Positions 1 through 38,228 of a DNA stretch of 38,228 bases are shown here, one piece after another; position 1 is the first letter of the stretch, and each line of letters begins with the position of its first letter. The notes beneath the pieces are model-generated. The model had not been told where the DNA came from. It did not search any database and was given only the letters and a program-made list of their open reading frames with translations. The stretch covers positions 1 through 38,228 of the IMG/VR virus record IMGVR_UViG_3300005253_000620; one strand, written 5' to 3'. Source of the stretch: a virus. Made by a program: the position numbers and the translations under genes.

Positions 1-87
1 ATAATGGATAAGATTATCACTATAGTTGAGGAGAACAACTGTACGCTGTTCATGTTCAGTACGACTATAGAGGAAGAGGAGAACTAA
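1..87 (+). CDS. Small early protein, paralogue A (5' end outside window)
   Basis: Open from the window edge to TAA at 85-87, ending in an acidic EEEEN tail. The visible 28 residues resemble the C-terminal half of the proteins at 88-339 and 933-1130: a stretch like IITIVEENNCTLFMF matches IIKGLVGTVNEHNCSAFI and ILEKFTNVIDANECLSIV. The shared pattern is hydrophobic helix, N/E-N/E-C, beta strand, acidic tail, so this is the first of three tandem paralogues. The last codons GAG-GAG-AAC-TAA also form the ribosome site of the next gene, whose ATG follows directly. Function unknown; whether the first visible ATG (position 4) is the true start cannot be told. Confidence 0.6.
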   Translation: MMDKIITIVEENNCTLFMFSTTIEEEEN

Positions 88-339
88 ATGAAAATACTAA
101 CAGTGAGAGTTGAAGCTAGTAGAGAAGATGGTACTGATATGACTGAGGAACTAAAGGACTATATACTGGAGAAATTTACTAATGTTATTGATGCAAATGA
201 ATGTTTGTCAATAGTAGTTGGAAGCATTATAGATGATAATGATGTTGCGGAGTACTCAGATATGTTGTTGGCAAAGGGGGAGGAGAACTCAGAAGAACCG
301 AGACAAATTACCAGTGATGGAAAAATGGATTATGTATAA
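88..339 (+). CDS. Small acidic early protein, paralogue B
   Basis: 83-residue acidic protein. ATG follows the stop of the previous gene directly, and GAGGAG lies 8-13 bases upstream. The N-terminus (MKIL, then DGTDMTEEL) is the same pattern as in the 933-1130 protein (MKIL, DDDTDMTVEL), and the middle carries the shared N-E-C motif. Its C-terminus continues past the EEN position with SEEP, as if the ancestral EN-stop had been opened. No known domain recognised and no membrane segment. Likely expressed in the early + strand operon with the following four small genes. Function unknown; confident that it is coding because of the paralogue. Confidence 0.75.
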   Translation: MKILTVRVEASREDGTDMTEELKDYILEKFTNVIDANECLSIVVGSIIDDNDVAEYSDMLLAKGEENSEEPRQITSDGKMDYV

Positions 340-360
340 ACTAAGGAGGAGTAGAACTAA

Positions 361-555
361 ATGAGTACACCTAATCTATGGAGAGCTGTACTTGCTGGAG
401 ATATAAGGAATATTGGTACTATGCTAATGAATACTAAACCGTTGTATGTGTTGAACAAGGCATCTGGTATGTACTATAAAGAGAAGGATAAAGCAGTCGT
501 GCTTAGTATGCGTATTGATGGTACTGAGGTATCAGTAACACGGGAAACACCGTAG
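361..555 (+). CDS. Small hypothetical early protein
   Basis: 64 residues starting at an ATG with a full AAGGAGGAG ribosome site and the AGAACTAA leader shared by neighbouring genes. The protein is mildly basic, with a central YYKEKDKAVVLSM stretch likely to form beta strands. No cysteines, membrane segment or recognisable domain. It lies 21 bases after the previous gene and 8 bases before the next in the same direction, consistent with one operon. Function unknown. Confidence 0.65.
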   Translation: MSTPNLWRAVLAGDIRNIGTMLMNTKPLYVLNKASGMYYKEKDKAVVLSMRIDGTEVSVTRETP

Positions 556-563
556 TAGAACTA

Positions 564-848
564 ATGATTAATAAAGTACATTCAGCATTTGTAAACCTCA
601 ATGGTAACTTAGACATACGTTATGGAGTAGAAATGTTTGAAGGACTAGTAACTTCTGAGTATGAAAGAGGTAAGCATAGAGGACTGCATATCTCTGCTGT
701 AAATGATAAATTTACTACTCCAGTATTCTTTAATGCTTGCGGTTGGGTAGACATAGGGTATAAGTTCGCTTTAAGCATTCTTGAGAAGTTTGGGTTACAA
801 GTTGAACTCAAAAAAGAGCATAATACTTGGGTGAAAAAGGAGAACTAA
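564..848 (+). CDS. Hypothetical early protein, 94 residues
   Basis: Starts at ATG after GTAGTAGAACTA, a degenerate form of the local GGAGAACTAA leader, so the ribosome site is weak; translational coupling to the gene ending at 555 is likely. The predicted protein mixes strands (AFVNLNGNLDIRYG, TTPVFFNACGW) with a C-terminal helix (YKFALSILEKFGLQVEL). It ends KKEN-stop, and these last codons (AAG GAG AAC TAA) provide the ribosome site for the tiny gene at 854. No known family recognised. A 63-residue antisense frame at 620-811 is regarded as a shadow. Confidence 0.65.
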   Translation: MINKVHSAFVNLNGNLDIRYGVEMFEGLVTSEYERGKHRGLHISAVNDKFTTPVFFNACGWVDIGYKFALSILEKFGLQVELKKEHNTWVKKEN

Positions 849-853
849 ATCAA

Positions 854-931
854 ATGTTAAATAAAGTGAGGAGAATTGAGTGGATTGTATTACTAATGAT
901 AGTAATACTACTCGTGATAAAGTGGAACTAA
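854..931 (+). CDS. 25-residue single-span membrane peptide
   Basis: ATG at 854, ribosome site GGAGAAC 9-15 bases upstream, TAA at 929-931, one base before the TTG start of the next gene. The peptide has a short basic N-terminus (MLNKVRR) followed by an almost unbroken hydrophobic run (IEWIVLLMIVILLVIKW), enough for one membrane span. The positive-inside charge suggests N-in orientation. Position between real genes, good ribosome site and hydrophobic pattern support translation. Role unknown: it could be a small regulatory membrane peptide or a leader coupling the next gene. Confidence 0.5.
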   Translation: MLNKVRRIEWIVLLMIVILLVIKWN

Positions 932-932
932 A

Positions 933-1130
933 TTGAAAATACTAGAGATAAATATGACTATCTTTCTGGATGATGATACTGATATGACTGTAGAACTTGA
1001 GGAGCAAATAATAAAAGGTCTTGTTGGTACTGTTAATGAGCACAATTGTTCTGCATTTATAAATGGTAACACTGTAGATGAATTGAGTCCAGTAGATATT
1101 GACGAGGATGAGAACTCAGAAGGGGAGTAA
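933..1130 (+). CDS. Small acidic early protein, paralogue C (TTG start)
   Basis: 65 residues starting at TTG, directly after the stop of the membrane peptide, with GTGGAACTAAA upstream as the variant leader. It aligns along its length with the 88-339 product: MKIL start, D-D-x-T-D-M-T-x-E-L block, the N-E-H-N-C motif and an acidic DENSEGE end. Strongly acidic, no membrane segment, no known domain. The stop codon lies inside the terminator hairpin that ends the operon. Function unknown; small acidic early phage proteins sometimes bind host enzymes, but nothing here shows that. Confidence 0.7.
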   Translation: MKILEINMTIFLDDDTDMTVELEEQIIKGLVGTVNEHNCSAFINGNTVDELSPVDIDEDENSEGE

Positions 1131-1149
1131 AATCCCCTTCTATTTTTTT
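1118..1149 (+). terminator. Rho-independent terminator of the left early operon
   Basis: Perfect 9-bp stem AGAAGGGGA / TCCCCTTCT (1118-1126 with 1133-1141), loop of six bases, then A and seven T. It overlaps the end of the paralogue C gene, so the stop codon is in the loop. Confidence 0.9.
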
Positions 1150-1800
1150 AAGTAAATGTCTGAGTACTACTGGATGTCAGTATCTAATTGATTGCCGTTA
1201 CCCATCGGGGGTGAGTACCAACAGGTTACGCGGGAGTAATGCACTAATGTTGACTAAATAAGGGTAGTTCGATCAAAAAGGGGCTGTGGATTTATCAGTA
1301 TTGTACTAATGCCTGTTACCATAGCATACAAGTACCACTAATGTCCATTAATACTAGCACAACTGTTCTAATTTATACTATTATACTCATGATTCCCCTG
1401 TACTTAGCTCAATTTATTACTCAAAAGCTCAATTTTTAACGTTTGTATAGTACAACTCACACTTGAGTAGAACTAAATTTGAGTTCAATTTGGGATTAGC
1501 GTACTAAGTACTGGGGGTCAGTACAGGGGAAATGTAATATATTACAGGCTACTACATATACTACAGCACCCACGAGTACACGGGGCGCTTTTTAGTTTTA
1601 CAGGGGCTGAGTAGAACTCGTTAAGACCTCTAGTACCAAATTTATTAGTATTGAACTCAAAGCTGTTACTAGTATAGGTGTACTAGTATTGATTAGAACT
1701 CTGTTACCGATTACAGAGCCAGTACAACTCCCTTTTATTTGTACTCGGGTGCTGTACTCAGTACTAAAGTCTACCTTATTTGTCCTATTTGAATACTACT
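1150..1800. other. GTAC-dense non-coding stretch
   Basis: About 650 bases without a credible gene on either strand. The tetramer GTAC occurs 16 times (for example in GAGTACT, CAGTACA, TGTACTA), against two to three expected at this base composition. ACTAATG, CTGTTAC and GAACTC also recur. The density carries over from the coding stretch 1-1130 (11 copies) and stops at about 1764: none is seen from 1801 to 2300. Meaning unknown; a protein-binding or methylation target array is possible. Confidence 0.5.
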
Positions 1801-2130
1801 AATTAGACCATATTTATCCACATTCAGCTGAATTAGGACAAATATTGTCCGATTAATTATTTGACTACACGCATACGTTTTTATTTACACGCTATTATTC
1901 TTTACGTTAAATTAACGTTGAGGGTAGAATAATTAAGGATCAAAGCATGATTTTTAATTCTTTAACATTCAACATATTAGAGATTGAATTATTTAAGGTT
2001 TCCCTAGTGTATCTATTGAATTATTTAAGGTTGAGTGTTTTATCATTTGTCACCTTTAACATTCGGGAATCAGAATAATGTTAAACCAGAATACACAGAA
2101 TTCTTTAACATTCATCTATTTTGATGACAA
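1770..2130. other. Candidate replication origin: DnaA box, palindromes, iterons, AT-rich DNA
   Basis: A consensus DnaA box TTATCCACA lies at 1814-1822. It is followed directly by a perfect 12-bp palindrome ATTCAGCTGAAT (1822-1833). Both are flanked by an exact inverted pair TATTTGTCCTA (1777-1787) and TAGGACAAATA (1834-1844), with a further TTGTCC at 1845-1850. ACGTTAA-A-TTAACGT (1904-1918) is another inverted repeat. The AT-rich stretch beyond holds four copies of TTTAACATT and an 18-bp direct repeat. This architecture matches initiator-binding origins, but a complex operator region is the main alternative. Confidence 0.5.
1956..2114. repeat. TTTAACATT iterons and an 18-bp direct repeat
   Basis: TTTAACATT is found at 1961-1969, 2055-2063 and 2104-2112 on + and at 2077-2085 on -. 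The outer two are part of an exact 16-bp repeat AATTCTTTAACATTCA (1956-1971 and 2099-2114). Between them ATTGAATTATTTAAGGTT occurs twice exactly (1983-2000 and 2015-2032, 32 bases apart, three helical turns). Such spacing suits cooperative binding of a phage protein. Confidence 0.75.
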
Positions 2131-2188
2131 TACACGAGGGATTATTTGGCTATACGCAATAGTAGAATACACGAATCTAGGGGGGATA

Positions 2189-2215
2189 TTGACAGACGCA
2201 AACCAGTAGTATCAT
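2189..2215 (+). promoter_or_regulatory. Possible promoter of the 2285-3292 cassette
   Basis: TTGACA (2189-2194) and TATCAT (2210-2215) are separated by 15 bases, shorter than ideal. They lie 70 bases before the first gene of the cassette and just upstream of the 2237-2260 hairpin. Confidence 0.35.
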
Positions 2216-2236
2216 GGGGGTAGTTTCCTTTTAATA

Positions 2237-2260
2237 GCGCGTAAGAAACCGCTTACGCGT
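2237..2260 (+). promoter_or_regulatory. GC-rich hairpin in the cassette leader
   Basis: Perfect 8-bp inverted repeat CGCGTAAG / CTTACGCG (2238-2245 and 2252-2259) with a six-base loop AAACCG, extendable by one G-T pair. It sits between the possible promoter and the ATG at 2285. No T-run follows, so it is more likely an operator or an mRNA stabilising or regulatory structure than a terminator. Confidence 0.5.
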
Positions 2261-2284
2261 GACAATCCACAAGGGAGTCTATCC

Positions 2285-2452
2285 ATGCAAGGAGATTATT
2301 CTACTTGTCCGCGTTGTGATTCGTTAAAGGTATGTGCAATTTATAACGTCAAGGCAGTCTGGGGAATCTATTCTGCTACGCATCAATGCGGAGATTGCAA
2401 GCATATCTACTTTAGTAACAACGTACCTAAACCTGAGGAGGTTAAATCATGA
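2285..2452 (+). CDS. 55-residue zinc-ribbon protein
   Basis: ATG at 2285 with AAGGGAG upstream; stop TGA at 2450-2452 overlaps the next ATG (ATGA). The protein has two knuckles, C8-P-R-C11 and C35-G-D-C38, with a strand-rich spacer between them (AIYNVKAVWGIYSATHQC), the pattern of a zinc ribbon. This is a fold common in small nucleic-acid or protein-binding factors. GC content and codon choice are higher than in the flanks. First gene of a three-gene + strand cassette. Function beyond metal binding is not known. Confidence 0.7.
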   Translation: MQGDYSTCPRCDSLKVCAIYNVKAVWGIYSATHQCGDCKHIYFSNNVPKPEEVKS

Positions 2453-2583
2453 ATGAATTATTGATTGCAATGCTGGTATTCGTTTTGATCCTGATTGCCC
2501 TGCTGGTACACAACACGCACCACGCATTAAAGAAGGCACGTTACAAAACGCAAAGGAGGAATCGACCTTGGCATGATTATTAA
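2449..2583 (+). CDS. 44-residue single-span membrane protein
   Basis: Starts in an ATGA overlap with the zinc-ribbon gene, implying translational coupling, and ends at TAA 2581-2583. Residues about 4-20 (LLIAMLVFVLILIALLV) form one membrane span. The rest is a basic tail (HHALKKARYKTQRRNR), so the C-terminus should stay in the cytoplasm. No known family recognised. It could anchor its cassette partners or act on the host membrane. It is far from the lysis genes, so a holin role is less likely. Confidence 0.6.
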   Translation: MNELLIAMLVFVLILIALLVHNTHHALKKARYKTQRRNRPWHDY

Positions 2584-2617
2584 ACCGTGAACGTCTAGTC
2601 TATAGGAGATTAATGTA

Positions 2618-3292
2618 ATGGGTGCAAGCAGAAACGACAAGGATAGAATGGATAGTAAATTCACAAGTGTAGTGGAGCATGACGTACCAACAATACGCAT
2701 GGACGCGGAATTGATTGAGGGGATCAAGAAGGGTTTCATGCTTGCTGGTACGTATGTAAGGGAGGGCGAGGTTTCCTTGACCGTTGAAAACGCGGTTGCT
2801 CAGTATGCCTCCAACTCTAATGTAACCGGACGCGTACACCTCAAAATACCAAATCGCAAGAGTGAGGTGCAAGTAGACATTCTAGCCTATTGGCCCTCAT
2901 GGCATGAGGACAAGAATAAAGCTGGTGAGACCGTGAGGATATACAGTAAGAATCACGGCAGTAAAATCATCACTCTCATGCAAACGGGAACGTTTAGCAA
3001 CCTCCCCATGCAAGCGTTGGAGCATATAGCCTACTGTGCCTTAGGTGTAGTCAAGGCGAGAATCAACTCGCCGCGTGAGGGTTTGATTAAAGCAAGCGTT
3101 CTTGAATTGCTGGAGTCATCGGGAATCTTGGTTACTGGCGGATCGTACCGAGGCGAGGAGTTTACACGCGATAGCATGTTGAGCAAGGTTACAACCATGC
3201 GGAAGATATTTGATGCAATGCAAAGCGTTGGTCAATTCAAACCAGTAGAACGCGGAGGCAAAGTGTTTGCTGTTGGGGTTACAGGTCAATAA
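2618..3292 (+). CDS. 224-residue hypothetical protein of the + strand cassette
   Basis: ATG at 2618 with AGGAG 10-14 bases upstream (TAGGAGATTAATGTA). The N-terminal 25 residues are polar. The middle is a mixed region including a strand-rich segment (RVHLKIPNRKSEVQVDILAY). The last 100 residues are helical with a pattern (LIKASVLELLESSGIL, then TMRKIFDAMQSVGQF, then a G-G-K-V-F-A-V strand) reminiscent of a winged helix; that reading is tentative. No enzyme motif is visible. GC is near 48%, clearly above the rest of the window, suggesting a different origin. Lying beside the candidate origin it could be a DNA-binding protein, but this is inference. Confidence 0.7.
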   Translation: MGASRNDKDRMDSKFTSVVEHDVPTIRMDAELIEGIKKGFMLAGTYVREGEVSLTVENAVAQYASNSNVTGRVHLKIPNRKSEVQVDILAYWPSWHEDKNKAGETVRIYSKNHGSKIITLMQTGTFSNLPMQALEHIAYCALGVVKARINSPREGLIKASVLELLESSGILVTGGSYRGEEFTRDSMLSKVTTMRKIFDAMQSVGQFKPVERGGKVFAVGVTGQ

Positions 3293-3305
3293 GAACGCGT
3301 AGTAA

Positions 3306-3337
3306 AGAGCGAGGGATTAAACCCCCTCGCTTTTTTA
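3306..3337 (+). terminator. Terminator between the convergent operons
   Basis: Stem GCGAGGG / CCCTCGC (3309-3315 and 3324-3330), extended by A-T pairs, followed by six T (3331-3336). It ends the + strand cassette 14 bases after its last gene. Read on the - strand it is followed by CTCTTTACT, a poor U-run, but it may still slow transcription from the leftward operon. Confidence 0.88.
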
Positions 3338-3476
3338 TTTGCAGCCGAATACCACTAACAAGATAGGCATTGTCCGAATACCCCCTCAACTTCTAAAAAA
3401 ACGCACTTACCGATTCGTGAAATCAAGCGGGGTGGTACATCACAGACCTACTAATACGAATTGACTTCGATATCGG

Positions 3477-3668
3477 TTAGTAATCCAGCCTATAATTTAT
3501 TATCTTTTCTCTATTATACTCTATTAGACATTTAGGACACAGGTGTAAAAGTTCGGGGCTATCTCCACAATCAAACCCTCCACAATCATTACACCCAGGA
3601 GTAGATATCGTTACAAGTTTTAAGAGAGTAGTGTGTCCAGGGCGGAGCCATCCTCTACACCTATTCAT
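3477..3668 (-). CDS. Small zinc-ribbon protein, last gene of the leftward early operon
   Basis: 63 residues, ATG overlapping the stop of the upstream membrane peptide (TAATG at 3666-3670). The cysteine cluster CNDCGGFDCGDSPELLHLCPKC holds two CxxC-type knuckles about 14 residues apart, as in compact zinc ribbons; the C-terminus is basic and helical. No stretch identifies a known family. It ends 136 bases from the + strand terminator in a convergent arrangement; that gap holds no gene. Confidence 0.6.
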   Translation of the reverse strand: MNRCRGWLRPGHTTLLKLVTISTPGCNDCGGFDCGDSPELLHLCPKCLIEYNREKIINYRLDY

Positions 3669-3778
3669 TATCTATACCTATTATAAGGATGATCTTCAGG
3701 ATCAACAAAGATACAGTGTATATTAATCAAGTAAATACCTATAAGGGCGGCCACGAGTAGTCCTACTGTTATAACCAT
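3668..3778 (-). CDS. 36-residue single-span membrane peptide
   Basis: ATG at 3778 preceded by GAGGAGAAGA, an excellent ribosome site; TAA overlaps the next ATG as TAATG. The peptide begins with a hydrophobic span (VITVGLLVAALIGIYLINI) and has a polar acidic and aromatic tail (DPEDHPYNRYR). A good ribosome site plus stop/start overlap with the next gene make translation likely. Function unknown. Confidence 0.55.
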   Translation of the reverse strand: MVITVGLLVAALIGIYLINIHCIFVDPEDHPYNRYR

Positions 3779-3793
3779 TCTTCTTCTCCTCGG

Positions 3794-3964
3794 CTAGTCA
3801 TTCATATAACTCTCTAATATAATTTCAATACGCTCCCTATCTATTGTATCACCACACTTACATTTAGCGAGCACAATAGGATTTTGACCATATGATCGAA
3901 CATAATGTCTCTTGGCTTTAGGGTCTTGCATTAATACAGATATCCTATACTTATGAATGTGCAT
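3794..3964 (-). CDS. 56-residue hypothetical protein with CKCG motif
   Basis: ATG at 3964, three bases after the stop of the upstream gene; a GGAG lies 12-15 bases before it, so initiation probably relies partly on coupling. The protein is basic in its first half (KYRISVLMQDPKAKRHYVR) and carries one C-K-C-G knuckle near residue 35, then an acidic C-terminal helix (DREIEIILESY type). A lone knuckle could bind metal as a dimer. No family recognised. Confidence 0.5.
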   Translation of the reverse strand: MHIHKYRISVLMQDPKAKRHYVRSYGQNPIVLAKCKCGDTIDRERIEIILESYMND

Positions 3965-3967
3965 CTT

Positions 3968-4225
3968 TTAGTTCACTCCATATAGATTTTCTGCTTTGGT
4001 CAGTAAAGAGATAATATATTTTATCTCATGTCTATATAGCCTTACCTCTGTCATATCAAAGTAATTACGTAGCCATATAGTGCCATCTATTACTGTTATA
4101 TCAAATCCACCTATAGCACCTAGAAACGTTCTTTTCGGATGCTTGCTCTTAATAGTATCCTTCATGAATTCTTTTCTATATGCTTGATATGCTTTCTTGA
4201 AGTTATCCCGAATCCTTTTATCCAT
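3968..4225 (-). CDS. Hypothetical protein, 85 residues
   Basis: ATG at 4225 preceded by AAAAGGGAGTAATTA, a good ribosome site. The N-terminal 25 residues are a basic helix (RDNFKKAYQAYRKEFMKD). A strand region follows (FLGAIGGFDITVIDGTIWL), then a C-terminal helix rich in aliphatic residues. No cysteines or membrane span. No known domain recognised. It lies downstream of the 4281-4302 hairpin, so its expression may be reduced relative to the upstream genes. Confidence 0.6.
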   Translation of the reverse strand: MDKRIRDNFKKAYQAYRKEFMKDTIKSKHPKRTFLGAIGGFDITVIDGTIWLRNYFDMTEVRLYRHEIKYIISLLTKAENLYGVN

Positions 4226-4280
4226 TAATTACTCCCTTTTAAAAATTATTAAAGTTTTAACCTTCGGTATCGGTTTTCTT

Positions 4281-4302
4281 TATTGAGGGGCCTCCTGCCC
4301 CC
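4281..4302. terminator. GC-rich hairpin, possible attenuator
   Basis: GGGGC (4287-4291) pairs with GCCCC (4297-4301) across CTCCT. On + it is followed by CCGTTTTCTTTT, terminator-like; on - the downstream bases are only moderately T-poor (CTCAATAAAG). Related copies of CGTTTTCTTT flank it. It may partly stop the leftward operon, or stop stray + transcription. Confidence 0.4.
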
Positions 4303-4311
4303 CGTTTTCTT

Positions 4312-4491
4312 TTATGAGAAAAACAACTCATCTTTCTCATCGTCGCGTACGCCAAGTCTTACGGTTCCATCAATATAAATGAATAACATCCATTTAGGAA
4401 CCTTATAACCCTTTTCACGTTCTGGGTTTAGCCATCCAATCCAATTACCGACTTGCCCTTTGGCATACCGACCAACTTCGATACGTTCCAT
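4312..4491 (-). CDS. 59-residue hypothetical protein
   Basis: ATG at 4491 with a near-perfect ribosome site AAAGGAGGTGAG, TAA at 4312-4314. The product (starting MERIEVGRYAKGQVGNWIGW) is strand-rich with several Trp and Gly, then WMLFIYIDGTVRLGVRDDEKDE. It looks like a small beta domain with an acidic end; no family recognised. It lies 14 bases after the methyltransferase and is probably co-translated with it. Confidence 0.65.
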   Translation of the reverse strand: MERIEVGRYAKGQVGNWIGWLNPEREKGYKVPKWMLFIYIDGTVRLGVRDDEKDELFFS

Positions 4492-4505
4492 CTAACTCAC
4501 CTCCT

Positions 4506-5213
4506 TTATTTCTTCCACGCCTTAAAGACTAGAAAATATGAATGATTCTTTCGGGCGTGTATTTGTTTCTTGTGTCTCATAAGAGGTTTACTCTTACGCA
4601 CTAATACGAACAAGTCTTCAGATCGAAACCCTAGTATCTCTGCATACTCTTTGTAGGTCATGTGTGCCCATACTTGCTTTCCAGATTGCACTTGATCCAT
4701 ACACTTTATTATTAGTATGCCTTTGTGCTTTAGAACACGGTAAGCTTCTTTTATCGAATTATAGTAGAGTAAGTCTACTTGTTTTACTCCACTGATCTTT
4801 TTTGCCCGTTCTTGATTGCGATAGAGCTTAGAATTCGCGGCCCCAAAATTACGCATTGTCTTCCAACCACCTACGTACAAATAAGGGGGGTCAAAGATCA
4901 CTGTATCAAAAGCATCCTCCCAAGGTTTAGGTAACTCACGACAATCATAAGAATATTCACCAAGACCATATTCACAATCATTAGTAAAGAGCTTGTAACT
5001 TCGAGCGTCAATGTTTACATCCTTCCAGAAAATTCCCTTACCATAGGTCACATCTAATATAGTTGAACCATCAGGTACATACAAATCTAATACATCAGGG
5101 AATAGATCATTGTTGTTTCCTACCCTAGCTGTAAGGACAGGGTTCTTTATTCCATCTCTATCAGTCACTACGAATCTCCCGAGTTGTGTGTGTTCCATCA
5201 AAAGACCTATCAT
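4506..5213 (-). CDS. DNA methyltransferase (N6-adenine or N4-cytosine type)
   Basis: Carries a SAM-binding motif I variant, DVTYGKGIFW (residues about 54-63 from the first ATG), and the catalytic DPPY at 108-111 followed by the Y-V-G-G turn. Later comes a strand with KHKGILIIKCMD, as in amino-methylating Rossmann enzymes. It has no companion restriction enzyme in the window, so it probably modifies phage DNA against host restriction. The start is uncertain: ATG at 5213 or 5198 overlaps the upstream gene. GTG at 5168, preceded by GGGAG at 7 bases, gives only an 8-base overlap and has the best ribosome site. Target sequence not predictable from here. Confidence 0.85.
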   Translation of the reverse strand: MIGLLMEHTQLGRFVVTDRDGIKNPVLTARVGNNNDLFPDVLDLYVPDGSTILDVTYGKGIFWKDVNIDARSYKLFTNDCEYGLGEYSYDCRELPKPWEDAFDTVIFDPPYLYVGGWKTMRNFGAANSKLYRNQERAKKISGVKQVDLLYYNSIKEAYRVLKHKGILIIKCMDQVQSGKQVWAHMTYKEYAEILGFRSEDLFVLVRKSKPLMRHKKQIHARKNHSYFLVFKAWKK

Positions 5214-5358
5214 TAGGACACTTATAAATTATAGAGTGTATCTCAGACTCAAGATTCATATCGCCCCCCGTAGTATAAATCTTTTCCTCTACAGGTACTA
5301 ATTCTTCTTTACAGAGTTTACATTGTAAAGAATGTTCCAAAATTGGGGTTTTAACCAT
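5161..5358 (-). CDS. Small zinc-ribbon protein upstream of the methyltransferase
   Basis: ATG at 5358 with CGGAGAAACG ahead of it. 65 residues with C-K-L-C near residue 13, an acidic middle and a second half-knuckle Y-K-C-P-N-D near residue 47, which resembles a degenerate zinc ribbon. The 3' end overlaps the methyltransferase reading frame, supporting a later methyltransferase start. No family recognised; the metal-binding guess rests only on three cysteines. Confidence 0.6.
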   Translation of the reverse strand: MVKTPILEHSLQCKLCKEELVPVEEKIYTTGGDMNLESEIHSIIYKCPNDRSFDGTHTTREIRSD

Positions 5359-5441
5359 CGTTTCTCCGTTAACCCGTCCCAGACTACCTTTTTATCCGTA
5401 AAAACGTTTTTTACCGCCAGAAACCATGCGGCATCGGGTTG

Positions 5442-5780
5442 TTACGTAGTAGCACATATACATTCTTTTGGTATAAGATTGCCATCTTCGTCTTCAATTA
5501 CCTGTCTACACGTACATATTCTTTGTAACTCAACATTAAAGTCATAAAATTTAATCGGCTTTTTTTCTTCGGGCGGAGCCAGTGATGGTAATATCTGTAC
5601 CCCATACTCAATAATCCATTCACCGCGTTCCCAACCACGTGCATAAGCAAGGGCTTCTTCAAGGGTAGGTTCATAGGCGGCATTATGTGGTTCAGTATTC
5701 TCATTTGAGATTTGAGTTTCCCAAACAGCGAACCGTCCATCTTTCTGCCGTTGGATATAGATTACGTTGTCTGCACTCAT
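5442..5780 (-). CDS. Conserved-type phage protein (MSADN start)
   Basis: 112 residues, ATG in a TAATG overlap with the upstream gene. The opening MSADNVIYI, the central EEALAYARGWE and the following EYGVQIL match a small protein type seen in many phages (M-S-A-D-N-x-I-Y-I, E-E-A-x-x-Y-A, E-Y-G-V); I rely on memory of that pattern. The C-terminus adds C-T-C-R and C-I-C pairs about 20 residues apart, which could bind a metal. Function of the family is unknown. An 80-residue shadow in another frame (5498-5740) is ignored. Confidence 0.75.
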   Translation of the reverse strand: MSADNVIYIQRQKDGRFAVWETQISNENTEPHNAAYEPTLEEALAYARGWERGEWIIEYGVQILPSLAPPEEKKPIKFYDFNVELQRICTCRQVIEDEDGNLIPKECICATT

Positions 5781-6076
5781 TATAATATACCATCCAAAGT
5801 CATCTTCAACTCTTCCAAAGTGTTATTTACTTCTTGGTATTCATCAAGCAACTCTTGAATTCCTTCCAGAAGATTAGATTTATACAGATACTTCCGTAAT
5901 GGATTATCAGAATTATTTAAAAAATTAATTATTCCATATATCAATTTTTCATTTTCTATACAATTATCGCACTCTTCCTCTTTCATTACTGGTCTTCCGG
6001 CAGGTGCATCCGTAGTAGGGTCTGGTCTTTCTATGACTTTTCCATCACCTTCAACTATTAATAATTCTTTACTCAT
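5780..6076 (-). CDS. Small helical protein with RPDPTTDAP linker
   Basis: 98 residues. ATG overlaps the stop of the upstream gene as ATGA. After 16 residues comes the linker ERPDPTTDAPAGRP, almost the same as one in the 6504-6866 protein. It is followed by C-D-N-C and a long helical C-terminus (LLEGIQELLDEYQEVNNTLEEL), possibly a coiled coil. The shared linker suggests either recombination between the two genes or a common binding partner. No known domain recognised. Confidence 0.65.
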   Translation of the reverse strand: MSKELLIVEGDGKVIERPDPTTDAPAGRPVMKEEECDNCIENEKLIYGIINFLNNSDNPLRKYLYKSNLLEGIQELLDEYQEVNNTLEELKMTLDGIL

Positions 6077-6252
6077 CGTACCACCTTATTCCCAATATCA
6101 TCTAAAATAGCATCTAACTCATGATACTTAGCCAAGGCATCTTCTACTACAATATATACATTCTCAGTATAAGCCATTTGACTTGTTGGTATCCCCTCAG
6201 GACCGTTCAATAATTCAATAATCTCTTGTAAAATCTTTTCTGCATTATCCAT
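6073..6252 (-). CDS. 59-residue helical protein
   Basis: The frame is open from 6270, but ATG at 6252 is chosen: it overlaps the upstream stop as TAATG and has AAGGGTGG in front. The product (MDNAEKILQEIIELLNGPEG onwards) is two helices joined by a Gly-Pro turn and ends with the ATGA overlap to the next gene. Acidic, without cysteines or membrane segments. Resembles the helical tail of its downstream neighbour in size and charge. Function unknown. Confidence 0.6.
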   Translation of the reverse strand: MDNAEKILQEIIELLNGPEGIPTSQMAYTENVYIVVEDALAKYHELDAILDDIGNKVVR

Positions 6253-6503
6253 TAATACCACCCTTCCCATACGTAGCTTAACTCATACGGATCAAAACCT
6301 CTATATCTATCATGCCAATCTCCATTACTATCTATACTGTAAGAAAAATCACAGTCAGGATATTTAGTACATCCCCAGAAATGTGACCAGAGAGAATCCT
6401 CTCTAGGGATAACAAGCCTCATCCTAATTTCATGTTCAGGACAATATGGAGGATTACCTGTCTTTATGTGTTTAGGTATGTCTGGAAAATTTAAATAGCC
6501 CAC
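6252..6503 (-). CDS. Zinc-ribbon protein of topoisomerase C-terminal type
   Basis: 83 residues; start is GTG at 6503, with GGAGATTAA just ahead, directly after the upstream stop. The motif C-P-E-H-E-I-R-M then 20 residues then F-W-G-C-T-K-Y-P-D-C-D-F matches the zf-C4_Topoisom pattern (C-P-x-C, then G-C-x-x-Y-P-x-C), with His as one ligand. In bacterial topoisomerase I this domain binds single-stranded DNA. As a stand-alone protein it may bind DNA or RNA; this is inference. The rest is acidic and aromatic (RYRGFDPYELSYVWEGWY). Confidence 0.8.
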   Translation of the reverse strand: MGYLNFPDIPKHIKTGNPPYCPEHEIRMRLVIPREDSLWSHFWGCTKYPDCDFSYSIDSNGDWHDRYRGFDPYELSYVWEGWY

Positions 6504-6866
6504 TTAATCTCCATTTTCATCCTTTGGTATAGGATCACCAAAAATAGTTGGTCTGCTAACCTCTTCTGGTCTTTCGCTCTCATTCCATCTTTTGACAATT
6601 ATATTTGGATCATCAAAAAGTTTTTCTTCTTGAAGTACATTATGAAATGTAATTGCTCTAATTCCCTTTGTTTCTGTATTTATATAAATATCCATAACTG
6701 GAAATATTTCAAAACCTAGATCAGCCATTATCTCCATGACAACTCTTTCACGTTCAGTAAACAATACTGGAACAACATCTACTTTTGGTCTTTCAGTAGG
6801 TGCATCTGTAGTAGGTTCCGGTCTTTTTTGAACAATCTTCTCATCATGATTTCCAACATTAGCCAT
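6504..6866 (-). CDS. Hypothetical protein with RPEPTTDAP linker
   Basis: ATG at 6866 is preferred over the in-frame ATG at 6902, because it has AGGAGAAATATA ahead and forms TAATG with the upstream stop. About 120 residues. The N-terminal linker KRPEPTTDAPTERP is a near copy of that in the 5780-6076 protein. The rest is an alpha/beta domain (ERERVVMEIMADLGFEIFPV, then TKGIRAITFHNVL) with an acidic Pro-rich end. No motif identifies an activity. Confidence 0.65.
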   Translation of the reverse strand: MANVGNHDEKIVQKRPEPTTDAPTERPKVDVVPVLFTERERVVMEIMADLGFEIFPVMDIYINTETKGIRAITFHNVLQEEKLFDDPNIIVKRWNESERPEEVSRPTIFGDPIPKDENGD

Positions 6867-7087
6867 TATATTTCTCCTAATATCCGGAATTGTCCTCCAC
6901 AAATGTCTAATTCTTGTTCTCCCATTATAGGCTGACCTTCCATATCTGGCTCACCCGCATCAGAAGCCATCTCTTTACTTACATAGCCCAATAACACTTG
7001 CCCACCATAACTAATCACTTCTTCACACAGAACGGGTTTTTCATCTGCAATTACTTCTGTATCACAATGTTCGCAGACATAGATCAT
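6866..7087 (-). CDS. Small Cys-rich protein, possible zinc ribbon
   Basis: 73 residues, ATG in an ATGA overlap with the upstream basic gene and GAGGAGAAAG before it. It begins MIYVCEHCDTEV, a classic N-terminal CxxC knuckle, with single cysteines near residues 21 and 63 as possible partners. The middle is acidic (EMASDAGEPDMEGQP). Its start and stop both overlap neighbours, so it is part of the coupled chain. Function unknown. Confidence 0.65.
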   Translation of the reverse strand: MIYVCEHCDTEVIADEKPVLCEEVISYGGQVLLGYVSKEMASDAGEPDMEGQPIMGEQELDICGGQFRILGEI

Positions 7088-7230
7088 CTTAGCTTTCTCC
7101 TCTTCATCCTTTTTCTATTCCGCCTCACTATCTCATCTCTAATCGTGAACACAGACTTTCCATCAATTTTCATCCCAAACTTTTTCTTTCTGTATTTACG
7201 ATCCCGACGGATATATTTAGGTTCTTTCAT
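7084..7230 (-). CDS. 48-residue highly basic protein
   Basis: ATG at 7230 and TGA at 7084-7086 both form ATGA overlaps with neighbours, so it belongs to the chain of coupled genes. Roughly half the residues are Lys or Arg, in clusters at both ends (YIRRDRKYRKKKFG and RRNRKRMKRRKLR) around a short strand (MKIDGKSVFTI). The charge suggests nucleic acid or ribosome binding. No family recognised. Confidence 0.6.
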   Translation of the reverse strand: MKEPKYIRRDRKYRKKKFGMKIDGKSVFTIRDEIVRRNRKRMKRRKLR

Positions 7231-7742
7231 TTAAGATATCCCCAAATCGAGAAAATATTTCTAATATGTTTTATAAAATCATCTTTGGAAGATGTATGTT
7301 TCATTACATTACATTTGTAACAACTACTAACTACGTTTCCAAGAATATATCCTTCACTATTGTCTATCCTATCTATACCATTGTATTTTATGCCACCATA
7401 ACAATCATGAATAGTCCTTTCTTTTCCAGGCGAAGCCCCACAGTAATAACAATTTCCACGTAGAAGAGCCTCAGCATATCCGTCTGGTAAAGAGTATTGT
7501 AATTTTCTTATATAAGCACCCTTTTTATAGTCACTAACTATTGCTCTAAATACAGCTATTCCCGAAGATAACCTTGGTCCTCTTTTTTTTATCTTGATGT
7601 TTCCATACTTTCTCCATCTTTCGTAGTGCATGGAACAAAGTTTTTTAGCTTTTACAGGTTTAGTACACGTAGTTGACCTACAAATATTAGGTTCTGTATG
7701 CCACGGCATCTCCGGCACTGTGAAGAAATATTTGTGTTTCAT
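7227..7742 (-). CDS. HNH endonuclease (free-standing, homing type) I
   Basis: 171 residues; ATG immediately follows the TAA of the upstream gene. Residues 21-39 hold a C-x4-C-x9-C-x2-H cluster. The catalytic region has C-Y-Y-C at 98-101, the block N-G-I-D-R-I-D-N (121-128), G-Y-I-L-G-N-V (131-137) and C-Y-K-C-N (141-145), the HNH fold with zinc-binding cysteines. The core is closely similar to the 9263-9610 endonuclease. Such genes cleave related genomes lacking the insert and spread by repair. It sits between operon genes without breaking them. Confidence 0.85.
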   Translation of the reverse strand: MKHKYFFTVPEMPWHTEPNICRSTTCTKPVKAKKLCSMHYERWRKYGNIKIKKRGPRLSSGIAVFRAIVSDYKKGAYIRKLQYSLPDGYAEALLRGNCYYCGASPGKERTIHDCYGGIKYNGIDRIDNSEGYILGNVVSSCYKCNVMKHTSSKDDFIKHIRNIFSIWGYLK

Positions 7743-8099
7743 TTATTTCTTAGCAATCTCTATCTTATCCTCGGATGGTATAGGAGATTCATCTAATTTC
7801 AAGACTCCTGTTCTAACCAATACAGGCCGATAACCAGCTACTAGATTTAAAAAATAATCTACCAACTCATCCTTAATGGTTATAGGAGGTCCGTTGGAAG
7901 ATGTAATTACTAGAAATTCTTTATTCTCTTTTTCTATACTTATTCGACCAATACTAACTATCTGGTCTACATTAATAAAAAGGCCATCTGGCCCCTCAAT
8001 AAAAAGACTATTTGATGTATATGGATTGGTTGTAGGAGTAATACCCTGAACCATATCCTTCTTTTCATCAGCAGTTCCCAAATCCTCATTTTTTCCCAT
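7743..8099 (-). CDS. First gene of the leftward early operon, 118 residues
   Basis: ATG at 8099 with AAAGGAGGAAC, an ideal ribosome site, about 14 bases after the predicted transcription start. The N-terminus is polar and probably flexible (with ITPTTNPYTSN). The rest is a strand-rich domain (LFINVDQIVSIGRISIEKENKE, about residues 35-60) and a helix (KDELVDYFLNLVAGY). The F-I-N-V-D-Q-I-V-S-I pattern resembles small phage domains with unknown roles. Being first behind a consensus promoter it is probably the most strongly made protein of the operon. Confidence 0.7.
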   Translation of the reverse strand: MGKNEDLGTADEKKDMVQGITPTTNPYTSNSLFIEGPDGLFINVDQIVSIGRISIEKENKEFLVITSSNGPPITIKDELVDYFLNLVAGYRPVLVRTGVLKLDESPIPSEDKIEIAKK

Positions 8100-8114
8100 T
8101 TTGTTCCTCCTTTG

Positions 8115-8148
8115 GCTATATTATAGCACATTCCGGTCCCTTTGTCAA
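8115..8148 (-). promoter_or_regulatory. Consensus promoter of the leftward early operon, with palindrome over the -10
   Basis: Reading leftward: TTGACA (8148-8143), 17-base spacer, TATAAT (8125-8120) with TG one base ahead (extended -10). All twelve hexamer bases match consensus. The -10 lies inside a perfect palindrome GCTATA-A-TATAGC (8127-8115), a possible operator. It lies 21 bases before the gene starting at 8099. Confidence 0.9.
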
Positions 8149-8203
8149 GAGCCAATTTGGTGATTTTTAATGTTTTTTTATGACATTTTATCATATTTGA
8201 GTC

Positions 8204-8350
8204 TTATACAAGCAATTGAGCTATTGCTAATCCAGTAATAAGAACAAGAATACGAAACACCCATTTCATTTGGCCCACAATGTCGCCTAGTTCATGATTC
8301 AAAGTTCTAAGGTGTTTTTCGATATCATGTATCCTATCATCTAATTCCAT
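8204..8350 (-). CDS. XhlA-like small membrane lysis protein
   Basis: 48 residues; ATG at 8350, AAGGA ahead, TAA at 8204-8206. An amphipathic helix (MELDDRIHDIEKHLRTLNHE) is followed by W-V-F-R and one membrane span (ILVLITGLAIAQLLV). This is the layout of XhlA/haemolysin-type proteins that sit beside holin and lysozyme genes of Bacillota phages and promote lysis. It is shorter than typical XhlA (about 70-90). Its start region lies in copy 1 of the 121-bp duplication, so a second, non-productive copy of the start exists at 8471 (22 codons, ending QSSLY-stop). Whether it acts as the holin itself is open. Confidence 0.65.
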   Translation of the reverse strand: MELDDRIHDIEKHLRTLNHELGDIVGQMKWVFRILVLITGLAIAQLLV

Positions 8351-8567
8351 TGTCAATCCTTATTCTGGGAAAGCCAAGCCGCCTGCCCAAGATTTTAGTT
8401 TTTCAATATAGGCTTGATTGTCCTGTATTGCCTCCCAAAGTTCTTCCATGTATCCTATCATCTAATTCCATTGTCAATCCTTATTCTGGGAAAGCCAAGC
8501 CGCCTGCCCAAGATTTTAGTTTTTCAATATAGGCTTGATTGTCCTGTATTGCCTCCCAAAGTTCTTC
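8326..8567. repeat. Perfect 121-bp tandem duplication
   Basis: Bases 8326-8446 are repeated exactly at 8447-8567, from CATGTATCCTATCATC to CCCAAAGTTCTTC. The unit contains the last 28 codons of the endolysin gene, the short gap and the first codons of the membrane protein gene. No differences were found by eye, so the event is very recent, or it is an assembly artefact. Confidence 0.92.
8360..8449 (-). pseudogene. Orphan duplicated endolysin C-terminus (29 codons)
   Basis: Made by the tandem duplication. The junction creates an ATG (8447-8449) in frame with the copied endolysin end, giving M then EELWEAIQDNQAYIEKLKSW and the original GGLAFPE-stop. The frame could therefore yield a 29-residue peptide equal to the endolysin C-terminal helix. 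There is no strong ribosome site, and it is best regarded as a by-product of the duplication, although such a peptide could in principle pair with the full enzyme. Confidence 0.6.
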
Positions 8568-9266
8568 ATGACTGTCGGAAGGAATGGGTTGTCCTGCATA
8601 AGCTAGTAATTCTGGATATGTACCATTGAAGAAACCTAGGTCACACGCTCCCTCTATACCATCTATTGTGATATCTCCCCGATATTGCCACCAAACCCAA
8701 TCATCATTCCATCCTACAGGCATCTTCCAAGGATTTGTTGGAATTCCATAAGGCCATTGGGCTAGTGCTAATCCACGAGTTTCATACCACTTTGGGTATT
8801 GGAAATTTACTCGCAGATTTTCTTGCCAAAACCAAGCATTTACATACACATCCATGTAGCTTCCCCAAACACTTTCTACACCAAGCATGTATGCTTCGCT
8901 GAAATCTACTAGAGGCTTTCCTTTTACTACTGGATCAAGTCTATACCGCTCTAGGTCATACCAAGGGGGTAGTTCCCCTCGATCATCTTCTGGAACCGTA
9001 TCAACCATAATACTAATTTGGTCATCTACAGGCTGGTGAGCACGACAAAAATGATATGCTCCTCTGAGTAAACCAACCTCCTTGTATCCATTCCAATGTT
9101 GTAAGAACAAAGGGTCTGGATAGTCTGCACCATAGGCCGCTCTGATGTATACAAATTTATATCCAGCATCAGCTATCTTTTGGTAGTCAGTAGTGTCTTC
9201 CCAATTATTTCCACCTTTCCAAGTACCTGCATACTTCGAGACATCTAATCCACTAATTCTATTCAT
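8481..9266 (-). CDS. Endolysin, GH25 (lysozyme/muramidase)
   Basis: 261 residues. It hydrolyses the MurNAc-GlcNAc bond of peptidoglycan at the end of infection. GH25 signatures are in order: G-L-D-V-S-K (D8), Y-I-R-A-A-Y-G (40-46), G-A-Y-H-F (69-73), Y-D-L-E (103-106; D104 and E106 catalytic), then W-W-Q-Y-R and D-L-G-F-F-N-G near the end. The catalytic domain ends near residue 225. The remaining tail (SDSHEELWEAIQDNQAYIEK) is a single helix rather than a recognised wall-binding repeat. No signal peptide, so it needs a holin to reach the wall. ATG overlaps the stop of the HNH gene (ATGA). Confidence 0.93.
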   Translation of the reverse strand: MNRISGLDVSKYAGTWKGGNNWEDTTDYQKIADAGYKFVYIRAAYGADYPDPLFLQHWNGYKEVGLLRGAYHFCRAHQPVDDQISIMVDTVPEDDRGELPPWYDLERYRLDPVVKGKPLVDFSEAYMLGVESVWGSYMDVYVNAWFWQENLRVNFQYPKWYETRGLALAQWPYGIPTNPWKMPVGWNDDWVWWQYRGDITIDGIEGACDLGFFNGTYPELLAYAGQPIPSDSHEELWEAIQDNQAYIEKLKSWAGGLAFPE

Positions 9267-9610
9267 TGTCTACCTTGGTGTTCTACTAGTCTATCAATCC
9301 AAGCTTGAAACTCTCTCATTGACTGATTAGATTTAACATAGTTACAAGTCTTACAGCAAGGTAATACATTTCCGTAGATATACCCTAGATTGTTATCTAT
9401 TCTATCGACACCATTGTAGAGATAATCGCCATTAAGTTCCTTATTGTGATATATCTGACTAGGCTCAATACCACAGTAATAGCACTGCATTTGAGTGAGA
9501 GACTTGAAATCTTGTTTTCTAAGATTCCAATTATGTCCTCTTAGTTTGGCACTACGTTTATTATTATGGTACAACTGGTTATAGGCCGCTTCACCAAACA
9601 GTAAAGTCAT
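9263..9610 (-). CDS. HNH endonuclease (free-standing, homing type) II
   Basis: 115 residues. The core C-Y-Y-C (43-46), N-G-V-D-R-I-D-N (66-73), G-Y-I-Y-G-N-V (76-82) and C-K-T-C-N (86-90) is nearly the same as in the endonuclease at 7227-7742, so the two are paralogues. This one lacks the N-terminal cysteine cluster of the other. A basic N-terminal region (NNKRSAKLRGHNWNLRKQDF) may bind DNA. It ends in an ATGA overlap with the endolysin, so it inserted without cutting the lysis gene. Start at 9610 is the first ATG; its ribosome site (AGGGTAGTAACTA) is modest. Confidence 0.85.
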   Translation of the reverse strand: MTLLFGEAAYNQLYHNNKRSAKLRGHNWNLRKQDFKSLTQMQCYYCGIEPSQIYHNKELNGDYLYNGVDRIDNNLGYIYGNVLPCCKTCNYVKSNQSMREFQAWIDRLVEHQGRQ

Positions 9611-9674
9611 TAGTTACTACCCTGAAACCTACTCATATTTTTACACCTTATGTTGCAAACATTTCCTCATTATT

Positions 9675-9923
9675 TTATCCTTGTCTATCTTGTCTTGGTA
9701 CAAGTTGAATATTAGGAACGTTTCGACCATCTTCAAAAGAAGTCATTGACACAGAAATTCTTAAATTCCTACGGTCAAGAACTTCTTGGACCTCAGCCGC
9801 CCCATCCGCAACATTCCTTTGACTCTCTTCAACCAGAAGATTTTTTGCATCATCAGAGTTGAAGCGAACAGGCTCTTTTGTTTCCTGTTCTTCTTGTTCT
9901 ACCAAATTTTCCTCTTTCGCCAT
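9675..9923 (-). CDS. Small acidic hypothetical protein
   Basis: 82 residues, ATG at 9923 with TGGAGGTTATGGAAA upstream. The N-terminal half is very acidic and Gln-rich (EENLVEQEEQETKEP). The second half contains a helix (AAEVQEVLDRR) and a strand (LRISVSMTSF). A TATAAT with extended TG lies just upstream. No family recognised. Its place after the appendage genes and before the lysis cassette suggests a virion-related or late regulatory role, unproven. The 60-base gap after it holds only a short ATGTT-TGC-AACAT inverted repeat. Confidence 0.6.
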   Translation of the reverse strand: MAKEENLVEQEEQETKEPVRFNSDDAKNLLVEESQRNVADGAAEVQEVLDRRNLRISVSMTSFEDGRNVPNIQLVPRQDRQG

Positions 9924-9944
9924 TTTCCATAACCTCCATATATA

Positions 9945-9953
9945 ATTATATCA
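9945..9953 (-). promoter_or_regulatory. Possible extended -10 promoter
   Basis: TGATATAAT on the - strand (TATAAT at 9950-9945 with TG one base ahead) lies 22 bases before the 9923 start. No good -35 box is seen 16-18 bases upstream. Confidence 0.4.
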
Positions 9954-9978
9954 TAATCGGGTGTTAAATCGTTATATT

Positions 9979-11424
9979 TTACGGTATTATTACCTTAAAG
10001 CCTAAGAAGTGCGGCCCTTCTCTTTCTACTCGTCTAATGCTCCACCGCAATAACAAATCCTTATATACAGGATTAAAAGTGAATATATCCCATATAAGTG
10101 CTAAATCTTTATAAACGAACTCTCCCATATCCCAAACTAGAGTTAAATCTTTGTTGACAAGTTCTGCTATGTCCCATTGAAATTGTTGGTCCTTATTTAC
10201 TAAATTTAGGATATCCCATTGAAATTGCTGATCTTTATTGACTAAGTTTAAAATATCCCACGTTAATTGTTGATCCTTATTTACGAGTCCAATGATGTCC
10301 CATTGTAAAGCTAAATCTTTATTAACCTGTGTAAAAGGTGAGGGTCCCTGATGTAAGATACATGCCCACATTTCTGCACAATAAATTTCTCGACCTCCAG
10401 AAGTTTTTCTGATACCTTGACAAAAATATTCATCTGTATCGTCTGGAACACGCGACGCGGTTATAGATGATCTAGCAAAAACTTTTAGACCCGAATTTAA
10501 ACTTTCAACCGAATCAGTTACTTGGTCCGTAGCTCCATCATAAGCTCCGTATCTTAGGTAATGAGTAGTTCCGCTACCACTACCTCTACGTACGTTCCAC
10601 ATCCACCATGCAGCATAAACAGCACCATCTATATCGGTGAGTGGCCCCAAGCGTGTTCCTTCATCCATACGAGCATATCCGGTTCCAGCAGAACCAGTAT
10701 CATAATCGGCTGTATTGCTATCATTCTTGGGAACTTCTCCGGCATTGGCCCAAGTTCCCGCAGTTAGTGGATCACCTTGGTCTGTACTATCTTCGGCTGT
10801 ATTTTGATAAACTCCTAAAACTTCATGCTCTACTCCAATAAAATTTACAGGGCCACCACTGTCAGTAATATGGTAGTAATCATCAATCCAAATATCAAAA
10901 TTAGCTCCAGCTTGTAAAATATGCCTGTAATTACCTCCAAGACCTTTAAAATCTTCGGTACTTCCATGATTAATATCAACAACTCCGTCTACAACTAAAA
11001 ATACTTCTCCTGCTGAGTCATTTTGAAACCAGTACATTTCCAAATGATACCAAGTATCAACACTTATTGGAACTACTCCTGTAACTACTACAGCACCATT
11101 CGCATCTATAACTTGAAAATAACCAGTGGAGTCTAGTTGCAAGGCAATATTACGACTACCTGTATTATCTTCGGATGCCCAAAATATTTGGTCAGTAGTA
11201 ACATTTTCAAATCTAACTCTAAGCCCAATATTATACTCAAATTGATTTACATTTTGGGCTATAGTAGTTAATATCTCAATTCCATCACCTGTAGCACCGG
11301 CTAAAAAACAACCAGCACCAGTGTATTGATTAACTGCGTCAACTGATGGGGAACCGTTGATAACATCGGCGATATAGAGTCCACCCGCATCAAATCCCTC
11401 AATAAGATTAACTGTTAGTGCCAT
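9979..11424 (-). CDS. Virion appendage protein: LamG-like domain plus seven V(N/Y)KD repeats
   Basis: 481 residues. The N-terminal 200 residues read as a concanavalin-like jelly roll of the LamG type (VRFENVTTDQIFWASED, then TWYHLEMYWF and EVFLVVDGVVD), a fold that usually binds sugars. A further beta region follows to about residue 350. Residues 367-466 are seven tandem units of about 14 residues with pattern V-(N/Y)-K-D-x-x-L/F-x-W-D-I, then a short strand-rich end (GPHFLGFKVIIP). The position downstream of the fibre genes suggests a tail appendage or receptor-binding protein. The repeats could stack as a regular beta or helical rod; that is inference. Confidence 0.75.
   Translation of the reverse strand: MALTVNLIEGFDAGGLYIADVINGSPSVDAVNQYTGAGCFLAGATGDGIEILTTIAQNVNQFEYNIGLRVRFENVTTDQIFWASEDNTGSRNIALQLDSTGYFQVIDANGAVVVTGVVPISVDTWYHLEMYWFQNDSAGEVFLVVDGVVDINHGSTEDFKGLGGNYRHILQAGANFDIWIDDYYHITDSGGPVNFIGVEHEVLGVYQNTAEDSTDQGDPLTAGTWANAGEVPKNDSNTADYDTGSAGTGYARMDEGTRLGPLTDIDGAVYAAWWMWNVRRGSGSGTTHYLRYGAYDGATDQVTDSVESLNSGLKVFARSSITASRVPDDTDEYFCQGIRKTSGGREIYCAEMWACILHQGPSPFTQVNKDLALQWDIIGLVNKDQQLTWDILNLVNKDQQFQWDILNLVNKDQQFQWDIAELVNKDLTLVWDMGEFVYKDLALIWDIFTFNPVYKDLLLRWSIRRVEREGPHFLGFKVIIP
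10027..10326 (-). repeat. Seven degenerate 42-base coding repeats
   Basis: Encodes VNKDLALQWDIIGL, VNKDQQLTWDILNL, VNKDQQFQWDILNL, VNKDQQFQWDIAEL, VNKDLTLVWDMGEF, VYKDLALIWDIFTFNP and VYKDLLLRWSIRRV. Units two to four are the most alike, so copy number probably changes by slippage or recombination. Confidence 0.9.
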
Positions 11425-11427
11425 ATC

Positions 11428-11832
11428 TTAAAATCCCCAACTAGGTTTATCTGTGGGTGTTTTAGGCCCACTACCTTCTGGTTTAAATTTTGAAGGATCA
11501 AATTCTGAGGTTCTTGCGACTCTAGACCTATATTTACCGTCCTTCCATTTCAATTCAATCGTGTGCCCTCTAGAGACTAAATAAGTTTCTCCTTCATCTT
11601 CTTCCCAGAACATACTCTTATTGTCTGGGTCTTTATATCTGTCTGGATCATCTTCTGGAAGAGATTTTATATTTATACGTTCATCTAAATATTCGCGTTG
11701 AATTTTGGCAGACATCTTATCTGCCTTTTTCTGACCATTCCTACCTTCGATTTCACTAAAAAGGAAAAGTTTAGAGTTACCTTGATATTTATGAATATCT
11801 ATATGTTCTTTAGTGACTTTTACTTTCTGCAT
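11428..11832 (-). CDS. Hypothetical basic protein of the tail appendage cluster
   Basis: 134 residues, ATG at 11832 inside the end of the upstream gene (23-base overlap), with AGGGACAATAGAAG in front. Rich in charged residues (KMSAKIQREYLDERINIKSL), then a strand region with ETYLVSRGHTIELKW, and a Pro/Gly/Ser-rich tail ending in W-G-F. A flexible end with a terminal aromatic pair may dock on another protein. No family recognised. Located between fibre-type genes, so possibly a fibre assembly factor. Confidence 0.6.
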   Translation of the reverse strand: MQKVKVTKEHIDIHKYQGNSKLFLFSEIEGRNGQKKADKMSAKIQREYLDERINIKSLPEDDPDRYKDPDNKSMFWEEDEGETYLVSRGHTIELKWKDGKYRSRVARTSEFDPSKFKPEGSGPKTPTDKPSWGF

Positions 11833-12265
11833 CTTCTATTGTCCCTAAGAATTCTGCGTATTGTTTATGATACACTTCCGCTAAAGATTTAGCGATATCT
11901 ATAGTTATGAATGGTAGATAGATTATTGTTCCTAATTTATCAAGCTCTGGAACTTCTTTAACTAATTTTACATACAAGGTTCTAGGATTTGCCCACATTG
12001 AATTTAAAAATATGACCTCATTCTGATAATCTATTAATACAGCAAAACCAAACGCATTGGCTAACCAAGCTTCATTTATTGGCATCCCACCAAACATATT
12101 TCCCCTACGTTCTTCTGAATCTATTTCCGACCCCAGTACAAAATTTAGCCCCTTTTGAGATAGATGTTCCCTAACTCTATCTCCGGACATAGAATCTCCG
12201 ATGTTATAACAAACTAACATTCTTCTTAACAATCGTACATCATTTTCTACGATTTGATAAGCCAT
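11810..12265 (-). CDS. Hypothetical protein, 151 residues
   Basis: ATG at 12265 with AAAAGGAGAATAAG, a strong ribosome site. Predicted alpha/beta: helix (VRLLRRMLVCYNIGDSM), then a strand-rich middle (AFGFAVLIDYQNEVIFLN) and helices at the end (IDIAKSLAEVYHKQYAEFL). No catalytic pattern or membrane segment is visible. Sits between two virion structural genes; may be a virion component or fibre chaperone. Function unknown. Confidence 0.65.
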   Translation of the reverse strand: MAYQIVENDVRLLRRMLVCYNIGDSMSGDRVREHLSQKGLNFVLGSEIDSEERRGNMFGGMPINEAWLANAFGFAVLIDYQNEVIFLNSMWANPRTLYVKLVKEVPELDKLGTIIYLPFITIDIAKSLAEVYHKQYAEFLGTIEDAESKSH

Positions 12266-12277
12266 CTTATTCTCCTT

Positions 12278-12820
12278 TTATGCTGGTGTATCACCTTCTA
12301 TACGAAAGGTTACTGACTCAGCAGCTGCTGCTGATGCTGCTGCTGAGATAATTCGCCTGACCCAAAGTCCAAACCATTCCCCAAAGGCTAAATCCCCTCC
12401 ACCACCAGGAGCCGCCTTCCCCGTTGCTTTAGATGTGGCATCGGACCATCCACCTAGACCAGTCGGTGCTGTGGATTCATTAGCAATTGTTTGGATTGCT
12501 CCAGTTGTTTCACTGACTGCTGGAACTTCAACATCAAAACTAATATCATCTTCAGCATTACCTGTATCTACTTGAATCCAAGCTTTAATAGATGTAAGAG
12601 TTAAAGACCCATGATTGTTCAAGAAACCAACCGCTCTATATTCTGTATCACCCGCACCTGATTCTGCTCCAGACACATCATCGAATAGGTTATTATCTCC
12701 AGCACCAACATTTTCTGATGCTCGATAATTTCCTAAACACGCATCTGGATCAGATTGAGAAGCGTTATGTGATGCCGCTCCAGTGTGTTTATATAGTAAA
12801 TCTCCTGCTACTATAGCCAT
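12278..12820 (-). CDS. Virion structural protein, probable appendage component
   Basis: 180 residues, GGAGGAAAAAAT before the ATG at 12820 and a perfect promoter further upstream. It is a beta-rich, low-charge protein (GSLTLTSIKAWIQVDTG, then DISFDVEVP), with Gly-rich (APGGGGD) and Ala-rich (AAASAAAAES) segments. The layout resembles small phage surface proteins that decorate a tail or fibre. The Ala run is encoded by GCn repeats. No catalytic motif. Its own promoter suggests it is needed in large amounts or at a distinct time. Confidence 0.6.
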   Translation of the reverse strand: MAIVAGDLLYKHTGAASHNASQSDPDACLGNYRASENVGAGDNNLFDDVSGAESGAGDTEYRAVGFLNNHGSLTLTSIKAWIQVDTGNAEDDISFDVEVPAVSETTGAIQTIANESTAPTGLGGWSDATSKATGKAAPGGGGDLAFGEWFGLWVRRIISAAASAAAAESVTFRIEGDTPA

Positions 12821-12840
12821 ATTTTTTCCTCCAAAGACTA

Positions 12841-12874
12841 ATTATATCATATTTTAGTACTTTTGTCAAGTACT
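12841..12874 (-). promoter_or_regulatory. Perfect consensus promoter with operator-like palindrome over the -35
   Basis: Reading leftward: TTGACA (12869-12864), 17 bases, TATAAT (12846-12841) with TG one base ahead. A 19-bp inverted repeat AGTACTT-GACAA-AAGTACT (12874-12856) covers the -35 box. Each arm contains GTAC, the tetramer enriched at the left end. It faces the 12278-12820 gene. Confidence 0.88.
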
Positions 12875-12876
12875 AA

Positions 12877-14709
12877 TTACTCTCCAATGAATACTACAGT
12901 TACATTATAATGTTCAATCGTTACATCATTGTTATTTGTTTCATTTCGGACAAATAAGCTAATTTGAGCATTAATTCCCAAATCTAAAACACATATACTG
13001 CTCATAGCCCTAACATCATTGGCTGTTTGAATTGTCCTCTGTGTTCTTCCTTCTATTTGAGCCATGTTATTTATCATAATTCCTCCATGAACCTCTGGAG
13101 TGTCTGCCGCGTTATCCATTGACATAGCTAATGACCAATCTATTTTATATATTCCTGAGACTAAGACTCTAAGATAATGGTCAGTAAATGCAATATTTTT
13201 AAGTAGTCCGCCAGATATAGTCGGAGTACTAGCATCATCTACTTCAGTTGGATTATTATCAGAAATAGTTACTACAAATGAACTATTTTGGTATGCGTGT
13301 CCATAAGCTTGTATTGTTTCCCCAGAAGGTTCATTTCTCCAAAACCCTGTTTCATCATCATACCGAATTATATCGTCATCTTGTAATCCAGATATTGTAA
13401 TTAAAAATGCTGGAGTATTCTTCCAATCATCATCACCTAAATCATATGCTAATACATCATCATTAGCGAGTCCAGAAAGTGTCGCAAATAATCCTGGTCG
13501 ATTTTTCCACTCACTAATATCATAAGCTATAACATCATCAGTCACTACCCCAGAGAATGTTACATCGGTATGAGTATCACTTCCTAGAGTATGTGGACCT
13601 ACCCCGCTCCCACCGCCGCCCCCAGCGTGACTGTGTAATGTAGTTTCTCCACCATCTGTTAGATCATTATAATCAGCAGATGTGATTGTTATTCCGCTTT
13701 GGAATTTTAGAGACGTATCACTAATATTGATGATACGATTTCCACGCATATCTAGGGTGTCGCCTAAACTTACATGCCCAAGATTAGTATAAATAGCATA
13801 GCCTGAGACATTTCCTACATTTTGGTCTTCTACATACAAACCATAAGTTAGGTCAAAAAATCCATATCCAGGAGCATATTGTCCTGGAGTTTGAGCAAAA
13901 AAAGCAATCCCCGAAGCTACGTCCTTCGATGTTTTCCCAACATCAGCCCGTCCATAAACAGCCATTAGAGCAGCAGTGCCATCATCCCTCGGAATAAGGC
14001 CTGGACTCGAAACTATACCATAAAGACGGGTAATCGAACTTGTAGCGGGAGATAAATCTCCATCTATATCAACAAACCGATCTCGATAATAGGTACTTGC
14101 CTCTATACCTCCTACCTCTAAAAATCCTCGCTTGCCAAAATCATCTCCTACGATTCTTACTTTAAATCCATGAGATCCATTAATAAAATTAGTATAATAG
14201 CCAACCTCGATTCCAGTTGTATTTGGTTGAGAACCATGTCTCCAAAATGTAATAGCACCATCTTCGTGATAATTATATCTGTCATCACGCTGTCTGAGCA
14301 AGGTACCATACCCAATTAGGGCCTCCCCTCCGCCCGCGTCCGTTATTTCAAATTCAGCATCAAAATTCAAAACAGTAGCATCTGAGACAATCTCGACTCC
14401 GTCTTCTCGAATCGAAGATATTCCCCCACTAATGAGGGCTATACTATACCTCATGTGGGCTAAGTTGTCTAATATGGATGGAAGTGCTGGATCATAATAC
14501 CCTGAATAACTATCTTCTGTAGTGTCATAGGCAATCTTACCTTGGGGTAATTGCCCATAAACTCCACCAAGGGGTACTCCTGAACCCCCATCTGCCCCAG
14601 AACTTCCACCCAGATTTAAAGGTGCTGTCCACCACTTATCGGAATTTGACATACCACGCATGGTGTCAAGTAAATTTACGTGATAATCTCTAAGTATCGT
14701 CGGTGGCAT
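12877..14709 (-). CDS. Tail fibre / receptor-binding protein with C1q-like tip
   Basis: 610 residues, TAATG overlap with the upstream gene. The N-terminal 330 residues are strand-rich with shaft-like text (IRVNNISD type turns, TYYRDRFVDIDGDL). A Gly-rich hinge (HSHAGGGGGSG) follows near residue 365. Three units of about 30 residues come next, each with S-G-(L/V)-x-x-D-D-(V/I)-x-x-Y-D and W-(K/R)-N-x-P. The last 145 residues (from about YGHAYQNSSF) resemble a C1q/TNF-like jelly roll, a common trimeric fibre tip. Likely binds the host surface. Identification rests on fold-like patterns and position. Confidence 0.75.
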   Translation of the reverse strand: MPPTILRDYHVNLLDTMRGMSNSDKWWTAPLNLGGSSGADGGSGVPLGGVYGQLPQGKIAYDTTEDSYSGYYDPALPSILDNLAHMRYSIALISGGISSIREDGVEIVSDATVLNFDAEFEITDAGGGEALIGYGTLLRQRDDRYNYHEDGAITFWRHGSQPNTTGIEVGYYTNFINGSHGFKVRIVGDDFGKRGFLEVGGIEASTYYRDRFVDIDGDLSPATSSITRLYGIVSSPGLIPRDDGTAALMAVYGRADVGKTSKDVASGIAFFAQTPGQYAPGYGFFDLTYGLYVEDQNVGNVSGYAIYTNLGHVSLGDTLDMRGNRIINISDTSLKFQSGITITSADYNDLTDGGETTLHSHAGGGGGSGVGPHTLGSDTHTDVTFSGVVTDDVIAYDISEWKNRPGLFATLSGLANDDVLAYDLGDDDWKNTPAFLITISGLQDDDIIRYDDETGFWRNEPSGETIQAYGHAYQNSSFVVTISDNNPTEVDDASTPTISGGLLKNIAFTDHYLRVLVSGIYKIDWSLAMSMDNAADTPEVHGGIMINNMAQIEGRTQRTIQTANDVRAMSSICVLDLGINAQISLFVRNETNNNDVTIEHYNVTVVFIGE

Positions 14710-15446
14710 TAATAAATCCTCAATGTATCCATATCTGTAACAAAGACACCGGATGTTTCTATAAACGAAAGATTCGCTTTCTCATATGTAGGTGATGGCA
14801 TCATTCCGAGTTCTGTGTCTAAAATCAGTAATCCGCTCACTGTAGTAGAAACTAAGATTCTTCCAAAATCATCCTTATCAACAAATAACATTTCTACTGC
14901 ATCTTGTATCCAGCCCTCTCCTGTAGAATGTCTAATCCAACTAGATTCACCCTCTGCTGGGTAGAGAGCATGTGCTACGTATGGACTTCTTTCAGCATCA
15001 AATCTTACTGTCAATGATCCAAACTCAAACCCATCGTTTGCAGAATAATGTCTTAGCATCCCTGAGAATGTTGATGCAGGATCAAATGGGTAATCTCCTG
15101 AATAATCTTTTACTTCTCCAACCACTACTCCACTATATGTTTCTCTATTCCAGCGAGATATATTTGTAAAGTCTCCTAAAGCATGTACAGCGTCAACGTG
15201 TCTAACAAACTCTTGTAAAGGACTAATATAATGTCCACCTATTAAATATACATCTTCTATATCTACAAATAAAGTTTCAAATCTATTTGTTTCCTCAATA
15301 GTTTTGATCCCTGATACAGTTACAAAGGGTTTCCACGAACCATCCTCTTCTGACCAGATCATTGATTCCGATAAAGGAATATATTTACCTGAAGCAGTTA
15401 AATCATCTGGATAGTTTCCTAGAAAACCCGCACGATCAAAATACAT
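14709..15446 (-). CDS. Minor tail / baseplate periphery protein
   Basis: 245 residues, AAGGATTATT before the ATG at 15446. Beta-rich with aromatic residues and many short turns (WNRETYSGVVVGEVKDYSGD), and an Asp-box-like S-E-E-D-G-S-W near residue 32. It lies between the hub protein that ends in Asp-boxes and the fibre, so it may continue a propeller-like structure or link the fibre to the baseplate. No catalytic motif seen. Function inferred only from context. Confidence 0.6.
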   Translation of the reverse strand: MYFDRAGFLGNYPDDLTASGKYIPLSESMIWSEEDGSWKPFVTVSGIKTIEETNRFETLFVDIEDVYLIGGHYISPLQEFVRHVDAVHALGDFTNISRWNRETYSGVVVGEVKDYSGDYPFDPASTFSGMLRHYSANDGFEFGSLTVRFDAERSPYVAHALYPAEGESSWIRHSTGEGWIQDAVEMLFVDKDDFGRILVSTTVSGLLILDTELGMMPSPTYEKANLSFIETSGVFVTDMDTLRIY

Positions 15447-15454
15447 AATAATCC

Positions 15455-17050
15455 TTAATCTGGAGGCCCAACAATGAAAACAAGTCCTCTTAATATAACA
15501 TAGGGAGTTCCATCAGGACCACACACTAAATCGCTAGGAATCGAACCATGATTAATCCCAACATAGCCACTAGGAGTTCCTGTGGGCCAACCACCAATAT
15601 CATTATGAAAAACTTTATATGCCCAAAGAATGTTAGATGTCCAAGTATTACCAAAATCTACTGTCTTATAAACTATTGTTCGGGCAATGTCATTTCTGTT
15701 TCCCCAAACACCCAAAATATAGAATGTAGACGGAGATGCTTTATTGGCCTCTAATTTTACAATCTTTACTTCTGACCCTATGACTGAATAACCGTCAAAT
15801 TCTTCTCCGTCCGGAAGCGTATCCATGAACTTCACCCAGGTTCCCTGACTAGAATACCTACGATAAAATCCATCTGCTGTCCAAAGCATGTGATTATCAT
15901 AGTTATTTACAGCTATTCCTGAACACACTAATGCATTTCCAACTAAACCATAACTTGAGGCTGCAAAATTATCTCCTCCATCCCAAGAAACTCCAACGCC
16001 GTCACCGTTAGTGCAGGCGTAAACTGGAGGGGTGGGTAGTTGAATTGAAACTCTATCGCACTTTTCTCCAACAGTTACAGTGGTGTATACTCCCTGTTCA
16101 TCGGCCCTAGAAGAAAGAGTAGTTATTTGTTTAGGACCATAGAATGTATAGTTCAAAGTATCTACATCAATTAGTGCATATTCTCCATAATCTAATGACG
16201 GATAAAACCCCTGTAAAGTGTAGTGTTGGATATCGTCTACCGTATTCATGATATTCAAGACTTTGTTTGCTACAATAAAGGCGTGTGTCTGTTTCTTTAT
16301 CATAGGATTAGCCACTACAACTATCTTATCTACTAGCAATTCAGGAATATTAGAGCTTGCCTTTGCAAATATAATTTCCTCTTCCTCTGTAAATGGATTA
16401 AACTTCATTCCTCCATAAACTTTAACAACGTTCCTTGTTTTTTCTGTCCCTCGCAATCTTTCAGCTACGTTTAGTTCATCCCCAGAATCATCTATTGTAA
16501 TAGTTGGTTGAGATGTGGTAAGTCTAAATGTCTCTAGCCTATCATTCTGAGAACTATATCTAATGAAATATCCCCCAAGTCTTTCCAGATTTAAGATAAC
16601 ATCTAGGGCTGTCTGAAGCCCCATAGGAGTTCCCTCTTCTACAATAGCAGATGAAGTGGCTCCAAAGGTAACTGATAGTCCAGCTTGGGCCGCTATATTC
16701 GCAACCCAATAGTCTACTGTCTCTCCAGCAGCCTCTCTTTGTGCAGGTATAAAGTAATCTGATAGGAGAACACTTTTATCTTGTCCATCTACTAAAATAA
16801 TTGCATCATGAGTTTGGTTTATTTCAATAGAGTATCCTCTGAGAACTGTTCCTAAACTTCCATCCCAGAATTCTTTTATTAAAATATTGTCATAGGGATC
16901 AGGAACTATTGGTATATTTGCCTGTAAAGACAGGGAAAACGTATCCCCAACAGAACAAAGACCAGTTGTTCTCTCATATTCCAAGATATACTCTGATCTT
17001 TCCGTTCCATTTATAAATAGATGTACGAACTTTCCTTCTTGTAATGACAT
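15455..17050 (-). CDS. Baseplate/tail hub protein with C-terminal Asp-box propeller region
   Basis: 531 residues. The first 330 resemble phage tail hub proteins of the gp27/GpD-like fold (FSLSLQANIPIVPDPYDNIL, DGQDKSVLLSDYFIP and LNLERLGGYFIRYSSQNDRL). The last 190 carry Asp-box motifs of sialidase-like propellers: V-S-W-D-G-G-D-N-F (about 352) and T-V-D-F-G-N-T-W (about 466). Hubs connect the tail tube to the fibres; the propeller may bind or cut surface glycans, though no catalytic sialidase residues are evident. ATG overlaps the upstream stop (TAATG). Confidence 0.75.
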   Translation of the reverse strand: MSLQEGKFVHLFINGTERSEYILEYERTTGLCSVGDTFSLSLQANIPIVPDPYDNILIKEFWDGSLGTVLRGYSIEINQTHDAIILVDGQDKSVLLSDYFIPAQREAAGETVDYWVANIAAQAGLSVTFGATSSAIVEEGTPMGLQTALDVILNLERLGGYFIRYSSQNDRLETFRLTTSQPTITIDDSGDELNVAERLRGTEKTRNVVKVYGGMKFNPFTEEEEIIFAKASSNIPELLVDKIVVVANPMIKKQTHAFIVANKVLNIMNTVDDIQHYTLQGFYPSLDYGEYALIDVDTLNYTFYGPKQITTLSSRADEQGVYTTVTVGEKCDRVSIQLPTPPVYACTNGDGVGVSWDGGDNFAASSYGLVGNALVCSGIAVNNYDNHMLWTADGFYRRYSSQGTWVKFMDTLPDGEEFDGYSVIGSEVKIVKLEANKASPSTFYILGVWGNRNDIARTIVYKTVDFGNTWTSNILWAYKVFHNDIGGWPTGTPSGYVGINHGSIPSDLVCGPDGTPYVILRGLVFIVGPPD

Positions 17051-18036
17051 TATTTAGTTAGGGTAATGTTCTGAGTGTACCCTGATCCTTGTCCAAATTG
17101 GTGTTCCACTTGATAAATAAACCACATTCCTGATGTACCTGTAAACGAGTCTGTAACATTAGCGAATAATCTAGGTTTGACGTTCCAATCCCCAATTATT
17201 TCTACTGTAAGAGATTCAGTAAGTCTGTTATAAAGGGCCAGATTGTAATTTGCCGCTGAACTTGTCAATGACGTTGTATCTAGTAAGGGAGTTGCTATAA
17301 CTGCTGTTTTATAAAATCCAGCGGGTAAATAAGGACTAACTGCCGAAGCTGTAGACGATAAATTATTCTTTCCATAAACAACTACTCTATTTCTAAGTTT
17401 TCTGACAGACTTAATGTGTGATATAGACTTAATATCCTCATACCCAGAAGCCGTTGTCCATGTAAAACTTGCTGAGTCTCCTCCCATATCATATGGCTTT
17501 CTATCCACATAATTTACAACTCCAGACCTGTCAGCGTATAAATGCCAAGCTAACATCCCAGCGAAGTCACTTAGCAGTTGCCAAGTATTTACTAGATTTA
17601 TTTCCACTGGACCGTTTGTTCCCCAGATAAATTCTAGTGGGATATCACTAAAATAACTAGTAATTGAAGCTAGATTTAAAATTGCCTCTACAAAGTCTTC
17701 TGATTTAATATTAGAGTATTGTAAGGGACTTCCAGGATCATCTACAGCTATAAAGTATTCTGTTGCTTTAAACAATTCATCATGACAAGTTATAAGACAC
17801 TCTGCTTCGGGAAGGCCCCTTTCGATGTTAGATACATATCCGGTAAATACCTTTCCAAAATCTCCTTCATATCCTAAATCAAATGTAATATCATCACCAA
17901 TACCTAAAGTTGTGTCATAACAAGTAATAAGTGCTTGACTCATGGCCGCATTGTAAGCCTCAGTCAATCTTACTGTCAAGAGTTGTGTGACATTAGGTAC
18001 AGTGTGATAGAGGGTTTGTATTTCTGGACGGGGCAT
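17050..18036 (-). CDS. Baseplate hub protein (gp27/GpD-like)
   Basis: 328 residues, TAATG coupling on both sides. Strand-rich N-terminus with GYEGDFGKVFTGYVSNIER, a phrase typical of hub domains (offset, then F-x-G-x-V). A helical insertion follows (FVEAILNLASI, NTWQLLSDFAGMLAWHLYAD), then Y-V-D-R and a C-terminal barrel segment (GMWFIYQVEHQF). It shares this domain type with the next gene, so the tail tip is built from two related hub proteins. Sits under the distal end of the tube. Confidence 0.75.
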   Translation of the reverse strand: MPRPEIQTLYHTVPNVTQLLTVRLTEAYNAAMSQALITCYDTTLGIGDDITFDLGYEGDFGKVFTGYVSNIERGLPEAECLITCHDELFKATEYFIAVDDPGSPLQYSNIKSEDFVEAILNLASITSYFSDIPLEFIWGTNGPVEINLVNTWQLLSDFAGMLAWHLYADRSGVVNYVDRKPYDMGGDSASFTWTTASGYEDIKSISHIKSVRKLRNRVVVYGKNNLSSTASAVSPYLPAGFYKTAVIATPLLDTTSLTSSAANYNLALYNRLTESLTVEIIGDWNVKPRLFANVTDSFTGTSGMWFIYQVEHQFGQGSGYTQNITLTK

Positions 18037-18407
18037 TATCGCCTCAGTAAGACTGTAACTGCATATAAAGGAGCGGTTTCGGGTTGGGTTCGATCAACTG
18101 TTTGACAAGTAGTGTTCAACCTATCATAATCAAATTTTTTGAAAAAGACATTTATTCCAGAAGGAGCGATCCCATTTTCATCTGTTATTAATACTACAAC
18201 ATTACCCGCAGCGTCTCTCAATGTGTTCATATGTGTTTTTCCAACAACGTGTCCAGCCAGTGTTATTTCATCATCTGGTGTGTATATTTTATGCCAATAA
18301 GAATTTGATGAATTAATGGGGTTATGTTCCACAACATGTGGATTTACTCCCTCCTTATCTGTATCTACATAAAAGTCCCCACCATCTAGTGTCCAAATTG
18401 AAGCCAT
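18036..18407 (-). CDS. Small tail-tip protein between tape measure and hub
   Basis: 123 residues, GAGGTAAAA ahead of the ATG at 18407. Beta-rich (EITLAGHVVGKTH, then NVVVLITDENGIAPSGINVFFKKF) with L-T-V-type final strands (PLYAVTVLLRR). Similar in size and position to distal-tail or adaptor proteins that cap the tube below the tape measure. No signature beyond context. Probably structural. Confidence 0.6.
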   Translation of the reverse strand: MASIWTLDGGDFYVDTDKEGVNPHVVEHNPINSSNSYWHKIYTPDDEITLAGHVVGKTHMNTLRDAAGNVVVLITDENGIAPSGINVFFKKFDYDRLNTTCQTVDRTQPETAPLYAVTVLLRR

Positions 18408-18420
18408 TTTTACCTCTTAT

Positions 18421-21400
18421 TTATTTTGTAATTTGATGATAACTACCTGCACCAACTCTTGCCACAGTTTGAATAAGATCACGTTCTAAGAATTTTCTTA
18501 CTTCCCGCTGAATAATGTCGCCTCGAATGTAGATAGGAATATCAATCTCTATATCATTGGTAATAGATACATTGATACTCTCAGGCAGTAGTTGTTGCAT
18601 TGCATCTCCAGCAGCTTGTTCTGTTGTTCTCGGCAACTCACCAGTACCCCCTTCACCTTGTCCCATCTTGGCCGCTACCCACCTTTCCATATCTCTGAAA
18701 GCGTTTAAGCCCATCAATTTACTTGCTTCAAGAAGGTCTGAAAACTCTCTTGGTAACTCTTGTTCAAGCTCTTGTTGAACCTCTGGTATTGTTGCACCAC
18801 CCCCACCACTTCCCAAATTCATAGCTGCTGTGAATGGAATCCACGCAGACATTCCTTCAGGGATATTGAAAATACCCTCCAATTGATCTTCATTCACCTT
18901 AATTAAGTCTCGGAGAGCTAATTGAATAGCTAAGTTGTCCCCATGCAGAGTGTCAGTCACAAAATCACTAAATATAACGCCTAGAGTTTCTGGTTCTAAC
19001 TCAAAACCAGGGATGGTCAATAGTATCCGTTCAAACTCTTTAATTTTAGCTCTTAAGGCTGGTGCCTCTGCGGAAGATATGTCAGGAGTTAAAACTTGCA
19101 TTTGAGAATCGGCTTTTGCTCCCAACCCCTCCTCACGAATCAAATTCTGCAAAATATCAAGAGGAACATCTTGGTCTATAGGTACAAGCTCGCCTTCAAT
19201 ATCAAACATAACTTGACGGTAGGTCGATCTAACTTTTTCTCTTTGAGTTTCATCTAAACCTAGTGCATCCATAATCTCTTCAGACTTCTCAAATGCTCTA
19301 GCTATAAGTGCATCCATTTGACTTTCAAATTCAGAGGAAACTTCTAATATGTCTGGCATTTCAAAATCGGCCCATATAAGTCCCTTTTGAGAGACATCTA
19401 TTGCAAGACCTAGTTCTTCCCGAAGTTTCCTTAAATCTACTAGAAGTGGTCCTAGTTTTCTATCTTCAGGCCCTAATCCAGCATCTTCCAGTTTTTCTAT
19501 CTCTCCTTGAACTCGAAGAATATCACCTGCTATTCGATTAAACTCGGTAGAAACTTCTTGTCCTCCTACTAACATAAGCAGAGTTAACTCCTCTACTGAG
19601 CCTACAATATTCTCTATACCACCCACAGCCTGATCGCTATCTTCTAAAGCCGCGTAAACAGCACTAACTTGATTTTGTAGTGTAGGCAAATCCGCGGCTA
19701 AATCTTTTATTTCTTTTAGTCCAACTCCACCCTCGCCTCTAATAGCTTGTTGCCTTAGATGTGCTAATCTTTCCTCTCCAACAGCTCTTACACTTGGAGC
19801 TATTGCAGTTTGAACACCTTTTAATCTTTCAAAAGTACGAGTACCTTCAAGAGCAGTCTCTAAATCAAGTTTCTTAGCTTCTTCTAAAATGGCAGCATTC
19901 AATTCCTCAAAGGCTTTTCTTACTTCCTCTCTGGTCATTTGAGCACCAGCCAGCCACCCAGACAAATCCATAAATGATTCAATATCTGCCCCAAATATCT
20001 TTTCTGCATCTTCTGGGTCTAATATTCCAGCTAAAAGTTCTCCAATTAAAAGGGTATATTGTTTTTTGAGTTCTTCTTCTGATAGTAATTGTCCTTCTTT
20101 TAATCTACCTCGTTCTACTAAAAGTTCTTGGATAGGTTCTGTCGCCTTTTTCCTTGATATTTCCATCTGTGTCCCTGTAAAGATTGGTGTAAATACTTGA
20201 GCAAGTCCCTTCTCAATAGAAGCTGTTAATCGCTCTCCTAGGACACTTACTCTAGTTCTATCGGGGTCTTCATCATCCTCAGGGATTAGTAGCTCTAGAG
20301 GTTGTCCCAACACCGCGGCTCTAAAAGCTCCTACTATAGTAGATGCCTCAAGTTCAACCGATTCAACCATAGCCATTCCCATAGCTGATCCAATAACTGC
20401 TCCCACTGGACCAGCTATCAAGCTGCCAGCAATCGCTCCTGCTATTGAACCCCCTATCTCTTTCGGTTCCCCACCTGATATAAGTCCACCAAGAAGGCCA
20501 ATACCTGCACCAGCTAAACCCCTACCAGCCGGAGTTCCCCCAAAGAAACCTCCCACAGTCTGTTGACCTCCAAAAGTAGGTGTGTGTTGTTTGCTGGGTA
20601 GAAATGTTTTGTCAATAAAACCCCCAGCGGCTCCTCCAGCAATTCCTATCCCTTGGCGGATTCCTATACCTTGTGGCAATTTTGGGATAAGTTGACCTCC
20701 AATTCCCTTAATAGGCCCAATCCCACCCAAGATTAACCAAGCTGCGGCAAATGCTGTAAGGGCTTTAGTAGCTGGTCCTAGAAAATCTATAAGAGAACGA
20801 ATTCCATCAATAAGACTCGTGAGTAAATCAACACCAGAAGATATTGAATCTAAAAAGCCTCCTCTTTCCCCAATTTCACGAGAAAGTTGAGTAAAGGCAT
20901 TGGATAAATTCACTAAAGCAGATTCTACTGTAGCTAATTTAATTCCGAGAGATTCTTGTGCATCTCCACTAGCGTTTGCACTAACTTCTGCAAGAGTAAG
21001 AACTCGTGCATAGTTCTCAATAAATGCATTGACTTGAGCGCCACGACGAGCACCCCCACCAATGGATTCTGAAATCTTGGCTACATCTCGATCTGAGATG
21101 ATTCCCATTTGTTGTCTTGATACAATTCCTTCTATAACCTCAACGAAAGACAGAAGCTCGCCTCTAGCATCTCTTACTGCTATACCATATTTACCCAAAG
21201 CCCTTTCTGCTTCTACGGTTTGAAATCCTGAAACAAACGCCCTAACAGCATTACCAGATTCGGTAGCGGAGAGCGTCGTTACCTCTGCAACAGCGGCGAT
21301 AATTCCATTTAATTTATCTAGATCAATCCCAACATTTTCTGCTGCTGTAGATGTAATAGCAAAAGATTCTGCTAGTGTAGCTAAACTTACATTGGCTTCT

Positions 21401-23034
21401 TTGGCTACAGCCACCCACTTATCTAATAATTCTTGTCCTTGATCTAATTCCCTACCTGTTTGTGATAATGCTCCAACCAAAGTATCCAACGCTACTGCTT
21501 GGTCTAAGCCAGATAATTTGGCTAAAATCATTGAATCTTTGAGAAGTGCTGTCGCCATATGTGCTCTTTCAGTCTCATCTGCGTATTTACCTGCGGCACG
21601 TATAGCTAATACATATCCTTCTACAACACCAGTGAGTTCAACAGAGAGTTCCCTAGAAATAACAGCAGCACTCTCAAATATGGCATTTAAATTGGCCCCT
21701 GTTTTTCCTAGGACTACTTGCACATCGGCTAGTTTACTTTCTATTTCAATTGAGAATGTAATTACCTCTTGTAATTTTCTCATGGTTCCATAAACTAGCC
21801 CAATAGCAACTGTCCACTTAACAACCTCTCCAACATTCCTCTGAATTGCACTTGCAAAATTTCTAAAGTTTTTCTGGGTACTTTGTAGAGTATTTCCCCA
21901 CTTATCTGTTACAACAGTCGCAGTCCGTACTTTTCCAAAATTGTCAAGTATGGATGCACTATATCGTGTAATTCCTCTAGAACCATCAATAGAAACGTCT
22001 TTAATATTTTCCAATGAAAAATTAAATTTTTCAAATTCACGAGTAATATTCTTTACCGCATTAGCTCCACCAGGAAGACTTTTAACAAATAGAGGATTAT
22101 CAGCTAGTTTATCAAAGGTAGTTGAAAGTTTTAGAGCATCTCTATTTATATCACTGACAGTTTTTCCTCCAAACAATTGTTCTTGGGGGCCACCAACATC
22201 CTTTTGTCCAAAGCCACCTTCGTCTGATACTCGTTGAAGTTCCTTTTCTAAGGCTACGAGTTCCTTAAGTGCGGTCTTCATCTCTATTGCCGATTTCAGG
22301 CCAGTTACTTTAATTCTTACATCTCCACCTTCCGTTTTTACATCCGTAGTTGAGGCATGAAGCTCCATTAGTCGTTCCGAAGCCTCATCAAGGTCTTCCG
22401 TCCCTGTTATTTTCATGTCCATACGAAAAGCGTCTTCAATTAAAGCTGCTTCATGAGCTACTCCTTTTACTTTTCCAAGAAGGTTATCTAGTCTTTTTAA
22501 GTCCGCATCTCCCCCCATAGCATTCGCATGAGCTGGTTCCTTATTAAAAAATAGTACCTTATCATAAAGCATAGTTAGTCTTTCTAGACCCTCTATCCCT
22601 GAAATTGCTACTCTTATATCTTGGTCTTCTATGCCTTCGAGTTGGCCTTTTAGCCTTTCAATCTTTTCAAGAAATTTCTCATCAAAATCAATGTCCACTT
22701 CAATAGGTTTGGGGCCTTGATTTAAAAACCTTCCCCCCTCTACTGGACGGCCTCCACCAAATCTTCCTAAAGTTTTTGGTTCAGCGAAAATTCTATTTAC
22801 TGTCGCTTCCATCCTAATAAGTTGGGTTTCGGCCTCCCCTAAACTTCGGATAAACTCTGTAATGAAATTCTGAGCACCAGCCGCGGTTCCAGACACAAAC
22901 TGCCCTTCAGAGATACCCTTTAATTGTCGCCTAAATTCTTCTAGGGCAGTACTTGAGCTTTGTGTAGATTCAACTATCCCATCAATAAATTGACGTATAT
23001 CTGCTAAATCTCGTTTTAGTTCTTCAGCGGCCAT
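18421..23034 (-). CDS. Tail tape measure protein (TP901-type)
   Basis: 1537 residues, the longest gene, ATG in TAATG overlap with the chaperone frame. Long helical N-terminus (about 1-410). Then the conserved tape measure core at about 415-660 (RELSVELTGVVEGYVLAIRA, LAESFAITSTAAENVGIDLD and the A-V-R-A-F-V-S-G-F segment). A Gly/Ala-rich hydrophobic stretch (about 790-900, GLAGAGIGLLGGLISGG and SIAGAIAGSLIAGPVGAVIG) can form membrane helices for DNA entry. The rest is coiled coil. It sets tail length and is ejected into the host. From length alone the tail would be long (order of 200 nm), as a rule of thumb. Confidence 0.95.
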   Translation of the reverse strand: MAAEELKRDLADIRQFIDGIVESTQSSSTALEEFRRQLKGISEGQFVSGTAAGAQNFITEFIRSLGEAETQLIRMEATVNRIFAEPKTLGRFGGGRPVEGGRFLNQGPKPIEVDIDFDEKFLEKIERLKGQLEGIEDQDIRVAISGIEGLERLTMLYDKVLFFNKEPAHANAMGGDADLKRLDNLLGKVKGVAHEAALIEDAFRMDMKITGTEDLDEASERLMELHASTTDVKTEGGDVRIKVTGLKSAIEMKTALKELVALEKELQRVSDEGGFGQKDVGGPQEQLFGGKTVSDINRDALKLSTTFDKLADNPLFVKSLPGGANAVKNITREFEKFNFSLENIKDVSIDGSRGITRYSASILDNFGKVRTATVVTDKWGNTLQSTQKNFRNFASAIQRNVGEVVKWTVAIGLVYGTMRKLQEVITFSIEIESKLADVQVVLGKTGANLNAIFESAAVISRELSVELTGVVEGYVLAIRAAGKYADETERAHMATALLKDSMILAKLSGLDQAVALDTLVGALSQTGRELDQGQELLDKWVAVAKEANVSLATLAESFAITSTAAENVGIDLDKLNGIIAAVAEVTTLSATESGNAVRAFVSGFQTVEAERALGKYGIAVRDARGELLSFVEVIEGIVSRQQMGIISDRDVAKISESIGGGARRGAQVNAFIENYARVLTLAEVSANASGDAQESLGIKLATVESALVNLSNAFTQLSREIGERGGFLDSISSGVDLLTSLIDGIRSLIDFLGPATKALTAFAAAWLILGGIGPIKGIGGQLIPKLPQGIGIRQGIGIAGGAAGGFIDKTFLPSKQHTPTFGGQQTVGGFFGGTPAGRGLAGAGIGLLGGLISGGEPKEIGGSIAGAIAGSLIAGPVGAVIGSAMGMAMVESVELEASTIVGAFRAAVLGQPLELLIPEDDEDPDRTRVSVLGERLTASIEKGLAQVFTPIFTGTQMEISRKKATEPIQELLVERGRLKEGQLLSEEELKKQYTLLIGELLAGILDPEDAEKIFGADIESFMDLSGWLAGAQMTREEVRKAFEELNAAILEEAKKLDLETALEGTRTFERLKGVQTAIAPSVRAVGEERLAHLRQQAIRGEGGVGLKEIKDLAADLPTLQNQVSAVYAALEDSDQAVGGIENIVGSVEELTLLMLVGGQEVSTEFNRIAGDILRVQGEIEKLEDAGLGPEDRKLGPLLVDLRKLREELGLAIDVSQKGLIWADFEMPDILEVSSEFESQMDALIARAFEKSEEIMDALGLDETQREKVRSTYRQVMFDIEGELVPIDQDVPLDILQNLIREEGLGAKADSQMQVLTPDISSAEAPALRAKIKEFERILLTIPGFELEPETLGVIFSDFVTDTLHGDNLAIQLALRDLIKVNEDQLEGIFNIPEGMSAWIPFTAAMNLGSGGGGATIPEVQQELEQELPREFSDLLEASKLMGLNAFRDMERWVAAKMGQGEGGTGELPRTTEQAAGDAMQQLLPESINVSITNDIEIDIPIYIRGDIIQREVRKFLERDLIQTVARVGAGSYHQITK

Positions 23035-23327
23035 TATCCAATCTCACTCTCATCTATAAATATTTCGTTGTCTTGTTCGGAACTCTTTCTATCAAATACT
23101 CTATCAAACCACACATCAATTTCTTCGGGAGTTCCCCACCAAGTCATGATGGTAGGTGGTCTTTTTTCTTTTGGAAGTTCCCTAAAAGAATCTATTTGTT
23201 TTCTCTTTCTTACAACAAAACTCATTGTCCAAGGAAGATCAATAGTATTGTTAAATCCAGGAAACATTCCTTTCCAGTCACCGCCCGCAACGCTCCAAGC
23301 AGAATTTACTGCGTTGCTACGGGCTAT
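23034..23327 (-). CDS. Downstream (T) part of tail assembly chaperone, made by -1 frameshift
   Basis: The frame is open from the slippery site at 23327-23333 to the stop at 23034, reading I-A-R-S-N-A-V-N-S-A-W-S-V-A-G-G-D-W, then the stretch starting MFPGFNNTID at 23267. The ATG at 23267 is only an internal codon. In siphophages the G-T fusion made by -1 slippage acts with G to fold the tape measure during tail assembly. The fusion would be about 333 residues from GTG at 24034. The stop overlaps the tape measure ATG. Short, acidic C-terminus with W-W-G-T-P-E-E-I. Confidence 0.85.
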   Translation of the reverse strand: MARSNAVNSAWSVAGGDWKGMFPGFNNTIDLPWTMSFVVRKRKQIDSFRELPKEKRPPTIMTWWGTPEEIDVWFDRVFDRKSSEQDNEIFIDESEIG

Positions 23328-23333
23328 TTTTTT
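23283..23333 (-). promoter_or_regulatory. Programmed -1 ribosomal frameshift signal
   Basis: Slippery heptamer A-AAA-AAA (23333-23327) sits directly before the zero-frame stop TAG (23326-23324). The mRNA downstream forms a strong stem: GCCC (23324-23321) with GGGC (23286-23283) and GCAACGC (23317-23311) with GCGTTGC (23293-23287), a three-base bulge and a 17-base loop. This is the standard slippery-site plus stem design. Confidence 0.88.
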
Positions 23334-24034
23334 AATTTTTCTATTGGCATATCCAAAGTATTATATGCGTAAGTTAGTTGGTCTTTTACTTCTGTTGCTA
23401 AATTTTCGTATTCTTCAAGAGACGAAAACTTTCTTTCTTTCATATCTATATCAGAAAATGTACCTAGAAAAATACACATGTCTAAAAATTTATTCGTCAT
23501 TCTTGTAGAACAAAGATTATTAATTAAAGCTTCTTCATAAGAATCTTGTAATTCATCATCTGAAAGTTTTAATAGCTTTTCTTCCATCTCAGCAGCCAAT
23601 TTGGTTATTTCTTCTTCAACTTTTTTAGCATACTCTAGTGGAAAATTATCTACTGTTTCTTGATATTCTTCTAGTTCTTCAGAAGATGCATCACTAGGTA
23701 AGTCTATGGGTAGAGATATAATCACATTTCGTCTTGCATCCGTAGAAAGCGAGTTCAAAGATAGAATTGTAACTGTTTTAGCAATAAACTCTGGCTCTCT
23801 AAGTTCCAGATCAGACACAAAAGCATCTCTTTCTGTAGTTCCAAGAGTTTTCAAAGCCCTTCTAAGCTTCGCGCTTTCTCTTAGACCAAAAATCCTCGCC
23901 TGATTTAATTCCGAATCTCCAACAAGTCTCATGAATACGGACGTTACTGAATTTCCTTTCTCGTCTTGTATTTCAATCTCCGTACTCCACTTAAATAACT
24001 TTGTCAGATCAACATCGTTTCGCTCAATATCCAC
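23324..24034 (-). CDS. Tail assembly chaperone (G part)
   Basis: The zero-frame product, 236 residues from GTG at 24034. The frame opens at ATG 24055, but the GTG has GGAGAGGAG just ahead and overlaps the stop of the endonuclease gene (TAGTG), so it is preferred. Helical, acidic protein with LFKWSTEIEIQDEKGNSV near the start and a long charged helix region in the middle. It ends KLKK before TAG, where -1 slippage yields the longer form. Binds the tape measure before tube polymerisation; sits between major tail protein and tape measure as in most siphophages. Confidence 0.85.
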   Translation of the reverse strand: MDIERNDVDLTKLFKWSTEIEIQDEKGNSVTSVFMRLVGDSELNQARIFGLRESAKLRRALKTLGTTERDAFVSDLELREPEFIAKTVTILSLNSLSTDARRNVIISLPIDLPSDASSEELEEYQETVDNFPLEYAKKVEEEITKLAAEMEEKLLKLSDDELQDSYEEALINNLCSTRMTNKFLDMCIFLGTFSDIDMKERKFSSLEEYENLATEVKDQLTYAYNTLDMPIEKLKK

Positions 24035-24549
24035 TATCTCCTCTCCTTCCACCATTTTGTGATGGCCTTACTAGTTTTTTCTCGATCTTTTGGATCAGAT
24101 CGTCTTTTCCTTTGAGCCGCCCTCATTTTTTCTTTAGTTTCTTCTGAAGGTTTAATGCCTAAATGTCCCTTTCTAATATTTTCCCTATGTTCATCAGAAA
24201 ACTTCATTCCTTTTCTTCCCTTACTTACTCTTTTTCTGAACCTATCGGACCTCTTACATCCAGCCAAACTTTTTGTAGCATTTTTGGATAAATTATAATC
24301 TGGATTTTGTTGGTCTAGAAACTGTTGTTCATGTTGAATACACTCTGATGGAGAACATGTTATAAGGATTTCAAATATAAATTTATCTTCACCATATTTA
24401 TTATAAGCTCTTTGAAGATACTCATTATAGTGTTTATTTTTACTTAAATCATTGAAATGAGTCTTTTTTCTTCTGTCTAAATTAGTAGAACTACCTATAT
24501 AAATATGTTCATTTACTACGTTTCGTATTTGATAAATCCCTGCACTCAT
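24034..24549 (-). CDS. GIY-YIG homing endonuclease with NUMOD3 motifs
   Basis: 171 residues, ATG at 24549. N-terminal GIY-YIG nuclease: G-I-Y (4-6), Y-I-G-S-S-T-N (17-23), conserved R27-type basic residue in LDRRKKTHF, then N-K-Y-G-E-D-K-F and a glutamate after it. The C-terminus has repeated NUMOD3-type DNA-binding modules (KGMKFSDEHRENIRKGHLG and IKPSEETKEKMRAAQRKR). Inserted between the major tail protein and chaperone genes. Its last codons supply the chaperone ribosome site, so the insertion is well tolerated. Confidence 0.92.
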   Translation of the reverse strand: MSAGIYQIRNVVNEHIYIGSSTNLDRRKKTHFNDLSKNKHYNEYLQRAYNKYGEDKFIFEILITCSPSECIQHEQQFLDQQNPDYNLSKNATKSLAGCKRSDRFRKRVSKGRKGMKFSDEHRENIRKGHLGIKPSEETKEKMRAAQRKRRSDPKDREKTSKAITKWWKERR

Positions 24550-24572
24550 GATACTCCTTTAGCTTAAATTAA

Positions 24573-24613
24573 GGAAGGTCACAACATACCCGAAAGTATA
24601 TATGTGACCTCCC
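24573..24613 (-). terminator. Hairpin after the major tail protein gene
   Basis: GGTCACA (24577-24583) pairs with TGTGACC (24603-24609), extended outward with one mismatch, and an inner ATAC/GTAT pair. On the - strand it is followed by TTCCTTAATTT, a weak U-run. Likely a partial terminator or a 3' stabiliser for the abundant tail protein mRNA. Confidence 0.6.
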
Positions 24614-24642
24614 TATTATTTCTCCCTTACGGTCTGATTATA

Positions 24643-25854
24643 TTATGGTCTTGCACCACTATAAACAACTACGGAGCCTGTTTCGGATCGGTAGTCAAAT
24701 GTTTGTGTGGCATTATCATTCACGTTGGACGTAAATCCTTCGCTAGTGATAACAATTTCATCCAGATATACGGTTTTTAGAACAGTAATCGGGTCTTCAC
24801 AATCTGACGGATCAAGAAGTTGAAGCTCAAGAGCCGCTCCAGATACGGAACAGCCACCAATCACAAATTCTGTATCGCCGCCGTCGAACTCACCTACTGT
24901 AAAGAACTCAATCAACTCAGTGTCAGTATCCAGAACCGTGATAGTTCCGGTAACTTCGGGGATTTGCTCTCGATAACCAACAACATCCCTTCGCCCCATC
25001 TCGCGAATAGCTTGAGGATTGAAGTTAGCCGTAACACTAACTGCCTGAACACGTACTTGAGCGGTTCCTCCAACACTAACTGATACATCCTTACCACGGA
25101 TCGCGGCCGGAATTGCATCAAGTTCATTAATGTCTGCCCAATTGTTCCCTGCGGGACTTGCTTGATAAACAACAAGCATCTGAGTTGCTACAGGATCACC
25201 AGCATTCAAATTAACCGCGCTTCCGGTAATTCGATACTCCCCCACTGCCGGAGCAACAGAGACTTCTTCTAGGTATACACCGTCTTTGATTACAGATAAA
25301 GCACTATCACCATTCTTTAATACAATTTCTGTCTCTCCAAGGGCAAATGGACCTGCCCCAGAACTGAAGAGTTCAACCATGACATCCGTAGTAAACCATC
25401 GTTTAGCAGAACCAACGGCAGTATACTCTTCTGTCGAGTCTCCATCAACTGTATAGTTGAATGTAAAGCTTTGAATCCTGCACCTACGAAGATGCAGTGA
25501 TTTTACGTAATCGGAAGCCGTTTCTGATTTTACATAGCCTACGATATCAATTTCTTTCATGGCACTATCGCCTGTTGCTATATTGACACCTGCGGCGGGA
25601 AAGGAATTTTCATCCTGTCCAGTAAGAACAGAGATAACCTTAATACCAACGTCCATAGCCTGAAAGGTAATGGTGACATTTGGAATGTCCCTAGAAGTAC
25701 CAGCGTGATTTGGATTACCCAATTCATCAATGGTATTCGTTGGTTGGTCAGCATTGGTACTAAATCGTTGAATCCTAGATGCAGCAAATGAAGCCACTGG
25801 CCCTACGATTTTTATCTGGACATGTTTTGAGTGAACAGATAGTCTTTTAGCCAT
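24643..25854 (-). CDS. Major tail (tube) protein
   Basis: 403 residues, AGGAGGAAAAAACTAG before the ATG. Strand-rich tube-fold text: ALGETEIVLKNGD, DIPNVTITFQAMDVG, and late repeats of the tube domain (VTGTITVLDTDTELIEFF, then EIVITSEGFTSNVND). Two similar barrel halves plus a Gly/Ser-rich surface domain explain the length above the usual 150-250 residues. Position (after the terminator-like proteins, before the chaperones and tape measure) and a strong ribosome site support the call. It polymerises around the tape measure. Confidence 0.85.
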   Translation of the reverse strand: MAKRLSVHSKHVQIKIVGPVASFAASRIQRFSTNADQPTNTIDELGNPNHAGTSRDIPNVTITFQAMDVGIKVISVLTGQDENSFPAAGVNIATGDSAMKEIDIVGYVKSETASDYVKSLHLRRCRIQSFTFNYTVDGDSTEEYTAVGSAKRWFTTDVMVELFSSGAGPFALGETEIVLKNGDSALSVIKDGVYLEEVSVAPAVGEYRITGSAVNLNAGDPVATQMLVVYQASPAGNNWADINELDAIPAAIRGKDVSVSVGGTAQVRVQAVSVTANFNPQAIREMGRRDVVGYREQIPEVTGTITVLDTDTELIEFFTVGEFDGGDTEFVIGGCSVSGAALELQLLDPSDCEDPITVLKTVYLDEIVITSEGFTSNVNDNATQTFDYRSETGSVVVYSGARP

Positions 25855-25873
25855 CTAGTTTTTTCCTCCTACT

Positions 25874-26323
25874 TTAGTTAGAATGGTATCTCACTACAAA
25901 TGAAACACGCATTCTCCAGTAAAGTTTTTTCACCAAGTCTGGAAACACGTACACCGGATATAATCCTATATCGAGTGCCTCAAGTGTCCCTATTCGGGTT
26001 GGACTTGTACTGGGTGGGAATCCTTCATCATAATCGAATACGGGAACCCCGTTTTTTAGTTCGTCTAATATTAAGTAAGCGAACTCGTCTCGTTGGTCCT
26101 TGTTTTCCGCATAAACATCAATAGACCAAAATCTATTGTCTAAACCAATACGATTTCCAAGTTCGTGTGATACCGAATCTACTTCCCTAGCCAATACTGA
26201 TATGGTAGGGATTTCCATATCTTCGCCTGGATATGCGTCCACCACCGTTACAAAAGAAAATGGGTCGAACAAACCTTTGGCAAAGTAGAACATACTTAAA
26301 TCACGTTTTCTTAATATGTTCAT
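25874..26323 (-). CDS. Tail terminator / tail completion protein
   Basis: 149 residues, ATG at 26323 two bases after the upstream stop. Alpha/beta with D-R-x-F-W-S-I-D-V-Y-A-E-N-K-D-Q-R-D-E, the strand-helix pattern seen in tail terminator rings (a strand, then a helix D-E-F-A-Y-L-I-L-D-E-L). The end is W-R-M-R-V-S-F-V-V-R-Y. Its place just before the major tail protein is the usual one. It caps the tube and joins it to the head connector. Confidence 0.65.
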   Translation of the reverse strand: MNILRKRDLSMFYFAKGLFDPFSFVTVVDAYPGEDMEIPTISVLAREVDSVSHELGNRIGLDNRFWSIDVYAENKDQRDEFAYLILDELKNGVPVFDYDEGFPPSTSPTRIGTLEALDIGLYPVYVFPDLVKKLYWRMRVSFVVRYHSN

Positions 26324-26325
26324 AT

Positions 26326-27153
26326 TTATGGTCTCTCTGTAGTTACACCAAGTTTGCTTTTGGGTGTAACTATGACATAATATGTTTCTTCTGTAAATCC
26401 AATAATCTCTGAGAAAATTGTTCCTGGTTCAAAGGTTTCTGGATTTTCAAGAAACTTAGCCATATCATCATTTATAACACTTGTGACTTCTCTAGTTAAC
26501 TTTAAAACCTCTTCTCGGTATAAAGCATTTCCTTGGTCTTTTGTATTACGTACAAAATTTGTTGCTCCCCACGATGGATAATAACTAGCATCAAGACCAT
26601 CCTCTAACCAATTCCAAAATGGCATCTGAGTGGTTCGAGATAGTCTAGTATCTATGGCCTGTCTATAAGCTTCCCTTCCGTATCCTCTATAGTCAAATTT
26701 ATTTCCCCGATAAAAATTTCTCTTAGGATCATCTGTTTTAGTTGGAACAGTGTTCTCTCTAGCAGGCTTATAAATTCTTTCTTTCCAAAAATTGAGTGCA
26801 TCTTCTGGAGACAACTTACTATCACTGTATTCATTTTTTGCTGATGCCATTATTCTAGCTAAATCGTAATAGTCCCCTGCTTTAGATGGAGCATAAATTC
26901 TAATTTTTTCTCCCTCAACCTTTACCATATCTTCTTTAGAAAATACAACTCTGAGTCTCTCTGACAAAGCTTCGTCTTGAAATTCCGGAGTTTGTGCAAT
27001 AGCGTTTTCTAGATTTGTTAATAATATATTTCTTACAGCCTTTTCAATAGGCTTTTCAGCTTCTTTAAATATCCCATCTACATCTATCTCAACTAGTTTA
27101 CTACTTATCTTTCGTAGACTTCTCCCAAATTTTGCAAGAAAATCTTCGGCCAC
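26326..27153 (-). CDS. Head-tail connector region protein, 275 residues
   Basis: Start is GTG at 27153, adjoining the TAA of the upstream gene (TAAGTG). Helical N-terminus (FGRSLRKISSKLVEID, EKPIEKAVRNILLTNLENAI). A central region is rich in Tyr/Trp/Arg (YRGYGREAYRQAIDTRLSR), with basic and acidic helices at the end. The location is that of HK97 gp10-type or neck proteins, but it is longer than these and no clear match is seen. Structural or assembly role likely. Confidence 0.6.
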   Translation of the reverse strand: MAEDFLAKFGRSLRKISSKLVEIDVDGIFKEAEKPIEKAVRNILLTNLENAIAQTPEFQDEALSERLRVVFSKEDMVKVEGEKIRIYAPSKAGDYYDLARIMASAKNEYSDSKLSPEDALNFWKERIYKPARENTVPTKTDDPKRNFYRGNKFDYRGYGREAYRQAIDTRLSRTTQMPFWNWLEDGLDASYYPSWGATNFVRNTKDQGNALYREEVLKLTREVTSVINDDMAKFLENPETFEPGTIFSEIIGFTEETYYVIVTPKSKLGVTTERP

Positions 27154-27414
27154 TTATTTAAGTCCTTCAATATTACCAAAGATTTCTATAAGAATAGCCC
27201 GAGTAAAATCATTCATTCCGTCGAGTAAAATCTTTCTCACGGCCTTAAATTCCTCTGAGTCCGCTGGAAGAACACCCTCTAGATTAGAGAGCATTGTTGC
27301 TATATATCTTCCATTATTTTTATTCACAAAACTTAGGACATCCAGCATACTTATTCCATCTATAGTTATCTGGCCGAATGTATCCTGGGTAGGTACAATA
27401 TTATCGCGTCCCAT
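27154..27414 (-). CDS. Small connector-region protein
   Basis: 86 residues, ATG at 27414 with GAGGAGATTAAA ahead. Mostly helical with a hydrophobic C-terminus (FTRAILIEIFGNIEGLK) and a polar N-terminus (DNIVPTQDTFGQITIDG). Its stop adjoins the next GTG. Possibly a small head completion or assembly protein; no family recognised. Confidence 0.6.
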   Translation of the reverse strand: MGRDNIVPTQDTFGQITIDGISMLDVLSFVNKNNGRYIATMLSNLEGVLPADSEEFKAVRKILLDGMNDFTRAILIEIFGNIEGLK

Positions 27415-27424
27415 TTTAATCTCC

Positions 27425-27874
27425 TCAATCTACCTCTTTTAAAGTAACCAAGATTCTATTTAAATCTGGAACTCCCCGCAATATAACATCGTGCTTAATC
27501 ATTTCCTTACTATCAACTATAAAATTAGTTGCTTCATTAACTTGATCTAACCTAAGATCAGTGTATTTTATTTGTATTAGACAGTCTCCCTGTAGTATAA
27601 CTCCACCAGTAACCCACACTGGTATATCTGCTGGCCTCCAAGTTACATGTGCATTTACAACCAGCCCAGAAGTTGTGTTTATCCAGTGTTGTCCTTCACA
27701 TACAAGACAGAACGGATCAGTGGCTAAATTCGTAACAGGATTTAAAAGACATCCAGACACAGGACATGGAATTCCAGATACCGTGGTATTGATAGTAACG
27801 TCTCTACCAATAGCATCTCGAATCGCATCTGTTACTCCTGCTGTATTGTCGGGCCAAGCTATCGTTACAACCAT
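27425..27874 (-). CDS. Head completion/stopper-like protein with a cysteine knuckle pair
   Basis: 149 residues. Near residues 37-60 are C-P-V-S-G-C and D-P-F-C-L-V-C-E-G, a possible zinc site of a type I recall in phage head-closure proteins. Strands follow (VVNAHVTWRPADIPVWV, then CLIQIKYTDLRL) forming a small barrel as in stopper proteins. It probably closes the portal channel after packaging. A TATAAT at 27897-27892 upstream has no matching -35. Context supports a connector role. Confidence 0.65.
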   Translation of the reverse strand: MVVTIAWPDNTAGVTDAIRDAIGRDVTINTTVSGIPCPVSGCLLNPVTNLATDPFCLVCEGQHWINTTSGLVVNAHVTWRPADIPVWVTGGVILQGDCLIQIKYTDLRLDQVNEATNFIVDSKEMIKHDVILRGVPDLNRILVTLKEVD

Positions 27875-27941
27875 TATTCCACATATCGTTTATTATAAAC
27901 TATTTGATAAATTGTACTTCTAGGAACTTTATATATTTCCC

Positions 27942-29210
27942 CTAATCATCTAAGACATCCGTAAAGAGTTTATCCCATTGTTTGGCTATAGTTTTCCAGC
28001 TATAACAATTCTGAGTTACCAATTTATATGCTTTATTAGACATCTCTTCTAAATACTTGGGGTCTTCATAAAGTCTTTCTAGGGCTTCAGCAACATCTCC
28101 TGGAGATACGAAACGTCCCTCTGTCAAAATTCTCTCGGTAGTCAAGGAATATGTAGCATCTAACATTTCCGCATTTCCTTCCCAAATTTCAGTACATGCA
28201 GAGTGGTCTGGAACTATTTGGGCTGCTCTTGCGGCAGCGTGTTCAAAACTTGTTAGTCCCCACCCTTCTCCTGTAGATGTGTTTATTCCAACATCACAGG
28301 CGTTATAAATCTGGTTCATTCTTTTATCTGGAACACCAGGAATTTGATTTAATGTACTAGTTAAAATTAATCTATCATCCATTCCATATCTTTTACAGAG
28401 TTGTACAATATTCCAACCAGCATCTTCAACTCCCATATGGAGGTATAACTTTACATTTTTAGGTTTATTTTTTGCAAATTCAGAAAATCCCTTTATAGTA
28501 ATGTCAATTCTTTTTCTAGGTTGGTTCCTATTAGAATTCAAAACGATAAATGAATCTCCTGTAAAATCCTCTCTATTAGGGTAAAGCTCTCTCTTTGCTC
28601 TCTCTCTTCCCGTTTCAATCACTACATCGTTGGGGCCTTTTACATCATTCCAAGGATAAAATACGGATGTATCTATTCCATGAGGAATAACTTCTAGAGC
28701 AGGAACTTCCCTATCTAATAGAACGTTCCCGTTCTCATCAATAACCATTGCACTTAAAGCTTTCTTTACTTCTTTCGCTGCAAACTCAGTATATACAACA
28801 AGTCTAGAGATTCCATTTAGGTCCTCTAACCAAGCTTCCTGAACAGGTGCAGCATCTATTGGAGCATAGGCTATTAATGGAATTTTATCCACATATCCTT
28901 TTAGTACTTCTTTCATATAAAAGCCATGAACCCAAAGGTCATTTAGAACAAAAATTAATTTTGGCTTTATTTGGTCAACTAAGTCACCCACCCTTTTTAT
29001 TCCATAAATATCTCCACCCAACGATGCGGGATAAATCTTCCACGCTTCATCGTGAGGGTCGCCCCTATAATTCACCGCTAAGTGGTGGATGTCATATTTA
29101 TTACGAGGTAAGTTTCTCATTACATTATGAATTACTCTTGAGAAACCCGTACTTGCTACTCCATCTCCAACTACCAATATAGGAATCTTTACCTTCTTTC
29201 TCCTGCCCAT
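27942..29210 (-). CDS. Glycosyltransferase, GT4 family (GT-B fold)
   Basis: 422 residues, GGGAGGTTAGGG before the ATG. N-terminal Rossmann half starts V-V-G-D-G-V-A-S-T-G-F-S-R (13-25), and the hinge is followed by IPHGIDTSVFYPW (175-187). The donor half has N-R-N-Q-P-R-K-R (228-235, phosphate-binding R/K) and G-E-G-W-G-L-T-S-F-E (314-323), the EX7E motif. It transfers a sugar from a nucleotide donor. It lies inside the head-tail connector block, so a virion protein is the likely acceptor; modified DNA or a host glycan are alternatives. No membrane segment. Confidence 0.92.
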   Translation of the reverse strand: MGRRKKVKIPILVVGDGVASTGFSRVIHNVMRNLPRNKYDIHHLAVNYRGDPHDEAWKIYPASLGGDIYGIKRVGDLVDQIKPKLIFVLNDLWVHGFYMKEVLKGYVDKIPLIAYAPIDAAPVQEAWLEDLNGISRLVVYTEFAAKEVKKALSAMVIDENGNVLLDREVPALEVIPHGIDTSVFYPWNDVKGPNDVVIETGRERAKRELYPNREDFTGDSFIVLNSNRNQPRKRIDITIKGFSEFAKNKPKNVKLYLHMGVEDAGWNIVQLCKRYGMDDRLILTSTLNQIPGVPDKRMNQIYNACDVGINTSTGEGWGLTSFEHAAARAAQIVPDHSACTEIWEGNAEMLDATYSLTTERILTEGRFVSPGDVAEALERLYEDPKYLEEMSNKAYKLVTQNCYSWKTIAKQWDKLFTDVLDD

Positions 29211-29234
29211 CCCTAACCTCCCGTAAATTTTTAC

Positions 29235-29729
29235 TTAATCGTGTTCATATGGATTTCCCAAATATCCAGGTAGATGTCCTTTCCTGGGTTGGGCTAATCT
29301 CTTTGTTCTCTCTGGCAACATATCCTCCAATAAAGCAATGTCTCTCCTTAAAGAAGCATCCTTTGATCTTGATCCTTCAAGATTGGAGTATTGAATCTCC
29401 GCATCACGCCAAGCAGCAAAATTCCAAGACTGGTTTTCTAAGGAACCCTCTTTTATAATGATTGATGCTTGTACAACTATCGGCCAAACATCTCCTCTTT
29501 GTATAATTGGAGGAGATGCAAAGGCATAGACATGATTAGCGTTTCTAGAGACTTGATTCGTTTCGGATAATATGTATTTGTAGTTCCATCTTGGCATGAG
29601 TGCTTCAACTGCAACCAAAAGAGAAGTTTCAAGCCACTCATTCAAATACCTATATGGTGCAGTAAAATCTCCTAAATGAAGTCTCAACCTCTCAATTAGG
29701 TAATTTACATTTGTATCCGTTATAGACAC
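29235..29729 (-). CDS. Connector-region protein, 164 residues (possible head-tail adaptor)
   Basis: Start is GTG at 29729, with GGAGATTAATA ahead and just past the upstream TAA. Helical start (NVNYLIERLRLHLGDF, then YLNEWLETSLLVAVEALM), typical of adaptor proteins that sit under the portal. It then has W-N-Y-K-Y-I and a middle strand, and a basic C-terminal tail ending G-Y-L-G-N-P. Position between capsid and tail completion genes supports adaptor/connector function. Confidence 0.65.
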   Translation of the reverse strand: MSITDTNVNYLIERLRLHLGDFTAPYRYLNEWLETSLLVAVEALMPRWNYKYILSETNQVSRNANHVYAFASPPIIQRGDVWPIVVQASIIIKEGSLENQSWNFAAWRDAEIQYSNLEGSRSKDASLRRDIALLEDMLPERTKRLAQPRKGHLPGYLGNPYEHD

Positions 29730-29731
29730 TA

Positions 29732-30247
29732 TTAATCTCCAGGACGTTCACCGTAAGGTTCTAACTCTAATTCAGTAGCTCTAGCACGAATCGCATTTAG
29801 AATTTTTTCTGATTTCTCCATTTCTTCTGCTAGAGTGAGTACCCTATAAACAGGAATGACTTCAGAGAATTTATTCAGCAAAGCCTTCAGAGCCAAGAAC
29901 GGCTTATCTAGGGCTTCTCTAATATCATCATCTGAAATCACGTTTGGAGACGCTTGTTCAACAACCACCTTATCAAATTCTTCGATTGTACCTGATTGAA
30001 AGTGCGTTTTGTTGAACCTCAAAAAGAATTGATCCTGTTGAACATCCCAGATGTCAACCACTAGATCATCTAAATGAGCTTGATTATTTGGATTGCCTTC
30101 TAAAATAATCTCTTCTGGTTCACCCGAGAAAGGATTAAGTACAAGAACACAGACTTTCCCTAAAATGGTCTTTCTGTATCTTTTTAAAGGCTTCCCTTCC
30201 TGCATTGCCGAAAATTGTTGAGCACTAAAAGACTCTATTTTGGGCAT
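29732..30247 (-). CDS. Virion-associated hypothetical protein after the capsid gene
   Basis: 171 residues, AAGGAGGAAGAT ahead of the ATG. N-terminus with strands (KTILGKVCVLVLNPFSGEP), then an acidic-to-helical C-terminus (PFLALKALLNKFSEVIPVYR, then EKSEKILNAIRARATELEL). No cysteine pair, membrane span or known domain. Directly downstream of the capsid gene and hairpin. May be a minor head protein or completion factor. Confidence 0.6.
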   Translation of the reverse strand: MPKIESFSAQQFSAMQEGKPLKRYRKTILGKVCVLVLNPFSGEPEEIILEGNPNNQAHLDDLVVDIWDVQQDQFFLRFNKTHFQSGTIEEFDKVVVEQASPNVISDDDIREALDKPFLALKALLNKFSEVIPVYRVLTLAEEMEKSEKILNAIRARATELELEPYGERPGD

Positions 30248-30279
30248 ATCTTCCTCCTTACCTTTTTATTTTTATAAGA

Positions 30280-30299
30280 GAGGGGAGTTTCCTCCCCTC
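30280..30299 (-). terminator. GAAA-tetraloop hairpin after the capsid gene
   Basis: Perfect 8-bp stem GAGGGGAG / CTCCCCTC closed by GAAA on the - strand, followed by TCTTATAAAAAT. The stem and GNRA loop are very stable but the U-run is weak. Either a partial terminator or a 3' end protector for capsid mRNA. Confidence 0.65.
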
Positions 30300-30313
30300 C
30301 CTTTAATTTCCAG

Positions 30314-31219
30314 TTAGCTTAAATTACCCAGAACAAAGATTCCTCTGGCGTTGTCGATAATCATACCAAATTGCTGATAGATTTCGAGCATCCATTGTGG
30401 AGGAGTCGGATTCATATCAACCCATTGCTTTTCTTTCACGTCGCCATAGGTAATAAAATCTCCAACATCTTCACCAATTACTAGAATCTTATCTACAGGG
30501 ATTAATGCATTCCAATCCTCAATATTATCGAACACTTGCTCAAGGGCTAAGATCGGAACACCGTAATAGCGTCCTAAAGCACCATTGTCAAAGATTCGCA
30601 TAATGAGTTCTTCTGCATATCCAACGTTTGAGCCGTCAGTCCAAAAGGCACCAAACTTCGTAATCGGAGTAACTGCTTCACGAGCACCAACAATTAGTTT
30701 CGCTCCAGGAGTCGTCTGATTGATCGTGTCGATTGCATTTTCTAAGGCTGCGGCTGTAACGGCCCCACCAACTGCTGTATAGTTTAGAGGGGTGTTTCCA
30801 GCGGTCCAAATTGAGGACAAAGCAGTAAAGACTTTGTTCACAAAGTAGTCCCGTAGCTTATTACGCATCTCCGTAGTAATGGAATCAACTGTACCAATCT
30901 CGCCTCGCTCTAGTTCCCACTCATTGTAGGTAACTTTCACATCTGCACCGTCAAGAATAAAGTTAATTCTGTCGGTGATAGTGATTTCGCTTGCCAAGTG
31001 AACAGCACCAGGGACTAAAGTTTTCACTTCAATTCCCTTACGTACTTTCTTAACAAGCAAGTCGCCTGCTTCTAGTTGCCGAGTGTTGAGTAAAAGGCTG
31101 AGAACTTCCTCGGTGAGATGATTTGGGTTAATAAACTCAACCAAAATCTCAGCGAAAGATTCCTTGTCGGAGCGCATAATTTCCGCCAGTGCTTCCTTAT
31201 ATTCAAAATTATCGCTCAT
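30314..31219 (-). CDS. Major capsid protein (HK97 fold)
   Basis: 301 residues, GAGGAGGAATTTAAGA before the ATG. Helical N-arm (FEYKEALAEIMRSDKES), spine helix region (EMRNKLRDYFVNKVFTALSS), P-domain text (AAALENAIDTINQTTPGAKL) and late A-domain segments (YYGVPILALEQVFDN, then VDKILVIGEDVGDF and R-G-I-F-V-L-G). Length and motif order fit HK97-like capsid proteins; a separate scaffold is encoded upstream. Main shell component. The strong ribosome site and downstream hairpin fit high expression. Confidence 0.9.
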   Translation of the reverse strand: MSDNFEYKEALAEIMRSDKESFAEILVEFINPNHLTEEVLSLLLNTRQLEAGDLLVKKVRKGIEVKTLVPGAVHLASEITITDRINFILDGADVKVTYNEWELERGEIGTVDSITTEMRNKLRDYFVNKVFTALSSIWTAGNTPLNYTAVGGAVTAAALENAIDTINQTTPGAKLIVGAREAVTPITKFGAFWTDGSNVGYAEELIMRIFDNGALGRYYGVPILALEQVFDNIEDWNALIPVDKILVIGEDVGDFITYGDVKEKQWVDMNPTPPQWMLEIYQQFGMIIDNARGIFVLGNLS

Positions 31220-31245
31220 TCTTAAATTCCTCCTCTCATTCTATC

Positions 31246-31839
31246 TTAGAAATGTAGAGTTCTAAATGTTAGTCTAGTATTTGAGCTATCATAATGTTCA
31301 ACGATAGCAATAGCATTCGTCGCGGTAGCCGAATATTTCAATTTACCTGCTTCTCCCGCACCATCATCATTGGTATTTGCAACAACAAGGTACGACCCAA
31401 CCACTTCAACATTGGCTTCGTATACAAAAGCTCCAGAAGGAACAGTGAATACTCCACGGTCAAATGCAATGCCTAGGTATCCAGAAGGAATTGTAATCCC
31501 CTCTTTTTGTCCAGGCCACGTAAGATGGATTGTGGTACCCGTGAGCGGGAGACTATCCCAGCCAGGAGTCCCAAAACCCTGTCGAAAAGCATAATCAACT
31601 GAAGGTACTGGGATATACAGTGGAGTCGTCTGATAGGGAACAGGCCAAGTTACAACATACTTAGCAAGTGCCGCTTCCGCAGCAGTATCAGGCAGTTTAA
31701 CTCCAGGTAAATCTAATCGACTTCCGAAGGAACCTGTGAGTTCTCCAGGAGTATTCGCAGTTATTAGGACCATACGGCCCTCTGGAATATCCTCGATTAC
31801 CACAACTCCCATGATATCAGTATATTTTCTGATTTCCAT
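31246..31839 (-). CDS. Probable capsid decoration/head protein
   Basis: 197 residues with TTTTGGAGGAATTTTAAAA ahead of the ATG. Beta-rich: R-K-Y-T-D-I-M-G-V-V-V-I-E-D-I-P-E-G-R opening and G-F-G-T-P-G-W-D in the middle. Later strands include SGAFVYEANVEVVGSYLVVA and TNAIAIVEHYDSSNTRL. Low net charge, no membrane segment. Position just ahead of the capsid gene is the usual place for a decoration protein that clamps the shell. Assignment rests on order and beta content. Confidence 0.65.
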   Translation of the reverse strand: MEIRKYTDIMGVVVIEDIPEGRMVLITANTPGELTGSFGSRLDLPGVKLPDTAAEAALAKYVVTWPVPYQTTPLYIPVPSVDYAFRQGFGTPGWDSLPLTGTTIHLTWPGQKEGITIPSGYLGIAFDRGVFTVPSGAFVYEANVEVVGSYLVVANTNDDGAGEAGKLKYSATATNAIAIVEHYDSSNTRLTFRTLHF

Positions 31840-31860
31840 TTTTAAAATTCCTCCAAAAGT

Positions 31861-32931
31861 TTATTTTGCCCGCTTTTTCAAAGATTTAACAATCTTTTCT
31901 ACGCTGGGTTTATCTTTCTCCCGACTGTTTAAGTTGGGAGCTTTCGTTCTAGAACCCAATCTAACAGAAGCTCCTGATTCGTTTCCTTCATCATTGTCTT
32001 CTAAAGAGGCAAAAATTCCAATGTCCTGGATCAAGAATTCAATCTGATTCAAGTCCATTGATAATAGAGACGCTAGTTTCTCACTATCTTCGAGGTAATC
32101 TTCTGGAAGGGAAACTCCAGCACTCGCCAAAAGTTCCAAAATGGATTCTAGCTTTGCTGAATTAGCGTTCTCTTCCTCAACCCCAATCTTATAGTTTGCA
32201 AGTTCCTCGTTTGAAGTTTCAAGCTCTTTAACTCGACCTTCGGAATCCGAAAGTTGACCTTCAAGCCCTGAAACTTTTTCGGTGAGAGTGGTGTTTTCAT
32301 TTTTCGATGCTTCAAGCAACGATTTTAACTCTTCAACTCTCTCTTCCATTTTATTATTCTCCTCTATTTGTTTGTCTTCTTCCACAGAGGCATCAGAATT
32401 ATCATTCGCCATTGTAGTTATGGAAGTTCTTCCATTATAAGCTGGCATATTTACCACTGTAGCAGCAGATAAGGCAACATCTCTTAAATTAGTAACTCCT
32501 TCTTCGTCAATATCGGAATCACGATAGAGAAGTTCCCAAGATATCTGAGGCTTAATTTCTGCCTCTGACATATTCCTAAGAATCTCTACCTCGTGCGGAA
32601 ATTCCTTTGACCATAGTGCGGCGATACCTTTAACTTGATCCCCTTGCTCAATAAGACCTGTTATTGTTCCGATTGGCACAGCGAATTCGTGTCCATCTCG
32701 GATAAATCCCTCTCCCATCTTTATGGGCATGTGAATTCCAGTCCGTATTAGATTGGCAAATTCTTTTTTAGGGATTCTTTCCTTATTTTCATTGGGACTA
32801 CTATCAGTAAGATCAAATTTAATCCACTTAATAGTTGGGTTTAAGGATAAAGCAGCAAAACTTTCTAGCAGTTCCTTGTCATTTTCAGCTACAAACTTAA
32901 TATTGTTGACAATAAAAACCTGTTTTTTCAT
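31861..32931 (-). CDS. Prohead protease-scaffold fusion
   Basis: 356 residues, AAGGAGTCAAT before the ATG. Residues about 1-175 read as a phage prohead protease domain (H-M-P-I-K-M-G-E-G-F-I-R-D-G-H-E, then P-Q-I-S-W-E-L-L-Y). Catalytic residues are not certain by eye: a His in DGHEF and Ser-containing ALSAATVVNMPAY are candidates. Residues about 190-260 are a charged coiled coil (MEERVEELKSLLEASKNEN onwards), and the end is basic (VEKIVKSLKKRAK), as in scaffolds. An internal ATG at 32349 has its own ribosome site and would give the scaffold alone. Assembles and then matures the capsid shell. Confidence 0.75.
   Translation of the reverse strand: MKKQVFIVNNIKFVAENDKELLESFAALSLNPTIKWIKFDLTDSSPNENKERIPKKEFANLIRTGIHMPIKMGEGFIRDGHEFAVPIGTITGLIEQGDQVKGIAALWSKEFPHEVEILRNMSEAEIKPQISWELLYRDSDIDEEGVTNLRDVALSAATVVNMPAYNGRTSITTMANDNSDASVEEDKQIEENNKMEERVEELKSLLEASKNENTTLTEKVSGLEGQLSDSEGRVKELETSNEELANYKIGVEEENANSAKLESILELLASAGVSLPEDYLEDSEKLASLLSMDLNQIEFLIQDIGIFASLEDNDEGNESGASVRLGSRTKAPNLNSREKDKPSVEKIVKSLKKRAK
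32347..32365 (-). promoter_or_regulatory. Internal ribosome site and start for scaffold
   Basis: On the - strand GAGGAGAATAATAAA directly precedes an in-frame ATG (32349-32347, residue 195). The predicted product is 162 residues covering coiled coil and basic tail. Similar nested protease/scaffold genes are known in lambda (C/Nu3). Confidence 0.55.
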
Positions 32932-32964
32932 ATTGACTCCTTGATTTAGGTTATTGTCACTTTA

Positions 32965-32973
32965 ATTATATCA
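32965..32973 (-). promoter_or_regulatory. Possible extended -10 promoter before protease-scaffold
   Basis: TGATATAAT (TATAAT at 32970-32965, TG ahead) on the - strand, 34 bases before the protease-scaffold start. The -35 position has only a weak match (TACAAT). Confidence 0.45.
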
Positions 32974-32983
32974 CACTCAGATT

Positions 32984-33439
32984 TTAATTGTATATTATTA
33001 GAATTCCCAATTCGGACAATTTTGATCCATGAAGTAATTCTGAAGCCATTTTTTCAATAGATTTCAACTTTCCATTGCGTTCACTACGTTGTCGCATGTT
33101 CTCTTGGTGTGTTCCCACCATTAGATGTTGAGGATTACAACAAGGAGGGTTGTCACAGAGATGCATAATATGTAATCCCTCAGGGATTTCACCATAAGTA
33201 ACTTCCCAGGCTACTCTGTGAGCGGATGTATTCATCTTCTTTCCCCACCTACCAATATGTCCATATCCAGTAGGGAGTCTACTTTTTTGCCACTCCCAAC
33301 AACTATCCGAATTAAGAATTTCGACTTTTGCCCAGAATTTTTCAACTGGTTTATTTTTCCAAGCATAAAATGATCTCAACTTACGTTGTATATCTTTGAT
33401 GCGTTGGGTTTCAATACCTCTAATTTTTGTATAATCCAC
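32984..33439 (-). CDS. HNH_3-type homing endonuclease
   Basis: 151 residues. Start is GTG at 33439 with AGGAGGTATAT ahead; an ATG two bases upstream is out of frame. Core: C-W-E-W (47-50), H-R-V-A-W-E (74-79), then G-L-H-I-M-H-L-C-D-N-P-P-C-C-N-P-Q-H-L (88-106) and the following G-T-H-Q-E-N-M, the signature of HNH_3 homing enzymes. Located between portal and protease genes, a position used by such elements in many phages. It has its own extended -10 promoter. Confidence 0.93.
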   Translation of the reverse strand: MDYTKIRGIETQRIKDIQRKLRSFYAWKNKPVEKFWAKVEILNSDSCWEWQKSRLPTGYGHIGRWGKKMNTSAHRVAWEVTYGEIPEGLHIMHLCDNPPCCNPQHLMVGTHQENMRQRSERNGKLKSIEKMASELLHGSKLSELGILIIYN

Positions 33440-33467
33440 ATATACCTCCTTGACTTACCGTACTCCT

Positions 33468-33476
33468 ATTATACCA
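33468..33476 (-). promoter_or_regulatory. Possible extended -10 promoter of the HNH_3 gene
   Basis: TGGTATAAT (TATAAT at 33473-33468) on the - strand, 29 bases before the HNH_3 start and just after the portal stop. No clear -35. It could give the endonuclease its own expression. Confidence 0.45.
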
Positions 33477-33489
33477 TACTTATCAACTA

Positions 33490-34938
33490 TTACTTACTTT
33501 TATTCTTTGATTCTCCAGGTTCCTTGCTGAACGGTAAGGGGGCAAACTCTTCTACCCCAAGCTCCTCCAGACGTTCATTCTCTAAAGCCCTTCGTGTAAC
33601 TGTCTCATACCAATCAAATCCAAATATAGATGAAAAGTCCTCTCTAGAAAGATTTCCAGAAGCATAGAGTTCTTTAACTCCCTCAATAAAGGAAGAAACA
33701 GCCATCATATTAATAGGCTTAAACATTACAATTGGGCTTCCCCCAAAATCATTTACTTCAGAAAAAGTATCAATCACCCGAGTAATTATAGGAAAAAGAG
33801 CTTCCCTGATCCTTTCCATTGTTTGAATAGGAGAAATGGTAGCTATTTCTGGATCAGATGCAAACGATCTCTCTGTTTCTCCCGTGATTAAAATTCTAGG
33901 AAAACCAAGCGCCACCCCTATGTCCTGATTTACATTTTTGTATTTTGTATCATCGAGCAGTCCCTCTACATCTGGGAACACCCAAGAAATGTCAAGAGTA
34001 TGGTTTCCAAACAACTGAAAAATTCTCTCTACTTCCTTAGAAGATGATGTTTCTCTCCAGAGCATTTCTGCTTTTAATTCGTCTAGTTGTTCTTCATTGT
34101 CCTCAGTCAAAGGGAAATCTTTATCTCCTAAACGAACTAACATTATTGCTGTAATTACTCTTGATGCAATAGAATAGTCCATCCTACGTAAATTTCTTTT
34201 GTGTTTTAGAGATTCTAATGCTGAGTATGTATATGGAATTGGGTAAGGATTTCCTGTCAAAGTTCTAAATCTAAGTGCCATTGGATTTTCCAAAAGAAGT
34301 TTCTTCTTACCCGATTTTACCAATGCAATTATTTCAGGAAATCTTTCTACAAACTCTTTATATAGTTCTCTATCTTCTGTACCGTTTTCATATTTACCTT
34401 TATTTTTGATAAAGTAGAGCAGTTCTTTAGGTAAGTTCATGAAATAAGATACCTTCCCACCAAACATGGGGTCACGGATTTCTATATTCATTGGATTGCG
34501 TATCCACATATCTGTAGGAAGAGTTAATTTTCTAAATCTTTTTATGCCTAACTCCACTAACTGTTCTTTATTTAATTCTTCAAATTCTATTTCTGGGATC
34601 ACTAGTCCAGAAACTAAGTATTCAAGAGCCGCTGATCTAAGAAAAGTTAACAACTGCCCCTTGATAGCTTTCAGCACCAAAACGGATGATTCTCTAGCTT
34701 TTCCCTTTCGGATTATTAAATCATTAATAGACAAATCTACGATTTTATTTATTACTGTTGAAACGTATGGGTCTTTCTTGTAATAATATCTACATAGTTT
34801 AACAGTAGCGTGCCATGTTTTTTCACTAAACTCAAGCTTATCTACATCCTCTGGCGTCCAAGGATAGGAACCACTATTTTGGGGATTAAGCAGAGTAAAA
34901 CTTGCTTTCGCTTTATGTAAAATTTTATCATCACTCAT
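33490..34938 (-). CDS. Portal protein
   Basis: 482 residues. Helix-rich with portal-type segments: Y-K-K-D-P-Y-V-S-T-V-I-N-K-I-V-D-L (about 52-68), P-T-D-M-W-I-R-N-P (about 141-149), and D-I-G-V-A-L-G-F-P-R-I-L-I-T-G-E-T (about 336-352), the last being the usual core before the crown helices. Also F-G-F-D-W-Y-E near the end. Lies directly after the large terminase. Forms the ring through which DNA enters and leaves the head and on which the shell assembles. Confidence 0.85.
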   Translation of the reverse strand: MSDDKILHKAKASFTLLNPQNSGSYPWTPEDVDKLEFSEKTWHATVKLCRYYYKKDPYVSTVINKIVDLSINDLIIRKGKARESSVLVLKAIKGQLLTFLRSAALEYLVSGLVIPEIEFEELNKEQLVELGIKRFRKLTLPTDMWIRNPMNIEIRDPMFGGKVSYFMNLPKELLYFIKNKGKYENGTEDRELYKEFVERFPEIIALVKSGKKKLLLENPMALRFRTLTGNPYPIPYTYSALESLKHKRNLRRMDYSIASRVITAIMLVRLGDKDFPLTEDNEEQLDELKAEMLWRETSSSKEVERIFQLFGNHTLDISWVFPDVEGLLDDTKYKNVNQDIGVALGFPRILITGETERSFASDPEIATISPIQTMERIREALFPIITRVIDTFSEVNDFGGSPIVMFKPINMMAVSSFIEGVKELYASGNLSREDFSSIFGFDWYETVTRRALENERLEELGVEEFAPLPFSKEPGESKNKSK

Positions 34939-34944
34939 TTTTTT

Positions 34945-36495
34945 TTACCTTCTTAACCATCTAGGTGTTAATAACTTTTTAGGTTTATATCTGTGAATAT
35001 CGGAATCTTTAACTTGCCAATGGGCGATTGCAGCACAGAGTAAGGCGGCAGTATTATGATCTGCCCCTCTATTTCCTCCACCTGGAGTCAGTGTCCTGTA
35101 AATAATCTCGCCCCTTACATTCTTACTGTACGTTGTTCTTTCCAATTCAGCTACTAAATCTAAATCTGTAGATGAATAAATGATTCTATGAGAATTAGTA
35201 TACTCCTGTAGAACAGAGAAAGCGAAGGGACGTAACTTTGTTTTTATTTCCTCCCCTTCAGAATCCTCTCCCAAATGAATGTTGGCTCCAAACTCTATAG
35301 GGATCATTCTCTTCTTATAGTCTTTGTGAATATATGCATCTCCTTCGAGCAAGTCCTGTACTACTGGTTTTCCAGGACCTCCCGCATCTATACCTATTAT
35401 ATCAAATCTCCCAAACTTTTCGTCTAAATAATCAATGATCTTCTTCTGAAATGGATATTTGACTTTTTCTAGTTGAATCCTAGCATGATATCTTTTGATC
35501 CCATTTCTTGAGTATAAGATATGAATAGCAGTTGGGTCTGTATATCCTAAGTCGATTCCTACCAAAAGAAAATCATACTTTGCATCTATTGAAGGGATAA
35601 GTGCCAATCTAGCAATTATTTCTTGTAGCGTGGTCATTTTTATCCCATTGATTTTGGTCTTATATACAGGGTAATCTGCGAACTTCATTAAAGTTCTATC
35701 AAACACAGCAAATGTTGGGGTTCCATGCTTTCCCAGAACTAGGTGTATATAATCTTCTGAATCTATACCCCCAAACTGGTGAATATTTCTCTCCTCATCT
35801 TCTTTTGAATATCTTGGGTTTTCATGTGCTGAAATTCTATGGGTAGAAAATTTTGGGTCAAGAGTGTCTGCATAAAAGCACACATTCTTCTCTCGCATTC
35901 CCGTAGGAACTCCAGATACAAACTGTCTAAATCCTTTTTGAAATGTATTTAGTGTAGGTTGAAGTTCTATCCACGTTCCCCAGGGATAAAACCCAGACTC
36001 ATCCAAGAATTCAACTGGAGAATGCATCCCGATTACGCTCTGACCGCCGCCTGACGTTCCGGCGATTCTACAATCCAACATAGTTAGATTTTTTAGTTTA
36101 ATATTGTGGTCAGATGCATTTATTCCTCCTCGCTTATCTACATAACTTCTTAAAATAGAATTACTTCTAAATTGTCTTGTAAGCCCCATAAATACAGGGT
36201 CAAGGTGGACCTTATTTGGTACAGTGTAAACTAAATAGTCATTTGGAAAAACTTTATTTATGAGATACCAAACGAGTAAATGCACAATTGCTACGGTTTT
36301 TCCTACAGAGCGACCACAACATAAACTTACATAGGAATTAAAATCACAAATAAATTGTTTCTGATATAGTGTAAACTTCCACTCTTCTTCCCACTCTTGT
36401 CTATCAACATTCTCTAGGAACTCTGCACACAAAACTGGATGCCTAAGTATTTCATAAACGATTAGTTCTTCTCGATCTATTTTCTCTTCAATCAC
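34945..36495 (-). CDS. terL: Terminase large subunit
   Basis: 516 residues; start is GTG at 36495 (GAGGACAGTAAATA ahead). ATPase domain: Walker A C-G-R-S-V-G-K-T (60-67), Walker B V-E-F-L-D-E-S (161-167) with catalytic E166, and S-G-V-P-T-G as coupling segment. RNase H-like nuclease: D315 in V-G-I-D-L-G-Y-T, D370 in I-G-I-D-A-G-G, D479 in R-G-A-D-H-N-T. It pumps DNA into the prohead and cuts concatemers. No small subunit gene is seen next to it; the genes upstream are sugar-transfer types. Confidence 0.95.
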   Translation of the reverse strand: MIEEKIDREELIVYEILRHPVLCAEFLENVDRQEWEEEWKFTLYQKQFICDFNSYVSLCCGRSVGKTVAIVHLLVWYLINKVFPNDYLVYTVPNKVHLDPVFMGLTRQFRSNSILRSYVDKRGGINASDHNIKLKNLTMLDCRIAGTSGGGQSVIGMHSPVEFLDESGFYPWGTWIELQPTLNTFQKGFRQFVSGVPTGMREKNVCFYADTLDPKFSTHRISAHENPRYSKEDEERNIHQFGGIDSEDYIHLVLGKHGTPTFAVFDRTLMKFADYPVYKTKINGIKMTTLQEIIARLALIPSIDAKYDFLLVGIDLGYTDPTAIHILYSRNGIKRYHARIQLEKVKYPFQKKIIDYLDEKFGRFDIIGIDAGGPGKPVVQDLLEGDAYIHKDYKKRMIPIEFGANIHLGEDSEGEEIKTKLRPFAFSVLQEYTNSHRIIYSSTDLDLVAELERTTYSKNVRGEIIYRTLTPGGGNRGADHNTAALLCAAIAHWQVKDSDIHRYKPKKLLTPRWLRR

Positions 36496-36498
36496 TAT

Positions 36499-37404
36499 TT
36501 ACTGTCCTCTTCGCATCCAATACAAGGCTATTTCTCTTTCATCTTCCCTGCTCTGGATGTTTATTGTTGGTTGTAGTTGTATATCTTTTGTTAGAGTATG
36601 AACAGCTCCATTAAAAGGTACAACAAAGGTTTCTTTGCCGAAATCATTTCCCCACTTTCTTATATAGAACTTCTTATTTAGACCAAAATATTTGGGGGTA
36701 GAGCCTCCTGTTCCTTGTTTTATTGTTCTACTCCAAAAATGAAAATACCACGAATTAACTAAATTACATGACTTCGTTTTAGCATGAACCGCCCTTCTAA
36801 CATAGTCGTTATCTGAATAATATGCTGGATAAAAATTTACATCTACGTATCCTACCTTTTCAAACACAGATTTTTTATACAAAGCTAAATTATGTACATC
36901 ACTTAGCCCTGACTTCCCTATTTGGATTTCAGAACTCCATTTCTTAAATACTTCCCAAGGTCTTTCTTGAAAGTGGTGAAATTTAAGATCATTACCATGA
37001 AAAAATTTCTTGGTTTCTGGGAAACTTTTAATAAGAGTCTTTACATCAAACTGAGTTGAACAAACCCATTCGTAGTCCGTTGTGTCTGCCACTTCAATTA
37101 GTGAATCTATAGCGTGTGGATACGCTATTACGTCATTTCCTATGGCTACAAAATTATCAAAGTTATTTTTTATCCAAGTAAAATCGTAGATATCATTTAT
37201 TGCCGCAGGAAATCCTAGGTTCATGTCATGGACAGTGTGTGGAATTTCTTGTTCATTTAACCAATTACATGTAACTGTGTCTCCAGGCTTTCCAACAACC
37301 ACATATAATTGATATGGTTTTGTGACTGTCTCTCTGATGGACCGAATAGTTAACTGTGTAAAGGCTAAACCGCCGAACGTGCATACTCCAATTATTGTTC
37401 TCAT
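36499..37404 (-). CDS. Glycosyltransferase, GT2 family (GT-A fold)
   Basis: 301 residues, ATGA overlap with the upstream gene. N-terminal nucleotide-sugar domain: V-C-T-F-G-G-L-A-F-T, then N-L-G-F-P-A-A-I-N (62-70) and A-I-G-N-D-V (87-92), the GT2 substitute for D-x-D. Later Y-Y-S-D-N-D-Y-V-R-R near residue 205 is the probable acceptor/base region. No membrane helix, so a soluble enzyme acting in the cytoplasm. Its place next to the terminase suggests late expression and modification of a virion part or DNA base; the acceptor is unknown. Confidence 0.88.
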   Translation of the reverse strand: MRTIIGVCTFGGLAFTQLTIRSIRETVTKPYQLYVVVGKPGDTVTCNWLNEQEIPHTVHDMNLGFPAAINDIYDFTWIKNNFDNFVAIGNDVIAYPHAIDSLIEVADTTDYEWVCSTQFDVKTLIKSFPETKKFFHGNDLKFHHFQERPWEVFKKWSSEIQIGKSGLSDVHNLALYKKSVFEKVGYVDVNFYPAYYSDNDYVRRAVHAKTKSCNLVNSWYFHFWSRTIKQGTGGSTPKYFGLNKKFYIRKWGNDFGKETFVVPFNGAVHTLTKDIQLQPTINIQSREDEREIALYWMRRGQ

Positions 37405-38228
37405 TCTACAATCACACTCCTTATTTTCTTAAAAACCCCTTGGGTATCAGCGACTCCACTCCAATACCTTTTGGCTTTTGTTTTGCCCTTCATTACTAAA
37501 TGTCCTCCCTCTTTATGGTAGGAAAAAGATAGAAAAGTTTTAGATTTATCAGTGTAATTCTGGGCTACCTGAGTAAAGGAAAAAGGTCCAGAACTTCTTC
37601 CCACAATAATTGGAGTAAATGTACTTAGGTAAGAAATTTCATTTAGATCAAAATTATCGTTTGATTGAATTATATTTCCGGTATAATATAAATTAGGAAA
37701 CTGGAAAGAAACCCGACTAGTAGTAATAAAATCTGTCTTCGGGAATTCTTCACACAATAACTTTATTACTGGTTCAAAGTCGAAATTTTTTGCTTGGTTT
37801 GATTGTACATTCCCATTACATAAGAGAACCTTTCTATTCATTGGGCGTCTGTTTATAAATGTCTCTATTCTATTAATATACTTTGGATTTAGTTTCGTGT
37901 AATCTATTCTGGGTATATAATTTGTGCTTGAACCATCAAACCTTACTTTCAATCCAATCATGTCCATTAAATCATTCCACAAGAGTTGGTGCCTGTCTAT
38001 GGAACAAGCAACCCCAGGACCTACGTATTTTCCATTTAAACCTATCCAAGTATTAATATAAAGATCACGCTCATTTCCTATTATAAAGTGCCTATCTCCC
38101 CGCATAAATGGTTGAATTTTAGCATATTTTAGATTGGATATGTCTTCAAACATTCTGGGGTTTTTTGGGTGAGCAAAATAAAACTTTGTCTCTGGGTAAT
38201 AACCCATTGTGCTCTTAACAAACTCTCT
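37401..38228 (-). CDS. Possible sugar-transfer protein (partial, runs off right edge)
   Basis: Frame is open to the window edge: the codons before ATG 38207 read R-E-F-V-K-S-T, so the true start is probably outside. At least 275 residues. It has a GT-B-like alternation of strands and helices (KVLLCNGNVQSNQ, then EFPKTDFITTSRV and FTPIIVGRSSGPFSFTQVA). The G-R-S-S-G-P segment is where GT-B enzymes bind the donor. No firm family. The ATGA overlap with the GT2 gene suggests the two work together. Confidence 0.55.
   Translation of the reverse strand, partial: REFVKSTMGYYPETKFYFAHPKNPRMFEDISNLKYAKIQPFMRGDRHFIIGNERDLYINTWIGLNGKYVGPGVACSIDRHQLLWNDLMDMIGLKVRFDGSSTNYIPRIDYTKLNPKYINRIETFINRRPMNRKVLLCNGNVQSNQAKNFDFEPVIKLLCEEFPKTDFITTSRVSFQFPNLYYTGNIIQSNDNFDLNEISYLSTFTPIIVGRSSGPFSFTQVAQNYTDKSKTFLSFSYHKEGGHLVMKGKTKAKRYWSGVADTQGVFKKIRSVIVE

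Follow-up and report, generated by a model that had tools for sequence, protein, structure and literature searches.

The 1.14-kb non-coding region near the left end of the window (the whole stretch of viral DNA that was analyzed, 38,228 bases; G000 among the compared genomes) is best explained as a compound transcription-control region of the operon at 2285–3292, composed of dispersed and partly oriented sites, a reading to which we assign a probability of roughly two in three. In the arrangement proposed, several site families (a GTAC array, a GGAC-N7-GTCC compound palindrome, the oriented motif GRCTAYRCGMA, AATGTTAAM, and ATTATTTAAGG) would occupy the stretch from the terminator that closes the preceding unit to a promoter shortly before the next start codon; that promoter would be raised, blocked or timed by at least one DNA-binding protein on these sites. 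The sites lie in non-coding DNA, recur in other phages, and are located there upstream of consensus promoters; we infer that they are protein-binding sites acting on transcription, the sign of the effect being likewise a prediction. An earlier note on this DNA had proposed an origin or an elaborate control region and had favored the origin; the control half of that proposal is supported, and is preferred over the origin half, because the same words and site types precede consensus promoters in both related and unrelated phages.

The window is a complete IMG/VR record in which end repeats are absent, and it is probably a piece of a larger genome. A few small plus-strand genes are found at its left end and the late genes are on the minus strand (Table 1; all gene positions are ORF calls); two neighboring endonuclease VII/HNH-like genes, perhaps homing endonucleases, are at 7227–7742 and 9263–9610. 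A terminase search yielded ~86 related contigs, of which 16 long ones were read, and counts cover 17 genomes including the window. Motifs were defined post hoc, by inspection; counts in the phages that defined them are therefore not independent, and G031, G033, and G055 provide the fairer tests. The DNA of the region had zero matches among annotated phages and plasmids, no family reached its gathering score in an Rfam scan (a single lncRNA match was at chance level), and no tRNA was found. A search of bacterial and archaeal genomes for a host returned one terminase relative only (59%), inside a contig binned as Candidatus Bathyarchaeota (L150); stray phage DNA is the likelier explanation of this otherwise surprising contig, because the window encodes a GH25 muramidase.

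The earlier note had placed its cluster at 1777–2114, limits that are too narrow, as the DNA is non-coding from the terminator to the start codon at 2285; its remark that no gene covers the cluster agrees with the absence of ORFs of at least 60 aa across 1131–2284. All of its sites are present where it had placed them: the consensus DnaA box TTATCCACA (1814–1822, plus strand), the 12-bp palindrome ATTCAGCTGAAT (1822–1833), the 11-bp inverted pair TAGGACAAATA/TATTTGTCCTA (1834/1777), the 7+7 palindrome ACGTTAA-A-TTAACGT, four iterons TTTAACATT (1961, 2055, and 2104 on the plus strand and an inverted copy at 2077), and exact repeats of 16 bp (1956/2099) and 18 bp (1983/2015). The AT-richness that it remarked on amounts to 71–76% in 1831–2130. 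It had missed the GTAC sites, the two copies of GRCTAYRCGMA, the hairpin at 2237–2262, and the TTGACA box at 2189. When compared with 500 dinucleotide shuffles of 1777–2114, the 18-bp direct repeat (p < 0.002) and the 9-mer in four copies (p = 0.016) exceeded chance, the 11-bp inverted repeat was marginal (p = 0.048), and the 12-bp palindrome, within chance at p = 0.15, is for that reason unremarkable by itself.

Table 1. Features of the candidate control region, its flanks, and the late genes of the window.
Feature	Position	Strand	Basis or remark
Intrinsic terminator	1118–1141	+	9-bp stem then T run; closes preceding unit of small plus-strand ORFs
Whole non-coding region, putative control region (1.14 kb)	1142–2284		no ORF of at least 60 aa; 12-mers common to five such regions
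Array of 16 GTAC-core sites (first to last 1164–1764)	1162–1765		count vs. shuffles
Compound palindrome (arms 1796–1823 minus and 1832–1859 plus, flanking AGCT palindrome)	1796–1859		G055 matrix; hairpin
"DnaA box" of the earlier note, reread as putative TTTATCC half-site of left arm	1814–1822	+	arm alignment; G055 arms
Dyad AATTAGGAC-N7-GTCCGATTA	1831–1855		sole dyad of GGAC-N7-GTCC type in window
GRCTAYRCGMA copy 1 (GACTACACGCA)	1863–1873	+	motif search
ACGTTAAATTAACGT palindrome	1904–1918		sequence inspection, fold
CTTTAACATTC copy 1	1960–1970	+	CGAATGTTAAA also in G008
ATTGAATTATTTAAGGTT copy 1	1983–2000	+	repeat search; ATTATTTAAGGTTT also in G003
ATTGAATTATTTAAGGTT copy 2	2015–2032	+	repeat search
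CTTTAACATTC copy 2	2054–2064	+	repeat search
TTTAACATT inverted copy	2077–2085	-	site listing
CTTTAACATTC copy 3	2103–2113	+	repeat search
GRCTAYRCGMA copy 2 (GGCTATACGCA)	2148–2158	+	motif search
Candidate promoter TTGACA-N15-TATCAT	2189–2215	+	short spacer; weak alone
Hairpin in presumed leader RNA	2237–2262	+	fold z -2.9
55-aa zinc-ribbon-like ORF	2285–2452	+	weak Pfam zinc-ribbon match, E 0.018
44-aa ORF, one hydrophobic segment	2449–2583	+	sequence
224-aa orphan protein	2618–3292	+	homologue at syntenic place in G003
Lone dyad half-site, just past operon terminator	3352–3379	-	4th best G055-matrix match in window
GH25 endolysin (muramidase)	8481–9266	-	late gene
Tape measure	18421–23034	-	late gene
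Portal	33490–34938	-	late gene
Terminase	34945–36495	-	late gene

The non-coding regions of five phages (G000, G003, G008, G031, and G033) are unalignable, yet they have 21 exact 12-mers in common, vs. a mean of 2.2 and a maximum of 6 in shuffles. GRCTAYRCGMA is present in 12 copies in these five regions and in one copy outside them in the 17 genomes read, with 0 copies in 35 further records; it occurs in both orientations in G031 and in two copies only in the window. G008 has a second region bearing the same words (86650–87260). The four "iterons" of the window (TTTAACATT) are similar to sites found ahead of G055 promoters (AATGTTAAC); with an 8-mer as its basis, this possible link is the weakest of those drawn here. 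Next to GRCTAYRCGMA in G008 (~11803 and ~12083, oriented) are two sites, GAAC-N4-GTTC, that fit the SOS box of Gram-positive bacteria; L116 shows this as well, and SOS control is hinted at in both. Other repeats were encountered in the compared contigs: a dense tandem repeat next to the array region of G013 (GATAGC 47 times in 600 bases, ~12770–13400, oriented), four tandem GCGTATAGCC-like units at 2880–2940 of L152, an unrelated contig, where they adjoin a DNA methyltransferase-like gene, and, in long non-coding gaps about 33–41 kb from the terminase, different short-repeat arrays of GGTTAA (G024, ~680) and ATTGTA/CAATTA (G032, ~40800–41500, oriented). GRCTAYRCGMA and ATTATTTAAGG, which are reminiscent of a loxP arm and a rox arm, respectively, have no inverted partner, and no tyrosine recombinase was found in the seven records searched, so this reading was dropped; a bipartite promoter centered on GRCTAYRCGMA was rejected, as nothing else is conserved within 60 nt.

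The GTAC array has a narrower distribution. Its 16 sites in 1142–1780 amount to 25 per kb vs. 2.8 per kb genome-wide, and 2000 shuffles gave a mean of 5.5 and a maximum of 14. The array is common to the window, G003, and G008 (25, 14, and 16 per kb vs. ~3 genome-wide) and the enrichment is not seen in G033 or G055. When clustered 6-mers were scanned genome by genome, GTAC words ranked first in the window and among the first in G003, where all 12 copies of the array word TGAGTACT are non-coding and spread over several intergenic spaces. Only phages with the 224-aa protein or a possible remote homologue (G000, G003, and possibly G008) carry the array, which may be a separate matter linked to this protein family; the 224-aa protein may be a factor for it.

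Dyads of the GGAC-N7-GTCC type show a sharp peak at spacer length 7; all 12 in G033 are inside its array region, and 14 of 14 in the G055 early module are intergenic, though 63% of that stretch is coding. The two arms in the window are 36 bp apart, in G055 arms are often paired ~40 bp apart, and the compound palindrome folds as a hairpin (z -2.9). The left arm when reversed reads GTGGATAAATATGGTCTAATTA and aligns with the right arm, TAGGACAAATATTGTCCGATTA; TTTATCC occupies the equivalent place in G055 arms. On this alignment, the left arm of a conserved palindrome has TTATCCACA as its degenerate half-site; one further exact copy of TTATCCACA is found at 28885, and the region has no second box at one mismatch or fewer. 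A matrix trained on G055 arms alone, with 200 permuted matrices as control, had its best matches in the 38-kb window at 1832, 1796, and 1827, all within the region, an outcome achieved by 0 of the 200 permuted matrices; the window arm score itself (20.8) is below the highest permuted-matrix score (24.8). In G033 and G013 the matrix gave clusters, with scores above every permuted maximum, and 17 contigs retrieved via one chance match had no cluster and zero copies of GRCTAYRCGMA.

G055 (87.4 kb), found by an IMG/VR-wide pattern scan for paired GRCTAYRCGMA sites, is outside the terminase family: it lacks the family terminase, its overlap with the family is limited to a lysin, a distantly related PolA, and a handful of proteins that are small or sporadic, and at E 1e-4 it shares no specific protein with the other site-bearing phages. 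Between the genes of its early module lies a composite consisting of an arm, GGAGCTCC, a second arm, often GRCTAYRCGAA, and AATGTTAAC/GTTAAC sites, usually followed by a TTGACN-N16-18-TATAAT promoter and a start codon. The dyad, GRCTAYRCGAA, and AATGTTAAC sites repeat between consecutive early genes, mostly directly 5′ of the promoter, and arms are located 44–198 nt upstream of 8 of the 12 consensus promoters of the module; every copy of GRCTAYRCGMA is on the strand of the genes, and almost all copies fall inside the module. The arrays of G033 and G031 are followed, before the next gene, by TTGACA-N17-TATAAT (3286, minus) and TTGACT-N17-TATTAT (33999, plus), respectively. Placement directly 5′ of a co-directional promoter and start codon is thus clear in G055, G033, and G031 and weak in the window, where sigma-70-like matches in the region are no commoner than in shuffles.

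The 224-aa product of the operon has zero PHROG or Pfam matches, and its predicted structure (pLDDT 53) is too poor a model and gave no credible fold match. Its only detected homologue is at the syntenic position in G003 (59.9 kb; 35–39% identity); a 199-aa neighbor in G008 is a possible remote homologue (score 22.5 against the 224-aa profile, equaled by 5 of 772 shuffles; rank 2 of 106 ORFs), and the protein is missing in G033, G031, and a further 28 relatives. As a general binder it is ruled out, because G033, G031, and G055 carry the sites and not the protein. The factor may be either host-encoded, which is plausible because the phages sharing the sites have no specific protein in common and G055, otherwise unrelated, carries two of the site types, or a phage protein diverged past detection. 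A bolder proposal, which we regard as tentative and rather doubtful, is that one regulator encoded by the host reads all the shared words (the GGAC-N7-GTCC compound palindrome, the oriented GRCTAYRCGMA, and AATGTTAAM); early promoters wired to that host would have arisen by convergence, or spread by exchange, among phages that infect one uncultivated host group.

The alternative that survives best, though it is unlikely, is a replication origin resembling oriR of SPP1, in which repeats beside an AT-rich unwinding region are bound by a phage initiator (here the 224-aa product or another, unseen one), with a few small genes between transcription modules. It keeps a share of the probability because SPP1 provides a precedent for a genuine phage origin that looks like such a repeat region (PMC6316719) and because the two regions of G008 with the same words would fit two origins; the direct repeats and AT-richness that an SPP1-type iteron origin requires are present as well. 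Origins of this type also involve an initiator on the repeats, a helicase loader, and DnaB. Searches that included PHROG and Pfam detected no replication genes in the 38,228 bases, and since the window is probably a fragment those of its phage would lie outside it, which leaves some room for an origin. The origin half of the earlier proposal is nevertheless unsupported, because the DnaA box is an unconserved half-site, the sites are dispersed, the replication genes are elsewhere, and the skew change coincides with a strand switch. DnaA-dependent origins usually have boxes in clusters, kept among relatives; the region of the window has a single DnaA box and those of G003, G008, G033, and G031 have none; the site types are spread over ~10 intergenic spaces of G055, mostly beside promoters. 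A PolA-RecA-SSB-DnaB module is present in every relative whose record extends far enough (DnaB was detected only in relatives); where placeable, it usually starts ~7–21 kb past the terminase, in the direction that leads away from the array; array-bearing relatives have more than 40 kb of record between module and array, and several relatives have other non-coding gaps directly 5′ of PolA. Cumulative GC skew, which the earlier note had suggested as a check, changes near 3.4 kb, where the coding strand switches, and coding-strand skew has no replichore step, a weak test in a phage. One region may also serve both control and origin.

Stoperator-like silencing in a temperate phage, whose own repressor would bind oriented sites and halt elongation, is improbable. 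Stoperators of the L5 type are asymmetric, mostly intergenic, and oriented with transcription (PMC6550527, PMC9283540), as is GRCTAYRCGMA, which is asymmetric, mostly intergenic, and always along transcription in G055; however, the dyad and GTAC sites are symmetric, G055 and the other phages have no common repressor, and neither an HTH_3 repressor nor a tyrosine integrase was found in the seven of these records searched, a search of incomplete records that divergent repressors could escape. Chance build-up in a long AT-rich spacer of decayed small ORFs, although the 12-bp palindrome and the DnaA box occur at or close to chance expectation, is scarcely credible, being already contradicted by the cross-phage counts, with shared 12-mers far above shuffles and both GRCTAYRCGMA and the dyad specific.

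If the control reading is true, the region provides a readable regulatory signature for a family of uncultivated siphophages. The same words flag control regions in genomes that cannot be aligned and would be usable to find early promoters; they could also link such phages to the host whose regulator recognizes them and guide the search for the binder. A promoter-upstream array would also be seen to mimic a replication origin easily.

Like oriR/oriL of SPP1, the region has repeats and AT-rich DNA within a bracketed segment that also carries small genes, and G008 has two regions with the same words; unlike SPP1, there are more than 10 sites in G055, mostly before promoters, no initiator was found, and the sites are unlinked to replication genes. 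The stoperators of Cluster A mycobacteriophages (L5, Bxb1) are likewise short asymmetric intergenic repeats, of 13–14 bp, along transcription, as is GRCTAYRCGMA in G055, whereas the sites described here belong to several families, of which some are symmetric, and stand upstream of promoters in phages that have no common specific protein and in which no repressor or integrase was found in the records searched. The C1 operators of phage P1, which are dispersed and asymmetric, and the Mot boxes of T4, to our knowledge unrelated in sequence to the sites described here, offer a further likeness: in both, as would be the case here, numerous copies of one short, asymmetric site control separate promoters.
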